Assembly: GCA_035709005.1 (NCBI GenBank)
Contig: DASTFB010000087.1
Span: 1 to 64,000 of the forward strand
DNA from: Candidatus Methylomirabilota bacterium
GTDB lineage: Bacteria > Methylomirabilota > Methylomirabilia > Rokubacteriales > CSP1-6
Direction of reading: 5' to 3'
Length of the DNA stretch: 64,000 bases
Shown: positions 1 through 64,000 of the stretch, piece after piece
Layout: every line of letters starts with the position of its first letter
Position numbering within the stretch: position 1 is the first letter of the stretch
Notes under the pieces: model-generated
Seen by the model: the letters and a program-made list of their open reading frames with translations, nothing else
What the model was told of the DNA's origin: nothing
The model's database searches: none
Translations under genes and position numbers: made by a program

Positions 1-228
1 CGCCAGGCCCTCGACGCGGGCGCCGCGGGCGTCTACGTCGCGGCATGCCATCCCGAGGACTGCCAGTTCCGGGAGGGCAGCGCCTGGCTCAGCGCCCGCC
101 TGTCGGGCGCGCGCCTGCCGGCCCTCAAGGACGTACCGTCCGGGCGCGTGCGGGTCGGCTACTTTTCCCCGGTCGAGGTCGAACGCTTCCTCCGCGAGCT
201 CGAGGAGTTCCGGCGGGGACTGCCGTGA
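1..228 (+). CDS. MvhD/FlpD-like hydrogenase iron-sulfur subunit, 3' end only
   Basis: Open from the left edge in frame 1 and stopping at 226-228; the 75 visible residues are the C-terminus. The ACHPEDC motif followed by a basic, GN/GS-type stretch and a C-terminal helix matches the MvhD/FlpD family, which carries a [2Fe-2S] cluster and passes electrons between HdrABC-type flavoprotein complexes and their partners. The next gene begins inside its stop codon (GTGA), so the two are translationally coupled. An electron-transfer gene just upstream of a benzoyl-CoA reductase operon could help supply low-potential electrons; that link is inference. The upstream part of the gene lies outside the window. 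Confidence 0.7.
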   Translation, partial: RQALDAGAAGVYVAACHPEDCQFREGSAWLSARLSGARLPALKDVPSGRVRVGYFSPVEVERFLRELEEFRRGLP

Positions 229-761
229 CCGCGATCGTCCCCGACCGCCGCCCGAAAGCCGCGCGCATCGCCGGCTTTCTGGCCCTGCTCACCGCCGTCT
301 CGTGGGCCCTGGGCACGCTGGCGGCCTGGCCGTGGGCGGCGACGCCCGCCGGCGAGGCACGGCTGAGAATCTCGCTGAGATACGTGAGCGGTTTCGAAGA
401 GGCGGCCCGTCCGGACGAGCAGACCGGCGGGCGTCTGCGTCACATGCGTCCGGTCGAGGGCACGTCCGGGAGGACAGCACGCCGCGCCCAGGCCCGGCTC
501 ACCGTGTTCATCCACGGGCGGCCCGTCCTCACCCGGACCTACCAGCCGACCGGGCTCAGACGTGACGGCCCCATCTACGGCTACGAGGAGATCGCCGTCA
601 CTCCGGGCCGGCACCGCGTGGCCGTGACGCTCACCGACCTCGGTCAGACGGAACGCCGGTGGTCTATCGAGCGCGAGGTGGAGTTCCCGCCTGGCCACGC
701 TCCGCTTCTCGAATACGCGCCCGGGCGTGGCTGGCTCCCGAGAGAGGAGCACCATGACTGA
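225..761 (+). CDS. Hypothetical protein with one N-terminal membrane segment
   Basis: Not recognised. The GTG at 225 was chosen because it overlaps the previous stop (GTGA); the longer reading to position 45 would only re-read the preceding gene in another frame. 178 aa. Residues about 12-32 are hydrophobic (FLALLTAVSWALGTLAAW) and look like a signal anchor. The rest is soluble, with an all-beta character and an Arg/Gly-rich loop near residue 80. It is co-transcribed with the electron-transfer gene before it and the Cys-rich gene after it, so it may be a membrane tether or accessory for that complex. Confidence 0.55.
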   Translation: MTAIVPDRRPKAARIAGFLALLTAVSWALGTLAAWPWAATPAGEARLRISLRYVSGFEEAARPDEQTGGRLRHMRPVEGTSGRTARRAQARLTVFIHGRPVLTRTYQPTGLRRDGPIYGYEEIAVTPGRHRVAVTLTDLGQTERRWSIEREVEFPPGHAPLLEYAPGRGWLPREEHHD

Positions 762-951
762 CTGCCCCTTCCAGCACCCCGGAACGACGAGCGACCCGCG
801 CGTTGCCATCTACTGCCGCCTGCCCACGGGCCGCGTACGCATGCCGACCCGCGACGAGATCGAGCGGTACTGCCGCAGGGCGCGCTGGGAAGCCTGCCCC
901 ACCTACGTCGCCGCCCGGCGCCGAGTCCGTGCTCGTGGCGCCGCGGAATGA
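754..951 (+). CDS. Small four-cysteine protein, possible metal or Fe-S binder
   Basis: 65 aa from ATG 754, which has a good ribosome-binding site (GAGAGGAG, 739-746) and overlaps the end of the preceding gene by 8 nt. Cysteines at 4 (CPF), 21 (YC), 40 (YC) and 48 (CP) recur at intervals that could hold a zinc ion or an iron-sulfur cluster. The last 20 residues are Arg/Ala-rich and probably disordered. No family is recognised; its position suggests a role with the electron-transfer genes upstream. Confidence 0.5.
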   Translation: MTDCPFQHPGTTSDPRVAIYCRLPTGRVRMPTRDEIERYCRRARWEACPTYVAARRRVRARGAAE

Positions 952-969
952 GCCGGACGGCCCGGAAAA

Positions 970-1680
970 ATGAGCCAGGCTCCTGATTCGCACGGGCCAC
1001 CGAACGCCCTACCGTACGGGCAGGTGGAACGCCCGTTTGGCGGGAGGTTCGGCGTGGCGATCGAGGCGCGGTACGACGGCATCCTGACGGCGGCGGCTGA
1101 CGTCTTCGGCCGCCGCGGCTTCCACCAGGCCTCGATCCGCGAGATCGCGCGGGCGGCCGACCTCTCGGTGGCCGGGCTCTACCACTACGTGGGAGGCAAG
1201 GAGGAATTACTGTTCCTCGTCCTCGACCGCGCGCTCGATGACCTGCACGCGAGCCTGGATCGGGCGCTGGCCACGGCGCGCACACCCCAGACGAAGCTGC
1301 TGGCCCTGATCCGCACGCATCTCGACTTCGGCTTCCACCACCCGCTCGAGCTCAAGCTCATCAACCGCGAGACCGAGCTGCTCGCCGAGGCCCGCCGCGC
1401 CGAGATCGGCGCCCGGCGTAACGCCTATGTACAGCGTGGCCTGGCCATTCTCCGCGAGCTCGACCCGCATGGCCGGGCCGGCGACGAGCTGCTGTCGGCG
1501 ACCAACCTGCTGCTCGGCATGCTCAACGGCATCGCTCGGCGTCCTCACCTCACGGCCGGCGACGAGGTGGGAGCGCTCGCTGCCAGCGTGGGTGCCCTCT
1601 TCCTCCACGGCTTCCTGGAACGCTCGGCCGTGGTCGACGGCCCACCGGCGACGACCCGGGGAGGCGGACATGACGGTTGA
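970..1680 (+). CDS. TetR/AcrR-family transcriptional regulator
   Basis: 236 aa. A classic TetR N-terminal helix-turn-helix is visible at residues about 35-85 (ILTAAADVFGRRGF...SIREIARAADLSVAGLYHYVGGKEELLF). An all-helical ligand-binding domain follows. It overlaps the start of bcrC by 11 nt, so it is part of the operon and is probably its local repressor, responding to an aromatic acid or acyl-CoA; that effector is inference. The N-terminal 30 residues are not TetR-like, so a later start such as the GTG at 1054 (VAIEARYDG) is possible. Confidence 0.85.
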   Translation: MSQAPDSHGPPNALPYGQVERPFGGRFGVAIEARYDGILTAAADVFGRRGFHQASIREIARAADLSVAGLYHYVGGKEELLFLVLDRALDDLHASLDRALATARTPQTKLLALIRTHLDFGFHHPLELKLINRETELLAEARRAEIGARRNAYVQRGLAILRELDPHGRAGDELLSATNLLLGMLNGIARRPHLTAGDEVGALAASVGALFLHGFLERSAVVDGPPATTRGGGHDG

Positions 1681-2824
1681 CGCCATCATCGAGCATTGCC
1701 GGGCCGTCGTCGCCGAGCCGCTGGGCGCCGTCGCCGAACGCTGGAAGGCGGCTCACCCCGGTGGCCGCGCGGTGGCCGTCTACCCGGTGTGGGCGCCCGC
1801 GGAGGTGATCCATGCGGCGGGCATGCTGCCGCTCGCGCTCCTGGGCGGAGGCACCTCGGTCGAGCTGACCCACGCCGACGCGCGCTTTCAGTCCTTCGTG
1901 TGCTCGATCGCCAAGTCCAGCCTGGAGCTGGGCTTTCAGGGGCTGGTCCGAGGCGTGGACGGCTTCGTGTTCTCGAACATCTGCGACGTCGCCCGCAACC
2001 TCGCCTCGATCTACAAGCGGAACTTCCCCGAGGCCTTCGTGGAGTACCTGCACCTGCCGCAGAACTCCACCTCGCCGGCCGTCGTCGGGTATCTCCAGGG
2101 GGAGCTCCGGCGGCTGGCCGACGCCTTCGCGCAGAGCTTCGGTCTCGAGGTCACGGACGCGGCGCTGGCCAAGTCCATCGAGACCTACAACACGCTCCGC
2201 GCCCGGCTACGCGCCCTGTACAGGCTGCGCATCGAGGCGCCCGAGAAGCTCTCCACCGTGGAGCTCTACCTCGCGCTGCGCGCGGCCACGCTGGCGCGGC
2301 CCGAGGACACGCTGGGCTGGCTGGGCGACCTGGTGGCGGCCCTGCCCGGCCGGCCGACCCGCCGTCAGGACCGGATGCGCGTGGTCCTCGAGGGCGCGTT
2401 CTGCGAGCAGCCGCCCCTCGGCTTGCTCGAAGTGCTGGAGGAGGCCGGCTGTTACGTCGTGGAGGACGACTTGCTCCTCGGCTGGCGCTGGTTCACCGCC
2501 GACGTCGCCGCCGACGGCGACCCCTTCGAGCGCCTGGCCGCAGCCTACGTGAACCAGGCCGCGCCCTCGTCCACCCGGCACGAGGGGCGGCAGCACCGCT
2601 CGGCCGGTCTCATCGACAAGGTCCGCCGCTCGGGGGCGGACGCGGTCGTCTTCGCGCCGGCGAAGTTCTGCGAGCCGGCCCTCTTCGACTACGTGCTCAT
2701 GAAGCAGGGCCTGGAGCGGGCCGGCATCCCGCATCTCGTCGTGGAGTTCGAGGAGAAGATGTGGACCTTCGAGCGCACCCGCAACGAGATCGAGACGTTC
2801 GTGGAGTCCATGCTGTTCGACTGA
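1670..2824 (+). CDS. bcrC: Benzoyl-CoA reductase subunit C
   Basis: 384 aa, close to the Thauera BcrC length. It belongs to the HgdB/BcrBC family: these two subunits form the catalytic half of ATP-dependent benzoyl-CoA reductase, which carries Fe-S clusters and reduces the ring to cyclohexa-1,5-diene-1-carbonyl-CoA. Landmarks shared with BcrC are IIxxC near the N-terminus, VIHAAGMLPL..GGG, SNICDVxRNL, the GAFCEQPPL segment (about residue 243) and AGCYVVEDD. ATG 1670 lies inside the TetR gene and is preceded by GGGGAGGC. The bcrB-type partner follows after 23 nt. Confidence 0.9.
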   Translation: MTVDAIIEHCRAVVAEPLGAVAERWKAAHPGGRAVAVYPVWAPAEVIHAAGMLPLALLGGGTSVELTHADARFQSFVCSIAKSSLELGFQGLVRGVDGFVFSNICDVARNLASIYKRNFPEAFVEYLHLPQNSTSPAVVGYLQGELRRLADAFAQSFGLEVTDAALAKSIETYNTLRARLRALYRLRIEAPEKLSTVELYLALRAATLARPEDTLGWLGDLVAALPGRPTRRQDRMRVVLEGAFCEQPPLGLLEVLEEAGCYVVEDDLLLGWRWFTADVAADGDPFERLAAAYVNQAAPSSTRHEGRQHRSAGLIDKVRRSGADAVVFAPAKFCEPALFDYVLMKQGLERAGIPHLVVEFEEKMWTFERTRNEIETFVESMLFD

Positions 2825-2847
2825 CGACGACGGCTCGGGAGGGTCCG

Positions 2848-4116
2848 ATGGCCGAGGCAGTCACGGAACGGCAGTACCAGGGACGGGTCCACCAGCGTTC
2901 CCGCCAGCTGATGTCGGCCTGGATGAGCGAGCTGGCCCGCGCCGAGGCCGAGGGCGTGCCCACCGGCGCCCTGATGATCTCCGGCAACTGCGTGGAGCTG
3001 CTGAGGGCCTGTCACGTCCTACCCATGTTTCCCGAGGTCACCGCGCTCCAGAACGCCATCCGCAAGAAGTCGCTGCCCCTCATCCTCAAGGCCGAGCAGG
3101 CCGGCTACTCCTCCGACAACTGCGCCTATGTCAAAGCCGACATCGGCCTCTTCCTGGACGGGGGCATGGGACCAGGCAAGCCCATCCCCTTTCCCACCAT
3201 CACCGTGTGCAACTACGTGGGCTGCAACGTCTACGTGAAGTGGTTCGAGCATCTGGCCGACGTGTCGGGCTCCCGGCTCTTCGTCCTCGACACCCCCTTC
3301 GCCCGCACGCCCGAGCCGACCCCGGGGGATGTCCGCTACGTGGTGAGCCAGCTCGAGGAGCTCATCACGCTGTGCGAATCGGTCAGCGGCAAGAAGTTCG
3401 ACATCGACTATCTGCGCGAGATCCTGGGTCACGCCGCCCGCGCCGAGGCGGGCTACGCCCGCTGCAAGCACCTCACCCGCCACCGTCCCGCTCCCTTCGA
3501 CGCCTACTTCGACTCCATCAACATGATGGGCCCCATCAACGTTCTGCGGGGCACGCGGGAAGCGGCCGAGTTTTTCGACGAGGCCGTGGCCGAGTTCGAA
3601 GAGCTGGTGACCCAGGGCTTGGGACCGCTCAGCGAGGAGCGGTTCCGTACCGTGGTGGAGGGACCGCCTCCGTACCCCTACTACAAGAGCTTCCGCAACC
3701 TCTTCACCCGGTGGGGCGCCGTGGCCGTGCAGTCCACCTACTCGACGGTCGGCGGGATCTGGGAGTGGGGCTTCCGCCACGACCCGCAGCGTCCCCTGGA
3801 GTCGATCGCCGAGCAGATGCTGCGGGAAAACCTCACCAACCGCTCCATCACCGCCCGCTACGGCCAGATCAAGCGGTACGTCGAGGAATGGGAGGCCGAC
3901 GCCCTGGTCATCCACTCGATCAAGTCTTGTCGCCTGTTCTCGGCGGGTCAGGGCGACATGCGCGATTACTTCACCCGGGAGCTGGGCGTACCGACGCTCC
4001 TGGTCGAATCCGATCTCGAGGATCCGCGCTACTACGCGGAGGCCCAGCTGCGGAACCGGATCGACGCTTTTTTCGAGGCCCTCGAGCACAAGAAGCTCGT
4101 GGGGGCGGGCCACTGA
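2848..4116 (+). CDS. bcrB: Benzoyl-CoA reductase subunit B
   Basis: 422 aa. It aligns by eye along its length with class I BcrB: TALQNAIRKKSL, CAYVKADIG, CNYVGCNVYVKWFE, KKFDIDYLRE, FDAYFDSINMMGP and the C-terminal HSIKSCRLFSAGQ with its conserved cysteine. With BcrC it forms the substrate- and cluster-binding module. Start ATG 2848 follows a weak GGGAGGG site, 23 nt after bcrC. In Thauera bcrA would come next; here three molybdoenzyme genes intervene, beginning only 7 nt downstream. Confidence 0.9.
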   Translation: MAEAVTERQYQGRVHQRSRQLMSAWMSELARAEAEGVPTGALMISGNCVELLRACHVLPMFPEVTALQNAIRKKSLPLILKAEQAGYSSDNCAYVKADIGLFLDGGMGPGKPIPFPTITVCNYVGCNVYVKWFEHLADVSGSRLFVLDTPFARTPEPTPGDVRYVVSQLEELITLCESVSGKKFDIDYLREILGHAARAEAGYARCKHLTRHRPAPFDAYFDSINMMGPINVLRGTREAAEFFDEAVAEFEELVTQGLGPLSEERFRTVVEGPPPYPYYKSFRNLFTRWGAVAVQSTYSTVGGIWEWGFRHDPQRPLESIAEQMLRENLTNRSITARYGQIKRYVEEWEADALVIHSIKSCRLFSAGQGDMRDYFTRELGVPTLLVESDLEDPRYYAEAQLRNRIDAFFEALEHKKLVGAGH

Positions 4117-4123
4117 GGCGGCG

Positions 4124-6856
4124 ATGAGGGACAAGACGCCGGCCACCGTCGAGAAGGTCCCCGTCTACTGCTATCAGTGCGTGGCCGGTCCCGATCTCCT
4201 GAAGGTCGTGGTCCGTGACGGCGTGGCCGTCGGCGTCGAGCCCAACGGCGATGTGGCCGCCGAGCACCCGGCCGGCGGCAAGGTGTGCGTGCGGGCCTAC
4301 GGCCTCGTCCAGAAGCTCTACAATCCGGCGCGGGTCAGGACGCCGCTCAAGCGCACCAACCCCCGCAAGGGCCGCGACGAGTCACCGGGCTGGCAGGCGA
4401 TCTCCTGGGAGGAGGCGCTCGACCTGCTCGCCCAGCGCCTGCGGGCCCTGCGGGCCACGGGCCTCGTCGACGAGGCGGGCTACCCGCGGCTGGCCGTCAC
4501 TTTCGGCTCGGGCGGCATCGCCCCGGCATACCTGGGCACCTTCGCGGCCTTCCTCGCCGCCTGGGGCCCCATCGACCAGGGCATCGGCAGCGGGCAGGGC
4601 GTCAAGTGCTATCACTCCGAGCATCTCTACGGGGAGTTCTGGCACCGAGCCTTCACCGTCGCGGCCGACACACCCCGCTGCGACTTCGTGCTGTCCTTCG
4701 GCTACAACGGCGACGCCTCCGGCGGTGTCACCGGTGTGCACCGCCACGCCGAGGCGCGGGCCCGCGGCATCACCTGGGTGCAGTTCGAACCCCACCTCTC
4801 GGTCACCGGCGCCGGCGCTACCGAGTGGGTGCCGATCCGCCCCAAGACCGACGCCGCCGTGCTGCTGGCGATCCTCCACGTGATCTTGCACGAGCGGGAC
4901 TGGCGCGCCGTCTGTGATGTCCCCTTCCTCGAGCGAATGACCGCTTCCGCCTATCTGGTCGGACCCGGCGGCTATTACCTGCGCGATCCGGAGACCCGAA
5001 AGCCACTCGTGTGGGATCGGGACCGCGAGCGACCGGTGCCCTTCGACGATCCGGCATGCGCGCGGCCGGCCCTGCACGGCGAGTTCATCGCGGCCGGGCT
5101 GGAAATGGGCCCCGATGGCGCCGAGCGCAGCGTGTGCGAGCGCGTCCGGCCGGCCTTCGCGCACCTGATCGACCACGTGAGCGGGTACACGCCGGAGTGG
5201 GCGTCGGCGATCGCCGACGTCCCCGCCGCCACGATCCGGCGCCTCGCCGGCGAGTACCTCGCTCACGCCAACGTCGGCGCCACCATTGCGATCGAGGGCA
5301 CGATCTATCCCTACCGTCCGGTCGCTATCCTGCTCGGCAAGACCGTCACCAACGGCTGGGGCGGCTACGAGTGCTGTTGGGCACGCACGGTGCTGGCCGC
5401 CGTGGTCGGAGCGCTCGAGGTGCCCGGGGGCATTCTCGGCACTACGGTGAGGCTCAACCGCCCCGCCCAGAACCGGCTCGACTCCGTGCGGCCGGGACCC
5501 GACGGCTTCATGGAGCAACCCCTCAATGACACCGGCCGTGATCGATGGCAGGCCGCCCCCCACGTCCGCAACGCCTACCGCACGCTGGTGCCGCTCGCGG
5601 ATCACTCACCGTGGTCGGCGGCGCTCGGGCCCGCCCATTTGCCCTGGCTCTTCATGGAGAGCCCGCCCGAGCAGTGGCCGGCCCCCACCGTGCCCGACGT
5701 GTGGATCATCTACCGCACCAACCCGGCCATCTCCAACTGGGAGACGGGGCGGATCGAGCGTGCGCTGGAGCGCTTCCCGTTCGTCGCTGCCTTCGCCTAC
5801 ACGCAGGACGAGACCAACTGGTACGCCGATCTCCTGCTACCGGAGGCCACCGACCTCGAGTCGCTTCAGCTCTACCGCGTGGGCGGCACCAAGTACATCG
5901 AGCAGTACTGGGAGCACACGGGTTGGGCGCTCCGTCAGCCGGTGACGCGCCCGCCGTACGACACCCGCGATCTCACCGATGTCGCCACCGAGCTGGCCGC
6001 CCGGACCGGCCTGCTCGACGCCTATCTGACGGCGCTCAACCGCGGCGCCGGCACCACCGTGCCGCTCACCGGCGACCACTACGACTACGCCTTCGCGCCG
6101 GGCGCAAGGCCGTCGGCGGACGAGATCTGGGACCGCGTGTGCCGGGCAGCCACCCGCTCGCTCAGCAAGGGCGCCGTTGAGCGCGACCTGGCCTGGTTCA
6201 AGCAGCACGGCGCCTTCTTCGTGCCGTTCCCGACGCGGCAGTACTACCTGCACGGCGCGATGGCGGCCAGAGGCCTTCGCTACGAGCTCCCCTACCAGGA
6301 GCGGATCAAGCGGCTGGGCCACGAGCTGGGCGCGCGCCTGCACGAGCGCGGCATCAAGTGGTGGGACGTGCAGCTCGACGAGTATCAGGCGCTGCCGCCG
6401 TGGAAGGACTTCCCCGGGATCTGGAGGGGGACGGCCGCCGCGCACGGGCGGAGCGCCGAGGACTTCCCGTTCTGGCTGCTGACCAGCCGGAGCATGCAGT
6501 ACTCCTGGGGGGCCAACGTCTCGCTGCCCATCCTGGCCGAGGTCGCCCGCCGCGTCAGCGGCCACTTCGGCGTCATGCTCAACCGGCGCGCCGCCGGCCG
6601 CCTCGGCATCGCGGACGGCGATCTCGTCGAGATCGAGTCACCCACCGGCACCACGCGCGGGCGAGCCATCCTGCGTGAAGGCGTCCGTCCCGACGTGGTC
6701 GTCGTGCTGCAGCAGTTTGGCCACTGGACCACGCCGTTCGCGCGAGACCTGGGTATGCCCAATCTCAACCAGGTCGCGACGATGGATCTGGCCCTGACCG
6801 ACGCCACGGGCAGCGGCGCCGATCTCGTTCCCGTCGCCGTCCGGAGGGCCGGCTGA
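4124..6856 (+). CDS. Molybdopterin (bis-MGD) oxidoreductase, DMSO-reductase family
   Basis: 910 aa, a full-length catalytic subunit. N-terminal Cys16-x2-Cys19 and Cys55 match the [4Fe-4S] site of the family, but the usual third cysteine (Cys-x3 after Cys19) is Pro23, so the cluster may be absent or unusually ligated. A Cys at about 162 (GVKCYHSEH) is placed where the molybdenum ligand normally lies. Domains III/IV follow, with a C-terminal molybdopterin-binding domain (LLTSRSMQYSWG ... LGMPNLNQV). It overlaps the ferredoxin gene by 1 nt and forms a membrane complex with the next two products. Substrate unknown; it lies inside a benzoyl-CoA reductase operon, so electron supply to or from a quinone, or chemistry on an aromatic substrate, are possibilities. 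Confidence 0.85.
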   Translation: MRDKTPATVEKVPVYCYQCVAGPDLLKVVVRDGVAVGVEPNGDVAAEHPAGGKVCVRAYGLVQKLYNPARVRTPLKRTNPRKGRDESPGWQAISWEEALDLLAQRLRALRATGLVDEAGYPRLAVTFGSGGIAPAYLGTFAAFLAAWGPIDQGIGSGQGVKCYHSEHLYGEFWHRAFTVAADTPRCDFVLSFGYNGDASGGVTGVHRHAEARARGITWVQFEPHLSVTGAGATEWVPIRPKTDAAVLLAILHVILHERDWRAVCDVPFLERMTASAYLVGPGGYYLRDPETRKPLVWDRDRERPVPFDDPACARPALHGEFIAAGLEMGPDGAERSVCERVRPAFAHLIDHVSGYTPEWASAIADVPAATIRRLAGEYLAHANVGATIAIEGTIYPYRPVAILLGKTVTNGWGGYECCWARTVLAAVVGALEVPGGILGTTVRLNRPAQNRLDSVRPGPDGFMEQPLNDTGRDRWQAAPHVRNAYRTLVPLADHSPWSAALGPAHLPWLFMESPPEQWPAPTVPDVWIIYRTNPAISNWETGRIERALERFPFVAAFAYTQDETNWYADLLLPEATDLESLQLYRVGGTKYIEQYWEHTGWALRQPVTRPPYDTRDLTDVATELAARTGLLDAYLTALNRGAGTTVPLTGDHYDYAFAPGARPSADEIWDRVCRAATRSLSKGAVERDLAWFKQHGAFFVPFPTRQYYLHGAMAARGLRYELPYQERIKRLGHELGARLHERGIKWWDVQLDEYQALPPWKDFPGIWRGTAAAHGRSAEDFPFWLLTSRSMQYSWGANVSLPILAEVARRVSGHFGVMLNRRAAGRLGIADGDLVEIESPTGTTRGRAILREGVRPDVVVVLQQFGHWTTPFARDLGMPNLNQVATMDLALTDATGSGADLVPVAVRRAG

Positions 6857-7491
6857 TGCGCTGGGGCATGGTGATCGACCTGCGCCGCTGCGTCGGCTGC
6901 CAGACCTGCACCATTGCCTGCAAGCAGGAGCACGGTCTGCCCGCCGACTACCAGTGGCGCTTCGTCGCCGACTGTGAGGTGGGCGAGTACCCGGACGTGC
7001 GCCGCGTGTTCCTGCCCATGCAGTGCATGCACTGCGCCGAGCCGCCGTGTGTGCCCGTCTGCCCGACCGGCGCCTCGCGCCAGCGGCCCGACGGCATCGT
7101 CTGGGTCGCCTACGACGCCTGCGTGGGATGTGGCTACTGCGCGGTGGCGTGCCCCTACCAGGCCCGGCACCTCATGCACGACGCCTGCGGCTACTTCGCG
7201 TCGCCCACGCCCTCCGAGGAGGCCGTGGCGCGCCCGGAGCGCCGGGGCGTGATGACGAAGTGCACCTTCTGCAAGGAGCGCGTCGACGCCGGCGTCGCCC
7301 GCGGCCTGCAGCCCGGCGTGGACGCCGACGCCACGCCAATGTGCGCCGTCGCCTGCATCGCCGACGCGATCCTGTTCGGCGACCTGGACGATCCCACGAG
7401 CCGCGTGGCCCGGCTGGCCGGCGCCGGCCGCGCCGTGCCGCTCCTGCCCGAGTGTGGCACGCAACCCTCGGTGTTCTACGTGGTGGAGTGA
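6856..7491 (+). CDS. Four-cluster 4Fe-4S ferredoxin subunit of the molybdoenzyme
   Basis: 211 aa, of the DmsB/PhsB/NrfC type. Four cysteine groups are visible: CVGCQTCTIAC (about 16-26), CMHCAEPPCVPVC (about 57-69), CVGCGYCAVAC (about 92-102) and a split CTFC...C...C set (about 137-175), each able to hold a [4Fe-4S] cluster. It would carry electrons between the Mo subunit and the membrane anchor. ATG overlaps the upstream stop (TGATG), and the anchor gene starts 3 nt after it. There is no Tat signal in this subunit. Confidence 0.92.
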   Translation: MRWGMVIDLRRCVGCQTCTIACKQEHGLPADYQWRFVADCEVGEYPDVRRVFLPMQCMHCAEPPCVPVCPTGASRQRPDGIVWVAYDACVGCGYCAVACPYQARHLMHDACGYFASPTPSEEAVARPERRGVMTKCTFCKERVDAGVARGLQPGVDADATPMCAVACIADAILFGDLDDPTSRVARLAGAGRAVPLLPECGTQPSVFYVVE

Positions 7492-7494
7492 GCC

Positions 7495-8373
7495 GTGAGG
7501 AGCTTCGACACCTGGACTCCGGCCACGCTCATCCCCGTGCGCCCCCAGCGGCTCTGGGGCGCCCCGGCCGTCGCCAACTTCGCCGCCGGCGCCCTGGGCG
7601 CCGGCTTCTACCTGGCCGCCGCCGTCACCGCACACTTCCGGCCGGCGCCGGCGCTCACGCTGGCCTCGTGGTTGGGGCCGGCGCTGGTGCTGGCCGGGTT
7701 CCTGGCGGTGGCCACCGAAGCCGGCCGGCCCTTGCGCGGCCCTCGCGTGCTGGCGCGTCTGTCGACCTCCTGGATGTCGCGGGAGCTGTGGGCGGGCGGC
7801 GCCTTCGCCGTGCTGGCCGCAGCTGAGTTCGTCGTTCCTGGCCCGGGCCCGCGGCTGCTCGCTACCCTCGCGGCCGCCGGCCTCGTCCTGGCCCAGGGCT
7901 TCATGCTGCGCCGCGCCCGTGGCGTCCCCGCCTGGAATACGCCCGTCATGCCGCTGGTGAGCCTCGTCTCGGCGGTGGTCGCGGGCACCGGGCTGCTCAC
8001 GCTCGCCGACGTCCTGGCGGGCGGAACGCCGAGCGGGGCCAGGCTCTTCGCCGTGATCGCGCTCGCCCTGGGCGCCGGCATCGTCTGGCTCGGCTACGTG
8101 ACCTGGTATGGCGACGAGGCATCGTTGTCGGCTACGCGCGCGCTGCGGGAGGGCGGCGGCGCCATCGCGGTGGTGGCCGGCGGCTACGTGTTCCCGCTCC
8201 TCGTGGCCGCCGTCGGCCTGATCATCCCCGAGGCGGCGCGGATTGCCGCGGCCCTGGCCGGTACCCTCATGATGGCCGCACAGGTGCAGGCCAAGGCCCT
8301 GGTCATCCTCCAGGCCGGCCTGCTCCGACCCATCACCGTCCCCCACCTCAGGCTCGACAGGAGACCATCATGA
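7495..8373 (+). CDS. NrfD/DmsC-like quinone-linked membrane anchor
   Basis: 292 aa, almost entirely hydrophobic with about eight predicted membrane spans, as in the NrfD/PsrC/DmsC group that exchanges electrons with the quinone pool and holds the Mo and ferredoxin subunits at the membrane. The N-terminus (residues 1-20) resembles that family's short cytosolic lead. GTG 7495 is used; it is 3 nt after the ferredoxin stop. The 3' end overlaps bcrA by 4 nt (ATGA), tying the molybdoenzyme module to the reductase by translational coupling. Confidence 0.8.
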
Positions 8374-9230
8374 TCCTCGGCGCCGGAGTCGACGTGGGCT
8401 CCACCCAGACCAAGGCCGTGCTCGTCGACAGCGCCCGACGCATCGTCGGCCGCGCGCTGATCGATACGGGCGCCAACGTCACGCGTGCCGGTGAGACGGC
8501 CTTCGTGCGCGCCTGCCAGACCGCCGGGATCGACCGCGAGGCCATCGCCTACGTCGTGGGCACCGGGTACGGCCGCTACAAGGTCACCTTCGGCGATGCC
8601 CAGATCACCGAGATCACCTGCCATGCTCGCGGGGCGCACTTCCTCTTCCCGCGCACGAGGACCGTCATCGACATGGGCGGGCAGGACACCAAGGCCATCA
8701 AGGTCGGCCCGGACGGCTCGGTCGTCGACTTCTCGATGAACGACAAGTGCGCGGCCGGCACCGGGCGCTTCCTCTCGGCGGCGGCCGACGTCACCGGCCT
8801 GCCCCTCGCCGAGATCGGCCTGCGCGCGCTGGAGGCCAAGAACCCCGTCCGCCTGACCTCGGTCTGCACCGTCTTCGTGGAATCCGACATCATGTCCTAC
8901 CTGGCTCAACGCAAGACGATCGAGGACATCCTGGGCGGCGTCCACAAGGCGATCGCCACGCGGACGATGGCCCTCGTGCGACGCGTGGGCGTGGACGACG
9001 AGGTCACCTTCACCGGCGGTGTCTCGCGCAACGTCGGGATGGTGCGCGCGCTGGAAGCCGTGCTCGGCCGCTCTATCAACGTCAGCGACGACGGCCACTT
9101 CATGGGTGCTCTCGGTGCCGCTCTGTTCGCGCTGGAGCGGGCCGAGGCGGCCGCCGCCGCGCCGCCCACCACCGCCCACGGACCAGCCGCGGAGCCCGCC
9201 AGCGCGGCCCCGGGAGTGCGGGAGGCCTGA
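8370..9230 (+). CDS. bcrA: Benzoyl-CoA reductase ATPase subunit A
   Basis: 286 aa, BcrA/BadF/HgdC actin-fold ATPase. Phosphate-1 loop [14 protein letters not shown] at residues 7-20, [10 protein letters not shown] near 62-71, [11 protein letters not shown] near 103. Cys127 (NDKCAAGTG) and Cys166 (SVCTVF) are the two ligands each subunit gives to the bridging [4Fe-4S] cluster. It matches BcrA rather than BcrD ([25 protein letters not shown]). With BcrD it couples hydrolysis of two ATP to electron transfer into BcrBC. The C-terminal 25 residues are Ala/Pro-rich and likely disordered; the long BcrA extension of Thauera is absent. Confidence 0.9.
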
Positions 9231-9232
9231 CC

Positions 9233-10033
9233 ATGCTCGTGGCTGGGATCGACATCGGCTCGGGAACGACCAAGTGCGTGCTCGTCGACGCCGAAGGCAT
9301 CCGGCGCGGGCGCGCCCAGGTGCGCACCAAGGCGGACTTCGAGCACGTGGCCGGCGAGGCGCTGGCCGCGAGCCTCGCCGACGCCGGCGCCGACTTTCAG
9401 GCGCTGGCCTACGTGGCCACCACCGGGCTGGGGCGCTATGCCGTCGCGGCGCGCGACATTCAGATCACCGACCTCACCTGCGGCGCCCGGGGGGCCGCCG
9501 CCGTGTTCCCCAGCACCCGTTACGTGCTCGACATCGGCGCTCAGTGCTCGCGGGCCATCAAGCTCCGTGAGGGCGGCAAGGTCAAAGAGTTCCACATGAA
9601 CGAGAAGTGCGCGGCCGGTTCCGGCGGCTTTCTCGAGCGGGCGGCCAAGTACCTCGAGGTCGCCGTGTCCGACATCGGTCGGCTGTCCCTCGGCGCCGGC
9701 CGGCCACAGCCTATCTCCAGCGTCTGCGCCGTGCTGGCCGAGTCGGAGATCATCAACCACGTCTCCGAGGGCGTCGGCGTGGAGAACATCCTGCGCGGCA
9801 TCCACAACTCGCTGGCCGACCGCGCCCTGGCCCTCCTCAAGCGCGTGGGCCTGGATGGCGAGGTCACCTTCATCGGGGGCGTGGCCCGTCAGGAAGGCAT
9901 GGTCCACGCCCTCCGCGACAAGCTCGGTATCGCCGTCAACGTGGCCGACGAGCCGCAGTTCATCACGGCGCTGGGGGCCGCCCTCCTGGGGCTGCAGCGC
10001 TTCCGCAAGCGGCAAGCCGCCGCGGCGGCCTGA
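9233..10033 (+). CDS. bcrD: Benzoyl-CoA reductase ATPase subunit D
   Basis: 266 aa. Second actin-fold ATPase with GIDIGSGTTKCVLVD at residues 5-19, YVATTGLGRY, VLDIGAQCSRAIK, Cys126 (NEKCAAGSG) and Cys165 (SSVCAVLAESEIINH). The YVATTG and SSxCAVLAExxxIN motifs are BcrD-like and distinguish it from the preceding bcrA. It begins 2 nt after the bcrA stop. A 2-hydroxyacyl-CoA dehydratase activase would be the alternative, but that class needs only one activase gene. Confidence 0.9.
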   Translation: MLVAGIDIGSGTTKCVLVDAEGIRRGRAQVRTKADFEHVAGEALAASLADAGADFQALAYVATTGLGRYAVAARDIQITDLTCGARGAAAVFPSTRYVLDIGAQCSRAIKLREGGKVKEFHMNEKCAAGSGGFLERAAKYLEVAVSDIGRLSLGAGRPQPISSVCAVLAESEIINHVSEGVGVENILRGIHNSLADRALALLKRVGLDGEVTFIGGVARQEGMVHALRDKLGIAVNVADEPQFITALGAALLGLQRFRKRQAAAAA

Positions 10034-10045
10034 GGGAGGCGGCAC

Positions 10046-10492
10046 ATGAATCGCCCGGCCATCACCGTCCGCCCGGTCGAGCTGACCGACCTCGACGACA
10101 TCGTCCGCATCGACGAGAAGCTCACCGGGCAGACGCGCAAGGACTACTGGCAGACCCGCCTGGAAATCGCCGCGCTCCGCCCGCCCTGGATGTCGCTGGT
10201 GGCCGAGACCGACGGCCGCCTGGTCGGCTTCCTCTTCGGCTGGGTCGGCGAGTCGGAGTTCGGCATCGCGGCGAGAATCGGCTGGATCGATCTGATCGGG
10301 CTCGACCCCCGCTACCGCGGCCTGGGGGTGGGACGCGCCCTGGTCGAGCGCTTCGTGACGAGCGGGCGGGAACTGCGCGCCCTCAACAAGGTCGCCACGC
10401 TCATCGACCTCGGCCAGACGGACGTGCGCGAGTTCTTTCTGCGCCTGGGCCTCCGGCACGGGCCGATGGTCCAGATGGAGATGTCGGTCTGA
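10046..10492 (+). CDS. GNAT-family N-acetyltransferase
   Basis: 148 aa. The acetyl-CoA-binding segment LGLDPRYRGLGVGRALVERF (about residues 89-108) carries the R/Q-x-x-G-x-G/A motif. The N-terminal strand ITVRPVELTDLDDIV is typical of the family. Ribosome-binding site GGGAGGCGGC, start 12 nt after bcrD. The substrate is unknown. Placement after the reductase suggests modification of a pathway protein or detoxification of a small amine; neither can be shown from sequence. Confidence 0.85.
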   Translation: MNRPAITVRPVELTDLDDIVRIDEKLTGQTRKDYWQTRLEIAALRPPWMSLVAETDGRLVGFLFGWVGESEFGIAARIGWIDLIGLDPRYRGLGVGRALVERFVTSGRELRALNKVATLIDLGQTDVREFFLRLGLRHGPMVQMEMSV

Positions 10493-10536
10493 TAGTGCAT
10501 CGCCGGCCCGCCCCGGCCGGCCAGAGGAGGACGGTC

Positions 10537-11694
10537 ATGCGCTTGCTCATCGCACTGCTGCTCAGCATCGGCACGGCGGTCGCGGCTACCTCGGCGGCGC
10601 CGGGCCAGGAGGTCTACAGGATCGGGGCGATCTTCTCCATCACCGGCCCCGGCTCCTCGCTCGGCATCCCCGAGCGTGACACCGCGCTCATGATCGAGAG
10701 CGAGGTCAATGCCAGAGGCGGGATCAAGGCGCCGGACGGCCGGCTGCACCCGATCAAGCTCGTCATCTACGACGACGGTAGCGACGAGACCAAGGCCGTC
10801 CTGGCCGCCAAGAAGCTCATCGACGAGGATCGGGTCGCGGCCATCATCGGCACCACGCTCAGCGGCACCTCGCTGGCCATCCTCGACACCGTGCAGAAGG
10901 CCGAAGTGCCGATGGTCTCCTGCGCGGCGGCCATCAAGATCGTGGAGCCGGTGGCCGAGCGGAAGTGGATCTTCAAGACTCCCCAGAGCGATCACCTGAT
11001 CGTGGGGGTGCTGGCCGAGCACCTCAAGGCCAAGGGGCTCACCCGGGTGGGCTGGCTCAACGTGGATTACGCCTTCGGCCAACTGGGGTGGATCGAATTC
11101 GAGAAGGCGGCCCGGCGCCTGGGTCTCACTGTCGTGGCCAACGAGAAATTCGGCCAGCGGGACGTGGACATGACCGCCCAGCTCACTCGCGTGAAGGCGG
11201 CCAACCCCCAGGCCGTCATCGTCTGGTCGATCCCGCCCTCCGCCTCCCTCGCCACCAAGAACTACGCCGACCTCGGGCTGCGAGCGCCCCTGTTCCAGAG
11301 CCACGGTGTCGGCAACAAGCGCTACATCGAGCTGGCCGGTCCTGCCGCCAACGGGGTCGTCTTCCCCGTGGGCAAGTTGCTGGTCGCCGAACAGCTCGCC
11401 GACGGCGACGCGCAGAAGCCGGTGCTGCTCGCCTATGCGCGCGACTTCGAAGCCCGCTACGGCCCGCGCAACACCTTCGGTGGCCACGCCTGGGACGCGC
11501 TCTGGCTCGTGTTGCGGGCGATGGAGACGGCCGGACCGGACCGGGCGGCCATCCGCACAGCCATCGAGGGCACCCGGAACTTCGTAGGGATCACCGGCAT
11601 CTTCAACTTCTCGCCGACCGACCACAACGGGCTCGACGTGCGGGCCGTCACCATGGTCCAGATCGCCGACGGCCAGTGGAAGGTCGCCCGGTGA
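10537..11694 (+). CDS. Branched-chain-type ABC transporter substrate-binding protein
   Basis: 385 aa with an N-terminal signal peptide (MRLLIALLLSIGTAVAATSA). The mature part is a type I periplasmic-binding fold of the LivK/Peripla_BP_6 class: IGAIFSITGPGSSLGIPE at the start, INARGG-like linker, DDGSDETKAVLAAKKLI and a C-terminal ITGIFNFSPTDHNG. In aromatic operons such proteins commonly bind benzoate-like acids; here that is inferred from context. Strong ribosome-binding site AGAGGAGG at 10523-10530. It overlaps the permease gene (GTGA). Confidence 0.9.
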   Translation: MRLLIALLLSIGTAVAATSAAPGQEVYRIGAIFSITGPGSSLGIPERDTALMIESEVNARGGIKAPDGRLHPIKLVIYDDGSDETKAVLAAKKLIDEDRVAAIIGTTLSGTSLAILDTVQKAEVPMVSCAAAIKIVEPVAERKWIFKTPQSDHLIVGVLAEHLKAKGLTRVGWLNVDYAFGQLGWIEFEKAARRLGLTVVANEKFGQRDVDMTAQLTRVKAANPQAVIVWSIPPSASLATKNYADLGLRAPLFQSHGVGNKRYIELAGPAANGVVFPVGKLLVAEQLADGDAQKPVLLAYARDFEARYGPRNTFGGHAWDALWLVLRAMETAGPDRAAIRTAIEGTRNFVGITGIFNFSPTDHNGLDVRAVTMVQIADGQWKVAR

Positions 11695-12572
11695 GCATTA
11701 CCGACCAGCTGGCCCAGTACCTCGCCTCCGGGCTGGTGGTGGGGGGCGTCTACGCCCTCATCGGGCTGGGCTTCGTGATCGTCTACAGTGTCACCCGGGT
11801 CATCAACTTCGCCCAGGGCGAGATGGTGATGCTGGGCGCGTTGGGTACGGCGACCCTGGTGGAGCGGGGCCTGGGCCTTCCCGCAGCCTTCGCACTGACG
11901 GTCGTCGCCGTCGCCGCGCTCGGCGCCGTGCTGGAGCGGGTGGCCGTCCACCCGCTCCGCGCCGGCCCGGCGTTGTCGCTCCTCATCCTCACCATCGGCG
12001 CCTCCATCGCCCTCCGGGGCGCGGCGCTGATCGCCTGGGGCACCGACCCCTTCGCGCTGCCCGCGTTCTCCCCGGGGCCGCCCCTTCGCGTGCTCGGGGC
12101 CGTGGTCGTGCGGCAGGGGCTGTGGGTGCTCGCCGTCGCTGTCGTCGTCTTCGCACTGCTGTGGGTCTTCTTCACGCGCACCTACCCGGGCACCGCCGTC
12201 CGTGCCTGCGCGGTGAACCCCCGCGCCGCCCGGCTCATGGGCATCCGCGTCGACCGCATGTTCCTGCTGGCATTCGCGCTGGCCGGCGCGCTCGGAGCCA
12301 CCGCCGGCGCCGTGATCGCGCCGATCACGTACGCCACCTACGACATGGGCCTCTTGCTCGGGCTCAAGGGATTCGTGGCCGCCGTGCTCGGAGGCCTGGT
12401 GAGCCCGCCGGGCGCCGTCGCCGGCGGTTTCCTGCTCGGCGTGCTCGAGTCCCTGGCCGCCGGCTTCGTCTCCTCCGGCTACAAGGACGCCGTCGCCTTC
12501 GTCATCCTCATCCTGCTCGCCCTCGCCCAGGTGGCCGGCTGGCTGCCCTGGCGGGTGGCCGACGAGGCCTGA
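11691..12572 (+). CDS. livH: ABC transporter permease, LivH type
   Basis: 293 aa, about eight membrane segments. LASGLVVGGVYALIGLGFVIVY and INFAQGEMVMLGA at the N-terminus and the EAA-type loop GLKGFVAAVLGGLVSPPGAV are the LivH hallmarks. GTG 11691 overlaps the binding-protein stop by 4 nt. It pairs with the LivM-like protein to form the membrane channel of the uptake system for this operon's presumed aromatic acid substrate. Confidence 0.9.
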   Translation: MSITDQLAQYLASGLVVGGVYALIGLGFVIVYSVTRVINFAQGEMVMLGALGTATLVERGLGLPAAFALTVVAVAALGAVLERVAVHPLRAGPALSLLILTIGASIALRGAALIAWGTDPFALPAFSPGPPLRVLGAVVVRQGLWVLAVAVVVFALLWVFFTRTYPGTAVRACAVNPRAARLMGIRVDRMFLLAFALAGALGATAGAVIAPITYATYDMGLLLGLKGFVAAVLGGLVSPPGAVAGGFLLGVLESLAAGFVSSGYKDAVAFVILILLALAQVAGWLPWRVADEA

Positions 12573-12575
12573 GCG

Positions 12576-13532
12576 ATGAGCGCTCGCCGACGCTGGGCGG
12601 TGCTGGCCGCGGTGGGGGCAGGGCTGGCCGCGCTGCCGTGGCTCGTCGCCTCCGGCTACGTCCTGGGCACGCTCGTCTTCATCGGCCTCAACGCCCTGGC
12701 CGCGCTGGGGCTCTCGCTGGTCATGGGCTATGCCGGGCAGGTGTCGCTCGGCCAGGCCGCCTTCCTCGCCCTCGGGGCCTACGTGAGCGGCGTGTTGACC
12801 ACCACTGGCGGCTGGAACGGCTGGGCCGCGCTCGCCGTCGCCTTCGTCGCCGGCACCCTGACCGCGCTCCTCGTGGGATTGCCGATCTTCCGCCTGTCCG
12901 GCCTGCTCCTGGCCATGGCCACGCTCGGCTTCGGCATCATCGTCTACTACGTCCTCGTGAACTGGAGCGCCGTCACCGGAGGGCCGTCGGGGCTCACGGG
13001 CATCCCGCCGCTGCGGGTGGGACGCTTCGCCTTCACCACCGACGCCCGCATGCTCTGGCTCACCTGGGCCTGCCTGCTCGTAGCCATGGGGCTCGCCGGC
13101 AACCTCGTCGACTCCCGTATCGGACGCGCGCTGCGGGCCATTCACGGCAACGAGGCCGCCGCCCAGGCGGCAGGTATCGACGTGACCCGGCTCAAGCTCG
13201 GCGTGTTCGCGCTGGCCGGGGGCCTCACCGCGCTCGCCGGGTCGCTCTACGCTCACTACCTGACCGTGATCAATCCTTCGCCGTTCGGGTTTGTCTACTC
13301 CGTCGAGCTGGTGGTCATGGTGGTGCTCGGAGGCGTTTCGAGTCTGTGGGGCGCGGTGCTGGGCGCCGCCATCGTCGTGGTGCTCGTGGAGGGGCTGCGG
13401 AGCCTGCTGCCCCGGGTGGCGGCCACACACGGTGCCGCCGAGTACGAGATCATCCTCTTCGGCCTCGCCCTCATGGCCTTCATGGTCTTTCTGCCTCGCG
13501 GCCTCAGCGGACTGCGACATTCGCGGCCATGA
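12576..13532 (+). CDS. livM: ABC transporter permease, LivM type
   Basis: 318 aa, roughly nine to ten hydrophobic segments. ALGLSLVMGYAGQVSLGQAAFLALGAY and the loop AIHGNEAAAQAAGIDVTRLKLGVFALAGGLT are diagnostic of LivM. ATG 12576 is 3 nt after the livH stop, and the 3' end overlaps the LivG gene by 4 nt. Its length is normal for the family. Confidence 0.9.
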   Translation: MSARRRWAVLAAVGAGLAALPWLVASGYVLGTLVFIGLNALAALGLSLVMGYAGQVSLGQAAFLALGAYVSGVLTTTGGWNGWAALAVAFVAGTLTALLVGLPIFRLSGLLLAMATLGFGIIVYYVLVNWSAVTGGPSGLTGIPPLRVGRFAFTTDARMLWLTWACLLVAMGLAGNLVDSRIGRALRAIHGNEAAAQAAGIDVTRLKLGVFALAGGLTALAGSLYAHYLTVINPSPFGFVYSVELVVMVVLGGVSSLWGAVLGAAIVVVLVEGLRSLLPRVAATHGAAEYEIILFGLALMAFMVFLPRGLSGLRHSRP

Positions 13533-14302
13533 CGGTGCGATCCCTCCTCGACGTCCAGGGTCTCGCCAAGCACTTCGGCGGCGTGGCCGCCGTACGCGGT
13601 GTCGACTTCGCCGTCGCCTCCGGCCAGATCAAGGCTCTCATCGGGCCCAACGGCGCCGGCAAGACGACCATCTTCAACATGATCTGCGGCGCCCTGGTGC
13701 CCACCCGGGGCCGGGCCTTCTTCCGCGGGGAGGCGCTGCCGGTAGGCCGCCCCGACGCCGTGGCGGCGCGCGGCATCGCCCGGACCTTTCAGCTCGTGCG
13801 GCTCTTCGGCGATATGACCGTGCGGGAGCACGTGCTGGTGGGCGGCCATCGAGGCGGGCGCGCGGGCTGGACGGCGTGCGCCCTGCGGACCCGGGCCACG
13901 CGGCGAGAGGAGCAGCGCCTGCACGCGCGCGCGGCCGCCGTCCTCGAGCGCGTCGGACTGGCCACTCGCGCCGATGTCCCGGCGGCCGCATTGCCTTATG
14001 GCGAGCAGCGGCTGGTCGAGGTGGCCCGCGCGCTGGCCATGGAACCGAGCTTGCTGCTGCTCGACGAGCCGGGGGGCGGCCTCGATGCCGGGGAGCAGGA
14101 ACGGCTGGCCACCCTGATCCGCGCCATTCGCGACGACGGCACCACGGTCCTTCTCGTCGACCACCACATGGACTTCGTGATGGGGATCTCGGACGAGGTC
14201 CTGGTGCTTTCATACGGCCAGAAGCTCGCCGAGGGCCGGCCGGCCGACGTGCGCAGGCATCCGGCGGTGATCGCCGCCTACCTCGGCGAGGAGGCCGCCT
14301 GA
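13529..14302 (+). CDS. livG: ABC transporter ATP-binding protein, LivG type
   Basis: 257 aa. Walker A GPNGAGKTT (about residues 38-46), Walker B LLLLDEPGGGLD (about 172-183), switch His in VDHHMDFVMG. The C-terminal AEGRPADVRRHPAVIAAYLGEE is the usual LivG tail. The ABC signature loop reads LPYGEQRLVEVARAL rather than LSGGQ, as is common in LivG. Start overlaps livM and stop overlaps livF (TGATG). Confidence 0.92.
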   Translation: MTVRSLLDVQGLAKHFGGVAAVRGVDFAVASGQIKALIGPNGAGKTTIFNMICGALVPTRGRAFFRGEALPVGRPDAVAARGIARTFQLVRLFGDMTVREHVLVGGHRGGRAGWTACALRTRATRREEQRLHARAAAVLERVGLATRADVPAAALPYGEQRLVEVARALAMEPSLLLLDEPGGGLDAGEQERLATLIRAIRDDGTTVLLVDHHMDFVMGISDEVLVLSYGQKLAEGRPADVRRHPAVIAAYLGEEAA

Positions 14303-15033
14303 TGCTCGACGTCGTCGGCCTCGACGTCTTCTACGGCCGCGTCCAGGCGTTGCGCGGGGTGAGCCTGCACGTGACCCCGGGCGAGCTGGTCACCATCGTC
14401 GGACCCAACGGCGGTGGCAAAACGACGCTCCTGCGCGCGCTGACCGGCCTGGTGCCCGTGCGCGCGGGCACGATCGCGTTCGGCGGCGCCCGCATCAGCG
14501 ACCAGCCGACCGAGGTCATCGTGCGCCGGGGCCTGGCCCTGGTGCCCGAGGGGCGCGAGCTCTTCGGGCCGCTCACTGTGCGGGAGAACCTCGCGCTGGG
14601 CGCCTACCCGTGCGGGCGGGCCGCGCGGCGGGCGCACCTCGGCCCCGACCTCGAGCGCGTCCTCGGCCTCTTCCCGGCCCTACGACCGCGTCTCGGTCAG
14701 GCCGCAGCCACGCTGTCGGGCGGGGAGCAACAGATGGTGGCGATCGGCCGCGCCCTGATCAGCCGGCCGCGCCTGCTGCTGCTCGACGAGCCGTCGGTGG
14801 GCCTGGCGCCCCTCGTCATCGGCGAGATCTTCCGGGCCCTGGCCGCGTTGAAGCGGGAGGGGCTCACCATGCTCCTCATCGAGCAGAACGCGCGCGCCGC
14901 GTTCCGTATCGCCGATCGCGGCTACGCTCTCCGCCCGGGCGGCGTGATCTCGGAGGTGACGGCGAACGGCCATGGTTCCGAGCCGGCCCACGCGTACGGC
15001 CTCGTCCTCAGTCGCCAGGAGGCTACCCCATGA
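14302..15033 (+). CDS. livF: ABC transporter ATP-binding protein, LivF type
   Basis: 243 aa. Walker A GPNGGGKTT (about 33-41), LVPEGRELFGPLTVRENL, signature LSGGEQQMVAIGRAL, Walker B LLLLDEPSVGLAP, and EQNARAAFRIADRGY are all standard for LivF. It completes a full binding-protein/two-permease/two-ATPase importer. It overlaps the ligase gene by 4 nt, so uptake and CoA activation are co-translated. Confidence 0.92.
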   Translation: MLDVVGLDVFYGRVQALRGVSLHVTPGELVTIVGPNGGGKTTLLRALTGLVPVRAGTIAFGGARISDQPTEVIVRRGLALVPEGRELFGPLTVRENLALGAYPCGRAARRAHLGPDLERVLGLFPALRPRLGQAAATLSGGEQQMVAIGRALISRPRLLLLDEPSVGLAPLVIGEIFRALAALKREGLTMLLIEQNARAAFRIADRGYALRPGGVISEVTANGHGSEPAHAYGLVLSRQEATP

Positions 15034-16325
15034 TCGACGCCACCGCTATCGAACGATCCTCGCGTCCCGACCTCACGGCCCTTCAGCTCCGCCGGCTCCG
15101 CCGGGCGGTGGCGTGGGCAGCCGAACGCGTGCCGCTCTACCGAGAGCGGCTGGCCCGAGCCGGCGTCCACTCCGACGACCTCCAATCTCTCGACGACCTC
15201 CGCCGCCTGCCCTTCACGGACAAGAGCGACTTCCGCGACACGTACCCCTACGGGCTGCTGGCCGTGCCCCTCGAGCGGATCGTCCGCATCCACGCCTCCT
15301 CGGGAACGACGGGCAAGCCGACGGTCGTCGCCTACACCCGGGGCGACCTCGAGACCTGGAGCGAGGTCATGGCGCGTACGCTCCAGATGGGCGGCGTCGG
15401 CTCCGCCGACGTCGTCCACAACGCTTACGGGTACGGGCTCTTCACCGGCGGGCTGGGCTTCCACTACGGCGCCGAGCGTGTGGGCGCCGCGGTGATCCCG
15501 ATGTCGGGGGGCTTCACCGAACGCCAGCTGACGGCCTTTACCGATTTCGGCTCCAGCGTCCTCTGCTGCACCCCGTCCTATGCGCTTCACCTGGCCGAGG
15601 CCCTCGGGGATGCGGGAATCGCCACCAAGGACCTCCGGCTGCGCGTGGGCTTCTTTGGCGCCGAGCCGTGGACGGAGGCGATGCGTGACGCCATCGAGAG
15701 CCGGCTCGACGTCATGGCGCTCAACATCTACGGTCTCAGCGAGGTGATCGGACCCGGCGTGGCGGTGGAATGCCCGGAGCGCCGGGGCATGCACGTGGCC
15801 GAGGACCACTTTCTGCCCGAGATCGTGGACCCGGCCACGCTGGAGCCCGTCCCGCCCGGCGTCACCGGGGAGCTGGTCTTCACCACCCTGACCAAAGAGG
15901 CCTTGCCCCTGCTGCGCTACCGGACTCGCGATCTCACCGCAATCGACCCCGCGCCCTGCCCGTGCGGCCGGACGCTCGTCCGGATCGGGCGGATCATGGC
16001 CCGAACGGACGACATGCTCATCGTCCGCGGCGTCAATGTCTACCCCTCGCAGATCGAGCACGCGTTGCTCGGCGTTCCCGGGCTGGCCCCTCACTACCTG
16101 CTGGTACTCCGGCGCGAGAGCGCGCTCGACGCGCTGGAAGTGCGGGTCGAGACCGCCAGCGGCGGCGAGGGCCCGGCGGCCGGCGCGCTCAGCACGCTGG
16201 CACGTCGGAGGATCCACGAAATCACCGGGATCACGGCCGACGTGAGCGTCGTGTCGCCCAGAACCCTGGAGCGGAGCGTGGGCAAGGCCAAGCGGGTGCT
16301 GGATCTACGGAACGGGCGACGATGA
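15030..16325 (+). CDS. PaaK-type aryl/phenylacetate-CoA ligase
   Basis: 431 aa, the normal length of the phenylacetate-CoA ligase family. The ATP/AMP motif ASSGTTGKPTVV lies near residues 90-101, with YGLSEVIGPG (about 235), RYRTRDLT and the C-terminal GRIMARTDDMLIVRGVNVYPSQIE hinge (about 325-347). It would activate an aromatic acid with ATP and CoA to feed the reductase. The exact acid (benzoate, phenylacetate or a substituted benzoate) cannot be read from the sequence. ATG 15030 overlaps livF; its stop overlaps dch. Confidence 0.85.
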   Translation: MIDATAIERSSRPDLTALQLRRLRRAVAWAAERVPLYRERLARAGVHSDDLQSLDDLRRLPFTDKSDFRDTYPYGLLAVPLERIVRIHASSGTTGKPTVVAYTRGDLETWSEVMARTLQMGGVGSADVVHNAYGYGLFTGGLGFHYGAERVGAAVIPMSGGFTERQLTAFTDFGSSVLCCTPSYALHLAEALGDAGIATKDLRLRVGFFGAEPWTEAMRDAIESRLDVMALNIYGLSEVIGPGVAVECPERRGMHVAEDHFLPEIVDPATLEPVPPGVTGELVFTTLTKEALPLLRYRTRDLTAIDPAPCPCGRTLVRIGRIMARTDDMLIVRGVNVYPSQIEHALLGVPGLAPHYLLVLRRESALDALEVRVETASGGEGPAAGALSTLARRRIHEITGITADVSVVSPRTLERSVGKAKRVLDLRNGRR

Positions 16326-17110
16326 GCAGGGCGGCCTCCCCGAGCGACTTCCGGTTCCTCCGTTACGCCGACGAGCGGGACATCGTCAGGATCACGCTGG
16401 CCCGGCCGCCGCTCAACATTCTCACCATCGAGGTGCTGCACGAGCTCGGCGAGGCCCTCGAGCGGGCGGCGGCCCGGCCGGCCCTGAAGGCGCTCGTGCT
16501 GGCGGCCGAGGGCAAGGCGTTCTGCGCCGGGGTCGCCGTGGAAGACCACCTGGGCGAGCAAGCGCGGCCGATGCTGGAGGCCTTTCACCACGTCTTCCGC
16601 CGACTGCGCGCGCTCGACTGCGCCACCCTGGCCGCCGTGCAGGGCGCGGCGCTCGGCGGCGGCGCCGAGCTGGCCACCTTCTGCGACCTCGTCGTGGCCG
16701 CCGAGTCGGCAACCTTCGGCCAGCCCGAGATCAAAGTGGGCGTCTTTCCGCCCATCGCCGCGCTGCGATATCCGGCTCGAATCGGGCCGGCCCGCACGTT
16801 GCGCCTGCTCCTGTCCGGCGACGTGATCGACGCCACCGAGGCGGAGCGGATCGGTCTGGTCGACCGCGTGGTGCCAGCGGCCCGCCTCGACGATGTCGTG
16901 GAATCGGAGCTGGCCCGCTTCCGCGCATTGAGCGCGGTCGTGCTCCGCCTCACCAAGCGCGCCGTACTTGCCACCGCCGGGCTCGACTTCGCCGAGGGGC
17001 TGGCCCTGCTCGAGGAGCTCTATCACGACGAGCTGATGACCACCGCCGACGCCGAAGAGGGTCTGCGTGCCTTCGTCGAGAAGCGCAGGCCGGTGTGGCG
17101 GGATCGCTGA
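16322..17110 (+). CDS. dch: Cyclohexa-1,5-diene-1-carbonyl-CoA hydratase (crotonase fold)
   Basis: 262 aa enoyl-CoA hydratase-like protein. The segment FCAGVAVEDHLGEQARPMLE followed by FHHVFRRLRAL, and GAALGGGAELATFCD...FGQPEIKVGVFPP, match the Dch branch used after class I benzoyl-CoA reductase (SVGV-x-DH and QPEIxLGVFPP) rather than a generic crotonase or BadK. The oxyanion-hole glycines are in ALGGGAE. It would hydrate the dienoyl-CoA product of BcrCBAD to 6-hydroxycyclohex-1-ene-1-carbonyl-CoA. The start overlaps the ligase stop by 4 nt. Confidence 0.82.
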   Translation: MSRAASPSDFRFLRYADERDIVRITLARPPLNILTIEVLHELGEALERAAARPALKALVLAAEGKAFCAGVAVEDHLGEQARPMLEAFHHVFRRLRALDCATLAAVQGAALGGGAELATFCDLVVAAESATFGQPEIKVGVFPPIAALRYPARIGPARTLRLLLSGDVIDATEAERIGLVDRVVPAARLDDVVESELARFRALSAVVLRLTKRAVLATAGLDFAEGLALLEELYHDELMTTADAEEGLRAFVEKRRPVWRDR

Positions 17111-17120
17111 GGAGGCTGCC

Positions 17121-17882
17121 ATGAGATTACGGGGCCGGACCGCGCTCGTCACCGGCGGCGGTCGCGGCATCGGCCGCGCCATCGCCCTGGGCCTCGCTCG
17201 CGAGGGCGCCCAGGTCGCCGTCCTGGACCTCCTGGCGGAGGCAGCCGAGCGCGTGGGGCGTGAGATCGAGGCTCTGGGCGTCAAGGCGCTGGTTCTCGGC
17301 GCCGACCTCACCCACCGCACGGAAGTCGCCAGGGCCGTCGACGAGCTGATCGGGCAATGGGGCCAGCTCGACGTCGTCGTCAACAATGCGGGCTGGGACC
17401 GGATGGAGCTCTTCCTCGACAGCGAGGAAGAGACCTGGGACAGGATCATCGCCGTCAACTTCAAGGCCATGCTCTACGTGCTGAAGGCGGCCTTGCCCCA
17501 CATGGTGGCGCGCGGCGACGGGCGGGTCGTCAACATCGGCTCCGACGCCGGGCGCGTGGGCTCGACAGGGGAAGCCGTCTATGCCGGCAGCAAAGGCGCC
17601 GTCATCGCCTTTTCCAAGACCCTCGCCCGCGAGCTGGCGCGCCACGGCATCACCGTCAACGTCGTCTGCCCCGGCCTCACCGAGACGCCTCTGCTGCAGG
17701 GCATCCGTGAGCAGTCGCCGAAGACGGCGAAGGTCATCGAGGCGGTCACCCGGGCCATTCCTCTCGGGCGGGTGGGGACGCCTCAGGACGTGGCCGAGGC
17801 GGTGGTGTTCCTCGCCTCGCCGGGGGCTCGCTACATCACCGGCCAGACGCTCAGCGTGAGCGGCGGCCTGACGATGTGCTGA
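17121..17882 (+). CDS. badH: BadH-like short-chain dehydrogenase
   Basis: 253 aa SDR. Rossmann motif TGGGRGIGRAIA (about 10-21), NNAGWD (about 90-95), catalytic Ser in NIGSDAGRVGSTGEAVYAGSKGA with the YxxxK pair, and C-terminal ITGQTLSVSGGLTM. VNNAGWD, ITVNVVCPG, AIPLGRxGxPxDxA and LSVSGGLTM are very close to R. palustris BadH (2-hydroxycyclohexanecarboxyl-CoA dehydrogenase). The Thauera-type alternative, Had, is a zinc alcohol dehydrogenase and is not here. Ribosome-binding site GAGGAGGC; 10 nt after dch. Confidence 0.75.
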   Translation: MRLRGRTALVTGGGRGIGRAIALGLAREGAQVAVLDLLAEAAERVGREIEALGVKALVLGADLTHRTEVARAVDELIGQWGQLDVVVNNAGWDRMELFLDSEEETWDRIIAVNFKAMLYVLKAALPHMVARGDGRVVNIGSDAGRVGSTGEAVYAGSKGAVIAFSKTLARELARHGITVNVVCPGLTETPLLQGIREQSPKTAKVIEAVTRAIPLGRVGTPQDVAEAVVFLASPGARYITGQTLSVSGGLTMC

Positions 17883-17917
17883 GCTCGCAGCTTGCGCAGG
17901 TGGGAAAGGAGACGCCA

Positions 17918-18769
17918 ATGACGGACAGGCCGAAGGCGATCGACATCATGTATTACGTGGCCACGCCCGAGTTCATCGCCAGGTGGACGGACGCCAAGAA
18001 GGGCGAGCTCATCTGCCGTATGGAGCGGGCCATCGGCAGCCTGCCCCAGTTCGAGTCGCTCCCGGCCATGCTCACGAAGATGGACGAGGCCGGGGTGGAG
18101 CGTGTGTTCATCGCCCAGACCAAGATGTGGTCCTACTGGAACCGCTGGATGTACATGGACACCCGGCTCGACGAAGTTCTCCAGTACACCGAGACGTACC
18201 CCGACCGGTTCGTCGGCCTGGCCGGCTATAACCCCTTCCGCATCAAGGAGAGCCTGGCCGAGATCGAGACGGCCGTGACCCGACACGGGTTCAAGGGGGT
18301 CTACGTCCACATCTACGGCTTCGACATCCCGCTCCACGACAAGAAGATGTATCCGCTCTACGCCAAGTGCGCCGAGCTCGACGTGCCTGTCTCGGTGCAG
18401 ACCGGCCACGTGCTCGAGGCCATGCCCAGCGAGCATGGCCGCCCGATGTACCTCGACTACGTGGCTGCTGACTTCCCCACCCTCCGCCTGCTCGGCGCCC
18501 ACACCGGCTGGCCCTGGGTCGAGGAGCTGATGAGCGTCTGCTACAAGTGGGACACCGTCTGGTTCGGCGTCGACGCCTGGATGCCGAAGTACCTCAAGCC
18601 CGAGATCATCAACTTCATCGGCAGCCGTATGGGCCAGGACCGAGCCGTGTGGGGAACGAACGGGCTCGGCTGGAAGGAGAGTCTGGACCAGGTCGACGCC
18701 CTGGGGCTCCGCCCCGAGGCGCGCCAGAAGCTGATCCGCGACAACGCTCGGGAGCTGTTCCGGCTCTAG
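17918..18769 (+). CDS. Amidohydrolase (Amidohydro_2/ACMSD-like TIM barrel)
   Basis: 283 aa from ATG 17918, with AAAGGAGA just upstream. It is a metal-dependent TIM-barrel hydrolase or decarboxylase of the Amidohydro_2 group: ESLPAMLTKMDEAGVERVFIAQT, PDRFVGLAGYNP, LGAHTGWPWVEEL (metal/active-site His and Trp) and the C-terminal ALGLRPEARQKLIRDNARELFRL. The usual N-terminal HxH is not visible; the start reads DIMYYVATPEF. It follows the BadH-like gene where a ring-opening hydrolase (BadI or Oah, crotonase fold) would be expected, and no such gene is in the window. Whether it opens the ring is speculation. Confidence 0.75.
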   Translation: MTDRPKAIDIMYYVATPEFIARWTDAKKGELICRMERAIGSLPQFESLPAMLTKMDEAGVERVFIAQTKMWSYWNRWMYMDTRLDEVLQYTETYPDRFVGLAGYNPFRIKESLAEIETAVTRHGFKGVYVHIYGFDIPLHDKKMYPLYAKCAELDVPVSVQTGHVLEAMPSEHGRPMYLDYVAADFPTLRLLGAHTGWPWVEELMSVCYKWDTVWFGVDAWMPKYLKPEIINFIGSRMGQDRAVWGTNGLGWKESLDQVDALGLRPEARQKLIRDNARELFRL

Positions 18770-18787
18770 CCAAGAAAGGAGCGTCCC

Positions 18788-19552
18788 ATGAACCCCTGGC
18801 TGGTGCTGCTTGCGCTGATCGTCCTGGCCGCGGCATTCGTCGTCGCCCCCGTCGCGGCGGCCAGCCTGTCCTACTGGCGGCGGGCCTGGCTGGTGCGCTG
18901 CCCTCAAGACGGTGCCGAGGCCCGGATCGCCGTGAACGCCCGCCGGGCGGCGCTGGCCGAGGTGCTGGGCGGATCGGGGCCCGAGATCGTGCGCTGCACG
19001 CTCTGGCGGACGCTGCCCTCGCTGAGACCGTGCGGACAGGAGTGTCTTGCGCGCCCGATCAGCGAGCGGCGGCCGGCCGGGCCACGCTGGCACCGCGGGG
19101 CCGGCGTGCGCACGATCGTGGTCCCGCTCGATGGCGCACCGGGCAGCGAATCGGTTCTCCAGACCGCCGCCGACCTGGCCCGCGCCCACGGGGCCAGCGT
19201 GCGCCTGGTGCGCGTCGAGCAGCCGCCATCCCTCGTGTACTCCCTCGATGATCGGATCGTCGCCTACTCCGATCAAGAGAGCGCGCGGATCGAGCAAGAG
19301 GCACGGCGCTACCTGGCCGGTATCGCACGAGGGCTCCCGGACCTGCCCGTGGACCTGGTCGTCCGGTTCGGCGATTCCGCCACCGAGATCGCCGAGGAGG
19401 CCGAGAAGGCCGACGCCGATCTCATCACCATGGCCACCCATCGCCGGCGAGGCGTCATGCGCGCTCTCAAAGGGAGCGTGGCCGAGCGCGTCGCGCGCTC
19501 GACGGACATCCCGCTGGTGCTGGTCCCCTACGGCCCGCCGGCGGCGGCCTGA
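18788..19552 (+). CDS. Membrane-anchored Cys-rich domain fused to a UspA domain
   Basis: 254 aa, three parts. Residues 4-26 are a membrane segment (LVLLALIVLAAAFVVAPVAAA). Residues about 34-95 form a Cys-containing region (VRCPQDG, VRCTLW, RPCGQECLARP) that may bind metal. Residues about 106-250 are a universal stress domain (TIVVPLDGAPGSESVLQTAADLA ... ATHRRRGVMRALKGSVAERVARSTDIPLVLV), with the G-x2-G-x9-G(S) nucleotide motif altered to RRRG...GSV. Ribosome-binding site AAAGGAG. It is 18 nt after the amidohydrolase, so still in the same transcription unit. Confidence 0.75.
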   Translation: MNPWLVLLALIVLAAAFVVAPVAAASLSYWRRAWLVRCPQDGAEARIAVNARRAALAEVLGGSGPEIVRCTLWRTLPSLRPCGQECLARPISERRPAGPRWHRGAGVRTIVVPLDGAPGSESVLQTAADLARAHGASVRLVRVEQPPSLVYSLDDRIVAYSDQESARIEQEARRYLAGIARGLPDLPVDLVVRFGDSATEIAEEAEKADADLITMATHRRRGVMRALKGSVAERVARSTDIPLVLVPYGPPAAA

Positions 19553-19556
19553 GGCG

Positions 19557-20345
19557 GTGACCGGCCCTCCCCCGGCCCGGCTCGTGGCGCCGAGTCGCGG
19601 CAGCGTCTGGACGACGCGCACCGTCGCCTGGTACGAGCGCGCCGACGCGCGGAGCGACTACGCGCGTCGCGTCCTCGACGTCATCGCGCCGCTCGTCGCC
19701 GACTGCCGCTCGGCTCTGGACGTGGGCGCTGGCTTCGGGGCCCTGGCCCTGCCCCTGGCCGAGCGCCTGCGGCAGGTCACGGCACTCGAGCCCTCGCCGC
19801 CGATGGCCACGGCCCTCCGCCGTGGCGCATCCCGGCGCGGCCTCGGTAACGTGACGGTGATCCAGGGGGCGTGGGGCGAGGTCGAGCTCGAGCCCCACGA
19901 CCTCGTCATCTGCGCTCACGTGGGGTCCCTGCTGCACCCCGGCTCGCCCTTCCTCGCCGACGTCGGCCTGGCGGCCAGGCGTGGCGTGGCGCTCGTCCGC
20001 GACACGCCCGGCGGCGATGACAAGTTCTTCTTTTCCGAGCTGTACCCGATCCTGCTCGGACGGACCTACGAACGGTGCAACGGTGCCGCGGCGACGGTCG
20101 GCGCCCTCGACCCGCTCGGTGTGAACGCGGCGGCAACCGCCATCGAGTATCGTTCCGACCAGCCCTTCGACAGCCTGGACGACGCTTGCGAGTTCTGGAC
20201 GACCCACCTGGGACGGGACGACGCGCAGGCCCGGGCCTTCCTGCGTGATTTCCTGGCGGACCGGCTACGGCGCGAAGGCGACCGATGGATCGCGCCCTAC
20301 CGCAAGCGCGCCCTCGTGGTCCACTGGCGAGTGCCCCAGCCATGA
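19557..20345 (+). CDS. SAM-dependent methyltransferase
   Basis: 262 aa from GTG 19557, 4 nt after the Usp gene. Class I Rossmann motif I is LDVGAGFGALALPLAERL (about residues 50-67), motif II VTALEPSPPMATALRRG, and an acidic/hydrophobic post-II strand HDLVICAHVGSLLHPGSPFLADV. The C-terminal half (DDACEFWTTHLG) is helical. Substrate unknown. Its stop overlaps the hemerythrin gene (CATGA), implying a functional or at least translational link. Confidence 0.8.
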   Translation: MTGPPPARLVAPSRGSVWTTRTVAWYERADARSDYARRVLDVIAPLVADCRSALDVGAGFGALALPLAERLRQVTALEPSPPMATALRRGASRRGLGNVTVIQGAWGEVELEPHDLVICAHVGSLLHPGSPFLADVGLAARRGVALVRDTPGGDDKFFFSELYPILLGRTYERCNGAAATVGALDPLGVNAAATAIEYRSDQPFDSLDDACEFWTTHLGRDDAQARAFLRDFLADRLRREGDRWIAPYRKRALVVHWRVPQP

Positions 20346-20896
20346 ACACACCGACCGAGACGCTTCGCGACGAGCACGTGCTCATTCTCCGGGCGCTGGA
20401 TCTCCTCGAGACGGCGGCCGCGCGTGTCGAGCGTGGCCTTGCCACCCCCGAGGGGTGGTGGGCCGACGTGATCGCGTGGTTGCGCGGCTTCGCCGACCGG
20501 AACCACCACGCCAAGGAAGAGCGCGCGCTGTTCCCCGCCATGGCCAGGGCGGGCGTGCCGGCCGAGGCCGGCGGCCCCATCGCCGTGATGCAGGAAGAGC
20601 ACGGGCAGGGACGCGCGCTGCTGCAGGTCGTGGCGGACGGCGAGGCCCGACCGCGCGTGGTGGCGGCGCGACGCTACATCGACCTGCTGCGCAACCATAT
20701 CGAAAAGGAAAACGAGGTGCTGTTTCCGCTGGCCGACGACCTCCTCGACAGGGCAGCGCAGGACGCGCTCGGGCGCGAATTCGCCACGGTGACGGCGGAG
20801 ATGGGGCGCCACGCTTCGCTCGAGCACGCCGCAGCGGCCCTCCAGGCGCTCGTCACGGGGCTGGCCGGTTCGCCTGACGCCGCCGGTACCCGCTAG
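20342..20896 (+). CDS. Hemerythrin HHE cation-binding protein
   Basis: 184 aa, helical. Iron-ligand motifs for a di-iron hemerythrin-like bundle are visible: DEHVLILRALD (about 10-20), NHHAKEERALFP (about 58-69), EEHGQGRALL (about 88-97) and NHIEKENEVLFP (about 119-130). Such proteins bind O2 or NO, or sense iron. It faces a convergent operon whose last gene is a radical-SAM protein and whose first gene has a ScdA_N (RIC/YtfE-type) domain, with only 7 nt between the two stops. Confidence 0.88.
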   Translation: MNTPTETLRDEHVLILRALDLLETAAARVERGLATPEGWWADVIAWLRGFADRNHHAKEERALFPAMARAGVPAEAGGPIAVMQEEHGQGRALLQVVADGEARPRVVAARRYIDLLRNHIEKENEVLFPLADDLLDRAAQDALGREFATVTAEMGRHASLEHAAAALQALVTGLAGSPDAAGTR

Positions 20897-20903
20897 CACG
20901 CCG

Positions 20904-22289
20904 TCAGGGCCGGCCGCTGACAGCCATGAGGTCCGGGGTCCAGGGCGGATCGAAGGTCAGGCTCACGCGGGCGTCGGTCACCCCCGGGACCCTCAGCACC
21001 GCCTCGCGCACCCAGTCGAGCATCACCTCGTGGATGGGGCAGCCGGACGTGGTGAGGGTCATGGTGATGTCGACCCGGCCGCCTTCGATCTCGACCCGGT
21101 AGACCAGCCCCAGCTCCACGATCGAAAGGCCGAGCTCGGGATCGAGCACGGTCCGGAGCGCCGCGACGACGTCGTCCCGTTTGACGGGCAGCGCCACATC
21201 GGAGCCGCCGGCCAGCACCGGTGTCGCCCCGGGCGCGGCCGGCACCCAGGCGCAGCCCGGATCCTCGGCCAGAGGATCCCCCGTCGCCGCCCAGGCCCGG
21301 GCCCGGGAGCCTCCGCAGCGCTCGCGATACTCGCAGCGGCCGCAGCGCCCCCGCAGCTGCGCGGCATCACGGAGCGAGCGGAATAGCGGGTGCTCGCGAT
21401 AGACCGCCACCAGATCGTCCCGGCGCACATTGCCCGCCGATAGCGGCAGGAACCCGCTCGGGCAGATGGCACCCAGGTGATCGATGAAGACGAATCCGTT
21501 ACCGTCGGTCACCGCGCGTCCGGCGCGTCCGATTCGGTCGGGGCGCACCCCCGATAGTCCGGGGCGACGGCCGATTCCCTGCTGGGCCAGCACCCGGTGA
21601 TAGTGCGGGGCTTCGGTGGTCTTGACGCCGAAGGGCACGCGCGCGGCCAAGCCGGCAGCCCACACCAGGACGTCTTCGATCTCGTCGGCCGCCAGCGCCT
21701 GGCCAGCGTCCGCGCGCCCCACGGGAATCAAGAAGAACAGCGCCCACAGGGCGGCCCCGTACGTCTCCATCTGCGTGGCCAGCGCTGGCAGGTCGGCGAC
21801 GGTTCGCCGGCAGACCGTGGTGTTGATCTGCAGCGGGAGCCCGAGCCCGCGGGCCCGCTCGATGATCCGCATGGTGTGCCGGTGCGATCCCACGACGCCG
21901 CGGAAGGCGTCGTGGACGTCCGCCGTCGCCCCATCGAGACTCACCGCGAGGCGGGCCAGCCCCGCGCCTTTCAGGCCGCGGAGCCTGGCTTCGGTGACCG
22001 CTGCGGTCCCGCTCGGAGTCAGTGACACGCTGAGGCCGCGCGCCGAGCCGTAGGCGACGAGCTCGGCGATATCCGGCCGCCGCAGGGGATCGCCGCCGGT
22101 CAGCACGAAGAGTGGCGGGGGATCGCCGAAGTCCCGCACCCGGTCGACGAGCCGGCGGGCTTCCTCCGTCGTGAGCTCGCCGGGATCGCGATGGGGCATC
22201 GCCTCGGCGCGGCAGTGCACGCACGCGAGCGCACACGCGCGCGTCGTCTCCCAGATCACGATGAACGGCGCTCGATCGAAGCCGCTCAC
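20904..22289 (-). CDS. Radical-SAM/SPASM protein fused to a MIP18 (DUF59) domain
   Basis: 461 aa from GTG at 22289, which overlaps the stop of the upstream gene. Cys19-x3-Cys23-x2-Cys26 is the radical-SAM [4Fe-4S] site. The core resembles the heme-modifying AhbC/AhbD/TIGR04053 group (ExTRACxLxCxHC, LTGGDPLRRPD). A SPASM-like cysteine set follows (CPSG, CGRCEYRERCGG, about 285-345). Residues about 370-455 are a MIP18/PaaD/SufT-like domain (VVAALRTVLDPELGLSIVEL ... TTSGCPIHEVML) of the Fe-S assembly family. Carrying both in one chain is unusual; the MIP18 half may help install a cluster. Product unknown. Confidence 0.82.
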   Translation of the reverse strand: MSGFDRAPFIVIWETTRACALACVHCRAEAMPHRDPGELTTEEARRLVDRVRDFGDPPPLFVLTGGDPLRRPDIAELVAYGSARGLSVSLTPSGTAAVTEARLRGLKGAGLARLAVSLDGATADVHDAFRGVVGSHRHTMRIIERARGLGLPLQINTTVCRRTVADLPALATQMETYGAALWALFFLIPVGRADAGQALAADEIEDVLVWAAGLAARVPFGVKTTEAPHYHRVLAQQGIGRRPGLSGVRPDRIGRAGRAVTDGNGFVFIDHLGAICPSGFLPLSAGNVRRDDLVAVYREHPLFRSLRDAAQLRGRCGRCEYRERCGGSRARAWAATGDPLAEDPGCAWVPAAPGATPVLAGGSDVALPVKRDDVVAALRTVLDPELGLSIVELGLVYRVEIEGGRVDITMTLTTSGCPIHEVMLDWVREAVLRVPGVTDARVSLTFDPPWTPDLMAVSGRP

Positions 22290-23581
22290 GACGCCCGCTC
22301 CCGAGGCGACGCGGCCTGCCGGGCCCGGGCCCGCAGGTGGCCCAGGACCCGGACGAGCGCGAGACCGAAAGCCAGCCCCCCGGCGGCGACGAGGGTCGCG
22401 GCGATGGTGATCACCGCCGCGTCCCCAATGCCGATCGCGATCGCCAGCGTGGCCAGTCCCGTGGTCAGCAGCGCATAGGCGGTCCCCTCGCCGGCGGGCC
22501 AGCCGAGCTGAGCCAGCGTCGGCACCGGCCGCCGTCCCGCCCGGGGGCCATAGGCGCGGTACCAGACGAGGAACGGTACGATCTTCAGCATCATCCCCGC
22601 GATCGTGAGCGACACCCAGCCGCCCAGAGCCAGCACACCATAGGCGAGCGCCAGCCGGGGCCCCGACCAGAGTCCCGTCGCGAAGCCGAGGCCCAGCAAT
22701 GTGGCCGGGGAAAGAAACGCCGCGCCCGTCAACACGAACCGCAGTCCCCAGTCGAGGCTCGGCCGCTTGCCGCGCCAGGCCATCTCGGCAACCCACGCGA
22801 GATGACCCGCGACGGCCACGGCCACCAGCGAGGCGCCGACGACGGTGAGTGCGCTCGCCTCGAGCAGGAGACCGGCGACAAGGCCGGGGACGCCGAGCAC
22901 GAGGCCCCAGAACTGGGCGCGCCCTACCCAGCCGTCGGGCTCGCGCGCGAGCAGGAACATCGGGTAGAGGCGGGCCGCCACGCCGATCACCATGGGCAGC
23001 ACCCAGCCGAGCAGGGCCAGATGCACGTGAGCGTGAAGGTTGGCGAAGACCGCGCCCGGCAGGAACCTCCAGATCTTGTCGAGGCTCAGAGCCAGTCCGA
23101 AGAGAGCGGTCAGGGCGAGCCCCGCCAAGGCCAGCGCCACCAGGCGAGCGGTGAAGCTCCACCGCCGCAGACCGCGCACGGTGAGCGTCACGTTGACGAG
23201 ATGCATCGCCATCCCGGCGACGACGAGACCGGCGCCCCACGCGAGCCCCTCCCACCGGGCGATGGCGAAGTGCCCCACCATTCCTACGACGCCGGCGGCG
23301 AAGAGCGCCAGTTGCCAGCGCGCCAGCCGCTCGCTCCAGACGGGACGCTCCAGCACCACGGGGATGAGCTGGTAGCTCGCCCCCATGATGGCGAGCGTGA
23401 TCCACCCGAGCGTCAGCGTGTGGGTGAGGGCGAGGAGCCGTGGCTGGTAGTAGTGGCCCGCCAGCTCGGAACCGAGCCACGGCACCGCCAGCGCGGCCAC
23501 GACGAAGGCGGCCGCCGCGGTCATCAGGTAGCTCAGCGGCAGCGCGACCGACGGCCCCCGCCCAGGCGAGGGCCGGATCAT
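22286..23581 (-). CDS. Polytopic membrane protein, NnrS/heme-copper-oxidase-like
   Basis: 431 aa with about twelve hydrophobic segments. Conserved-looking histidines sit in or near membrane helices: GHYYQPRLLALTHTLTLGW (about 42-60), MVGHFAIARW, GMAMHLVN and LHAHVHLALLGWVLP (about 183-197). This layout recalls heme-binding NnrS and subunit-I-like proteins, but the full heme-copper oxidase ligand set is not evident. It overlaps both neighbours by 4 nt, between the ScdA_N gene and the radical-SAM gene, suggesting a role in NO or heme stress. Confidence 0.6.
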   Translation of the reverse strand: MIRPSPGRGPSVALPLSYLMTAAAAFVVAALAVPWLGSELAGHYYQPRLLALTHTLTLGWITLAIMGASYQLIPVVLERPVWSERLARWQLALFAAGVVGMVGHFAIARWEGLAWGAGLVVAGMAMHLVNVTLTVRGLRRWSFTARLVALALAGLALTALFGLALSLDKIWRFLPGAVFANLHAHVHLALLGWVLPMVIGVAARLYPMFLLAREPDGWVGRAQFWGLVLGVPGLVAGLLLEASALTVVGASLVAVAVAGHLAWVAEMAWRGKRPSLDWGLRFVLTGAAFLSPATLLGLGFATGLWSGPRLALAYGVLALGGWVSLTIAGMMLKIVPFLVWYRAYGPRAGRRPVPTLAQLGWPAGEGTAYALLTTGLATLAIAIGIGDAAVITIAATLVAAGGLAFGLALVRVLGHLRARARQAASPRERAS

Positions 23582-23838
23582 CCCCGGCCGCTCGCCGATC
23601 CGGGCTCGTCTGGCAGCTCACCCAGCGCCGCGAGCAGCCTGCCGAGGTCGACGCCGGCCGCGGCCGACGCCTCGGCCAGCGTCAGGCCCGCCCCGCAGCA
23701 GTGATTGATCCCGAAGCGCTGCAGCACCTCGAGGGCCCTCGTGGACCGCCCGGCGACCTCGCCGACCGTCTGGGCCGCCGCCGTGCGCGAGGTTCCCGTG
23801 GCGTGCCCTTGATGACCGTGGCAGCTGCACGTGGCCAT
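23578..23838 (-). CDS. ScdA_N (DUF542) domain protein, RIC-like
   Basis: 86 aa. His/Cys-rich N-terminus (CSCHGHQGHATG), then the ScdA_N domain: VGEVAGRSTRALEVLQRFGINHCCGAGLTLAEAS (about 25-58, reported here as a segment with the key FGIxxCCG core). In full-length RIC/YtfE/ScdA this domain precedes a hemerythrin-like di-iron domain that repairs Fe-S clusters after NO damage; here it stands alone, although a separate HHE protein is encoded nearby. Excellent ribosome-binding site (AGGAGG) 8 nt before ATG. First gene of a three-gene operon. Confidence 0.85.
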   Translation of the reverse strand: MATCSCHGHQGHATGTSRTAAAQTVGEVAGRSTRALEVLQRFGINHCCGAGLTLAEASAAAGVDLGRLLAALGELPDEPGSASGRG

Positions 23839-23882
23839 GACTGGTTCCTCCTGACACCAGCGTAGCCACCGGGTGCCGGCGC

Positions 23883-23904
23883 GCCTATGATGCCGGTCAT
23901 AGGC
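23883..23904. promoter_or_regulatory. 22-bp palindrome, CRP/FNR-family operator candidate
   Basis: GCCTATGA-N6-TCATAGGC is a perfect inverted repeat with 8-bp arms in the 79-nt gap upstream of the ScdA_N operon, about 45 nt before its ATG. The core TATGA-N6-TCATA has the spacing of CRP-family sites (TGTGA-N6-TCACA). A CRP/FNR/DNR-type sensor is therefore the likeliest binder; the regulator is not in the window. Confidence 0.55.
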
Positions 23905-23917
23905 CGGGCGAGCCGCG

Positions 23918-24352
23918 CTATCCGCGCAGGGCCAGACCGAGGACCACCACGGCGAGCACGACGAGGACGTTCGCTCGAGCCACCCACGAGGCGCGCACGC
24001 GCAGGCCGGGGTCGGCCCCCGGCGCCCCCGCGCGCGGCCCCAGAACGAAGTCGTGGATGACGCCGAGCGCCAGGGCGAGCACGACGAGCCCGAGCTTGAC
24101 GTGGAACAGCGGCACCCCGAGCAGGTACGGCCGCAGCCACAGGTTCAGGAGCCCGCTCAGCAGGAGCAGGCTGAGCGCGATCCACCCCACCGTGCGAAAG
24201 CGCAGGCCCGTCGCGTGAACGAGGCGCAGACGCTCGGCTGGCTCCAGTCGTCGCACGACCGGGACCAGCACGAGCGCGATGAAAAGCATCCCGCCGATCC
24301 ACACGATAGCCGCCAGCACGTGCAGGCTGCGGGCGAGGAGCGAGAGGCTCAC
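23918..24352 (-). CDS. Four-helix membrane protein, CopD-like
   Basis: 144 aa with four hydrophobic helices. The N-terminal LARSLHVLAAIVWIGGMLFIALVLVP (HVLAAxxWxGG) pattern with a membrane-embedded His is shared by CopD and related small putative copper/heme membrane proteins. It begins 3 nt after the MgtE-like gene, so it is the last gene of the ZIP-Usp-Usp-MgtE run. Function uncertain. Confidence 0.65.
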   Translation of the reverse strand: MSLSLLARSLHVLAAIVWIGGMLFIALVLVPVVRRLEPAERLRLVHATGLRFRTVGWIALSLLLLSGLLNLWLRPYLLGVPLFHVKLGLVVLALALGVIHDFVLGPRAGAPGADPGLRVRASWVARANVLVVLAVVVLGLALRG

Positions 24353-24355
24353 GGC

Positions 24356-25339
24356 TCAGCCCATGAACGCGCGCGCCACGGTGAGATAGATCAGGATCGA
24401 CAACAGATCCTGGATCACCGTGGCCAGCGGTCCGGAGCCGAAGGCCGGATCTCCGCCCAGGCGCTGCAGGAGCCACGGCAAGGCGATCGCCACCGCGGTC
24501 GCCGTGGAGCACGCCGCGGCCAGGGAGATGCCGAGGACCGCCATGAGCTGGCTGCCATCCCAGCGCCATGCCAGGGGGACCGAGGCCAGGGCCAGTCCGA
24601 GCCCGATCAGGATCCCGGTGACGATTTCCTGGCGTACCACGCGGACGAGCGGGATGCCGACGGATAGCCCTCGGACCACCAGTGTCTCGGTCTGGGTACC
24701 GACCGCGTCGGCCAGGTAAACGATGCCGGGCAGGAAGAACGCCAGGACGAGGCTCGAACGGACCTCGTGCTCGAAGGCGGCGACGAGGTCGGCAGCGAGC
24801 ACCATGCCCGCCAACCCTACGACCAGCCAGGGCAGGCGGTGGGCCAGACGACGCCACACCGGCTCCTGGAGCGAACGCCTGGCCGAGAGCGCATCGCGCC
24901 AGAGGCCGCCGAGCCGGGCCATGTCCTCATGGTGCTCGGCGAGGAGCACCGCCAGGAGCCGCTGGGGCGGGATAAGCCCGACGAAGCCTCCCGCCTCGTC
25001 GACGACCGCCAGCGCCGACTCGCCCTGCTGAACCGCCTTCCAGGCGGCGAGCTCCTGGTCGGCCCCCGGACGTACGACGGGCGGGTCGGGATCCATGATC
25101 GTCCGCGCCGACGAATCGGCCGGGGCCCGCAGCAGCGCCTCGATGGGAACCAGGCCCACCAGGCGACCCTCCACGCACACCGCGACATCGGTGGCGCAGT
25201 CGTAGCGCTCGCCGGCGAGGGCCGCGCGGATCTCGCCGGCGGTGGCCTCCGGTGTCGTCGTCGGAACGCGCCGCGCGACATGCTCGCCGGCCGTCTCGAA
25301 GGCCACCGGGAAAACGGTCTCGTCGTCTGGGACCGCCAT
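24356..25339 (-). CDS. MgtE-like divalent cation transporter
   Basis: 327 aa. Two CBS domains occupy about residues 30-145 (TDVAVCVEGRLVGLVPIEALL, SALAVVDEAGGFVGLIPPQRLL). Five membrane helices follow, with the MgtE pore signatures PGIVYLADAVGTQTETLVVRGL and STATAVAIALPWLLQRLGGDPAFGSGPLATVIQD. The N-terminal MgtE_N superhelical domain is missing, so the protein is shorter than the usual ~450 aa and its Mg2+ gating may differ. It lies between two stress-protein genes and the CopD-like gene with short gaps. Confidence 0.85.
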   Translation of the reverse strand: MAVPDDETVFPVAFETAGEHVARRVPTTTPEATAGEIRAALAGERYDCATDVAVCVEGRLVGLVPIEALLRAPADSSARTIMDPDPPVVRPGADQELAAWKAVQQGESALAVVDEAGGFVGLIPPQRLLAVLLAEHHEDMARLGGLWRDALSARRSLQEPVWRRLAHRLPWLVVGLAGMVLAADLVAAFEHEVRSSLVLAFFLPGIVYLADAVGTQTETLVVRGLSVGIPLVRVVRQEIVTGILIGLGLALASVPLAWRWDGSQLMAVLGISLAAACSTATAVAIALPWLLQRLGGDPAFGSGPLATVIQDLLSILIYLTVARAFMG

Positions 25340-25358
25340 GTCTCCTCCCTGGGCGCGC

Positions 25359-26246
25359 CTAGCCGGCGGGGCGCGGGCGGCGTTTGACGACCAGCACCGA
25401 GCACGGGGCGTGATGGAGCACGCGCTCGGAGACGCTTCCCAGCACCAGACGCATCATGGTTCCGTGCCCGCGCGCTCCTACGACGACGAGATCGATCTGC
25501 GGCTCGCTGGCGGCGCCGATGATCTCCTCGGCCGGGTTGCCGAGAATACAGGATTGTTCAACATTTGCGGTCTTCGATCTCAGTTCTGTCTCGAGATCTC
25601 TCAGCACACCCTCGAGCCTGGTCCGCCAGGCTCCGGCCGACTCCCGGAGCGCCGTCGGGACCGGCACCGCAAAGAGCTCGGGATCGGCGACCGGGATGCG
25701 CGGGGGCTCGGCCACGGCAACCAGTCGAATGACGAGCGTCGGGTCCAGGGGGAGCGCGGCGAAGAACCGGGCGGCCCGCATGGAGTCCGGCGAGCCGTCC
25801 ACGGCGATGACGGCCTTCCGCAAACCTGGCGGCCGTCCCTTGACGACGAGCACCGGGCAGGGCGCATGGTGTACGGCCGCCGTCGAGACGCTACCGAGCA
25901 GCCAGCCTTTGACAGCGCCCAGGCCCCGGGCCCCGACGACGACCAGGTCGGCGTTCCACTCCTCGGCAAGCCGGGAGATCTCCTCGCGCGGCTCGCCCTC
26001 GACCACCCGCGCGCTGGCCGCCCACCGCCGAGTGAGGTCGGCACGGGCTTGCTCGGCGACAGCGGCGGCAGCCCCTCGCAGGCCGTCGTAGTAGGCCCGC
26101 ACCGTCGGAATGTCGAGGGCCGAGTGAGGCAGCGTCACCACCGCCAGGACGACGATCTCGGCTGAAGCTGGCAAGGGGAAGCGGCTCAGCCACTCTCCGG
26201 CCGCGCGGGCGTCCGCCGAGCCATCGGTCGCGTACAGGACCCGCAT
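25359..26246 (-). CDS. Tandem universal stress protein (two UspA domains)
   Basis: 295 aa. Domain 1 (about 1-140) carries VVVGARGLGAVKGWLLGSVSTAAVHHAPCPVLVV and domain 2 (about 143-290) VVVGARGHGTMMRLVLGSVSERVLHHAPCSVLVV. Both retain the G-x2-G-x9-GS nucleotide motif, so both probably bind ATP. Start is ATG at 26246, 24 nt after the next Usp gene. Confidence 0.92.
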   Translation of the reverse strand: MRVLYATDGSADARAAGEWLSRFPLPASAEIVVLAVVTLPHSALDIPTVRAYYDGLRGAAAAVAEQARADLTRRWAASARVVEGEPREEISRLAEEWNADLVVVGARGLGAVKGWLLGSVSTAAVHHAPCPVLVVKGRPPGLRKAVIAVDGSPDSMRAARFFAALPLDPTLVIRLVAVAEPPRIPVADPELFAVPVPTALRESAGAWRTRLEGVLRDLETELRSKTANVEQSCILGNPAEEIIGAASEPQIDLVVVGARGHGTMMRLVLGSVSERVLHHAPCSVLVVKRRPRPAG

Positions 26247-26270
26247 CCTCGACTCCTCCTCTGCCCGCGA

Positions 26271-26744
26271 TCAGGGCTCGCGGGATGGCGCGGCCTGGCC
26301 CGGCGGCGTCTGGACCATCATGCCCGCCGGGCGCACGACCAGGACGGGCACGGCCACGCCGCGCAGGACGGCTTCGGCGACGCTGCCGAACATTTCCTTC
26401 TCCCGGCCGGTGCGGCCGTGCGTCGTCATCACGATGAAGTCGACCTCGTAGTCGCGGGCCGCTTTCGCGATGGCGGCCGCCGGTGCACCATGCCACAGGA
26501 CCGTAGCCACCGCGGCGCCACTGCCCTCCAGGCGATCCCGTATCGACTTCAAATACGCCTCGGCTTCGCGGATGGGGGCGAGCTGGCCCTCGACAGGCGC
26601 GGGCTCGTGATCGAACCGCGCGCTGGTGACACGGACCACGAGCAGCTTCGCGCCGGAGGTACGGGCGAGCTCCCGGGCGACGGGCAGGGCCGCCTCGGCC
26701 GTCTCGGAGCCGTCGAGCGGCAGCAGGATTCTCTTCACTGGCAT
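26271..26744 (-). CDS. Universal stress protein, single domain
   Basis: 157 aa. RILLPLDGSETAEAALPVARELA at the N-terminus and IVMTTHGRTGREKEMFGSVAEAVLRGVAVPVLVV near the end define an ATP-binding UspA domain (G-R-T-G ... G-S-V). The last 20 residues are a short Pro/Ala tail. It sits 39 nt after the ZIP transporter gene in the same orientation. Confidence 0.92.
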   Translation of the reverse strand: MPVKRILLPLDGSETAEAALPVARELARTSGAKLLVVRVTSARFDHEPAPVEGQLAPIREAEAYLKSIRDRLEGSGAAVATVLWHGAPAAAIAKAARDYEVDFIVMTTHGRTGREKEMFGSVAEAVLRGVAVPVLVVRPAGMMVQTPPGQAAPSREP

Positions 26745-26783
26745 CGCATGTCCTCGTCGGGCGCCCCGGCCGACGCCGGAGCG

Positions 26784-27527
26784 TCATGGGTGAACCCATT
26801 CCAGCACGGCGATCGTGCCGATCCCCGCCACGATGAGCACGACCTGGCTGACGCCAGCGGTCAGGGCGGCCCGGCGATGCAGCGCAGGAATGAGGTCGGC
26901 GGCGGCGATGTAGATGAAGCCGGCGGCCGCGAGGGCCAGCACGTACGGCACCGCTCCGTCCACGACGTCGAGCGCAGCATACGCCAGAATGCCGCCGAGC
27001 GGCGTGCTGAGGCTCACCACCGTATTGAGGGCCACCGCCCGCGAGAACGAGTAGCCGCTGTCCAGGAGGACGGCGATGTCCCCCAGCTCCTGAGGCAGCT
27101 CATGGGCCACCACGGCGACCGCGGTGGCCACGCCCACCGGGACACTGACCAGGAAGGCCCCGGCGATCACCACGCCGTCGACGAAGTTGTGCAGGCCGTC
27201 GCTCGTCAATATGAGGGGCCCCGTCGCCCGGTGGGTATCGCACGTCCCGTCGTGGCAATGCCGCCACAGGATCAGCTTCTCGAGCGTGAAGAAGAGGACC
27301 AGCCCGGCGAGCACGGTCCCCAGCATGGCGACCGTCTCGCCCGCGCGAAGGGCCTCGGGCAGCAGGGCCAGGAATGCCGCCCCCATCAGGGTTCCCACGG
27401 CATAGCTCACGAGCCCGGACAGCAAGCGTCCGCGCATCCGGTCGGGAGCGGTGCGCACCAGCCCCGCGGCGACGAGCATCGCCGCCACCGTCATCAGGCT
27501 GGCCCCCACGATCCAGATCAGGCGCAC
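26784..27527 (-). CDS. ZIP-family metal transporter
   Basis: 247 aa, about eight membrane helices. The metal-site motifs of ZIP helices IV and V are clear: SDGLHNFVDGVVIAG (about 109-123) and VVAHELPQELGDIAVLL (about 138-154). A His/Cys loop (WRHCHDGTCDTH) between helices III and IV could pre-bind Zn2+. GTG 27527 is the first start that keeps the N-terminal helix whole. First gene of the ZIP-Usp-Usp-MgtE-CopD-like run; I saw no -24/-12 promoter in the 88-nt divergent gap. Confidence 0.88.
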   Translation of the reverse strand: MRLIWIVGASLMTVAAMLVAAGLVRTAPDRMRGRLLSGLVSYAVGTLMGAAFLALLPEALRAGETVAMLGTVLAGLVLFFTLEKLILWRHCHDGTCDTHRATGPLILTSDGLHNFVDGVVIAGAFLVSVPVGVATAVAVVAHELPQELGDIAVLLDSGYSFSRAVALNTVVSLSTPLGGILAYAALDVVDGAVPYVLALAAAGFIYIAAADLIPALHRRAALTAGVSQVVLIVAGIGTIAVLEWVHP

Positions 27528-27615
27528 CGAGCCTCTGGCTTGCCGAGACCCCGACGGAATGGGAGATTAGGGGGGGCATCTGGCCGACGGGCTCGGTAGT
27601 CAGCGGAGGACACGG

Positions 27616-27828
27616 ATGGAAGCCTTTGTCGTCGGAGAGGAAACGTCTCATCACGTCGGTGATCCCAGATGCCCGGCATGCTGGGAATCGTATCCCGAGC
27701 TGTGTCCATGCGGGGGGTTGATTCACGCCGCCGGCGAGCCGGAGGAAGACGCCGACGGTAACCTGCTCGTGGTCACGCGATGCGATCAGTGTGGCCGCTC
27801 GGAGGACGACCTCGACGCTGTGCGGTAG
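27616..27828 (+). CDS. Small zinc-ribbon-like protein
   Basis: 70 aa. CPAC (about 19-22), CPC (about 30-32) and CDQCG (about 56-60) could form one or two zinc sites. Good ribosome-binding site GGAGGA. The stop TAG at 27826-27828 is in the same reading frame as the next gene, fhs, with only 15 nt between the TAG and the proposed fhs start; read-through would fuse the two. Confidence 0.6.
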   Translation: MEAFVVGEETSHHVGDPRCPACWESYPELCPCGGLIHAAGEPEEDADGNLLVVTRCDQCGRSEDDLDAVR

Positions 27829-27843
27829 GCGGAAAGGCCGGCC

Positions 27844-29493
27844 CTGAGTCTCGCGCCGCCCTACCCGATCGTCGACGTCGCCGGCCGTCTGGGCCTGGCC
27901 GACGCCGACCTCATCCCCTACGGCCGGAGCATCGCCAAAATCCACCTGCGCGCCCTCGAGGCGCGACGCGGCGCGCCCGACGGCAAGCTCGTCGTCGTCT
28001 CGTCCATCACCCCCACCCCGCCCGGAGACGGCAAGACGACGGTCAGCATCGGACTCGGCCAGGCCCTCAGCCGGATCGGCCGGCGGGCCATCGTGGCCTT
28101 GCGCGAGCCCTCGATCGGTCCGTGCCTGGGCGTCAAAGGCGGGGGCACGGGCGGCGGTCAGGCTCAGGTGGTGCCCGCCGACGCCATCAACTTGCACTTC
28201 ACCGGCGATATCCACGCTGTCGAGGCGGCCCAGAACCTCCTCGCCGCGTGCCTGGACAACCACCTCCACCACGACAACACCCTTGGCATCGACCCTCGTC
28301 AGATCTTCTTCCGGCGGGCGATCGACATGAGCGATCGGGCCCTCAGACAGATGGTGCTGGGCCTGGGCGGGCGGGCCCAGGGCTACCCCCGTGAGGAAGG
28401 ATTCGTCATCACGGCCGCCTCCGAGATCATGGCCCTGCTCTGCCTGGCCGAGGATCTGATGGACCTCAAGGCCCGGTTGGGCGGCATCCTGGTGGCCTTC
28501 GCCTTCGATGGTCGTCCCATCTTCGCCCGCGACCTCGGGGTGACCGGCGCGATGACGGCGCTCCTGCGCGACGCCATCCACCCGAACCTCGTGCAAACCC
28601 TGGAAGGGACGCCCGCGCTAATCCACGGCGGCCCCTTCGCCAACATCGCCCACGGCTGCAACTCTGTCGTCGCCACGAAGCTCGGGCTCAAGCTCGCGGA
28701 CATCTGCGTGACCGAGGCGGGCTTCGGCGTCGACCTGGGCGCCGAGAAGTTCTTCGACATCAAGTGCGGCTACGCGGGGCTCGTCCCCGACGCCGTCGTC
28801 CTGGTCGCCACGGCGCGCGCGCTCAAGTTCCACGGAGGCGTGCCGCTGCCGGCGCTGGACCGTGCCGATCCCGACGCGCTGAAGACAGGGATGGCGAACC
28901 TGGATAAGCACCTCGAGAACGTCGCCCTGTTCGGCGTGCCCGCGCTCGTCGCCGTCAACCGCTACGGCTCGGATACCGAGGCCGAGCTGAGGGCGATCAT
29001 CGAGCACTGCGCCGATCTGGGCGTGCCCGCCGCCGTGGCCGACGTGTACGGGCGCGGGGGCGCCGGCGGCGAGGCGCTGGCCGGAGCGCTCGCGGATCTG
29101 CTGGCGCGCGCGCCCTCACGGTTCCGGCCCCTCTACGACTGGCGGGCCCCGATCAGGGCCAAGATCGAGACGATCGCCACCCGCATGTACGGCGCCGGGC
29201 AGGTCGCCTACACGAGACGCGCGGAGGAGCAGATCGGCCGCGCCGAGGCGCTGGGCTTCGCCGGGCTGCCGGTCTGCATGGCCAAGACCCCGCGGTCGCT
29301 GTCCGACGATCCGGCCCTTCTGGGCCGGCCCCGTGACTTCGTGCTGACCGTGAACGAGGTCCGTATCTCGGCCGGCGCCGGCTTCCTGGTCCCGATCACC
29401 GGCGAGATCCTGACGATGCCGGGTCTCCCACGCTCGCCGAACGCGGAGCGGATCGACGTCGAGGCCGACGGGCGGATCACCGGCCTGGTCTGA
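27844..29493 (+). CDS. fhs: Formate-tetrahydrofolate ligase (apparent CTG start)
   Basis: About 549 aa. It makes 10-formyl-THF from formate, ATP and THF. P-loop ITPTPPGDGKTTVSIGLGQAL (about 60-80), LREPSIGPCLGVKGGGTGGG, GDIHAVEAAQNLLAA, DNHLHHDNTLGID, GPFANIAHGCNS and TGEILTMPGLPRSPNAERID are all diagnostic. The homologous N-terminus (LIPYGRSIAKIHL) begins well upstream of the first ATG/GTG/TTG in frame (GTG 28093, which would delete the P-loop). No usual start exists between the in-frame TAG at 27826 and 28093. CTG 27844 has GGAAAGG at 27831-27837, 6 nt ahead, and gives normal length. Confidence 0.88.
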   Translation: MSLAPPYPIVDVAGRLGLADADLIPYGRSIAKIHLRALEARRGAPDGKLVVVSSITPTPPGDGKTTVSIGLGQALSRIGRRAIVALREPSIGPCLGVKGGGTGGGQAQVVPADAINLHFTGDIHAVEAAQNLLAACLDNHLHHDNTLGIDPRQIFFRRAIDMSDRALRQMVLGLGGRAQGYPREEGFVITAASEIMALLCLAEDLMDLKARLGGILVAFAFDGRPIFARDLGVTGAMTALLRDAIHPNLVQTLEGTPALIHGGPFANIAHGCNSVVATKLGLKLADICVTEAGFGVDLGAEKFFDIKCGYAGLVPDAVVLVATARALKFHGGVPLPALDRADPDALKTGMANLDKHLENVALFGVPALVAVNRYGSDTEAELRAIIEHCADLGVPAAVADVYGRGGAGGEALAGALADLLARAPSRFRPLYDWRAPIRAKIETIATRMYGAGQVAYTRRAEEQIGRAEALGFAGLPVCMAKTPRSLSDDPALLGRPRDFVLTVNEVRISAGAGFLVPITGEILTMPGLPRSPNAERIDVEADGRITGLV

Positions 29494-29498
29494 CTGCG

Positions 29499-29504
29499 TA
29501 TAAT
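29499..29504 (+). promoter_or_regulatory. TATAAT -10 element, possible leaderless promoter
   Basis: A perfect TATAAT stands between fhs and the histidine kinase gene. Seven nt after it comes GTG 29512, where a transcript would start, so the kinase may be translated from a leaderless mRNA. The -35 region (ATCACC at 29476-29481) is poor. Confidence 0.45.
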
Positions 29505-29511
29505 CGTGGGC

Positions 29512-31143
29512 GTGCTGCGGCTCGAGCATCTGATCGAGCGGGCGGCCCGACACCTGGGCGGGCCCCGCGTGCTGGCTCTGCCCTTCCTGCGCGCCCTGGC
29601 CGTGATCTCCGGGTACGTCTGGCTGTTCCTGGCGCCCGACTACCAGGGCTGGCACGCCGTGCATGCCACCATGCTGGCCTTCCTGCTCTACAGCGTGAGC
29701 GTCATCACCCTGGTCTGGGTCCGCACGGCCAAGATGCTCCGCTTCCACGATCTCGTGCTCGCCGGGGATCTCGCCTTCGCGCTGCTGCTCATCCATCTCA
29801 CGGGCGGGGCGACCAGCACGCTGTTCCTGGCCTTGCTGGTGATCGCCGGGCTGCAGTCCTACTACTACGGACTCACCCGGGGGGTGCTCGTCGCCGCCGT
29901 CTCGGCGGCCGCCTATATCGCCGTTTCCTGGCCGACGATCGATGAAGTCCAATGGGCCAACATGGCGATCCGGCTCTCGGTCCTCATCGGAACGGCCCTC
30001 GGCGTCGGCCTCCTGGGCGATGCCGAGGACCGAGAACGCCGCCAGGTCCTGATGCTGTCGGCCGACGCGGAGGAGCGCGAGCGCTTCATCCGGAGCGTCG
30101 TCGATAGCGTCGGCGAGGGGCTGATCGTGCTGGATCCCCAGGGACGGGTGACGACCTGGAACCACGCCCTGGAAGCCCGGTACGGCATCGCGGCCGCCGA
30201 GGTGGTCGGCCGGAATCTGTTCGAGTTCAATCCCGAATTGAAGCGCGAGGCGCTGGTCGAGCCTCTCGAGCGACTGCTGCGTGGCGACATCGACGAGTTC
30301 GCCCTCGACGCGATGGAGCACCAGACGCTGCGCAAAGGGCCGGTGGTCTTGAATATCCGGGGCAGCCTGCTCCGCCACCGCGGGCAACCGGCAGGAGCGG
30401 TCCTCCTGATCGAGGACATCACCAGACGAGTGGAATTGGAGCGGGCCGCCCGCCAGACGGAGAAGCTGGTGGCCCTGGGCACGCTCTCCACGGGGCTCGC
30501 CCACGAGTTGAACAACCCGATCGGAATCATCTCGTCGCGGATCGAGCTGATGCTGCTGGAGACCGATCCGCAGACCCTGCCCGCAGCCATCTGGGAGGAC
30601 CTGAACGTTCTGCGCCGCCACGCGGAGCGCATCACGCGAATCGTGCAAGGCCTGCTCTCGTTTGCCCGTCAGTCCGGCCGGGCCACCGGCCCTGTCGATC
30701 TCAACCGGATCGTCGACGACACGCTGCTGCTCGTGGAGAAGCAGGTCGTCAAAGACGGCCTCACCCTGACCCGGCGCCTGACCCCGGACCTCCCCGTCAT
30801 ACAGGGCGACGCGACGGCGCTCGAGCAGGTGCTGATGAACCTGGTCCTCAACGCCCGCGAGGCCATCGACGGGCAGGGGGAAATTTGCGTCGAGACGGAC
30901 CTCGCCGCCGGCCTGCCCCAGCAGGTGCGCTTGACCGTCCGCGACACCGGCCCCGGCATCCCCGCCGAGATGCTGTCCCGGATCTTCGACCCGTTCTTCA
31001 CGACCAAGCCCCGCGGGACTGGTCTGGGATTGTCCATCTCGTACGGTATCGTGCGGGAGCACGGCGGGAGCCTGGATGTCCACTCCGAGCCCGGTCGAGG
31101 CACGACGTTCGTCGCGTCGTTCCCGGTGACCCGAGCGGCGTAA
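29512..31143 (+). CDS. PAS-domain sensor histidine kinase
   Basis: 543 aa. Six hydrophobic segments at residues about 22-165 form a membrane sensor without a large periplasmic loop. A PAS domain follows (FIRSVVDSVGEGLIVLDPQGRVTTWN..., about 195-300). The HisKA H-box is LSTGLAHELNNPIGI (about 325-339). HATPase motifs are NLVLNAREAID (N), DTGPGIP (G1), FDPFFTTKPRGTGLGLS (F/G2). It resembles NtrB-type kinases that partner enhancer-binding response regulators. GTG 29512 was preferred to GTG 29506 because of the TATAAT spacing. The receiver protein encoded 171 nt downstream is a candidate partner. Confidence 0.9.
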   Translation: MLRLEHLIERAARHLGGPRVLALPFLRALAVISGYVWLFLAPDYQGWHAVHATMLAFLLYSVSVITLVWVRTAKMLRFHDLVLAGDLAFALLLIHLTGGATSTLFLALLVIAGLQSYYYGLTRGVLVAAVSAAAYIAVSWPTIDEVQWANMAIRLSVLIGTALGVGLLGDAEDRERRQVLMLSADAEERERFIRSVVDSVGEGLIVLDPQGRVTTWNHALEARYGIAAAEVVGRNLFEFNPELKREALVEPLERLLRGDIDEFALDAMEHQTLRKGPVVLNIRGSLLRHRGQPAGAVLLIEDITRRVELERAARQTEKLVALGTLSTGLAHELNNPIGIISSRIELMLLETDPQTLPAAIWEDLNVLRRHAERITRIVQGLLSFARQSGRATGPVDLNRIVDDTLLLVEKQVVKDGLTLTRRLTPDLPVIQGDATALEQVLMNLVLNAREAIDGQGEICVETDLAAGLPQQVRLTVRDTGPGIPAEMLSRIFDPFFTTKPRGTGLGLSISYGIVREHGGSLDVHSEPGRGTTFVASFPVTRAA

Positions 31144-31174
31144 TCCTTGCCAGAGCGCTCTGCCGAGGCCGTTG

Positions 31175-31188
31175 CGCCCCATCGGGGC
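31175..31188. promoter_or_regulatory. Enhancer-like dyad, CGCCCC-AT-CGGGGC
   Basis: GC-rich inverted repeat 63 bp upstream of the -24/-12 promoter at 31252. It has the CGCCCCA core seen upstream of the other sigma-54 promoters in this window but lacks the TGTCCCGC half. It could alternatively help terminate the kinase transcript, though no U-tract follows. Confidence 0.4.
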
Positions 31189-31251
31189 TCGGCCACCCCA
31201 CCGCGCCCTCCCCGATCACTGGTAACAGCCTGATTTCACGCGCCCTCGAGA

Positions 31252-31267
31252 TGGCAGCACAGTTGCT
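31252..31267 (+). promoter_or_regulatory. Sigma-54 (-24/-12) promoter for response regulator and transporter
   Basis: TGGCAGCACAGTTGCT matches TGGCAC-N5-TTGCW with GG-N10-GC spacing. The predicted start lies about 35 nt before the ATG at 31315, with GGAGGAGG between. Confidence 0.7.
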
Positions 31268-31314
31268 CTCTCCTCTTCTCAGATCGCGGCTCGCTGGAGG
31301 AGGCTCGAACAGAG

Positions 31315-31704
31315 ATGCAGCCCTCGGTCCTGGTCGTGGACGACGAGGCCGACCTGGCCGCCACCTGTGTCCGGCTGCTGCACCGCCACGGCTACAACGT
31401 AGTATCGGCGGGAACACGGCGACAAGCGCTGGAGACGCTGGCCAGTGGGCAGTATGACCTGGTCGTCACGGATCTGCGTCTTCCCGACGGCGATGGTCTC
31501 GACGTCGTACGCGCAGCCCGGGCGCTCGCCCTGCCTCGACCGGTCGTCGTCATCACGGGGTTCGGCTCGGCCCAGGCTCGTCAGCAGGCGCTGGCAAGCG
31601 GCGCCTCCGCGTTCCTGCCCAAACCCTTCGCCCTGACCGAGTTCGCCGATCTCGTCGACCGGCTCCTGCCCTCCAACTCCCGCGCCGCCCGCCCCCGCGC
31701 CTGA
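31315..31704 (+). CDS. Single-domain response regulator (receiver only)
   Basis: 129 aa CheY-like receiver: acidic pocket VVDDEAD (about 7-13), phospho-acceptor Asp in VVTDLRLPDGDGLD (about 51), Thr/Ser switch VITGFGS and Lys in FLPKPF (about 102-107). There is no output domain, so it would act by protein contact or phosphotransfer. It is similar to receivers of NtrC-type activators, and the upstream gene is an NtrB-like kinase. The transporter gene starts 4 nt after its stop. Confidence 0.9.
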   Translation: MQPSVLVVDDEADLAATCVRLLHRHGYNVVSAGTRRQALETLASGQYDLVVTDLRLPDGDGLDVVRAARALALPRPVVVITGFGSAQARQQALASGASAFLPKPFALTEFADLVDRLLPSNSRAARPRA

Positions 31705-31708
31705 CCGG

Positions 31709-33211
31709 GTGGTGTCCGAGGACACGGCGCCGCCCGAGCGGCCGGCGCGCGTCGAGCGCGCCAGGCATCAGGTCGGGCTCATCGCCGGACCGCTGCTGTT
31801 CCTGCTCGTCATCGCGCTGCCCGTGCCGGCGCTCGGCCGCGAGGCGCATCTGCTGCTCGCTGTGTTCGCGTGGGCCGTGGCCTACTGGGTCACCGAGGCG
31901 CTGCCGGTGGCGGTGACGGCCCTGCTGTCGTCCCTGCTCGCCATCCTGCTGGGCATCGCGCCGGCTCCAACGGTGCTGGCGGCCTACGCCGACCCCGTCG
32001 TCTTCCTCTTCATCGGCAGCTTCATCCTGGCCGAAGCGATGAAGAGCAGCGGGCTGGACCGGCGTCTGGCCTTCGCCCTCTTGCGTCACGACTGGGCGAC
32101 ACGGTCGCCCGCGCGCCTCATGCTGGCCATCGGCGTCGTGAGCTGCGCGCTGTCGCTCTGGATCAGCAACACCGCCACCACGGCCATGATGCTTCCGGTC
32201 GGCGTGGGCATCCTGCGCGCACTGGGCGAGACGGGTGGCGCGGCCCCGCGCTTCGCCATCGGCTTCCTCTTGATGCTCACGTGGTCGTCCTCGGTCGCCG
32301 TCGGCGTGCCGGTAGGCTCGCCGCCGAACCTGATCGCCATCGGCATGGTGCGCGACCTCACCGACCGCCGGCTGACCTTCTTCGACTGGGTCGCGGTCAC
32401 CATGCCGCTCACCGTCGCGATGCTGCTGCTGTGCTGGCTGATCCTCGGACGGCTCTATCGGAGCGAGCCCCGGCCGCCTGGCCACCTGCGCGCCTACCTG
32501 GCCGAGGAGGAGCGGCGCCTGGGCCCCTGGAGCCGCGCCCAGACCAACGTCGCCTTCGTGTTCCTGCTGGCGGCGCTCCTCTGGATGCTGCCCGGGGCCG
32601 TGGCGATGGTCGCCTCACCCGGCGGCGCCCTGCCCCGTTTCTTCGAAGCGCGCATGCCCGAATCCGCGGTGGCGCTGGGAGCGGCCGTCCTCCTGTTCAT
32701 GCTGCCCACCAACTGGCGGCGGGCCGAGTTCACCATCACCTGGCGGCAGGCGGCCCGGATCGACTGGGGCACCATCCTGTTGTTCGGCGGCGGGCTGGCC
32801 CTGGGCCGGCTCATGTTCGACACGGGGCTGGCCCGCACGATCGGCGACGCGGCCACGCGCCTGGCCGGCGCCGACAGCCTGTGGGGGCTCACCGCGGTCG
32901 CCATCGTGATCGGCGTGGTGCTCTCGGAGACGTCGTCGAACACGGCCTCGGCCAGCATGGTCGTGCCCATCGTCATCGCGGTCGCCCAGGGCGCCGGCCT
33001 GAGCCCGATCCCGCCCGCGCTGGGCGCGGCGCTGGGCGCGAGCTTCGGCTTCATGCTCCCGGTCTCCACGCCGCCGAACGCCATCATTTACGGCTCCGGG
33101 CTCGTCCCCATCGGCGAGATGATCCGCTCGGGGATCTACCTGGACGTGGCCGGCGCGATCCTGATCTGGGTCGGTCTCCGGCTGCTCTGCCCGCTCTTCG
33201 GGGTGCTCTAG
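31709..33211 (+). CDS. DASS/SLC13-type anion symporter
   Basis: 500 aa, about eleven to twelve membrane helices. Family landmarks include EALPVAVTALL, WISNTATTAMMLPVG (the SNT motif, about 150-164), LTWSSSVAVGVPVGSPPN, a second SNT-like motif ETSSNTASASMVVPI (about 409-423) and GFMLPVSTPPNAI. It would import di/tricarboxylates, sulfate or a similar anion with Na+. GTG 31709 or 31712 are equally possible. Its stop shares the CTAG at 33208-33211 with the stop of the convergent gene. Confidence 0.85.
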   Translation: MVSEDTAPPERPARVERARHQVGLIAGPLLFLLVIALPVPALGREAHLLLAVFAWAVAYWVTEALPVAVTALLSSLLAILLGIAPAPTVLAAYADPVVFLFIGSFILAEAMKSSGLDRRLAFALLRHDWATRSPARLMLAIGVVSCALSLWISNTATTAMMLPVGVGILRALGETGGAAPRFAIGFLLMLTWSSSVAVGVPVGSPPNLIAIGMVRDLTDRRLTFFDWVAVTMPLTVAMLLLCWLILGRLYRSEPRPPGHLRAYLAEEERRLGPWSRAQTNVAFVFLLAALLWMLPGAVAMVASPGGALPRFFEARMPESAVALGAAVLLFMLPTNWRRAEFTITWRQAARIDWGTILLFGGGLALGRLMFDTGLARTIGDAATRLAGADSLWGLTAVAIVIGVVLSETSSNTASASMVVPIVIAVAQGAGLSPIPPALGAALGASFGFMLPVSTPPNAIIYGSGLVPIGEMIRSGIYLDVAGAILIWVGLRLLCPLFGVL

Positions 33212-33426
33212 CCCTTCTTGACCTTCGGTTTGGTGACACCCCACAGAACGCGTGGGCCCTGCGCGGCCTGGGAGAGCATGGTGTCCTTCCGGACGGCGGC
33301 GATCGCCGTCTTCCGGCGCCGGCGCACCTGGGAGGATCCGGCGATCTCCTGGCGAGGCTTGCCGGCCTTCGGCGATCGACCGGGCCCGGGCGCCGGCCCT
33401 TGGCGCCTCTTCGCTCGTGACTTCAT
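33208..33426 (-). CDS. Small very basic protein
   Basis: 72 aa, rich in Lys/Arg (MKSRAKRRQ..., ending TKPKVKKG). No family recognised; nucleic-acid or ribosome binding is plausible from charge only. A very good ribosome-binding site (GGAAAGGAG) precedes the ATG, which argues that it is real. Its N-terminus resembles the MKARSKKGR segment inside the fusion gene upstream. Last gene of the HPF operon; its TAG overlaps the convergent transporter stop. Confidence 0.55.
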   Translation of the reverse strand: MKSRAKRRQGPAPGPGRSPKAGKPRQEIAGSSQVRRRRKTAIAAVRKDTMLSQAAQGPRVLWGVTKPKVKKG

Positions 33427-33442
33427 GGCGTCTCCTTTCCAG

Positions 33443-33907
33443 TCATTCCGCCTCGACTGAGCGGACCGACAACACGGGGCACGGGGCGAGGCGGATCACC
33501 CGGTCGGCCACGCTGCCGAGCAGGGCGCGCTCGACTCCGCCCCGTCCGCGGGTGCCGAGGACGATGACGTCGATTCCGGCGCTCCTGGCCATCGTGAGGA
33601 TGTCCTGGTACGGCACCCCGGCGCGAGCCTCCACCCGGACGACGAGTCCGGCCGCACGGGCCTCGGCGGCCCACTGCTCGAGCTTCTTCGTCGCCCACTC
33701 ACGCGCGGACTCGTAGACCTCGCGCAGTCGCGGCCCGGAAACCGGCGATTCCGAGTACAGCGGCGCCTCGACCAGCACGTGGAGCAGCACCAGCTCGGCG
33801 CCGGTCGTCCGGGCGAGCTCCCTGGCAACCCGCCACGCCTGCTCGGACACCGACGAGAAGTCGGTCGGCACCAGGATCCGGCGATACGGTCCGGGCGCAG
33901 CGCTCAC
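33443..33907 (-). CDS. Universal stress protein
   Basis: 154 aa UspA domain: RILVPTDFSSVSEQAWRVARELA at the start, then IDVIVLGTRGRGGVERALLGSVADRVIRLAPCPVLSV with an intact G-x2-G-x9-GS ATP motif. Start overlaps the DUF6335 reading frame by 4 nt (ATGA). Part of the HPF operon controlled from 37194-37209. Confidence 0.93.
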   Translation of the reverse strand: MSAAPGPYRRILVPTDFSSVSEQAWRVARELARTTGAELVLLHVLVEAPLYSESPVSGPRLREVYESAREWATKKLEQWAAEARAAGLVVRVEARAGVPYQDILTMARSAGIDVIVLGTRGRGGVERALLGSVADRVIRLAPCPVLSVRSVEAE

Positions 33908-35643
33908 GCGCCGTCCTTCGTCTTCTCGCGCTCGGCGGCCTCTCGCTCGAGGTGCCAGTAATGCCGGTCGCGGGCTCGCAACATCTCCTCCGAGGTCCGC
34001 ACCTCGGCATCGGCCGGCTGCTCGACCCCCAGGGCACGTCCCAACTCGTCCACGACGTCCTGATCCGGAGTGGCGACGCTGCCCCCGACCGCCTCCTCGC
34101 CGCTGCTCGTGGCGCGCTGCCAGTCCGCGTCCACGTCGCCGCCGGTGAGGATCGGGCTGGTCTCCGGGTGGGACAGACGCTCGGAGCCGAGCTCGCTTGT
34201 CTCGCTCTCCTGGCGGGACCTCGGCTCTCGTGGCGCGCCCTGCTTCTGCTTACGGAGCCGGGCGCGCTTCGGCTTACTTCGGGACACTCGACCCTTCTTC
34301 GACCGCGCTTTCATGGCGTCCCTCCGATCGATAGTGACGAGAAGCTCCTCGAGACTCCCGGGCCGGACTTCCTCGATCTCGTAGCGGACACGCACGAGAG
34401 GGCGGCGCACCTGAATGATGCGACCGAGATCGATGGGAGTGCCGAGCAGCACGAGATCGCAAGGCACCGCCTCGATCGTCGCCTCGAGATCCGCCAGTTG
34501 CGCGCGGTTGTAGCCCAGCGCCGGGAGGACCGGCCCGATGGCCGGGTAGCGCTCGAGCGCATGCCGGAGGTCGCCCCGTGCGTAGGGACGAGGATCGACC
34601 AGCATCGCGCCGTACCGGCGAGCGGCCAGGGCGGCGGCCCCGGCGCCCAGGCCTCCGTGGGTGAGCGTCGGACCATCCTCGACGGCCAGCACGCGACGGC
34701 CGGCCAGGCGCTCGGGCTCGTCCACGGTGACCGGCAGCCGCGTGTCCACGATTCGCGCCCGGGGATTGAGGGCGCGGATGGCCACCCGCACGGCCTCGAC
34801 CGATGCCGGCGGCGCAGAGTCCTCCTTGACGATGACGGCCACATCGGCGGCTCGCAGGTTGGCCTCTCCGGGGTGATGCCGGCTCTCGTGCCCGGGCCGG
34901 TGAGGGTCCACCAGGCATACGTGCAGGGCCGGCGCGAAGAACGGCAGGTCGTTGTTGCCGCCATCCCAGACGATCACATCGGCTTCAGCCTGGGCGCGAG
35001 CCAGGATGGCGCCGTAGTCGACGCCGGCGTAGACCACACAGCCGGCTTCGATGTGAGGCTCGTACTCCTCCCGCTCTTCGATCGTGACGCCGGCCGCGTC
35101 GAGATCGGCCAGCGTGGCGAACCGCTGCACGCGGGCCGCCACCAGGTCGCCGTAGGGCATCGGGTGGCGCACGACCACCACCCGGCGCCGCCGCTCGCGC
35201 AGGATCCGCACGAAGTGCCGGCTCACCGCGCTCTTGCCGCAACCGGTACGGACGGCACAGACCGCCACCACGGGGACGGAGCTCGCCAGCATCGTGCGGC
35301 GGGGACCGAGGAGCGCGAAGTCGCTGCCCGCGGCCAGCGTCCGGCTGGCCAAATGCATCACGTCCTCGTGGCTCACGTCGCTGTAGGCGAAGACGACCTC
35401 GTCCACCGACAGGTCGCGGATCAGGCGCTCCAGATCTCCTTCGGGCTCGATCGGGATTCCCTGACGGTACCGAGGCCCGGCCAGAGAGGCCGGGTAACGC
35501 CGCCCGGCGATGCCCGGGATCTGGGCGGCCGTGAAGGCCACCACTTCCGTGGCCGGTTCCTCGCGGTAGACGACGTTGAAGTTGTGGAAATCGCGGCCGG
35601 CCGCGCCCAGGATCAACACCCGTTTGCGCCTGGCCAGGCTCAT
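33904..35643 (-). CDS. Cyclic 2,3-diphosphoglycerate synthetase-like GTPase fused to DUF6335
   Basis: 579 aa. Residues 1-443 are a cDPGS-like NTPase (ILGAAGRDFHNFNVVYR, YSDVSHEDVMHLAS, VCAVRTGCGKSAVSRH as P-loop near 125, VIVWDGGNNDLPFF, DPHRPGHE). Residues 444-579 are a basic linker (MKARSKKGR...) and a DUF6335-type domain (SPILTGGDVDADWQRA ... TPDQDVVDELGRALGV). Met444 (codon 34312-34314) has its own GGAGGG site and an ATGA context, so the two parts were probably separate overlapping genes; loss of frame would have joined them. In Archaea cDPGS makes a thermolyte; the bacterial role is unclear. Start ATG 35643. Confidence 0.75.
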   Translation of the reverse strand: MSLARRKRVLILGAAGRDFHNFNVVYREEPATEVVAFTAAQIPGIAGRRYPASLAGPRYRQGIPIEPEGDLERLIRDLSVDEVVFAYSDVSHEDVMHLASRTLAAGSDFALLGPRRTMLASSVPVVAVCAVRTGCGKSAVSRHFVRILRERRRRVVVVRHPMPYGDLVAARVQRFATLADLDAAGVTIEEREEYEPHIEAGCVVYAGVDYGAILARAQAEADVIVWDGGNNDLPFFAPALHVCLVDPHRPGHESRHHPGEANLRAADVAVIVKEDSAPPASVEAVRVAIRALNPRARIVDTRLPVTVDEPERLAGRRVLAVEDGPTLTHGGLGAGAAALAARRYGAMLVDPRPYARGDLRHALERYPAIGPVLPALGYNRAQLADLEATIEAVPCDLVLLGTPIDLGRIIQVRRPLVRVRYEIEEVRPGSLEELLVTIDRRDAMKARSKKGRVSRSKPKRARLRKQKQGAPREPRSRQESETSELGSERLSHPETSPILTGGDVDADWQRATSSGEEAVGGSVATPDQDVVDELGRALGVEQPADAEVRTSEEMLRARDRHYWHLEREAAEREKTKDGA

Positions 35644-35672
35644 GGCGCCTGCAGCACGGCGCCCGCGCGCCC

Positions 35673-36797
35673 TCAGAGCGGAAACCGTAGCAGGGCCGCC
35701 ATCCCGCCGGCTCGCTCGAGCGCCTCGTGAGCCTCGATCATCACGATCTCGCCGCCCGTCTCCACGACCCGATCGACGACCTCGTCGGACAGGCGGACAC
35801 GCTTCGTCGGCCCACCGCACATCCGGCACGTCGCGGCCTCGCCGGGCTGCAAGGCCGCGCACGACGTGCAGGCCGCGCCCGTTTCGTCGAAGGTGCGGAG
35901 CAGGTAGAGCCTGCGCACCGCCCCCCGGCCCACGGCGCGCAGCGTCCCCTCGACGCCCGCGACCGCCTGTCCGCCCTTGGCCGCCTCGGTGAGGAGCTCG
36001 TCCACGACCCGGCCTTGCTCGCTGGCGTCCAGCCGGGCCAGCAGCGCGGTCGCGCGGTCAACCAACGCGCTGGCCGGCTCGTGGCGGGCCCCGGAGATCG
36101 TGCCGGCCACGCGGCCGGCCAGGGTCGCCGGCAACCGCGAACGGAAGACGGCGACGATTCGATCCTCGCCGGCCAGCACGATCCGTGCGTTCGCTGTCTG
36201 GTCCACCAGCTCCCGCAAGGCCTCGGCGACCGCTTCGAAGTGCTGGTCGCGGTGAACCTCGATGTGCCGCTGATAGCGGGACTGGGCGAGCAGCGCCCAG
36301 CCCCCTCGATCGTGGCGCCCGGGAACGTCGTGTTCCAGCGTCACCTCCTCGCCGAGTCCAGCCGGGTCGATCGGGATCAGCCTGGCGTGATTGCCGTCCA
36401 CGAAGGCCACGATCGTCGGCGGCGCCTCGGCGACGAGAGCGGCCAGGGGGGTGAGCAGGGGCTTGTCCGCCACCGCGAAGGTGTTGTCGAAGGGCACGCG
36501 TAGCGGCACGATCTCGCGGAGCCCGAGGGGGCCACAGGCGAAGAGGGCGACCCCAGCGGCCTCCGGGACCGTGGCCTGCTTCACCAGGCGCTCGCCCTGC
36601 TCCTCGATCCAGTCCAGGTCCGCCTCCAGCTCGGCGCCGGCCCGCCCCCGGGCTTCGCGCAGGTTGTTCTTGAGAAACACCCGCACCCGTTCACGCTGGT
36701 GCTCGTCGGCCCAGCGGGTGTCCAGGTACACGCTCACCACCGGCGAGGCGGCCTCGCCGAGGCGGGCCAGGGCGTTCACTCGCTCACGCAGATCCAT
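35673..36797 (-). CDS. Vms1/aeRF1-type (baeRF) putative ribosome-associated release factor
   Basis: 374 aa. The middle has DRGGWALLAQSRYQRHIEVH (about 175-194), resembling the GGxx...Q catalytic loop region of aeRF1/Vms1-like peptidyl-tRNA hydrolases, within an RNase H-like fold (VSVYLDTR at the N-terminus, ARIVLAGEDRIVAVF). A zinc-ribbon follows (CTSCAAL...CRMCGG, about 312-332), then an eL30-like helix. Members are thought to act on stalled ribosomes. Directly after the HPF-like gene (13 nt), which supports a ribosome-stress role. ATG 36797 is preceded by GAGGAG. Confidence 0.65.
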   Translation of the reverse strand: MDLRERVNALARLGEAASPVVSVYLDTRWADEHQRERVRVFLKNNLREARGRAGAELEADLDWIEEQGERLVKQATVPEAAGVALFACGPLGLREIVPLRVPFDNTFAVADKPLLTPLAALVAEAPPTIVAFVDGNHARLIPIDPAGLGEEVTLEHDVPGRHDRGGWALLAQSRYQRHIEVHRDQHFEAVAEALRELVDQTANARIVLAGEDRIVAVFRSRLPATLAGRVAGTISGARHEPASALVDRATALLARLDASEQGRVVDELLTEAAKGGQAVAGVEGTLRAVGRGAVRRLYLLRTFDETGAACTSCAALQPGEAATCRMCGGPTKRVRLSDEVVDRVVETGGEIVMIEAHEALERAGGMAALLRFPL

Positions 36798-36810
36798 GAG
36801 ACGCCTCTCC

Positions 36811-37161
36811 TCACTCGCCCGCGAGCAGGCGCTTGGCCGCGTAGTATTTCTTCGGGTACCGGCGGGCCTCCCGCTGGCGTTCGCGATAGCGCTCGAGCCT
36901 GGGCATGAGGGCGGCGAACGCGGCATCGAAGGCAAGCCGCGACGTGGTGGCGGTCTGCTCCACCCTGATCGCCGGGCGGTACGGCAGGCGAACGGTCAGC
37001 GCGCAGCGCTGGGCCGGGCCACCCTTCGGGCCATTGTCGTCGATGAACGTCACCAGCGCCTCGATGGGCGCCACGCCAAGCCGCTCCAAGGCTCGCTCCA
37101 GCCGCGCCCTGATCCGCCCGCGGAGGGCGCGGTCGCCTTTGACGCCTCTAATCCCGATCAT
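36811..37161 (-). CDS. HPF/RaiA-type ribosome-hibernation protein
   Basis: 116 aa. Segment VTFIDDNGPKGGPAQRCALTV (about 42-62) followed by a strand and AFDAAFAALMPRLERYRERQ helix fits the short HPF/RaiA/sigma-54-modulation fold, which binds the 30S decoding centre in stationary phase. The C-terminus is basic (RRYPKKYYAAKRLL). It is the first gene of the operon and begins about 22 nt after the predicted start of a -24/-12 promoter. Good site GAGGAGG. Confidence 0.75.
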   Translation of the reverse strand: MIGIRGVKGDRALRGRIRARLERALERLGVAPIEALVTFIDDNGPKGGPAQRCALTVRLPYRPAIRVEQTATTSRLAFDAAFAALMPRLERYRERQREARRYPKKYYAAKRLLAGE

Positions 37162-37193
37162 GCCGTCCTCCTCGACTCCTGTCGCTGATCACA

Positions 37194-37209
37194 CGCAAGC
37201 CTGGTGCCA
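37194..37209 (-). promoter_or_regulatory. Sigma-54 promoter for the HPF-baeRF-cDPGS-Usp operon
   Basis: On the minus strand TGGCACCAGGCTTGCG, one of the best matches in the window (TGGCAC and TTGC with GG-N10-GC). Predicted start about 22 nt before ATG 37161. Confidence 0.75.
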
Positions 37210-37257
37210 CATCGGAAGTACCGCAATTCACCGCCCTACACGGGGCCTGTGGGGGGC

Positions 37258-37278
37258 TGTCGCCGCTGCCCCCACCCT
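37258..37278 (+). promoter_or_regulatory. Degenerate enhancer-like site
   Basis: TGTCGCCG-CTG-CCCCCACCC differs at only a few positions from the TGTCCCGC-N3-CGCCCCACCC site at 47762. It is 49 bp upstream of the HPF promoter, in inverted orientation relative to it. The gap 37162-37335 holds nothing else I can name. Confidence 0.3.
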
Positions 37279-37335
37279 CCAACGCCGGGCGGCCCCAGAT
37301 CGGCCGATTCTACCCGATGCAGGAACCCCGGCCGG

Positions 37336-37755
37336 TCACGGGAGCATGACCCCGCCCATAGGGTGCTCGGTGTCGGCCAACGTGACGGTGCGCGCCACGA
37401 GCCCCGCCCGCTCGCGGACGCACTCGGCGGTGACGAACTCACCGGGCGTGATGTCGGCAGGCTCGAGCTCCACCTCCAGGAAGTCCCCGGCGAAGCGGCC
37501 GGGGACATCGATACGGATGAAGACGTTGAACCGGGTTGACGGAGTGTAGCGGATCGTGCGACGGGTCAAGACCGTCTCTCCCCGCTCGACACGCCAGGGA
37601 CCGACCTCGTCGATGACCAGCACGCCGTCCGTCGGGTCGAGGGTCACCACGGTTCCCGAATACCGCTCCGGACCGGCGGCAGACGCCGAGCCACCCAGGA
37701 CAAGTCCCAGCGCTGCCACCAGCAAGGTCCACACGAGTATCGGACGGCTGCGCAT
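37336..37755 (-). CDS. Secreted small beta-rich protein (paralogue of 47231-47623)
   Basis: 139 aa with a signal peptide (RPILVWTLLVAALGLVLGGSASA). The mature part reads RYSGTVVTLDPTDGVLVIDEVGPWRVE...LTRRTIRYTPST...ITPGEFVTAECVRERAGLVARTVTL, an OB-like pattern. The protein encoded at 47231 shares RYSGxV...D..xGxIxLxE..xWxV...IxRRxI and the C-terminal VTxxCVxExxxVxAxTxTL. It begins 9 nt after groEL and is thus in the dksA-groEL operon. Function unknown; both copies sit beside chaperone or protease genes. Confidence 0.6.
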   Translation of the reverse strand: MRSRPILVWTLLVAALGLVLGGSASAAGPERYSGTVVTLDPTDGVLVIDEVGPWRVERGETVLTRRTIRYTPSTRFNVFIRIDVPGRFAGDFLEVELEPADITPGEFVTAECVRERAGLVARTVTLADTEHPMGGVMLP

Positions 37756-37764
37756 CGCTGCCTC

Positions 37765-39378
<1,614 letters not shown>

Positions 39379-39392
39379 CAGGGCTCTCCTCG

Positions 39393-39734
39393 TCACGCCC
39401 GCCGGCGCAGTTGACAGGTCAGACAATAGCGGGCCCAGGGCACCGCCTGCAGACGCGCCAGCGGGATGGGCCCGCCGCAGTCCTTGCACGTGCCGAAGGA
39501 TCCCGTCTCCAGGCGGGCCAGGGCGGCCTCGACCTCGTCGAGCTCTTGCTTTTCCTGGCCCTCGAGCCGCGAGAGCACCGTGGTAGCGACTTCCTTCGCC
39601 GCGTCCTCGTCGAAGTTGCCCGCGGGGTGGGGCTCCAGGGTCGCCAGCTCCGTGTCCGTGGTCACCACCCGCCGGAGCAGCTCACGGCGGGCTTCGAGCA
39701 GTCGGGCTCTGAATTCCTCGATCGTGGCTCTCAT
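39393..39734 (-). CDS. DksA/TraR-family zinc-finger protein
   Basis: 113 aa. Coiled-coil helices ([16 protein letters not shown], about 9-24; [22 protein letters not shown]) flank a C4 zinc finger C-x2-C-x17-C-x2-C ([14 protein letters not shown] ... YCLTC, about 83-108). These proteins enter the RNA polymerase secondary channel and adjust transcription in stress; the coiled-coil tip acidic pair needed by DksA is not evident, so effect may differ. Start ATG 39734 rather than the longer reading, because GAAGGGGA precedes it. Confidence 0.85.
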
Positions 39735-39818
39735 CGCGTCCCCTTCACATGCCCGCCGAGGGCTGTTCTGTTTACGAGCACGTCGGCCTTCTTGAAACTC
39801 TTCATCGACCCGGTGCGG

Positions 39819-39834
39819 TGCAGGGCCGATGCCA
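39819..39834 (-). promoter_or_regulatory. Sigma-54 promoter for the dksA-groEL-secreted protein operon
   Basis: On the minus strand TGGCATCGGCCCTGCA with GG-N10-GC spacing; predicted start about 75 nt before ATG 39734. This would put a GroEL under sigma-54 in place of the heat-shock sigma or HrcA/CIRCE. Confidence 0.65.
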
Positions 39835-39886
39835 CCGGTTTCCCCTGTGAAATCAAACCCTTGGGCCGTGGGCCGCGCGCGGTGAC

Positions 39887-39911
39887 GCCCCAGGTGGGGC
39901 GCCGGCGCCCC
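39887..39911. promoter_or_regulatory. Enhancer-like nested dyads
   Basis: Two overlapping perfect inverted repeats: GCCCC-AGGT-GGGGC (39887-39900) and GGGGCGCC/GGCGCCCC (39896-39911). On the minus strand they contain CGCCCCACC-TGGGGCG, the same core as at 47773 and 50293. They lie 53 bp upstream of the groEL-operon promoter. A further hairpin CACCG-CCTT-CGGTG lies at 39915-39928. Confidence 0.45.
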
Positions 39912-39950
39912 GCTCACCGCCTTCGGTGGCGGGCTCGCGTTCCTTCTCTA

Positions 39951-39982
39951 GAGCGCCGCGATGAGGAGAGCGCCGCGATGAG
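39951..39982 (+). repeat. Tandem 15-bp direct repeat, 17-bp period
   Basis: GAGCGCCGCGATGAG occurs at 39951-39965 and exactly again at 39968-39982, in the 326-nt gap between the dksA-like gene and the CBS gene. Each copy contains ATGAG, but no reading frame of note follows. Function unknown. Confidence 0.6.
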
Positions 39983-40060
39983 GGGGGCCGGGTCATCGAT
40001 CACTCGCCCGAGCAGCCAGCACCGCCGGGCCCGTGGCCCGTAGGTCAACGCGACCCCACG

Positions 40061-40537
40061 CTACCAGAGGTAGTTGTCGGGATCGATGCCGCGGACGGCG
40101 GGCAGCGTCGCCGCCAACGCCTTGAGCACGTCGCGCTCGGTCACCATGCCGACCAGGCGTTTGCGCTCGACGACCGGCAGGCAGCCGATCCGGCCCTCGT
40201 ACATCAGGGCGGCGGCTCGCGCCAGCGGCGCCTGGGGCTCGATGGTGACCACGTCCCAGGTCATCGCATCACGCACGCGCAGATTGGCGAGCGTGGAGCC
40301 GAGGCCCCGCAGCCGTCGCTGGGCGACGCCAGACAGGTACTCGGCCAGCTCGGGCGCCAGCACCGCCCCGCGCAGGTCACGATCGGTGATCATGCCGACG
40401 AGGTTGCCGGTGTCGTCCACCACGGGCAGGTGGCGCACCTCTCGCTCCCGCATGGTGGCGGCCGCGGTCTCCAGCGGCGCCTCGGGATCGATCGTGATCG
40501 GATCCTTCGTCATGACATCGCGTACCCAAGGTGTCAT
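40061..40537 (-). CDS. Two-CBS-domain protein
   Basis: 158 aa: VRDVMTKDPITIDPEAPLETAAATM...HLPVVDDTGNLVGMITDRDL (domain 1) and VRDAMTWDVVTIEPQAPLARAAALM...CLPVVERKRLVGMVTERDVLKAL (domain 2), a Bateman pair that probably binds an adenine nucleotide. It begins 19 nt after glgX, so it is its operon partner. Very close to the other CBS proteins at 55476 and 57403, including a shared M-T-W-x-V-V-T stretch, suggesting duplication within this island. Confidence 0.92.
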   Translation of the reverse strand: MTPWVRDVMTKDPITIDPEAPLETAAATMREREVRHLPVVDDTGNLVGMITDRDLRGAVLAPELAEYLSGVAQRRLRGLGSTLANLRVRDAMTWDVVTIEPQAPLARAAALMYEGRIGCLPVVERKRLVGMVTERDVLKALAATLPAVRGIDPDNYLW

Positions 40538-40556
40538 CGTCTCCTCCCCAGTGGGT

Positions 40557-42686
<2,130 letters not shown>

Positions 42687-42698
42687 GCTCGACCGAGG

Positions 42699-42714
42699 TG
42701 CAAGGAGGCGGCCA
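42699..42714 (-). promoter_or_regulatory. Sigma-54 promoter for glgX-CBS
   Basis: On the minus strand TGGCCGCCTCCTTGCA with GG-N10-GC spacing and a perfect TTGCA. Predicted transcription start only about 3 nt before GTG 42686. Confidence 0.6.
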
Positions 42715-42798
42715 AGCCCGGCCAACCGCCTACCACTCGCCGAATGGGCGACTTGGCTGCCGGGCCGTCCCCCACTCCGCCTGCGCTGCGGTCGCAGC

Positions 42799-42824
42799 CG
42801 CCTCAGTGGGGCGCGAAGGGGACA
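42799..42824 (-). promoter_or_regulatory. Enhancer-like site overlapping the rtcA 3' end
   Basis: On the minus strand TGTCCCCT-TCG-CGCCCC (42824-42808), followed by ACTGAGGCG, so both the TGTCCC half and an imperfect CGCCCC/GGGGCG dyad are present. It encodes the last residues of RtcA as well, and is about 93 bp upstream of the glgX promoter. Confidence 0.4.
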
Positions 42825-43867
42825 CTGGATGGAGGCTCGATCAGGACGCGGGCCGGGCGGCCGTCCTCCAGCGTGATCCGGGCGGCGACGAAGTGCTGGA
42901 CGAGCCAGACCACCGTCTCCAGGTGGGCCGAGACCCGTGGACAGGTGAATGTCGAGCCGGTCCGGCCGAGAGCCAGGAATGGCACGAGCTGGTCGGCCAG
43001 GTGCTCGTCCACAGCCGCCTTGCTCGCCATCCAGGCCAGGAGCTCATCCACAGCCACCTCGGCGACCTGTTCGGCCGGCAGCCCCCGCCGGCCCAGCGCG
43101 GAGAAGCCAGCCCGACCCCGCAGCGCCAGGAAGAGCACCGTGCCCGGCCCGAGCGCCCCCTGGTCTTCCTCCACGGCGATCGACGCGCTCAGGCCGGCCG
43201 CCAGCAAGCGCTCTTCGGCCCGGCGGCGTTGCCGCTCGGCGATCGAGCGCGGCAAGCGGGAGACCGCGGAGAGGCCCACCACCTCGGGGTGCGCCGGCGG
43301 CGTCTCGAGCACGAGGCCCTGCACGTCCGAGGCAGGTTCGACCGCCGCCTCGATCTCTCCTCCACCCGCCGGATACCAGCCCCAGCGGCGCAGGGTCACC
43401 GTGGCGTGGATGCCGGCCGGCGCCAGCGCGGGCAGGAATACATGGCTGAGGTAGTGAACGGGCGGACTCCAGGGCACGTGGGTCCCACCCACGAGGGTGA
43501 TCCGTGACGGCGTGCCGGCGAAGGCCAGCGGCAGGAGCACCGTCTGTAAGATGAGGCTCACCGAGCCGGCGCTCCCCCGGATCGCCCCGACGTCGAAGCG
43601 ATAGCTTCCCCCCGCGGGCGCGCGCGGGGCGAAGGTCAGACACGTCGAGTCGAGCCGGTCGCCCGTGACTTCGGCGGCGCTGATCGCGGCCAGCGCCCGG
43701 ACCGCCGCCAGGTGCTGAGGCTGCAGCCCTGGCTTCGGCCGGCGGACCCGGATGTTCGTGAGGCTCAGCGTCCGGCCCAGGGCGACGGCCAGGGCCAGGG
43801 CCGCGCGGAGCACCTGGCCGCCGCCCTCACCGTGCGAGGCATCGAGCGCGATCACGGGGTCCTTCAT
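42803..43867 (-). CDS. rtcA: RNA 3'-terminal phosphate cyclase RtcA
   Basis: 354 aa. HGEGGGQVLRAALALA (about 12-27), RRPKPGLQPQHLAAV, GSYRFDVGAIRGSAGSVSLILQT, GGTHVPWSPPVHYL and DEHLADQLVPFLAL with the adenylylated His (about 300) mark the family. It converts RNA 3'-phosphates to 2',3'-cyclic phosphates using ATP, giving substrate ends for RtcB. Last gene of the operon starting at 47623; rtcB and archease are in another operon at 58-60 kb. Confidence 0.92.
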   Translation of the reverse strand: MKDPVIALDASHGEGGGQVLRAALALAVALGRTLSLTNIRVRRPKPGLQPQHLAAVRALAAISAAEVTGDRLDSTCLTFAPRAPAGGSYRFDVGAIRGSAGSVSLILQTVLLPLAFAGTPSRITLVGGTHVPWSPPVHYLSHVFLPALAPAGIHATVTLRRWGWYPAGGGEIEAAVEPASDVQGLVLETPPAHPEVVGLSAVSRLPRSIAERQRRRAEERLLAAGLSASIAVEEDQGALGPGTVLFLALRGRAGFSALGRRGLPAEQVAEVAVDELLAWMASKAAVDEHLADQLVPFLALGRTGSTFTCPRVSAHLETVVWLVQHFVAARITLEDGRPARVLIEPPSSVPFAPH

Positions 43868-43903
43868 CGGACCAGACGATCGAACTGCTCGCTTTCCCGG
43901 GCG

Positions 43904-45331
43904 TCAGCCGTCGGCGTGACCGGCGTCGGAAAGAACGCTGGCGACTTCGGCAGCCTGGGCCTCCGCCTCCAGCGCCCGTTGCATCGCGAGCAAGCGCCTG
44001 CTGGGCCGGACGCTGTAGCTCGCCGGATCGCGCAAGCGGCGGACGGCGCCGGGCAGCGCGGCGATCTGGGCTCGAGCGTAATCGCGAATAGCCGGCAGCG
44101 ACGGCAGTGGGTCCACCAGCGCCCCGCCGCGCATGACGGGACGCAGCAACGGCTCGCCGCCGGCCGGGGCCGGCTCCTCCCGCAGCGCCACCACGTCGCT
44201 CGCGAACCCTCCATCGGCTCCCCGGAATCGGTACACTTGCTTCTCGCCGGCCAGCGTCGCCTTGCCTGCGCTGAGCTTGAGGACGTTCCGCCCGGCGTAG
44301 CTGACGATCTTGTAGGCCATGTCGAAATACGGCGCATCAGCCGAGACGTTCATACGGGTGCCGATCCCGAAGGCGTCGATGGGGGCGCCGGCATCGAGCA
44401 GCGTCTGCACCGCATCCTCATCGAGCCCGCCGCTGACGAAGATGCGGACGTAGCCGAGACCGGCCTCGTCGAACAGGCGCCGGACTTTCTTGCTGAGGCT
44501 CAGGATGTCGCCACTGTCCAGGCGCACCGCGGCCAGGCGGTGGCCCCCAGCCTCCAGCTCCCGGGCTACGGTCACGGCCTTGTGGGTGGCGGCCACCGTG
44601 TCGTAGGTGTCCAGGAGCAGCGTGGTGCCGGCGGGGAAGGCGCGGGCGAAGGCGCGGAACGAGTCGATCTCGTGGGCAAAGGCCTCGATGTACGAGTGCG
44701 CCATGGTGCCGGCGGGCGGAATCCCGTAATAGAGACCGGCCAGGACATTGCTCGTCATCTCGGCGCCGACGATGAAGGCCGCTCGCGCGGCCTTCAGGCC
44801 GGCGTCGATGCCGTGCGTGCGGCGCAGGCCGAAGTCCACGACGGGCCGGCCCCGGGCCGCCAGCACGCTGCGCACGGCCTTGCTGGCCTGCAGCGTCTGC
44901 AGGTGACAGAAGTTCAGGATCGCCGTCTCCACGAGCTGCGCCTCGATGATCGGTGCCGTGACCTCCAGCAGCGGCTCGTTGGCGAACACGACGGTGCCCT
45001 CCGGCACGGCCCGCACCGACCCCGTGAACCGTAGCTCGGAGAGGAAGTCCAGAAACGCGCGGTCGAAGCCCCCGAGCGAGCGCACGTAGCGGATGGCCGC
45101 CTCGGAGAACTGGAACTGCCGCAGGAACTCCAGCACGTCCTGCAGGCCGGCCGCCACCAGGAACGACCGGTGCGGGGGCAGCTTGCGGACGAACAGACTG
45201 AAGGTCGCCTCGGCTCGCATCTGCTCGCGGAAATACGAGGCGGCCATCGTGAGCTCGTACAGGTCCGTGAAGAGCGCGGCATCGCGCAGCGTGAGCGGCC
45301 CCGAGCTGTACGTCCCGCACGGACACGTCAT
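43904..45331 (-). CDS. pncB: Nicotinate phosphoribosyltransferase
   Basis: 475 aa. FTDLYELTMAASYF at the N-terminus, FANEPLLEVTAPIIEAQLVET, FGLRRTHGIDAGLKAARAAFI (with the phosphorylatable His), TLLLDTYDT, RLDSGDI and SGGLDEDAVQTLLDAGAPIDAFGIGT identify NAPRTase. It joins nicotinate and PRPP with ATP to make NaMN. Two neighbouring genes fit the same chemistry: a PRPP-binding fusion (start/stop overlap, ATGA) and PRPP synthetase at 47954. Confidence 0.93.
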   Translation of the reverse strand: MTCPCGTYSSGPLTLRDAALFTDLYELTMAASYFREQMRAEATFSLFVRKLPPHRSFLVAAGLQDVLEFLRQFQFSEAAIRYVRSLGGFDRAFLDFLSELRFTGSVRAVPEGTVVFANEPLLEVTAPIIEAQLVETAILNFCHLQTLQASKAVRSVLAARGRPVVDFGLRRTHGIDAGLKAARAAFIVGAEMTSNVLAGLYYGIPPAGTMAHSYIEAFAHEIDSFRAFARAFPAGTTLLLDTYDTVAATHKAVTVARELEAGGHRLAAVRLDSGDILSLSKKVRRLFDEAGLGYVRIFVSGGLDEDAVQTLLDAGAPIDAFGIGTRMNVSADAPYFDMAYKIVSYAGRNVLKLSAGKATLAGEKQVYRFRGADGGFASDVVALREEPAPAGGEPLLRPVMRGGALVDPLPSLPAIRDYARAQIAALPGAVRRLRDPASYSVRPSRRLLAMQRALEAEAQAAEVASVLSDAGHADG

Positions 45332-46626
45332 GCCAGATGCTCCCTCATCCAGCTCACCGTGAGCGCGGTGGCCCGGGCCAGCGCTCCGGGGTCTTCGAAG
45401 AGATGGTCGCCCCGGGGCACCACCTCGAGCCGCTGGGGGCCGGCCAGCCGGGCCCCGAGCTCTTCGTTGGCAGCGCGGGTGGCGACATCGCGCTCACCGA
45501 CCACCAGCAACGTCGGCACGCGGACCCGGGCGGCGGCGTCCTCGGCGCCCGCGGGGTTGGCCGAGCGCAACGCCAGGGCGCGCACGCGCCGATCGGTGGC
45601 CGCGACCTGCAGCGCCGCGGCCCCGCCCGAGCTGGCCCCGGCGATGCCCAGGCGGTGCGCGTCGAGCTCATTTCGGGCCTGTAACAGGTCCAGGGCCGCC
45701 CGCAGATCATCCGCCTGCTGGGCCAGCGTGCTCTCGTCCTCGCTGCCCTCGCTCTCCCCCTGCCCGGTGAAATCGAAGAGAAAGGCCGCGATTCCGGCGC
45801 CACGGAGGGCCTCGGCGGCGGCGCGGTTGCGCGGACTCGCCTTGCTGCTGCCCCAGCCGTGGGCGAACGCGACGGCCGGGTGCGGCCCGGCCCCTTCGGG
45901 CAGCAGCAGCTCGCCGGCCAGCCGGTGGCCGCGCGAGCTCCTGAACGACACGCGCACCCCTGACCGCGGGGCGCCCCCGCGCGGAGCCTGTTGCCTGGCT
46001 CCTTCCAGCATGCTCAGCACGGCGTCATCGGCGACCGGGGAGAAGTCGACGTAGTAGGCCCCCACGGCCATGAACAGGGGGTCGATCACCAGGCTGACGA
46101 AGTGATCGGCCACGCGCCGAAAGCGCTCGGCCGCCTGCGTCGCCGAGCAGGGCACGGCGATCGTGACCTGGCTGGCGCCGTGCCGGCGCGCGTAGGCGAG
46201 CGCCGCCCGCATGGTGAGGCCGGTGGCGAGCCCGTCGTCCACCAGCACGACGTGGGCCCCCGGCAAGTAGTGGGCGAGCGGCGGTACGCGATAGAGGTCC
46301 ATGCGCCGCTTGATCTCGGCGGCGACGCGAGCCTTCGCGCGGTCGATGTCTGCCGGCTGCAGGCCCAGAGCCTCGACGGTCTCCGTCTCGAGGATGACCT
46401 CGCCGTCTTCGTCGAGCGCGCCGAAAGCCAGCTCGGGGGCGACGGGCGCCGTGAGCTTGCGTGCATAGACGACGGTGAGCGGGAGGCCCAGCCTTTCGAC
46501 GATCGGCACGGCGACTGCGACCCCCCCTCGGGGGATCGCCGTCACCACGGCGGGAGGGGTGACAATCGAACGCAGCCGGTCGGCCAGGATTCGCCCGGCC
46601 TCGGCACGATCCCGAAATGGGGTCAT
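45328..46626 (-). CDS. Phosphoribosyltransferase fused to alpha/beta hydrolase
   Basis: 432 aa. N-terminal PRTase domain (about 1-215) with the PRPP loop VVLVDDGLATGLTMRAAL (about 121-138) and a conserved AIPRGGVAVAVPI start. C-terminal alpha/beta-hydrolase domain (about 225-432) with oxyanion HGWGSSKA, FDFTGQGESEG, nucleophile elbow GIAGASSGGAA and a C-terminal GDHLFEDP His. The substrate of either half is unknown. ATG 46626 has a weak CAGGGA site; it overlaps the NAPRT gene by 4 nt. Confidence 0.88.
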   Translation of the reverse strand: MTPFRDRAEAGRILADRLRSIVTPPAVVTAIPRGGVAVAVPIVERLGLPLTVVYARKLTAPVAPELAFGALDEDGEVILETETVEALGLQPADIDRAKARVAAEIKRRMDLYRVPPLAHYLPGAHVVLVDDGLATGLTMRAALAYARRHGASQVTIAVPCSATQAAERFRRVADHFVSLVIDPLFMAVGAYYVDFSPVADDAVLSMLEGARQQAPRGGAPRSGVRVSFRSSRGHRLAGELLLPEGAGPHPAVAFAHGWGSSKASPRNRAAAEALRGAGIAAFLFDFTGQGESEGSEDESTLAQQADDLRAALDLLQARNELDAHRLGIAGASSGGAAALQVAATDRRVRALALRSANPAGAEDAAARVRVPTLLVVGERDVATRAANEELGARLAGPQRLEVVPRGDHLFEDPGALARATALTVSWMREHLA

Positions 46627-46700
46627 TGTGTCCCTGTAGGAATATGGCAAGGCGTCGTTGTCCGGGGCCGCCGGCGAGCCTGGGTCGATCCGATCGTGTC

Positions 46701-47234
46701 TCAACTCCGTTCTCCTTTCGTTGCCGACACGGTTCGGCCATCGCCTCGCATCAACCGCAGCCGGGCGACGTTCTCGGTCAGGGCCCGCTCCACCGCGCCG
46801 TTGACGCTGTCGGCAGGAAACTGTCCATCCGGCCCGCGCTCGCCGGCCGGCCGCCCCGAGAGCATGCTGAGGCCCTCGTCCACCGTCGAGACCACGTACA
46901 CGTGGAACCGCTCCTCGCGGACCGCCTGCACCAGGTCCTCCCGAAGCATCAGGTGGCGGGCATTGCCCTCCGGGATGACGACCCCGTGCCGCCCGTCGAG
47001 GCGCCGGGCCCGGTAGACGTCGAAGAAGCCCTCGATTTTCTCGTTGATCGCCCCTACCGGCTGGATCCCGCCCTGCTGGTTGACCGAGCCGGTGACGGCC
47101 AGGGATTGCGTGAGGGGAATGCCGCTGAGGCTCGACAGCAGCGCGTACAGCTCGGCGGAGGAGGCCGACAGCGCCAGCGGACTCTGTCGGGCGTAGGGCC
47201 CGGCCAGGAACCCCGTGAGGCGGTGGGCGGTCAC
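46701..47234 (-). CDS. Stand-alone Lon proteolytic domain (no ATPase)
   Basis: 177 aa from GTG 47234, overlapping the preceding stop. It is only the C-terminal S16 peptidase part of a LonB-like protein: LSASSAELYALLSSLSG, QSLAVTGSVNQQGGIQPVG, INEKIEGFFDV. Ser23 and Lys66 correspond to the catalytic dyad; their 43-residue separation equals that in E. coli Lon (679/722). The acidic residue of the usual GDSxS is Leu22. No AAA+ or substrate-binding domain precedes it. Either a degraded lon or a specialised peptidase working with a separate partner. Confidence 0.75.
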   Translation of the reverse strand: MTAHRLTGFLAGPYARQSPLALSASSAELYALLSSLSGIPLTQSLAVTGSVNQQGGIQPVGAINEKIEGFFDVYRARRLDGRHGVVIPEGNARHLMLREDLVQAVREERFHVYVVSTVDEGLSMLSGRPAGERGPDGQFPADSVNGAVERALTENVARLRLMRGDGRTVSATKGERS

Positions 47235-47623
47235 GGGCGCCCCTCGTCGAGGAGCGTGATCGTCGTCGCCACCACACGCGATCCCTCGTAGACGCAGTCG
47301 ACCGTTACGACGTCCCCCTCGTGCAAGCCCCCCGGATCGAGTGGCTCCTCGGTCCACTCGCCGCGGTCGCGGCCGGGCGCCTGGGGCGGGCGTCTCACCC
47401 GCACGGACACGGCCGCGAGCTCGACGACGATCGGACGGCGAATGACCTCCAGCCCGCGCACCGTCCACCACTCACGAAGCTCGCCCAGGATGATGGTCCC
47501 CGCCTCGCGGTCGACGCCGAGGACGACGCCCGAATACCTGACGGTCTCGGCTGCGTGCGACACAGGGCCGAGAACGAGCGCCATGAGCAGCGGGCCGCTC
47601 AGCCGCCGGATCAAAACCCGAAT
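47231..47623 (-). CDS. Secreted small beta-rich protein, probable ATT start
   Basis: 130 aa. Signal peptide (LIRRLSGPLLMALVLGPVSHA), then RYSGVVLGVDREAGTIILGEL...EVIRRPIVVELAAVSV and DVVTVDCVYEGSRVVATTITLLDEG, paralogous to 37336-37755. The ribosome-binding site AGGAGG is 7 nt from an ATT at 47621-47623 that would read M-R-V-L-I-R-R; TTG 47614 is the first ordinary start but too far from that site. First gene of the operon that ends with rtcA. Confidence 0.6.
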   Translation of the reverse strand: MRVLIRRLSGPLLMALVLGPVSHAAETVRYSGVVLGVDREAGTIILGELREWWTVRGLEVIRRPIVVELAAVSVRVRRPPQAPGRDRGEWTEEPLDPGGLHEGDVVTVDCVYEGSRVVATTITLLDEGRP

Positions 47624-47673
47624 GGCGATCCTCCTGTCGTGGGCTACCGCAGAGGCGCACCCCGCGGCTGAGG

Positions 47674-47689
47674 TGCATGGGCGGTGCCA
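47674..47689 (-). promoter_or_regulatory. Sigma-54 promoter for the Lon-domain/NAPRT/rtcA operon
   Basis: On the minus strand TGGCACCGCCCATGCA with GG-N10-GC spacing, identical to the promoter at 55946-55961 except for one base. Predicted start about 41 nt before the translation start. Confidence 0.72.
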
Positions 47690-47761
47690 CGAGGTCCACG
47701 CCAGGAATTCGCGGGCTTAGCCGGGTGTGGTCAAGCGGCTGTGAGGGCAGGTGCAGGCACG

Positions 47762-47789
47762 TGTCCCGCGGCCGCCCCACCCTGGGGCG
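47762..47789. promoter_or_regulatory. Enhancer-like site shared by two divergent promoters
   Basis: TGTCCCGC-GGC-CGCCCC-ACCCT-GGGGCG; a GCGGGAC further on (47797-47803) nearly completes a long dyad. It lies 72 bp from each of the two divergent -24/-12 promoters (47689 and 47861), as expected for one activator site serving both. The rest of the 330-nt gap shows nothing else. Confidence 0.55.
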
Positions 47790-47860
47790 CCGGGGGCGGG
47801 ACGGGAAGCGAGCCTGTCCGGATTTCCGCCCAGAATCCACGACTTCGCCCCGCCCGGCCG

Positions 47861-47876
47861 TGGCAGCGCCATTGCA
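47861..47876 (+). promoter_or_regulatory. Sigma-54 promoter for prs
   Basis: TGGCAGCGCCATTGCA, with GG-N10-GC spacing and perfect TTGCA. Predicted start about 67 nt before GTG 47954. Confidence 0.72.
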
Positions 47877-47953
47877 CAAAGCGAGAGCACCATGCTGGCG
47901 AAGCTACGCCACCACCCTGGCGACTCCTGCCCCTGAACGCGGGACGGTGTGAC

Positions 47954-48859
47954 GTGGTCCTGTTCACGCTTCCGCCGCACGAGAGACTGGGTGAGGCTCT
48001 GGGTCGTCTCGGCGGACTCGCGCGAGGCCGAGCCTGCATCGAGCGGTTCCCCAACCAGGAGCTTCACGCCACCGTGGACGGCGCGGTCACCGGGCGACAT
48101 TGTCTGCTGTTAGGGGCCCTCGCCCCGCCCGACGAGCACCTCCTGGCGACGCTGCTGCTCGCGCACACGCTAGCCAAGGAGGGCGCCCTGACCATCACGG
48201 CTCTGCTTCCTTACCTCGGTTACGCCCGACAGGACCGGCAGGAGGTCGGCCGGAGCCTGGCGGCGGCATGGACCGGCGAACTCCTCCGCGCCAGCCGCGT
48301 CGATCGCGTCGTCACTGTCGACGTGCACAGCGGCTCCATTCACCGGCTCTTCCCGATTCCCGTCTGCTCGCTGTCCCCGGCCCCCGTCTTCGCGGCCGAG
48401 CTCGCCCGCCTGGGCTTTGGCGATCCGACCATCGTGGCCCCGGACGAAGGCGCGCTCGAGCGCGCCGAGGCCGTCCGGCAGGCCGCCGGGATCGACCGCC
48501 CGCTCGCCCACTTCACCAAACGCCGGACAGAGGCGGGGATCGTCCACTCGATGCTGCACGGAGAGGTAGGCCGGCGAGTCGTCGTGGTGGACGACATCCT
48601 GGATACGGGTGGCACCCTCGTATCGGCCTGCGAAGCCCTCCGCTCCGCCGGCGCCGAGGAGATCGTCATCATGGCCACCCACGGACTCTTTACGGGGACG
48701 CGCTGGCAGGCGCTGCCATCGCTCGGTGTCGCGCGGATCTTCTGCACGGACACGACTCCCCTGCCGGAGCGTGCCGCGGCCGCCGGGGTGGTCGTTCTTC
48801 CGGTCGCAGAACTCATCGCCGCGCACCTTCCGGTGGTCAGGCGAGAATACCGGGCATGA
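47954..48859 (+). CDS. prs: Ribose-phosphate pyrophosphokinase
   Basis: 301 aa. FPNQELHATVDGAVTGRHCLLLG, LLPYLGYARQDRQE (ATP/flexible loop), VVTVDVHSG, TIVAPDEGALERA and the PRPP loop VVVVDDILDTGGTL (about 213-226) are conserved. It makes PRPP from ribose-5-phosphate and ATP. It is shorter and more divergent than housekeeping Prs, and is probably an accessory copy feeding the NAPRT and PRTase encoded on the other side of the shared control region. No clear ribosome-binding site; GTG 47954 is the first usable start. Confidence 0.88.
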   Translation: MVLFTLPPHERLGEALGRLGGLARGRACIERFPNQELHATVDGAVTGRHCLLLGALAPPDEHLLATLLLAHTLAKEGALTITALLPYLGYARQDRQEVGRSLAAAWTGELLRASRVDRVVTVDVHSGSIHRLFPIPVCSLSPAPVFAAELARLGFGDPTIVAPDEGALERAEAVRQAAGIDRPLAHFTKRRTEAGIVHSMLHGEVGRRVVVVDDILDTGGTLVSACEALRSAGAEEIVIMATHGLFTGTRWQALPSLGVARIFCTDTTPLPERAAAAGVVVLPVAELIAAHLPVVRREYRA

Positions 48860-48876
48860 CCAGTCCGTAGACGGTT

Positions 48877-50145
48877 TCACTCGCTTTCCGGAACGAGCGC
48901 GAGCTGCCGCAGCCAGACGGCAGCCCCGGCATCGCTCGGCGCCCGCCAGTCCCCGCGCGGGGACAGAGAACCTCCGGAGCCGACCTTCGGGGCATTGGGG
49001 ATGCAGCTCCGCTTGAACTGGCTTTGCTCGAAGAAGCGGCGGAGGAAGACGGCAAACCACGCGCGGATCTCCCCGACGGCTCGACCCTGGCCGGCCGGGT
49101 GCCCGATGTCCCTCAGCATCTGCAGGCAACTGGGACGAATGTCGATCTCATGCGCCGCGCAGCCAATGGCGGCCATGAGACGACGAGCCTGCTCCAGTGT
49201 CCGCGCGGTTGTGGCGAAGCCCGGCATCGTGTAGGCGAGGATGTGCGAGCGGGGTAGCCGAGCGCGTCCATGGCCTGCGCGCACACGAGCAGCGCGTGGG
49301 TGGAGTCGAGGCCTCCGGAGATCCCGATGACCAGCCGCTCGATCCCGGCCGCCCGCAGGCGTGTGACCAGCCCCTGGACCTGGATGTGGAAGACCTCGGC
49401 GCACCGCTCGTCACGTCGGCGGGGGTCGCTGGGCACATACGGAAAGCGCTCGTAGGACCGCTCGGGCAGGAGCCGCCCGGAACCGGGCAAGGCGAGATCG
49501 ACAGGTACCCGACGGAACTGGCTCAATTGGGAACGGTGGTGTTGCAGATTGTTGGGGAAGCTGGTCTGCCTCATCCGCTCCTGGCCGAGCCGGTCCGCCG
49601 TGATGAGCTGTGGCGGGTCCGCGAACCGTTGTGACTCGGCCAGGAGGTTGCCATTCTCGTAGATGAGGGCCTGGCCGTCCCAGGCCAGATCGGTGGTCGA
49701 CTCCCCGGGGCCCGCGGCCGAGTAGAGGTATGCGGCCAGACAGCGCGCTGACCGGCTCGCCACCAGCTGGTGGCGATAGTCGGCCTTGCCGATCGTGATG
49801 TTGGAGGCCGAGAGGTTCAGAAGCACGCTGGCCCCGGCGAGCGCGGCGTACGAGGAGGGCGGGATCGGTACCCACAAGTCCTCGCAGATCTCCACGTACA
49901 TCGTGAGTCGGCGCTGTGCCTCGACCTGGAAGAGAAGGCGGTTGCCGAAGGGGACGCCCCGCTGGTCCAGCAGGGTGAACAGGAGCAGACAAGCCCGGCG
50001 CTCGGCTGCCTCGCGCATAAGGCCCGCCGCCTGTTCCTCGTTGAACGCCGGATCGGCCACCCGCACAGGCGGGATGGCCACTGCCACGCGGACGAAGTCG
50101 TGATTGTAGAGATTGAAGAATGCCTCCCCCGCTCTCAAGCGGATG
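48877..50145 (-). pseudogene. nadE: Decayed glutamine-dependent NAD synthetase
   Basis: Recognisable NadE2 pieces in two frames. The N-terminal amidase part ([22 protein letters not shown] ... [22 protein letters not shown]) lacks roughly 75 residues at about 49970-49985, removing the catalytic Glu and Lys but keeping Cys. The synthetase part keeps the PP-loop [12 protein letters not shown], then loses one base in the GGGG run at 49251-49254. It continues in the second frame ([20 protein letters not shown] ... LRDIGHP), skips about 150-200 residues near 49070-49100, and ends with [17 protein letters not shown]. It cannot make an active enzyme. Positions of the start and of the deletions are approximate. 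Confidence 0.88.
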
Positions 50146-50192
50146 CCTTCTCGCGGGCGCAGAGGCTTATCGCCATCCTGCCGCCCGCTCAG

Positions 50193-50208
50193 TGCGATCG
50201 CTCCGCCA
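50193..50208 (-). promoter_or_regulatory. Sigma-54 promoter in front of the nadE pseudogene
   Basis: On the minus strand TGGCGGAGCGATCGCA: GG-N10-GC is kept but TTGCA has become TCGCA, so the element is weaker than the others, which fits a decaying gene. Confidence 0.5.
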
Positions 50209-50292
50209 AAGTCTGCCTTCGCGGCCGCCCCTTGGAGTCGCGACTGCATCGCGACTTGGATCGCCCCCGCATGTCCAGGGGGCGCGACGCCC

Positions 50293-50319
50293 GCGCCCCA
50301 GTGGGGCGCCCGCGGGACA
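50293..50319. promoter_or_regulatory. Enhancer-like site between nadE pseudogene and DUF2267 gene
   Basis: GCGCCCC-AGT-GGGGCGC (50293-50309) is a perfect dyad; on the minus strand TGTCCCGC-GGG-CGCCCC (50319-50303) repeats the 17-nt pattern of 47762, 52296 and 56065. It lies 84 bp from the minus promoter and 53 bp from the plus promoter at 50373. Confidence 0.55.
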
Positions 50320-50372
50320 GTGTTCTGGGGATCGACCGGGAGTAGTGCGCCGCTGGCTATAGAGTTCGAGGT

Positions 50373-50388
50373 TGGCAGGCCACCTGCA
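50373..50388 (+). promoter_or_regulatory. Sigma-54 promoter for DUF2267 and an RpoD-type sigma factor
   Basis: TGGCAGGCCACCTGCA with GG-N10-GC spacing. Predicted start near 50399. It would make a sigma-70-family factor a member of a sigma-54 regulon. Confidence 0.7.
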
Positions 50389-50446
50389 GGGGTCCGGGTG
50401 CCCAACCAACCCGGCAGGAGGAAGCGATGAAGGTCGTGGGAGCCGT

Positions 50447-50827
50447 ATGACGAAGGAGCAGTTCCTCGCCCAGGTGCAGGCGGCCGAAGGGCCGGCCGAT
50501 CGCCGGGAGGCGGAGCGCTGGTCGAAGGCGGTCCTGACCGCGCTGAGCCGCCTCGCTCCCGACTCCGAGACCCGGCGCCAACTGATCACCCAGCTCCCGG
50601 GCTTCCTCAAGAGGCCATTGCTCGCCGAGACGCCCCACGCCCTCCTCATGGATGGCGAGGCGCTGATCCAGCAGGTCGCTGCCGACCTGGATATCCGGGC
50701 TCCCCTCGCCGAGCGGGCGGTACGAACGGTCTACGGCGTGCTGCGCCAGGCGGTCAGCGCGGGCGAGCTCGCCGACTTCGAGGCCCGGATCCCGCAGGAT
50801 GTGGCCCGACTCCTCAAAAGCATGTGA
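50447..50827 (+). CDS. DUF2267 family protein
   Basis: 126 aa, helical. [49 protein letters not shown] (shown as a region, about 6-54) and [29 protein letters not shown] are the two repeats of the DUF2267 fold, often found with stress proteins. A seven-codon open frame (50427-50450, MKVVGAV) with the strong AGGAGG site ends in an ATGA overlap with this start, so translation may be coupled to it; a GGGAG site also lies 5 nt before ATG 50447. It overlaps the sigma factor gene by 4 nt (GTGA). Confidence 0.82.
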
Positions 50828-52257
50828 ATCCATCGCCGACCAACCGACATCTGAATGGTGCTATGACGTCGAGAACCATCGATCACGACGTGGATCCGGA
50901 CCTCACGGTCGACGTCGCCTCCACCGGGGCAGCCGACGTGGCAGAGGCCCCCTGGGAGGAGACCGAGGAGCTGGAACTCGAAGGGGAGGAGGAGCGCGTC
51001 CGCGCGGCCGACTCCTTCGCCGTGTACCTGAACCAGATCGGCAAGATCCCCCTGCTCACCGCCAGGCAGGAAGTGGAGATCGGCCGCCGCATCGAGGCGG
51101 GACAGTTCGAGCTGTGGACGGCTCTGGCCGGCATCCCCTTCATCGTACGGTCCCTCGTCGAAATGGCAGCCCGCGTCAAGACGGGAGAGGTCGCCGCGGA
51201 GGAGGCGATCGTCCTGCCGGAAGGCGGCGAGCTCGGCCCGAAACAGCTCGAGCCCGTCATGAGGGGCTTCGCCCGGATCCGCCGCCTGGAGGCCGAGAAC
51301 GCCAGGCTTCAGGCCTCGCTGGCCGACGGCCGTCTGTCCACGGCGACTCGACGGAACTACCGCGCATGGATCGCCGCCAATCGCGCCGCGATCGGCAAGA
51401 TCGTGGGACAGCTTCCGCTGCACCCCAGCCTGCTCGACGACCTCGTCCGCCAGGCCCGCGAGGCGTTCAGCGGTGGCCGCGACGTCGGCCTGCCGCGCGA
51501 GGAGGTCGCGGCCCTGCTGTCACGAGTCACCAAAGCCGACGAGGCGGTCCGGCTGGCCAAGCGGCAGATGGCCGAGGCCAATCTGCGTCTGGTGATCTCC
51601 ATCGCCAAGCGGTACCGGCACAGCGGGCTTTCCTTGCTCGACCTCGTCCAGGAGGGCAACCTGGGCCTCCTCAAGGCGATCGATCGCTTCCAGTACCGAC
51701 GCGGCTTCAAGTTCTCGACGTATGCCACCTGGTGGATCCGCCAGGCGATCACGCGGGCCATGGCGGACCGCGGCCGCACGATCCGGATGCCGGTGCACGT
51801 GGTCGAGCGCCTCAACAGGGTTTCTCGGGTTCGCCGGACCTTGACGGCCCAGCTCGGTCGCGACCCCAGCGCCGAGGAGCTGGCCCGCCGCACGCGGATC
51901 CCGGCCAAGAAGATCCGGCTCGTCCTCGACGCGGCCCGCCAGCCCGCCTCGCTGGAATCCCCCATCGGCGAGGGCGTCGTCCTGGGCGACGTGCTGGCCG
52001 ACCCTGCGGTCGCCTCGCCGGTGGACGATCTCCTGGCCGAGGATCTCACCGTCCACGTGGGCCAGGCCCTGACCAGGCTGACCCCCCGAGAGCGTGAGAT
52101 CATCAGCCTCCGCTTCGGTATCGGCGACCGCGAGACCCTGACGCTGGAGGAGATCGGCCAGCGGCTCGGCCTCACACGTGAGCGCATTCGCCAGATCGAG
52201 GTCCAGGCGCTCCGGAAGCTCCGCCGGTCCCCCCTCGAGAGCTTCACGCAGAACTAG
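50824..52257 (+). CDS. RpoD-type sigma-70 factor (probable accessory copy)
   Basis: 477 aa from GTG 50824; ATG 50863 is an alternative. Region 1.2 (DSFAVYLNQIGKIPLLTARQEVEIGRRIEAG, about 60-90), a short non-conserved region, regions 2.1-2.4 (AEANLRLVISIAKRY, GLSLLDLVQEGNLGLLKAIDRF, FKFSTYATWWIRQAITRAMAD), region 3 (RTIRMPVHVVERLNRV) and region 4 with a complete helix-turn-helix (TLEEIGQRLGLTRERIRQIE). Region 1.1 is missing and the N-terminus is acidic, as in group 2 factors. It should read standard -35/-10 promoters. Its co-transcription with DUF2267 from a -24/-12 promoter implies a stress-induced cascade. Confidence 0.92.
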   Translation: MNPSPTNRHLNGAMTSRTIDHDVDPDLTVDVASTGAADVAEAPWEETEELELEGEEERVRAADSFAVYLNQIGKIPLLTARQEVEIGRRIEAGQFELWTALAGIPFIVRSLVEMAARVKTGEVAAEEAIVLPEGGELGPKQLEPVMRGFARIRRLEAENARLQASLADGRLSTATRRNYRAWIAANRAAIGKIVGQLPLHPSLLDDLVRQAREAFSGGRDVGLPREEVAALLSRVTKADEAVRLAKRQMAEANLRLVISIAKRYRHSGLSLLDLVQEGNLGLLKAIDRFQYRRGFKFSTYATWWIRQAITRAMADRGRTIRMPVHVVERLNRVSRVRRTLTAQLGRDPSAEELARRTRIPAKKIRLVLDAARQPASLESPIGEGVVLGDVLADPAVASPVDDLLAEDLTVHVGQALTRLTPREREIISLRFGIGDRETLTLEEIGQRLGLTRERIRQIEVQALRKLRRSPLESFTQN

Positions 52258-52295
52258 GGCCCTGCCCCGTCCCGTCGGGCATCGGCGCACACCGG

Positions 52296-52312
52296 TGTCC
52301 CGCCATCGCCCC
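52296..52312 (+). promoter_or_regulatory. Enhancer-like site, TGTCCCGC-N3-CGCCCC
   Basis: TGTCCCGC-CAT-CGCCCC, exact in both halves; 78 bp upstream of the promoter at 52391 and in the same orientation as the gene it would control. The inverted GGGGCG arm is absent here. Confidence 0.5.
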
Positions 52313-52390
52313 ACGCGGCCTCACCGAGGCGGCGCCGTCCCCTTTCAATTTAATTCGGCGCGACGCGGCCGTAGACGAAGCGGCAGGTTC

Positions 52391-52406
52391 TGGCAGTCTG
52401 GTTGCA
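52391..52406 (+). promoter_or_regulatory. Sigma-54 promoter for the 52436 operon
   Basis: TGGCAGTCTGGTTGCA with GG-N10-GC spacing and perfect TTGCA; predicted start about 19 nt before ATG 52436, with AAGGAGAG between. Confidence 0.72.
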
Positions 52407-52435
52407 CCAGCAGGACGCCGCAAGGAGAGACGGCC

Positions 52436-52807
52436 ATGCTCGACAATGCGACCTACGACCTCATGGAGACCGTCGCAGTTCTGTCCAAGGGCCTGCATCG
52501 CTACGAAACGTTCCAGCGTGACGCTCGGGACTGTCCGGAATGCCTGCAGATCTGGACCTACATGCGGAAGACCGAGGAAGACCGCCTGCTTCATCGACGC
52601 CAGATCCGGCGGAACCCAGACATCGACTGGCACCCATTCGAACGTGTACCGGAACACCTGCGGCGACTGCGTGGCGGTGTCCTGCAGCTGGCGGACGACC
52701 CAACGGGAGTCGAGAATGGTCCGTACTTCCAGCATGCCCGTACCCCGGTCGGCATGACGAGGGGGTCTCGTCGCCGAGCGCCCGGAGCCGGGCCAGGAGG
52801 GTTGTAG
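52436..52807 (+). CDS. Small helical protein with a CxxC pair
   Basis: 123 aa, excellent ribosome-binding site AAGGAGA. The first ~60 residues (TYDLMETVAVLSKGLHRYETF, then CPECLQIWTYMRKTEEDRL) look like a conserved two-helix protein with a CxxC. Beyond about residue 62 the sequence turns Arg/Pro/Gly-rich and may be a frameshifted or spurious extension; an antisense frame (52735 down to about 52600) also looks protein-like there. Function unknown. Confidence 0.5.
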   Translation: MLDNATYDLMETVAVLSKGLHRYETFQRDARDCPECLQIWTYMRKTEEDRLLHRRQIRRNPDIDWHPFERVPEHLRRLRGGVLQLADDPTGVENGPYFQHARTPVGMTRGSRRRAPGAGPGGL

Positions 52808-52848
52808 TCATGCATAACCTTCGACCTCGCTGGCAGGAGGGCCGATCA

Positions 52849-52974
52849 ATGTGCATTTGCGGGCACGCGGAAGCGAACCACAGCCCCATGGGTCGGTGCC
52901 GGGTCCCCGGCTGTCCCTGCGAGCACTTCGAGCCGATTCCCGAGATGCCGTTGCCAGCGCGGGGTCTCGCATGA
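52849..52974 (+). CDS. Very small Cys/His-rich (zinc-binding) protein
   Basis: 41 aa: CICGHAEANHS...CRVPGCPCEHFEPIPE. Cys2, Cys4, His6, then Cys18, Cys23, Cys25 and His27 could hold one zinc ion. The ribosome-binding site AGGAGGG at 52835-52841 fits ATG 52849 rather than the earlier ATG 52810. The stop overlaps the next ATG (ATGA). Confidence 0.6.
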   Translation: MCICGHAEANHSPMGRCRVPGCPCEHFEPIPEMPLPARGLA

Positions 52975-53387
52975 GCCGCCGCGCCGACCAGGGACAGGTG
53001 CGCGACTGGATGACCAGAGCGCCCGTGACCGTGACGCCGGAGACCTCCGTCGGCGATACCGCCCGCCTCATGCGCTCACGAGAGATCCGCCATGTCCTGG
53101 TCACGGAGGGCGAGCAAGTCGTCGGGATTGTTTCCGACCGCGATCTCCGCGGCCTCCCGCAGGAGGCCCAGCCGGGCCCGCCGCCCGGCGCACCGGTCGC
53201 CCGGGTGATGAGCGAGCCTCCCCTCATCGTCGAGCCGGATACCTCGGTCACGGTCGCGGCCCGGGCGCTCCTCGACAGCCGAATCGGCGCCCTGCCGGTC
53301 GTCGACGCCGGGCGGGCAACGGGGATCTTCACCACGGCCGACGCCCTGGAGGCGTTGCTGGCGTGGATCGAGGCGCGCGAGCCCTGA
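52971..53387 (+). CDS. Two-CBS-domain protein
   Basis: 138 aa. VRDWMTRAPVTVTPETSVGDTARLM...HVLVTEGEQVVGIVSDRDL and VARVMSEPPLIVEPDTSVTVAARALL...ALPVVDAGRATGIFTTADALEALL form a Bateman pair, likely an adenylate sensor. Third gene of the operon from 52391. Confidence 0.92.
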   Translation: MSRRADQGQVRDWMTRAPVTVTPETSVGDTARLMRSREIRHVLVTEGEQVVGIVSDRDLRGLPQEAQPGPPPGAPVARVMSEPPLIVEPDTSVTVAARALLDSRIGALPVVDAGRATGIFTTADALEALLAWIEAREP

Positions 53388-53652
53388 TGGGCGGCACTCC
53401 TCAGTCGAGCCTGGGCCAGACTCCGCACCGGCACCCTGGATGAAACGGCGGAAGCTCGTTCGCACACCAGGCAGTCATCGCCCGCCATGACGACCTCGGC
53501 CTCGCGAATCCCGGAGGCGAGGTAGTCTCACACCGCGTGCTCCTTCGACGAGATCACCATGATCGTGTGGGGGAGGGCGTCCAGACGTGTTCGAGGCCTC
53601 GAGGGTCGCCGGCATGCCTGCTGGAGGTTTCACCGCGCTACAGGCGCCGACC
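53388..53652. other. Gap with a possible gene remnant on the minus strand
   Basis: No complete gene. On the minus strand, about 53560 down to 53440, a frame reads HTIMVISSKEHAV, a stop, then DYLASGIREAEVVMAGDD and CLVCERASA, which looks protein-like but carries an in-frame stop and no start. It could be a decayed fragment or chance. No terminator is evident. Confidence 0.25.
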
Positions 53653-54774
53653 TCAGAGGATCGAGAAGCGCCGGTAGCTCATCGCTTGCTTGACCTGGGC
53701 GGTCGCCAGGTCCACCGCGGCGCGCCGCGGCGCGATGCGCGTGGCTCGGACGGCCTCGAGTACGGCGCTGGTGTTCGCGCGAATCTTCTCCTCGATCGCG
53801 TCGAAGGCCGCGACGGGGGTCGCCCCGCGGTATTCCATCGCCGCGCAGATGACCCCGCCGGCATTCGCGATGAAATCGGGAATGACCAGCACCCCGCGTT
53901 CGTGCAGGGCCTGCTCCGCGCCGACCGTGAACGGAATGTTGGCGCCCTGGACGACCAGGCGCGTCTTCAGCCGACCCACGTTGTCCTCGCGGACGACGTC
54001 GGGGCGGGCGGCGGGAATCCAGATGTCGCACCCGATATCGACGATCGCGTCCCGCTCGAGGCGGCGGCCGCCGTCATAGTCGACGACGCTCTTGCCGGCG
54101 TCCTTCAGGGCAGCGAGCCGCCCCACGTCGAGGCCGGCCGCGCTGTGGACCGTTCCCCGGGAATCGGAGACCGCGATCAGCACCGCGCCGCGCTCGGCCA
54201 GAAAGCGGGCGCTGTGCTTGCCGACCGCGCCGAAGCCCTGGATGGCGACGCGGGCGCCCCGCAGGTCGAGACGGCAGTGCGACGCCCCCACCTCGGTGGC
54301 GTGCCGGATCCCCCACCCCGTGGCGCCGAGCTCGTCCAGCGGGATCCCGCCCAGGGCCGACGGCAGCCCCACGGCCCGACCGATCTCGTCCTTGATCCAT
54401 GCCATGCAGGTCTCATCCGTCCCCATGTCGGGACCGAAGATATAGTCGTCCTCGTGGCGCAGCGCGTGGGCGAAGGCGCGAATGAGACGCTCCTTCTGCT
54501 GGGCGTCCATGCGAGGATCGCCACGCAGCACGGACTTGCCGCCTCCGTGCGGCAGCCCGGCGGCGGCATTCTTCAGGGTCATCGCTCTCGCCAGGCGGGC
54601 GCACTCGTCGATGCTCACGTCAGGGGCCATACGCAAGCCGCCGAGCGAGGGGCCGCGGGCGACGTTGTCGACGACCAGCGCCGCCTCCAGCCCGAGCCTC
54701 GGCTCGCGGACCTGAACCACCTTCGCCGGGCCCAGATCGTCTGCGAACGCGAGCCAGCTGCCCAGGGCCATCAC
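53653..54774 (-). CDS. Glu/Leu/Phe/Val dehydrogenase family protein
   Basis: 373 aa. GPSLGGLRMAPDVSIDECARLARAMTLKNA, catalytic-Lys region GLPHGGGKSVL (about 75-85), DMGTDETCMAW, Rossmann GFGAVGKHSARFLAERGA (about 173-190) and the QGANIPFT / IPDFIANAGGVI segment. It deaminates an amino acid with NAD(P)+; shorter than GluDH (~420 aa) and nearer leucine/phenylalanine dehydrogenases. The substrate is not resolved. It follows the MBL-like gene by 1 nt in the CBS operon. Confidence 0.88.
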   Translation of the reverse strand: MMALGSWLAFADDLGPAKVVQVREPRLGLEAALVVDNVARGPSLGGLRMAPDVSIDECARLARAMTLKNAAAGLPHGGGKSVLRGDPRMDAQQKERLIRAFAHALRHEDDYIFGPDMGTDETCMAWIKDEIGRAVGLPSALGGIPLDELGATGWGIRHATEVGASHCRLDLRGARVAIQGFGAVGKHSARFLAERGAVLIAVSDSRGTVHSAAGLDVGRLAALKDAGKSVVDYDGGRRLERDAIVDIGCDIWIPAARPDVVREDNVGRLKTRLVVQGANIPFTVGAEQALHERGVLVIPDFIANAGGVICAAMEYRGATPVAAFDAIEEKIRANTSAVLEAVRATRIAPRRAAVDLATAQVKQAMSYRRFSIL

Positions 54775-54775
54775 A

Positions 54776-55459
54776 TCAGACTCGCCTACGCCGCGTCGGT
54801 GTGGCTCGGGTCACGGCCCCACGCGGGGTGGTGCTGGCACCCCACCGGGCTTCGCGTGCCCCGGAGCGAATAACGAAACATTGCCCATCGACGGCGAACT
54901 CTCCGAAGGAAAGCTGCGCCCCCCGGTCCACGGCCCGGAGGGTCGGTCGCCCGATGTGAGCGAACACGAGCCGTCTGACCTCACACGCCCGGGCTTTCCG
55001 GGCCACGTGCACGGCATCGAGATGCCCTCCCACGCCTCTGGCAAACCGGATGGGGCGATCCCAGCCGGCGGCCTCGGCGAACATCAGGTCGGCACCGCGG
55101 GCCCAACGCGGGAAGATGAAGAATTCCGGCGCCCAGACGACGACCCGGGCGGCGGCTTCGATCCGGTAGCCATAGGTCAGATGACTCGTGTGAACGACGC
55201 GGCGCCGCACGATGCCCAGTCCATCCCGGCGAAACGTGACCGCCCGAGGAACGAGCTTCCAGGGCCCAGCGAGACGCCGAATGTCGGTGATCAGCTCGGC
55301 GTCCTCGTCGGTGACCAGCCAGGCATCCAGCCTGCCCCGGGGGACCGCGCCGGGGCCGCCATCGAGCATCACGCGAACGCCCGCATGAGCCACCAGGAGA
55401 CCGGCCGGCGCATACCGGGGTGAGTTCTGTGCGCCGACGCCGAGCGTCACCAGGCGCAT
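54776..55459 (-). CDS. Metallo-beta-lactamase-fold-like protein
   Basis: 227 aa from ATG 55459. MRLVTLGVGAQNSPRYAPAG, then GVRVMLDGG, VVHTSHLTYGYRIE, GADLMFAEAAGWDRP, FARGVGGHLDAVHVARKA and RRLVFAHIGRP follow the order of strands in the MBL fold, and the GGHLD and AHIGRP pieces match the later metal-ligand regions, but the first HxHxDH motif is absent. Catalysis is therefore doubtful. Between a CBS gene and a dehydrogenase gene in one operon. Confidence 0.65.
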   Translation of the reverse strand: MRLVTLGVGAQNSPRYAPAGLLVAHAGVRVMLDGGPGAVPRGRLDAWLVTDEDAELITDIRRLAGPWKLVPRAVTFRRDGLGIVRRRVVHTSHLTYGYRIEAAARVVVWAPEFFIFPRWARGADLMFAEAAGWDRPIRFARGVGGHLDAVHVARKARACEVRRLVFAHIGRPTLRAVDRGAQLSFGEFAVDGQCFVIRSGAREARWGASTTPRGAVTRATPTRRRRV

Positions 55460-55475
55460 CCTCGCTCGCTGAGCC

Positions 55476-55907
55476 TCACTCCTCCTCGAGCATGGCGTAG
55501 AGCCCGCGGAGCACGTCGATGTAGCTGAGGATACCCACGACCTCTCGCGTGTCGGGCTCCACCACCGGCATCGCTCCGACCCGGTGCTCGAGCAGAAGCT
55601 CAACCACCTCGTCCAGGTCGGTGTCCGGCTCGACGGCGATCACGTCCGAGGTCATCACGTTGACCACCGGGGTGGCCAGCTCCCTCCGCAGGGCCTCCGC
55701 GCCCTCGCCGGTGAGAGCGCGGGCAAGGTCCAGGCGGCCCAGGTCACGATCGCTCAGCATGCCTACCAGAGCGCTGCCCTCGACCACCGGTACGTGGCGG
55801 ATGTCGCGCTCGCGCATGAGGTCCCATACCTCTGCGATGCTCGCGTCAGGGGACACCGTCACCGGGTCAGGCGTCATCAGATCGCCAGCCGTCACGACTT
55901 CCTCCAT
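55476..55907 (-). CDS. Two-CBS-domain protein
   Basis: 143 aa. AGDLMTPDPVTVSPDASIAEVWDLM...HVPVVEGSALVGMLSDRDL and VVNVMTSDVIAVEPDTDLDEVVELLL...AMPVVEPDTREVVGILSYIDVLRGL. First gene of the CBS-MBL-dehydrogenase operon; strong site AGGAGGT 9 nt before ATG. Confidence 0.92.
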   Translation of the reverse strand: MEEVVTAGDLMTPDPVTVSPDASIAEVWDLMRERDIRHVPVVEGSALVGMLSDRDLGRLDLARALTGEGAEALRRELATPVVNVMTSDVIAVEPDTDLDEVVELLLEHRVGAMPVVEPDTREVVGILSYIDVLRGLYAMLEEE

Positions 55908-55945
55908 GGTCTTGACCTCCTATCCGAGAACTGATGCCCCGCCCG

Positions 55946-55961
55946 TGCATCGGCGGTGCCA
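55946..55961 (-). promoter_or_regulatory. Sigma-54 promoter for the CBS-MBL-dehydrogenase operon
   Basis: On the minus strand TGGCACCGCCGATGCA, GG-N10-GC; predicted start about 28 nt before ATG 55907. Confidence 0.72.
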
Positions 55962-56040
55962 AGACCCGACCGGCCGACATTCCAGAGGCTTGCGCCGTCG
56001 TCCGTGCCCGCCGACCAGCCCTCGGCCTGTGGCCGAAGTT

Positions 56041-56065
56041 CCCCGGCCGGGGCGGCAGCGGGACA
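56041..56065 (-). promoter_or_regulatory. Enhancer-like site, TGTCCCGC-N3-CGCCCC
   Basis: On the minus strand TGTCCCGC-TGC-CGCCCC (56065-56049) running into the palindrome CCCCGGCCGGGG (56041-56052). It is 79 bp upstream of the promoter at 55946-55961 and points toward it. I saw no -24/-12 element on the capA side of the gap. Confidence 0.5.
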
Positions 56066-56144
56066 TCGAGGCGATCCGTTCGGTCTCCCATCGCTCCCCC
56101 GAGCCACATCCGTGCGAGCATCTATCGAGAGGGAGGCGAGCAAG

Positions 56145-57281
56145 GTGGCTTCGGAACCAGTCGCGGGATCGTCCGCCCGCATCACCCTGTTTCTCTGCGG
56201 CGACGCCATGACCGGCAGAGGCGTCGACCAGATCCTGTCCCATCCGAGCGATCCCCGACTCCACGAGCCCGTGTTGAAGAACGCCCGTGGTTACGTCGAG
56301 CTTGCCGAGGCTCGCGGCGGGCCCATCGAGAGGCCGGTCGACGCCGCCTACATCTGGGGCGATGCCCTGGCCGAATTCGCCCGTGTCTCGCCGGATGTCA
56401 AGATCATCAACCTGGAGACTGCCGTCACCACCAGTAGCGAGTACTGGCCCGGCAAGGGGATTCACTACCGGATGCATCCGAGCAACGTGCCGTGCCTCAC
56501 AATGGCGGGCATCGACGTCTGCGTGCTGGCCAACAACCACGTCCTCGACTGGGGGTACGCCGGGCTCCGGGAGACGCTGGAAACCTTGCAGCGAGCCGGC
56601 ATCAAGACCGCCGGGGCAGGCCGCGATGCCGTCGAGGCAGCCGCGCCCGCGCTCGTCGAGGTCGCCGACAAGGGGCGCGTGGCGGTCGTTGCGCTCGGCT
56701 CCGAGACCAGCGGTATCCCGCCCGCATGGGCCGCGTCGGCCACCACGCCCGGCATCAATCTCCTGCCCGATCTCTCGCCCCGTACAGCCCGAGCCCTCGC
56801 GCGCGCCATGCAGGCGGTGAGGCGGCCCCGCACCATCGTGGTCGTCTCGCTGCACTGGGGGGAGAACTGGGGATATCGCATCCCACGGTCGCAGCAGGCG
56901 TTCGCCCGCATGCTGATCGACGAGGCCGGCGTCGACGTGGTGCACGGACATTCGTCGCACCACCCGAAGGCTATCGAGCTCTACCGGGACCGCCCGATCT
57001 TCTACGGCTGCGGCGACTTCCTCACGGACTACGAGGGCATCGGCGGGCACGAAGCCTTTCGCGGCGAGCTGGGCCTGATGTACTTCCCCACTCTCGACGT
57101 CCTGACGGGCCGGCTGGTCCATCTGGCCATGACGCCAACCCGGGTCGCCCGGTTCCGCGTCACTCGAGCCTTGCCCGAGGAGGCGCAGTGGCTCGGCGAC
57201 GTCCTGACTCGAGAAGGCCAACGATTCGGCACCCGCGCGTCGCTGACCGAGGATCATGGCTTGACGCTGCGGGGGCCGTGA
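56145..57281 (+). CDS. CapA/PgsA-type metallophosphatase-fold protein
   Basis: 378 aa from GTG 56145 (site GAGGGAGG 8 nt ahead); longer readings are Pro/Arg-rich and start in the regulatory gap. Motifs: FLCGDAMTGRG, KIINLETAVTTS, HPSNVPCLTMAGIDVCVLANNHVLDWG, VVSLHWGENW, VDVVHGHSSHHPKAIE and YGCGDFLTDY, giving the D/N/H set of CapA-like proteins implicated in poly-gamma-glutamate or capsule assembly. No signal peptide is evident with this start, so a cytosolic role is possible. Confidence 0.85.
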   Translation: MASEPVAGSSARITLFLCGDAMTGRGVDQILSHPSDPRLHEPVLKNARGYVELAEARGGPIERPVDAAYIWGDALAEFARVSPDVKIINLETAVTTSSEYWPGKGIHYRMHPSNVPCLTMAGIDVCVLANNHVLDWGYAGLRETLETLQRAGIKTAGAGRDAVEAAAPALVEVADKGRVAVVALGSETSGIPPAWAASATTPGINLLPDLSPRTARALARAMQAVRRPRTIVVVSLHWGENWGYRIPRSQQAFARMLIDEAGVDVVHGHSSHHPKAIELYRDRPIFYGCGDFLTDYEGIGGHEAFRGELGLMYFPTLDVLTGRLVHLAMTPTRVARFRVTRALPEEAQWLGDVLTREGQRFGTRASLTEDHGLTLRGP

Positions 57282-57303
57282 GCTCGGCGGCGTGGGCGCC
57301 ATC

Positions 57304-57321
57304 AGCCCGCGATCGCGGGCT
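57304..57321. terminator. 18-bp perfect palindrome between convergent genes
   Basis: AGCCCGCGATCGCGGGCT lies 22 nt after the CapA stop and about 80 nt before the stop of the convergent CBS gene. The 9-bp stem with no loop could act as a bidirectional terminator stem or as a protein site; there is no T-tract. Confidence 0.4.
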
Positions 57322-57402
57322 CCAGCCTGATCGGCGTGTCGAGCGAGGCCGAGACGAGGCGTCCCGCCTTGACCTGCGCCGGTCCGGCCTGGGCGCCCCG
57401 GC

Positions 57403-57966
57403 TCATCGGTATGCAAAGGCCCAGCGGTAGGGTTTGGCCAACGCCTCCTGGGTCAGCACGTCCTGAAATGCCTTCAGGACGTCGCTCTCGGTGATGATGC
57501 CGACCACCCGCTCGCCCTCTACCACGGGCAGCGCGCCAATCTTCTGCTCGTGCATCCGGCGTGCGGCTTCCCCGATGGTCGTGTCGGGACGCGCCGTGAC
57601 GACGCCCCAGGTCATCACGTCCCGGATGGTGAGGCGGCCCAGGGCGTCGGCCACGCTACCGGCTCGGCTCTGGATGCTGGGATCGAAGATGACTTGCCGC
57701 AGGTCCCGGTCGGTCACGATGCCTACGAGCCGGCCTTCCCGGTCGATCACGGGCAGGTGCCGGATCTTCCGTGTCCTCATCATCTCGGCCGCGCCGCGGA
57801 CCAGGGCGTCTGAATGAATCGTGGCGACCCCACGGGTCATCCGGTCCCGCACGCGGATCGCCGCCTCCGGCCACTGCAAAGCCTCCAGCTGATCGGCGTC
57901 CCGGCCGGGATGGAGCGGACGCCGCGTGCGGATCGCTCTGGTGATCGTCCGTTTCGGATGCCTCAT
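57403..57966 (-). CDS. Two-CBS-domain protein with basic N-terminus
   Basis: 187 aa. A basic lead (MRHPKRTITRAIRTRR) precedes VRDRMTRGVATIHSDALVRGAAEMM...HLPVIDREGRLVGIVTDRDL and IRDVMTWGVVTARPDTTIGEAARRM...ALPVVEGERVVGIITESDVLKAF. Closest in the window to 40061-40537 (MTW-x-VVT, SDVLKA). Last gene of the hsp20-archease-rtcB operon. Confidence 0.92.
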   Translation of the reverse strand: MRHPKRTITRAIRTRRPLHPGRDADQLEALQWPEAAIRVRDRMTRGVATIHSDALVRGAAEMMRTRKIRHLPVIDREGRLVGIVTDRDLRQVIFDPSIQSRAGSVADALGRLTIRDVMTWGVVTARPDTTIGEAARRMHEQKIGALPVVEGERVVGIITESDVLKAFQDVLTQEALAKPYRWAFAYR

Positions 57967-58011
57967 CGTCGTCGTTTCCTCGTCGGCTCGCCCCCGAGCA
58001 GAGCGGGCGGG

Positions 58012-59457
58012 CTAGCCTTTGATGTTGCCGATCGGCGCCAGCGAGACTACCCGGCGCGAGATGTCGAGACGGTGGACCACGTCCACGACCTCGGTCAGGC
58101 TCTTGTAGGCGAAGCCGGCTTCCTCGGCCACGCCCGACTTCGACGCCGCCCGGATGATGATTCCCCGCGCCCGCATGTCCTTCATCAGCGTCTCGCCCCA
58201 CACCTGGCGCTTGGCCTGCGTGCGGGACATGGTGCGGCCGGCACCGTGGGCCGTCGAGCCGAACGTCTCCTGCATGGCGTGGGCGGTGCCCACCAGCAGC
58301 GCGGAGCCCGTCTCCATCGAGCCGCCGATGATGACGGGCTGGCCGATCGCCCGGTACGCTTCGGGAACGTCGGGGGCGCCAGGCCCGAAGGAGCGTGTGG
58401 CGCCCTTGCGGTGGACCACGAGGTCCACGCTCTCCCCCTCCACGACGTGGCGCTCCAGCTTGGCCGTGTTGTGACAGACATCGTAGATGACCGAGAGCCC
58501 GAGCTCCCGAGGGTCGCGGCCCAAGACGCGCCCCATGACCTCGCGGACGCGGTGAGTGATCACCTGGCGGTTGGCGAAGGCGGTGTTGGCGGCGGCGTTC
58601 ATGGCGCCGAAGTAGGCCTGGCCTTCGCGGGAGCGGAAAGGAGCGCAGGCCAGCTCGCGGTCACGCACCGTGATGCCATAGGTCTTCATCACCTGGTCGA
58701 AGGCGCGGAGGTAGTCGGTGCCGATCTGGTGACCGAAGCCCCGCGAGCCGCAGTGCAGCATGACGAGGATCTGCCCCGGCTCGCTGACACCCAGGGCGCG
58801 CGCCACTTCCGGGTCGTGAATGCCATCGGGCGGCACCACCTGGATCTCGAGATAGTGGTTGCCGGAGCCCAGCGTGCCGAGCTGATCCTTGCCCCGCGAG
58901 ACGGCCCGGGCGCTCACGTGCGAAGGCTCGGCTCCGGCCAGACAGCCGCCGGCTTCGGTGGCGGCCAGGTCCTCGGGCCAGCCATAGCCGCGGCGCACGC
59001 ACCAGCGCGACCCCTCCCGCATTACCTCGCGAAATTCGTCCTCGCTGAGGCGGACGAAGCCCTTGGCCCCCACTCCGGAGGGCACGGCGGCGAAGAGCGC
59101 CTCCACCAGCTCCGTGAGCCGGGGACGGACCTCGGCCTCGCTAAGCGTGGTGCGCAGCACCCGCATGCCGCAGTTGATGTCGAACCCGATGCCGCCGGGA
59201 GAGATGACGCCGCCGTCGGCCCGGAACGCGGCGACCCCGCCGATGGGGAAGCCGTATCCCCAGTGGCCATCGGGCATACACAGCGCGGCCCGGACGATCC
59301 CGGGCAGGCAGGCGACATTGGTCACCTGCTCGAAGACCCCTCGGTCCATCTGGGCGAGCAGCCGCTCCGAGGCATAGATGCGCGCCGGTACCAGCATGCC
59401 CGGCTTCTCGCTCGCCGGGATCTCCCAGATGCAGTCGCCGACCGGGATCGTCTTCAT
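58012..59457 (-). CDS. rtcB: RNA ligase RtcB
   Basis: 481 aa, normal length. CMPDGHWGYGFPIGGVAAF, GIGFDINCGMRVLRT with metal-ligand Cys96, LGTLGSGNHYLEIQ, LHCGSRGFGHQIG, VCHNTAKLERHV and HGAGRTMSRTQAKRQ carrying the His guanylylated by GTP. It joins 2',3'-cyclic-phosphate or 3'-phosphate RNA ends to 5'-OH ends. ATG 59457 has GAGGAGA. Co-transcribed with its activator archease (7-nt gap) and Hsp20; RtcA is encoded separately at 42803. Confidence 0.96.
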   Translation of the reverse strand: MKTIPVGDCIWEIPASEKPGMLVPARIYASERLLAQMDRGVFEQVTNVACLPGIVRAALCMPDGHWGYGFPIGGVAAFRADGGVISPGGIGFDINCGMRVLRTTLSEAEVRPRLTELVEALFAAVPSGVGAKGFVRLSEDEFREVMREGSRWCVRRGYGWPEDLAATEAGGCLAGAEPSHVSARAVSRGKDQLGTLGSGNHYLEIQVVPPDGIHDPEVARALGVSEPGQILVMLHCGSRGFGHQIGTDYLRAFDQVMKTYGITVRDRELACAPFRSREGQAYFGAMNAAANTAFANRQVITHRVREVMGRVLGRDPRELGLSVIYDVCHNTAKLERHVVEGESVDLVVHRKGATRSFGPGAPDVPEAYRAIGQPVIIGGSMETGSALLVGTAHAMQETFGSTAHGAGRTMSRTQAKRQVWGETLMKDMRARGIIIRAASKSGVAEEAGFAYKSLTEVVDVVHRLDISRRVVSLAPIGNIKG

Positions 59458-59464
59458 CGTCTCC

Positions 59465-59893
59465 TCAGATGTCGATGACCACGCGGGCCCACCAGCCCTG
59501 ACCCCGCCGCTCGATGGCGAACTGGTGGAAGGTCACAGCCTTGGCATCGGCCCGCAGGGCGGTCCGCTTGCGGTCGATCGTCCCGCCCGTGAGGACGGCC
59601 TCCAGCCGGCACGGCTCCCCCTCGCTCACCCGGACCTTGACCCTGGGAAAGATCATTTCCTCCTGATCCTTGAGAAAAATCAACTCGGCCAGCCAGTCAT
59701 AGAGCAAGAGATCGAGCGAGGGGGCCGTGAGCGTCACCGTCCGCTCCACCGTGGCCGCCACCGTGGCCGGATCGACCATCACCTCGGCCAGCGCCTGCGC
59801 CGCCGTCGCGAACAGATCGTCGAGATCGGCCCCCTCGACCTCGAGGGCGCAGTCGGCGATGGCCACGGCATCGAGAAACCGGTAGTGGCCCAC
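59465..59893 (-). CDS. Archease, RtcB-activating protein
   Basis: 142 aa. ALEVEGADLDDLFATAAQALAEVM and APSLDLLLYDWLAELIFLKDQEEMIFPRVKV are the archease core. Asp residues of the metal site are visible at the start (DCALEVEGADL) and at the C-terminal end (VVIDI). It speeds RtcB guanylylation and turnover. GTG 59893 starts 15 nt after hsp20. Confidence 0.9.
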   Translation of the reverse strand: MGHYRFLDAVAIADCALEVEGADLDDLFATAAQALAEVMVDPATVAATVERTVTLTAPSLDLLLYDWLAELIFLKDQEEMIFPRVKVRVSEGEPCRLEAVLTGGTIDRKRTALRADAKAVTFHQFAIERRGQGWWARVVIDI

Positions 59894-59908
59894 GGCCCCG
59901 GAGCGTCC

Positions 59909-60352
59909 TCAGGACGCCTTGATCGGAATGGTCGTGCCCTTGGCCGCCGGCGTCTTGGGTAGCGTCACCGTGAGCACGCCGTCCTTGAAGCTCGCCGCCA
60001 CCTTGCTGGCTTCCACGGCGGCGGGCAGCCGCATGGCCCGTGCGAAGGCCCCGTAGGAGCGCTCCACCCGATGGTAATTCTCGTCCTTCTCCTCCTTCTC
60101 TTTCGTCTTCTCGCCCTTGATCGTGAGGAGGTCATTCTGAAGCGAGACCTGGATGTCTTTCTGCTCGACGCCCGGGACCTCGGCCCGGACGACGTAGGCA
60201 TCCTTGGTCTCGGAGAGATCGACCTTGGGGGCCCATTCGCCGCCGATCTCGAGGGCCTCCCATCCGGCGTCGCCCTCGAAGAAGCGGTCGAAGAGCCGGT
60301 CCATCTCCCGTCGCAGACCCGTCATCCCCGTCCAGGGGGCCAGAGCACGCAT
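59909..60352 (-). CDS. Small heat-shock protein Hsp20
   Basis: 147 aa. An alpha-crystallin domain spans about residues 45-140: PKVDLSETKDAYVVRAEVPGVEQ, DIQVSLQNDLLTIKGEK, FARAMRLPAAVEASKVAASFKDGVLTVTLPK (GVLxVxxPK motif). It holds unfolding proteins. First gene of the RNA-repair operon; site AAGGAGGA before ATG. Usually Hsp20 is heat-shock controlled; here a -24/-12 promoter precedes it. Confidence 0.93.
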   Translation of the reverse strand: MRALAPWTGMTGLRREMDRLFDRFFEGDAGWEALEIGGEWAPKVDLSETKDAYVVRAEVPGVEQKDIQVSLQNDLLTIKGEKTKEKEEKDENYHRVERSYGAFARAMRLPAAVEASKVAASFKDGVLTVTLPKTPAAKGTTIPIKAS

Positions 60353-60393
60353 GCTGTCCTCCTTCTGGCGCTCACCGCGCCGCTCAGACGGGC

Positions 60394-60409
60394 TGCAACC
60401 GGGCTGCCA
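60394..60409 (-). promoter_or_regulatory. Sigma-54 promoter for hsp20-archease-rtcB-CBS
   Basis: On the minus strand TGGCAGCCCGGTTGCA, GG-N10-GC and perfect TTGCA; predicted start about 31 nt before ATG 60352. In E. coli rtcBA is also transcribed by sigma-54, with the activator RtcR. Confidence 0.75.
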
Positions 60410-60442
60410 GGAAACAGTAACGCGATTTTGAAGAGTTGCCCT

Positions 60443-60497
60443 CCACGGTCCCCGTGGCGGCCGCGCGTCGGCTCCCCAGGCGGGGCATGCTTGCCCC
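60443..60497. promoter_or_regulatory. Three GC-rich dyads upstream of the hsp20 promoter
   Basis: CCACGG-TCC-CCGTGG (60443-60457), CTCCCC-AGG-CGGGG (60472-60485) and GGGGCA-TGCT-TGCCCC (60482-60497). They lie 34-88 bp upstream of the -24 element. They resemble the CCCC/GGGG cores of the other sites but none has the TGTCCCGC half, so their identity as the same enhancer is less certain. They may also affect the divergent ald gene. Confidence 0.35.
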
Positions 60498-60511
60498 AGA
60501 GCGTTCCGTAC

Positions 60512-60540
60512 TCGACAGCGCCTGGCGTCCTGGCTACGAT
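60512..60540 (+). promoter_or_regulatory. Sigma-70-type promoter for ald
   Basis: TCGACA (60512-60517), 17-bp spacer, TACGAT (60535-60540). An ATG at 60547 then begins a ten-codon frame (MAAPTAGARR) ending in an ATGA overlap with the ald start at 60576; the transcript would begin at or next to that ATG. Confidence 0.5.
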
Positions 60541-60575
60541 CGCGTCATGGCCGCCCCCACCGCAGGCGCCCGGCG

Positions 60576-61676
60576 ATGATCGTCGGCGTGCCCAGAGAGA
60601 TCAAGCCCGGCGAGCAGCGCGCCGCCCTGACGCCGGCCGGAACCCGGGCCCTCGTGGAGCATGGACATCAGGTGCTGGTCGAGCGCGGGGTCGGCGCCGG
60701 CAGCGGAATCCGCGACACCGATTTCGTGACGGCAGGCGCCGAGGCCGTCTCCCTCGAGCAGGTGTGGTCGGCGGCCGAGCTCATCTTGAAGGTGAAAGAG
60801 CCCATTCCCGAGGAGATTCCGCGATTCCGCTCGGGCCAGGTCCTGTTCACCTATCTCCACCTGGCCCCCTCCCCGGCGCTGACCGCCGCCCTGCGTAAGG
60901 CCGACGTGATCGCGATCGCCTACGAGACCGTGCAGCGGGCCGACGGCAGCCTGCCGCTGCTCACCCCCATGAGCGAGGTCGCCGGCCGTCTGGCCGTCCA
61001 GGAGGGCGCCTCTTACCTGAGCAAGGCGCGCGGCGGCCGCGGCATCTTGCTTTCCGGCGTCCCCGGCGTTCCGCGGGGCAACGTGGTCATCCTGGGAGCC
61101 GGCACCGTCGGCCTCAATGCCTCCAAGACGGCGCTCGGCCTGGGGGCCGACGTCTCGATCCTGGATGTGAATCTGGATCGCCTCCGCTATGTCGACGACG
61201 TCTTTCGCGGGCAGATCGTGACGCTGTTCTCCAACAGCTACAATATCGCGCGCGCCGTCGAGCGGGCGGACCTCCTCATCGGCGGCGTCCTCATCACCGG
61301 CGCGCGGGCGCCCGTGCTGGTGACCCAGGCGATGGTGGCCGCCATGAAGGAAGGCGCGGTCATCGTCGACGTGGCCGTCGATCAGGGCGGATGCGTGGCC
61401 ACCACCCGGCCCACCACGCTGCTCGATCCCGTGTACACGGTGTCCGGTGTGGTGCATTACGGCGTCACCAACATGCCCGCCCTGGTGCCCCGCACGTCCA
61501 CCTTCGCCCTCACCAACGCCACGCTCCCCTACGTCCTGCAGCTCGCCGCGTCCGGCCCCGCTCAGGCTGCCCGCGACAATCCGGCCCTGGCCAAGGGCGT
61601 CAACATCTGGCGCGGGCGCATCGTGCATCCTGCGGTGGCCGAGTCCGTGGGCGAGGTGGCGCTACCCCTGGAGTAG
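60576..61676 (+). CDS. ald: Alanine dehydrogenase
   Basis: 366 aa. GVPREIKPGEQRAALTPAG, GAGSGIRDTDF, VKEPIPEE with catalytic Lys, FTYLHLAPSP with catalytic His (about 95), Rossmann VVILGAGTVGLNASKTALGLGADV (about 169-192) and DVAVDQGGC identify NAD-dependent L-alanine dehydrogenase. Such genes are often induced in hypoxia or dormancy. No ribosome-binding site before ATG 60576; translation may depend on the overlapping leader frame from 60547. Confidence 0.95.
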   Translation: MIVGVPREIKPGEQRAALTPAGTRALVEHGHQVLVERGVGAGSGIRDTDFVTAGAEAVSLEQVWSAAELILKVKEPIPEEIPRFRSGQVLFTYLHLAPSPALTAALRKADVIAIAYETVQRADGSLPLLTPMSEVAGRLAVQEGASYLSKARGGRGILLSGVPGVPRGNVVILGAGTVGLNASKTALGLGADVSILDVNLDRLRYVDDVFRGQIVTLFSNSYNIARAVERADLLIGGVLITGARAPVLVTQAMVAAMKEGAVIVDVAVDQGGCVATTRPTTLLDPVYTVSGVVHYGVTNMPALVPRTSTFALTNATLPYVLQLAASGPAQAARDNPALAKGVNIWRGRIVHPAVAESVGEVALPLE

Positions 61677-61698
61677 GCCCAGGCCGGGTTCGGCAGGC

Positions 61699-64000
61699 TC
61701 AGACCTCGTCGATGACGACGCCGTGAGGGGAGCGGCGGCGGTCGAGCGCGGCCCTCTCTTCGTCGGCGAGCAGCTCGGCCCGGTCGAGCCCCATCAGCCG
61801 GCCGACGGCAGCCAGACAATGCGCCCACGTCGAGCCGTTGATGAAGAGCAGGCCCTGCACGCTCAACGTCCCTCCGTGATTCGTGAAGCCCAGCGCGACC
61901 GTGTCCGGGCCCGTGTGCAGCGGCGGCAGGGCGCCGAGGAGCGCCTGGGGACGCGTATGGGTGAGGAAGACCCGCGCCGGCACGGTGTCCGGGTAACAGC
62001 GGGCCACGACGTCCGGGGAGGCCCGATGGCGCTCCTCGCCCTCGCTGCGGGCCGCCCGGAAGCGTCCGGGCTCGAGCATGTACACCACGGCGTGGGCGAA
62101 GCCTCGCTCGGTCAGGCGCTGCGACGCGCGGAGGACCTCGGTCAGCTGATACGCGCCCACGGCGGTCAGGATCACGCGCGCCTCGTCGGGGGAGTGGCCG
62201 GCCCAGTCGAGCCGCAGGGCGCCGTCGCGCAACAGGGCGCTCGCCTCGTCGCCGGTGAAGCGGTCGGGCACCGCCAGCTTGGGGACGACGAGCGTCCAGA
62301 TCTGGCCGCACGTCCGGTAGACAGCCTGCATCACCGCGGCGGCCGTGTTGTAGTCCGCGGGGAACATCACGCGGGAGACGTCCGACGGCTCGCCCAGGAG
62401 AACTTCCGCCAGCGCCGGATCCTGATGGGACCGCTCGTTCTTGGCGTTCTCCCAGGTGTGTGAGGTCAGGACCAGCGGCACCGAGAGCCAGCCCGGCGGC
62501 CGGCCGGCCGCGGCGAGCTCGTCTGCGAAGATGATTTCCTGACGGACGGCGCCGTGCATCTTGGCCCCGAAGGCCTCGTACGTGACGATGATGTTGAGGC
62601 CGCCCTTGTTGCCCAGCGCCGCCGAGGCCACGGCTTCCTCGTTGAGCGCCGTGATCACCGCGCCCCCGACCGCCTCCGGGATTCCTTCCTCGGGATCGGT
62701 GACGCGGAACTTGAGGTTCTCCAGCGTCCGGAGCATGCGGTTGCTGCGCATCTCGTCCGGGTTGCCCACCCGCGGTCTGAGCCCGGAGTTGGCCTGGACG
62801 ACGGCGAGGAAGCCCTCGTCGACAGCGGCCATGGGACTGGTTGTGGCTCCTCGGGACCCGTCGGCGCGATCCGCTGGAACCTGCCGGAACACGGGTTCGG
62901 GCGACTTCAGGAGGCTCACGCGACGGGTGGCCAGCGCGTGATCGCGCTCGCGGGGGCGCCCGGTGCGGCCGTGGCCCTGGAACGCCTGGGCGGCCCCCGC
63001 GAGCTCGGCCGGCGGCACCCGGAGCCGCCGCGCGTGCTCGTTGAAGCGTCGGGCCGCCAGGGCATCGGTGTGCGGGTTCGTGCCGAGAGGCAAGTTGTGG
63101 GCGAGGTTGGTCCCGGCGCCATAAAAGCCCGCACCCTTCGGGGCGACCGCGATCCCGTAGGGCAGGCGCACGGGGTATCTGGCCTGCCCGGCTTTGACCG
63201 CCGCGGCGGCCGCCTCCAGCCGCCGCTCGATCTCGTAGATCGCCCACACGAACGCCGCCGGGTCCCGCCCGTCGAAGACGAAGGGGTCGAAGCTGTTGAG
63301 CCTCAGGTGCCGGAGGAGCCAGGCGATACCCCCCTGCTGGGACATGGTCGTTCGCTGGTCGATCCGCCGGCCGTTGGCGATCATGATCGGCGCGACCAGG
63401 CCGGAATCCTCGGCCCGCCACCAGCGCGGTGCCCAGTCGCCGCCGCGCTGCTCCTCGAAGGCCCCGTCGCTCAGGAACACCACCAGGCACTCGCCCGGCA
63501 GTGGCATGTGCACGTACTGCAGCTCGGCGAACCCCAGGTAACCGCCTTCGGCCAGCCCTCCGGCCGTGTGGGCGTTGACGTGGCTGCCGAGCGGTGAGTC
63601 CTGACGCCCGTCGTCGCGCAGCCGATACGAGTAGAAATCGCGGACGTAGCGCGTCAGGCCCTCGTCGGAGACGGAATAGCGCTCGGCGTGGGCCCGCGTC
63701 ATGTTGCCCACCAGCAGGTTCACGGAGTCGACGGCGGCCACGCAGTGGCCCTGGCCCATGAGCCAGGCGCGCGTGGTGCCCGTGAGCGCGTTGACCGCCA
63801 GGTACCCCGTGTAGGCGGGCACCATGTTCAGGGCCCCGCCGGTGTGGCCCTCCGGCGAGGGCTTGAAGTCCTCCGGGCGCAACGGGCGGCCATCCAGGTA
63901 GACGTTGCGCGCATACGTCTCGTGGACGACGAGCCACATGCCTGCGCTGGCGATGCGGTCGGCGGCGAGCAGCAGCTCGTAGACGGGCGTCCCGTCGCCC
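61699..64000 (-). CDS. Phosphoketolase-family thiamin-diphosphate enzyme, 5' end cut by window
   Basis: 767 residues visible, open through 64000. SPEGHTGGALNMVPAYTGYLAVNALTG, GQGHCVAAVDSVN, SHVNAHTAGGLAEGGYLGFAE, CLVVFLSDGAFEEQRGGDWAPRWW (ThDP-binding GDG replaced by SDG), a transketolase-like middle domain (NKGGLNIIVTYEAFGAKMH) and a C-terminal LGFTNHGGTLSVQGLLFINGSTWAHCL. It belongs to the phosphoketolase superfamily but lacks some canonical phosphoketolase motifs (for example the GDGEAETG loop), so it is probably the divergent group sometimes annotated xylulose-5-phosphate 3-epimerase; the reaction is uncertain. Convergent with ald, 22 nt between stops. Confidence 0.75.
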   Translation of the reverse strand, partial: GDGTPVYELLLAADRIASAGMWLVVHETYARNVYLDGRPLRPEDFKPSPEGHTGGALNMVPAYTGYLAVNALTGTTRAWLMGQGHCVAAVDSVNLLVGNMTRAHAERYSVSDEGLTRYVRDFYSYRLRDDGRQDSPLGSHVNAHTAGGLAEGGYLGFAELQYVHMPLPGECLVVFLSDGAFEEQRGGDWAPRWWRAEDSGLVAPIMIANGRRIDQRTTMSQQGGIAWLLRHLRLNSFDPFVFDGRDPAAFVWAIYEIERRLEAAAAAVKAGQARYPVRLPYGIAVAPKGAGFYGAGTNLAHNLPLGTNPHTDALAARRFNEHARRLRVPPAELAGAAQAFQGHGRTGRPRERDHALATRRVSLLKSPEPVFRQVPADRADGSRGATTSPMAAVDEGFLAVVQANSGLRPRVGNPDEMRSNRMLRTLENLKFRVTDPEEGIPEAVGGAVITALNEEAVASAALGNKGGLNIIVTYEAFGAKMHGAVRQEIIFADELAAAGRPPGWLSVPLVLTSHTWENAKNERSHQDPALAEVLLGEPSDVSRVMFPADYNTAAAVMQAVYRTCGQIWTLVVPKLAVPDRFTGDEASALLRDGALRLDWAGHSPDEARVILTAVGAYQLTEVLRASQRLTERGFAHAVVYMLEPGRFRAARSEGEERHRASPDVVARCYPDTVPARVFLTHTRPQALLGALPPLHTGPDTVALGFTNHGGTLSVQGLLFINGSTWAHCLAAVGRLMGLDRAELLADEERAALDRRRSPHGVVIDEV

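Follow-up and report, generated by a model that had tools for sequence, protein, structure and literature searches.

The window, that is, the whole 64-kb stretch of DNA that was analysed, comes from an uncultured bacterium of Rokubacteria type and carries on its minus strand a compact trio of genes for an ScdA_N-type protein, a polytopic membrane protein and a radical-SAM protein. The initial annotation had described three genes with each adjacent pair sharing 4 nt, a palindrome ahead of them and a hemerythrin gene convergent with the trio across a gap of 7 nt, and the coordinates and profile matches agree with all of these points:

20342 (likely start; alternative start 20285)..20896, plus strand: convergent hemerythrin-domain protein, proposed ScdA_N partner (PF01814, 78 bits)
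20904..22289, minus strand: radical-SAM/SPASM protein of TIGR04053 with C-terminal MIP18 (FeS_assembly_P), 461 aa (TIGR04053, 453 bits; PF01883, 79.8 bits)
20961..21179, minus strand: MIP18/DUF59 domain of the same protein (PF01883, 79.8 bits; nearest PDB entries 2cu6 and 1uwd)
21240..22280, minus strand: radical-SAM/twitch core with CX3CX2C (C20, C24, C27) and CX2CX5CX20C (C317, C320, C326, C347), from the radical-SAM alignment
22286..23581, minus strand: heme-copper-oxidase-fold membrane protein, 12 helices, 431 aa (PF00115, alignment, AlphaFold, Foldseek)
23578..23838, minus strand: ScdA_N-only protein, 86 aa, with INHCCGAG motif (PF04405, 45.9 bits)
23848..23852, minus strand: Shine-Dalgarno sequence AGGAG of the ScdA_N gene, from the sequence
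23859..23864, minus strand: -10-like element TACGCT, 20 nt downstream of the 18-nt operator core, with the operator centred about -41
23883..23904, no strand: palindromic operator GCCTATGA-N6-TCATAGGC (here GCCTATGA-TGCCGG-TCATAGGC), core CTATGAY-N4-RTCATAG, conserved in relatives
23918..24352, minus strand: CopD-like membrane gene upstream of the trio (PF05425)

The palindrome is unique within the window even when 3 mismatches are allowed (0.07 expected from shuffled sequences), and exact core sites number 74 in 95 genomes of the phylum versus 4 for a reversed control. In each of the six Rokubacteria relatives that are fully informative, the core precedes the operon, and in the host's own family the site and TIGR04053 co-occur (17/21 versus 9/36, p=7e-5). 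In the window the CTATGA core lies 46 nt upstream of the ScdA_N start. A TAnnnT -10 element is found 19-22 nt from the operator in 23 of 40 distinct sites, with 22 cases at 20-21 nt, where the chance per position is about 0.0008. This spacing, which puts the operator centre near -41.5, is that predicted for a class II Crp/Fnr promoter, and the window and most relatives show it at 20-22 nt. The palindrome begins 14 nt from the CopD-like gene in the window, which might suggest a terminator of that gene or else a chance repeat; it has no T run, however, and in relatives it lies kilobases from the CopD-like gene while its distance to the operon and to the -10 element is unchanged. We rejected these two readings as exceedingly improbable because the palindrome is conserved, and by the same evidence it is a genuine regulatory site. 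The CopD-like gene itself is loosely associated: in the relatives L016, L019, L021 and L144 it neighbours either the operon or a Crp/Fnr gene.

The same site had been suspected before nitrogen-oxide genes of the host genome, and three operons there indeed have it in front of them: one for an eNOR-type NO reductase, one with DUF2249 and mini-oxidase genes that lies next to a Crp/Fnr gene, and one for a type II molybdoenzyme. The heme-copper oxidase of the first (contig C71) retains the heme and CuB histidines, has GHPSQQ at the place of the catalytic Tyr (GHPIVY) in Thermus ba3, and is directly preceded by a COX2 gene for a cupredoxin subunit II. Replacement of the active-site Tyr by Gln is a mark of eNOR (PMC8756737); the enzyme, a probable NO reductase, carries both this mark and the upstream subunit II. 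Three sites beside a different Crp/Fnr gene (contig C14, L083) were not counted as regulon members, and the one examined lacks the -10 spacing. Since the site is conserved and shared with host nitrogen-oxide genes, a nitrogen-oxide context of the operon is strongly supported, and the trio is best explained as a single operon within a nitrogen-oxide regulon (for NO or anoxia) of Crp/Fnr type. The Crp/Fnr protein shows no clear sensor signature and has FixK and FNR among its relatives, so that the palindrome might respond to oxygen or general redox state rather than NO, making the operon a microaerobic respiratory switch; we consider this rather unlikely, as the host sites precede the eNOR-type, DUF2249 and type II molybdoenzyme genes and not ordinary oxidases with a catalytic Tyr. 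NnrR/DNR-type regulons likewise place nitrogen-oxide enzymes, accessory genes and an anaerobic heme gene under Crp/Fnr control, and NnrR of Bradyrhizobium controls nirK, hemN, a DUF1858 gene and others (PMC6710368). On the other hand, their site is TTGNN-N4-NNCAA, whereas ours is CTATGAC-N4-GTCATAG, and their heme gene is HemN, whereas ours is TIGR04053.

The radical-SAM protein is a full-length member of TIGR04053 (profile positions 3-366, cut-off 395), a family to which NCBI assigns no function and for which our literature search found no paper. The next-best profile is AhbD at 311 bits, below the equivalog cut-off of 500, so the protein was not assigned to TIGR04545; the NirJ score is about 152 bits (cut-off 515), about half that of AhbD. 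AhbDs with one auxiliary cluster carry CX3CX2C and a C-terminal CX2CX5CX20-38C (PMC10452713). Both motifs are present in the window protein, and all seven cysteines are invariant in the alignment. The protein resembles AhbD of M. barkeri and Desulfovibrio and HVO_2144 of Haloferax volcanii in its cysteine motifs, its sister-family score and its presumed anaerobic role, and the family shares with them, in Haloferax, the denitrification palindrome and the norB neighbourhood; but it is bacterial, stands against a HemQ/ferrochelatase background and bears a C-terminal MIP18 domain. The Fe-S-assembly domain noticed by the initial annotation was matched, together with Radical_SAM, as PF01883, the domain of MIP18/SufT proteins; the fusion is shared with L016, L017 and L018 and, among the TIGR04053 members examined, sets the Rokubacteria-type ones apart, while nitrogen-oxide gene neighbours are common to the family. 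The predicted model has a pLDDT of 80. A second TIGR04053 copy in the host genome lacks the site.

In our tree, TIGR04053 proteins of Haloferax, Thermus, Bacillus, NC10 and the window fall within one clade. The gene lies beside nar/nor genes in several Bacillus, between nirS and nirM in Thermus, and next to copper NirK, an enzyme independent of heme d1, in haloarchaeal carriers. Haloferax larsenii has the order TIGR04053-halocyanin-norB with CGAA-N4-TTCG upstream, which agrees with the published ahbD layout of H. volcanii (PMC5746218); HVO_2144 was matched to TIGR04053 by this synteny, not by its own sequence. Deletion of ahbD in H. volcanii blocks growth only in denitrifying and DMSO-respiring modes, and heme rescues the growth, partly in the case of denitrification (PMC5746218).

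The host genome encodes HemQ, which is peroxide-dependent, and ferrochelatase, but neither HemN nor HemF was found in it; other TIGR04053 carriers also lack HemN and most have HemQ. In the complete NC10 genome G059, ferrochelatase and TIGR04053 are present and HemQ, HemN and HemF were not found, the absence of HemQ being seen in a few NC10 genomes that are mostly drafts. No genome searched gave a HemN-like or HemW-like match above the cut-off; that of G059 is an unassigned HemN-related protein under every cut-off, which could conceivably still act as HemN. Bacillaceae are described as needing a coproheme decarboxylase that works without oxygen, although none is known in them (PMC10965808); the missing enzyme of B. 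subtilis itself may be other than TIGR04053. Our search on Methylomirabilis heme synthesis found no paper dealing directly with the operon.

A different tetrapyrrole might be the product, if the radical-SAM protein were a NirJ-like enzyme that modifies a tetrapyrrole for a nitrogen-oxide enzyme, toward heme d1 or a special eNOR heme, and does not make heme b. The protein belongs to the same superfamily branch as NirJ, the Thermus member of the nic cluster beside nirS is called NirJ, and the L017 eNOR cluster includes CtaB. The twofold AhbD score, the copper NirK neighbours, the protoheme response of the Haloferax mutant and a separate AhbC/NirJ-like protein of G059, its only other AhbD-like protein and placed in a nir-type cluster, argue against it, and we regard it as improbable. 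No nirS or nirF adjoins the trio in the window. The radical-SAM protein is probably the enzyme of the last, oxygen-independent step of heme synthesis during nitrogen-oxide respiration, a step for which many bacteria are still described as having no enzyme.

The membrane protein had been taken for an NnrS-like, His-rich protein. The NnrS identity was ruled out by both HMM and fold: COX1 (PF00115) is its only Pfam match at E<=0.001, at 35.1 bits and barely above the cut-off, and the only match at E<=1 for three homologues, while Foldseek relates its AlphaFold model (pLDDT 89) to cbb3/NOR folds with TM up to 0.76. A PDB sequence search gave no matches. Histidines are present, but only H54 and H185 are invariant across relatives. 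The 12-helix fold is common to CcoN and NorB, but these have the HH pair and the full CuB/heme ligand set, whereas neither the HH pair nor any conserved His in helix 10 was found in our alignment and the three CuB and heme histidines of a catalytic subunit are incomplete. Lacking a complete CuB site, the protein is predicted to be neither an oxidase nor an NO reductase. In Streptosporangiales the oxidase-fold partner is fused with domains of the cupredoxin and copper-oxidase (nitrite-reductase-like) types. Some relatives (L022, L075, L080 and L019) have the site ahead of the radical-SAM gene and no membrane protein.

The ScdA_N protein was rightly described as a RIC-type N-terminal domain without its di-iron part; PF04405 is its only domain, with the CC motif of RIC/YtfE/ScdA, and RIC models match over their N-terminal 50-60 positions only. 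RIC has both halves in a single protein, whereas here they are split over two genes, the hemerythrin half being encoded nearby. That this hemerythrin supplies the missing half stands as a lead: its convergence with the operon recurs in L016 and L021, each time with an imperfect, partial copy of the site just upstream of the hemerythrin gene, and in an Acidobacteria relative (L027) the site is followed by a full-length RIC. A published precedent for an ScdA_N-only protein encoded in an NO cluster is NsrS of Thermus (PMC5748679). The Thermus NsrS/NsrT and NorCBH-NirSJM nic cluster likewise unites such a protein with TIGR04053 under NO control, but it has the cupin NsrT where hemerythrin stands here, and differs in its regulator NsrR-Th and cd1 nitrite reductase. 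Searches on ScdA_N/DUF542 found no paper directly on the operon. The MIP18 fusion, ScdA_N, hemerythrin and the RIC of L027 may suggest that the operon chiefly rebuilds Fe-S clusters and iron after NO damage, the radical-SAM protein acting on a protein or peptide, as SPASM proteins often do, and heme being incidental. However, we saw no gene for a small precursor peptide within the operon, the radical-SAM family stands next to the heme synthase AhbD, and the radical-SAM protein is constant among relatives while MIP18 and ScdA_N vary; we give this account little credence.

We think it reasonably probable that the operon, within a nitrogen-oxide/anoxia regulon, supplies oxygen-independent heme b synthesis together with split-RIC Fe-S repair. 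The initial annotation proposed a nitrosative or heme-repair system; its nitrogen-oxide kind holds, with the site kept and common to nitrogen-oxide genes, but, given the AhbD-like radical-SAM family, oxygen-independent heme synthesis is a more fitting description than heme repair. The regulator would turn the operon on when oxygen is gone and NO present, and TIGR04053 would convert coproheme to heme b in place of HemQ, thereby supplying NO reductase and cytochromes. The fused MIP18 domain may load or restore the two [4Fe-4S] clusters of the enzyme, which are targets of NO, and ScdA_N with hemerythrin would repair Fe-S or iron centres. The membrane protein probably binds one heme and may sense NO, carry electrons or receive heme, the least certain step.

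Finally, we tentatively suggest, as a possibility somewhat short of even, that TIGR04053 is a widespread oxygen-independent coproheme decarboxylase of coproporphyrin (HemQ)-route bacteria, placed inside nitrogen-oxide regulons of bacteria and archaea, that the Rokubacteria fusion to its own Fe-S carrier lets heme synthesis survive NO, and that the oxidase-fold partner represents a new membrane family that handles NO or heme. The operon offers a concrete, testable candidate for the oxygen-independent last heme step in bacteria whose known enzyme requires peroxide, and a probable reason why, in organisms as far apart as Bacillus and haloarchaea, a radical-SAM family of unknown function keeps company with genes for nitrate, nitrite and NO. 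Moreover, it defines a nitrogen-oxide regulon together with its operator, and the NO-dismutating methane oxidisers belong to the same phylum.

The three genes of the operon, all on the reverse strand, overlap by 4 nt at both junctions and lie behind a palindrome, as the initial annotation had described. The convergent hemerythrin gene (Hemerythrin domain) was likewise confirmed to end 7 nt from the last gene of the trio. The features are as follows:

20904-22289, - strand, radical-SAM/MIP18 gene (Radical_SAM and FeS_assembly_P, PF01883)
22286-23581, - strand, membrane protein gene (marginal COX1 domain, PF00115)
23578-23838, - strand, ScdA_N gene (ScdA_N domain, PF04405)
23883-23904, palindrome

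Three universal stress protein genes flank the locus (18788-19552, 25359-26246 and 26271-26744, the third recognized by eye), together with an MgtE-like gene (24356-25339) whose customary N-terminal part is missing.

The palindrome pattern occurs only once in the window with three mismatches allowed (0.07 expected). In the host genome, the relaxed pattern was found at 26 places versus 9 with a reversed control, and the exact core TATGAY-N4-RTCATA at 4 versus 0, while 95 genomes of the phylum contain 74 sites versus 4 in the control. When conservation was checked in relatives, which were found via the radical-SAM protein, the palindrome was kept directly upstream of the operon in L016, L017, L018, L020, L021 and L077, and ahead of the radical-SAM gene in L019, L022, L075, L080 and the Acidobacterium locus L027. 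Over 40 distinct sites, a TAnnnT -10 element lies 20 or 21 nt past the core in 22 cases and at any other offset in two cases at most (background rate, 0.0008 per position). This spacing places the operator centre around -41.5, the class II position of Crp/Fnr activators. In the host's own family, the site is present in 17 of 21 genomes with the radical-SAM/SPASM family TIGR04053 versus 9 of 36 without it (p=7e-5, a generous value because the genomes are related). Judged from these sequence comparisons, the palindrome is a real operator.

The same site was also found before nitrogen-oxide genes of the host, a search that the initial annotation had proposed. The other exact sites are at three places: between a Crp/Fnr gene and an operon for DUF2249 and mini-oxidase proteins (L084), ahead of a heme-copper enzyme operon (L085), and ahead of genes for a cytochrome/ethylbenzene-dehydrogenase-like subunit and a type II molybdoenzyme (L086). 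On alignment to the Thermus ba3 oxidase, the histidines for heme and CuB are retained in the L085 enzyme, and the catalytic Tyr is replaced by Gln (GHPSQQ versus GHPIVY). The NO reductase type eNOR is defined by exactly this Gln, with a cupredoxin subunit immediately upstream (PMC8756737), and the L085 operon shares both features. In L017 and L077, the same eNOR-type enzyme and site adjoin the trio. The relatives show the same arrangement, with sites flanked by genes for Crp/Fnr, mini-oxidase, ScdA_N, DUF2249, membrane protein, eNOR subunit II or molybdoenzyme. The predicted regulon is thus concerned with nitrogen oxides, and we hold the operator and the regulon, taken together, to be very probable.

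The Crp/Fnr protein, whose gene adjoins the site at L084, is the candidate regulator; it is 63-70% identical in eight relatives and has a VETxIR recognition helix. In most relatives, the genes for ScdA_N and the membrane protein are separated by one for a DUF1858/DUF2249 protein. Its architecture is that of DrpB, a Thermus protein required for proper nitrate respiration (PMC6282519). This gene is absent from the window operon, and a DUF2249 counterpart in the host is at L084, behind the same operator. Three imperfect palindromes on host contig C14 (L083; sites 19234, 21154 and 23031) are grouped around a MOT1 molybdate transporter gene, CopC/CopD-like genes and a Crp/Fnr gene other than that of L084; the -10 spacing was absent at the one tested.

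An ScdA_N-only protein has a precedent in Thermus NsrS (65 aa), encoded in an NO-controlled cluster that also contains TIGR04053; the iron-binding partner suggested there is a cupin (PMC5748679). Moreover, a complete RIC (ScdA_N plus the di-iron hemerythrin half) is located behind the same operator in L027, and L016 and L021 have a partial site copy just upstream of the convergent hemerythrin. These facts make a split RIC of ScdA_N and hemerythrin plausible, with about an even chance of being correct.

The membrane protein has a predicted fold like cbb3/NOR subunits (TM 0.76, pLDDT 89), in which only His54 (helix 2) and His185 (helix 6) are kept. A working oxidase or NOR was ruled out, because the HH pair and a conserved His in helix 10 are missing. 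In Planobispora and Nonomuraea, the homologue forms the N-terminal region of a protein whose cupredoxin and copper-oxidase domains resemble copper nitrite reductase, as judged without a NirK-specific model. These Streptosporangiales fusions (L064:9101-11782 and L070:7418-10054) are at the same locus as TIGR04053, and L064 also contains NarG.

The radical-SAM protein of the window belongs to TIGR04053 (453 bits, cut-off 395); AhbD (heme b synthase) comes second (311 bits, below its cut-off of 500) and NirJ far behind. The seven Cys of the motifs CX3CX2C and CX2CX5CX20C are invariant. These motifs are found in all AhbDs, and in AhbDs that carry a single auxiliary cluster the AuxI positions are occupied by Ser/Glu (PMC10452713); in our reading, the invariant Ser279 and Ser329 of the window protein may correspond to these positions. 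In the tree, the protein forms one well-supported clade with proteins of Bacillus, NC10, Thermus and Haloferax larsenii. MIP18 is fused to the enzyme in the window, L016, L017 and L018, and encoded directly after it in L024; it may serve as keeper of the enzyme's clusters. In L145 and L147, the palindrome lies between two divergent genes, one for eNOR subunit II and the other for a separate MIP18-domain protein.

Related genes occur in other contexts. A second host TIGR04053 copy (L120:5154-6197, contig C40; 395-396 bits, near the cut-off) is without the palindrome and groups with NC10 copies. A third, AhbD/NirJ2-like radical-SAM protein of the host (L119:5448-6491, contig C132) scores about 300 bits to both models and has a long branch in the tree. 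On host contig C3 (L118:7377-9079), the gene directly after hemQ encodes a MoaA-like radical-SAM protein (TIGR02666 over cut-off), and several Rokubacteria have a radical-SAM gene near hemQ. On Deinococcus ficus plasmid pDFI2 (L166), TIGR04053 adjoins CbiX/SirB, CobA and nitrite/sulfite reductase genes, not NOR genes.

In H. larsenii, the gene order is DUF2249, TIGR04053, halocyanin and a norB-like gene, with CGAA-N4-TTCG palindromes ahead of TIGR04053. The same layout has been published for H. volcanii ahbD (HVO_2144). Deletion of that gene blocked only anaerobic growth, and added heme rescued the mutant fully in DMSO respiration and partially in denitrification (PMC5746218, PMC8305020). From synteny, not from its own sequence, we infer that HVO_2144 is a TIGR04053 protein.

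HemQ depends on peroxide, and Bacillaceae are stated to require a partner, as yet unknown, that works without oxygen (PMC10965808). A joint action of AhbD with hemY/hemH/hemQ genes had been proposed before (PMC10548856), so this idea is not new; our literature search did not find that role assigned to TIGR04053. Among 35 genomes (the host and 34 with a relative of the radical-SAM protein), HemQ was over cut-off in 27 and HemN in none. In the host, HemQ and ferrochelatase are present, and HemN and HemF are both absent. Since HemN is lacking in all 95 phylum genomes, its absence alone does not single out TIGR04053 carriers, and the informative cases are the HemQ-less NC10 genomes. In the NC10 family, 14 of 15 genomes had TIGR04053 over cut-off, and 7 had no HemQ. 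One of the latter, the complete single-contig genome G059, has ferrochelatase and none of HemQ, HemF and HemN over cut-off, and its only other AhbD-like protein is AhbC/NirJ-like, in a nir-type cluster; for these reasons TIGR04053 is the strongest candidate in that genome to catalyse the final step of heme b synthesis. The radical-SAM enzyme of the operon is, with fair probability, an anaerobic heme b synthase.
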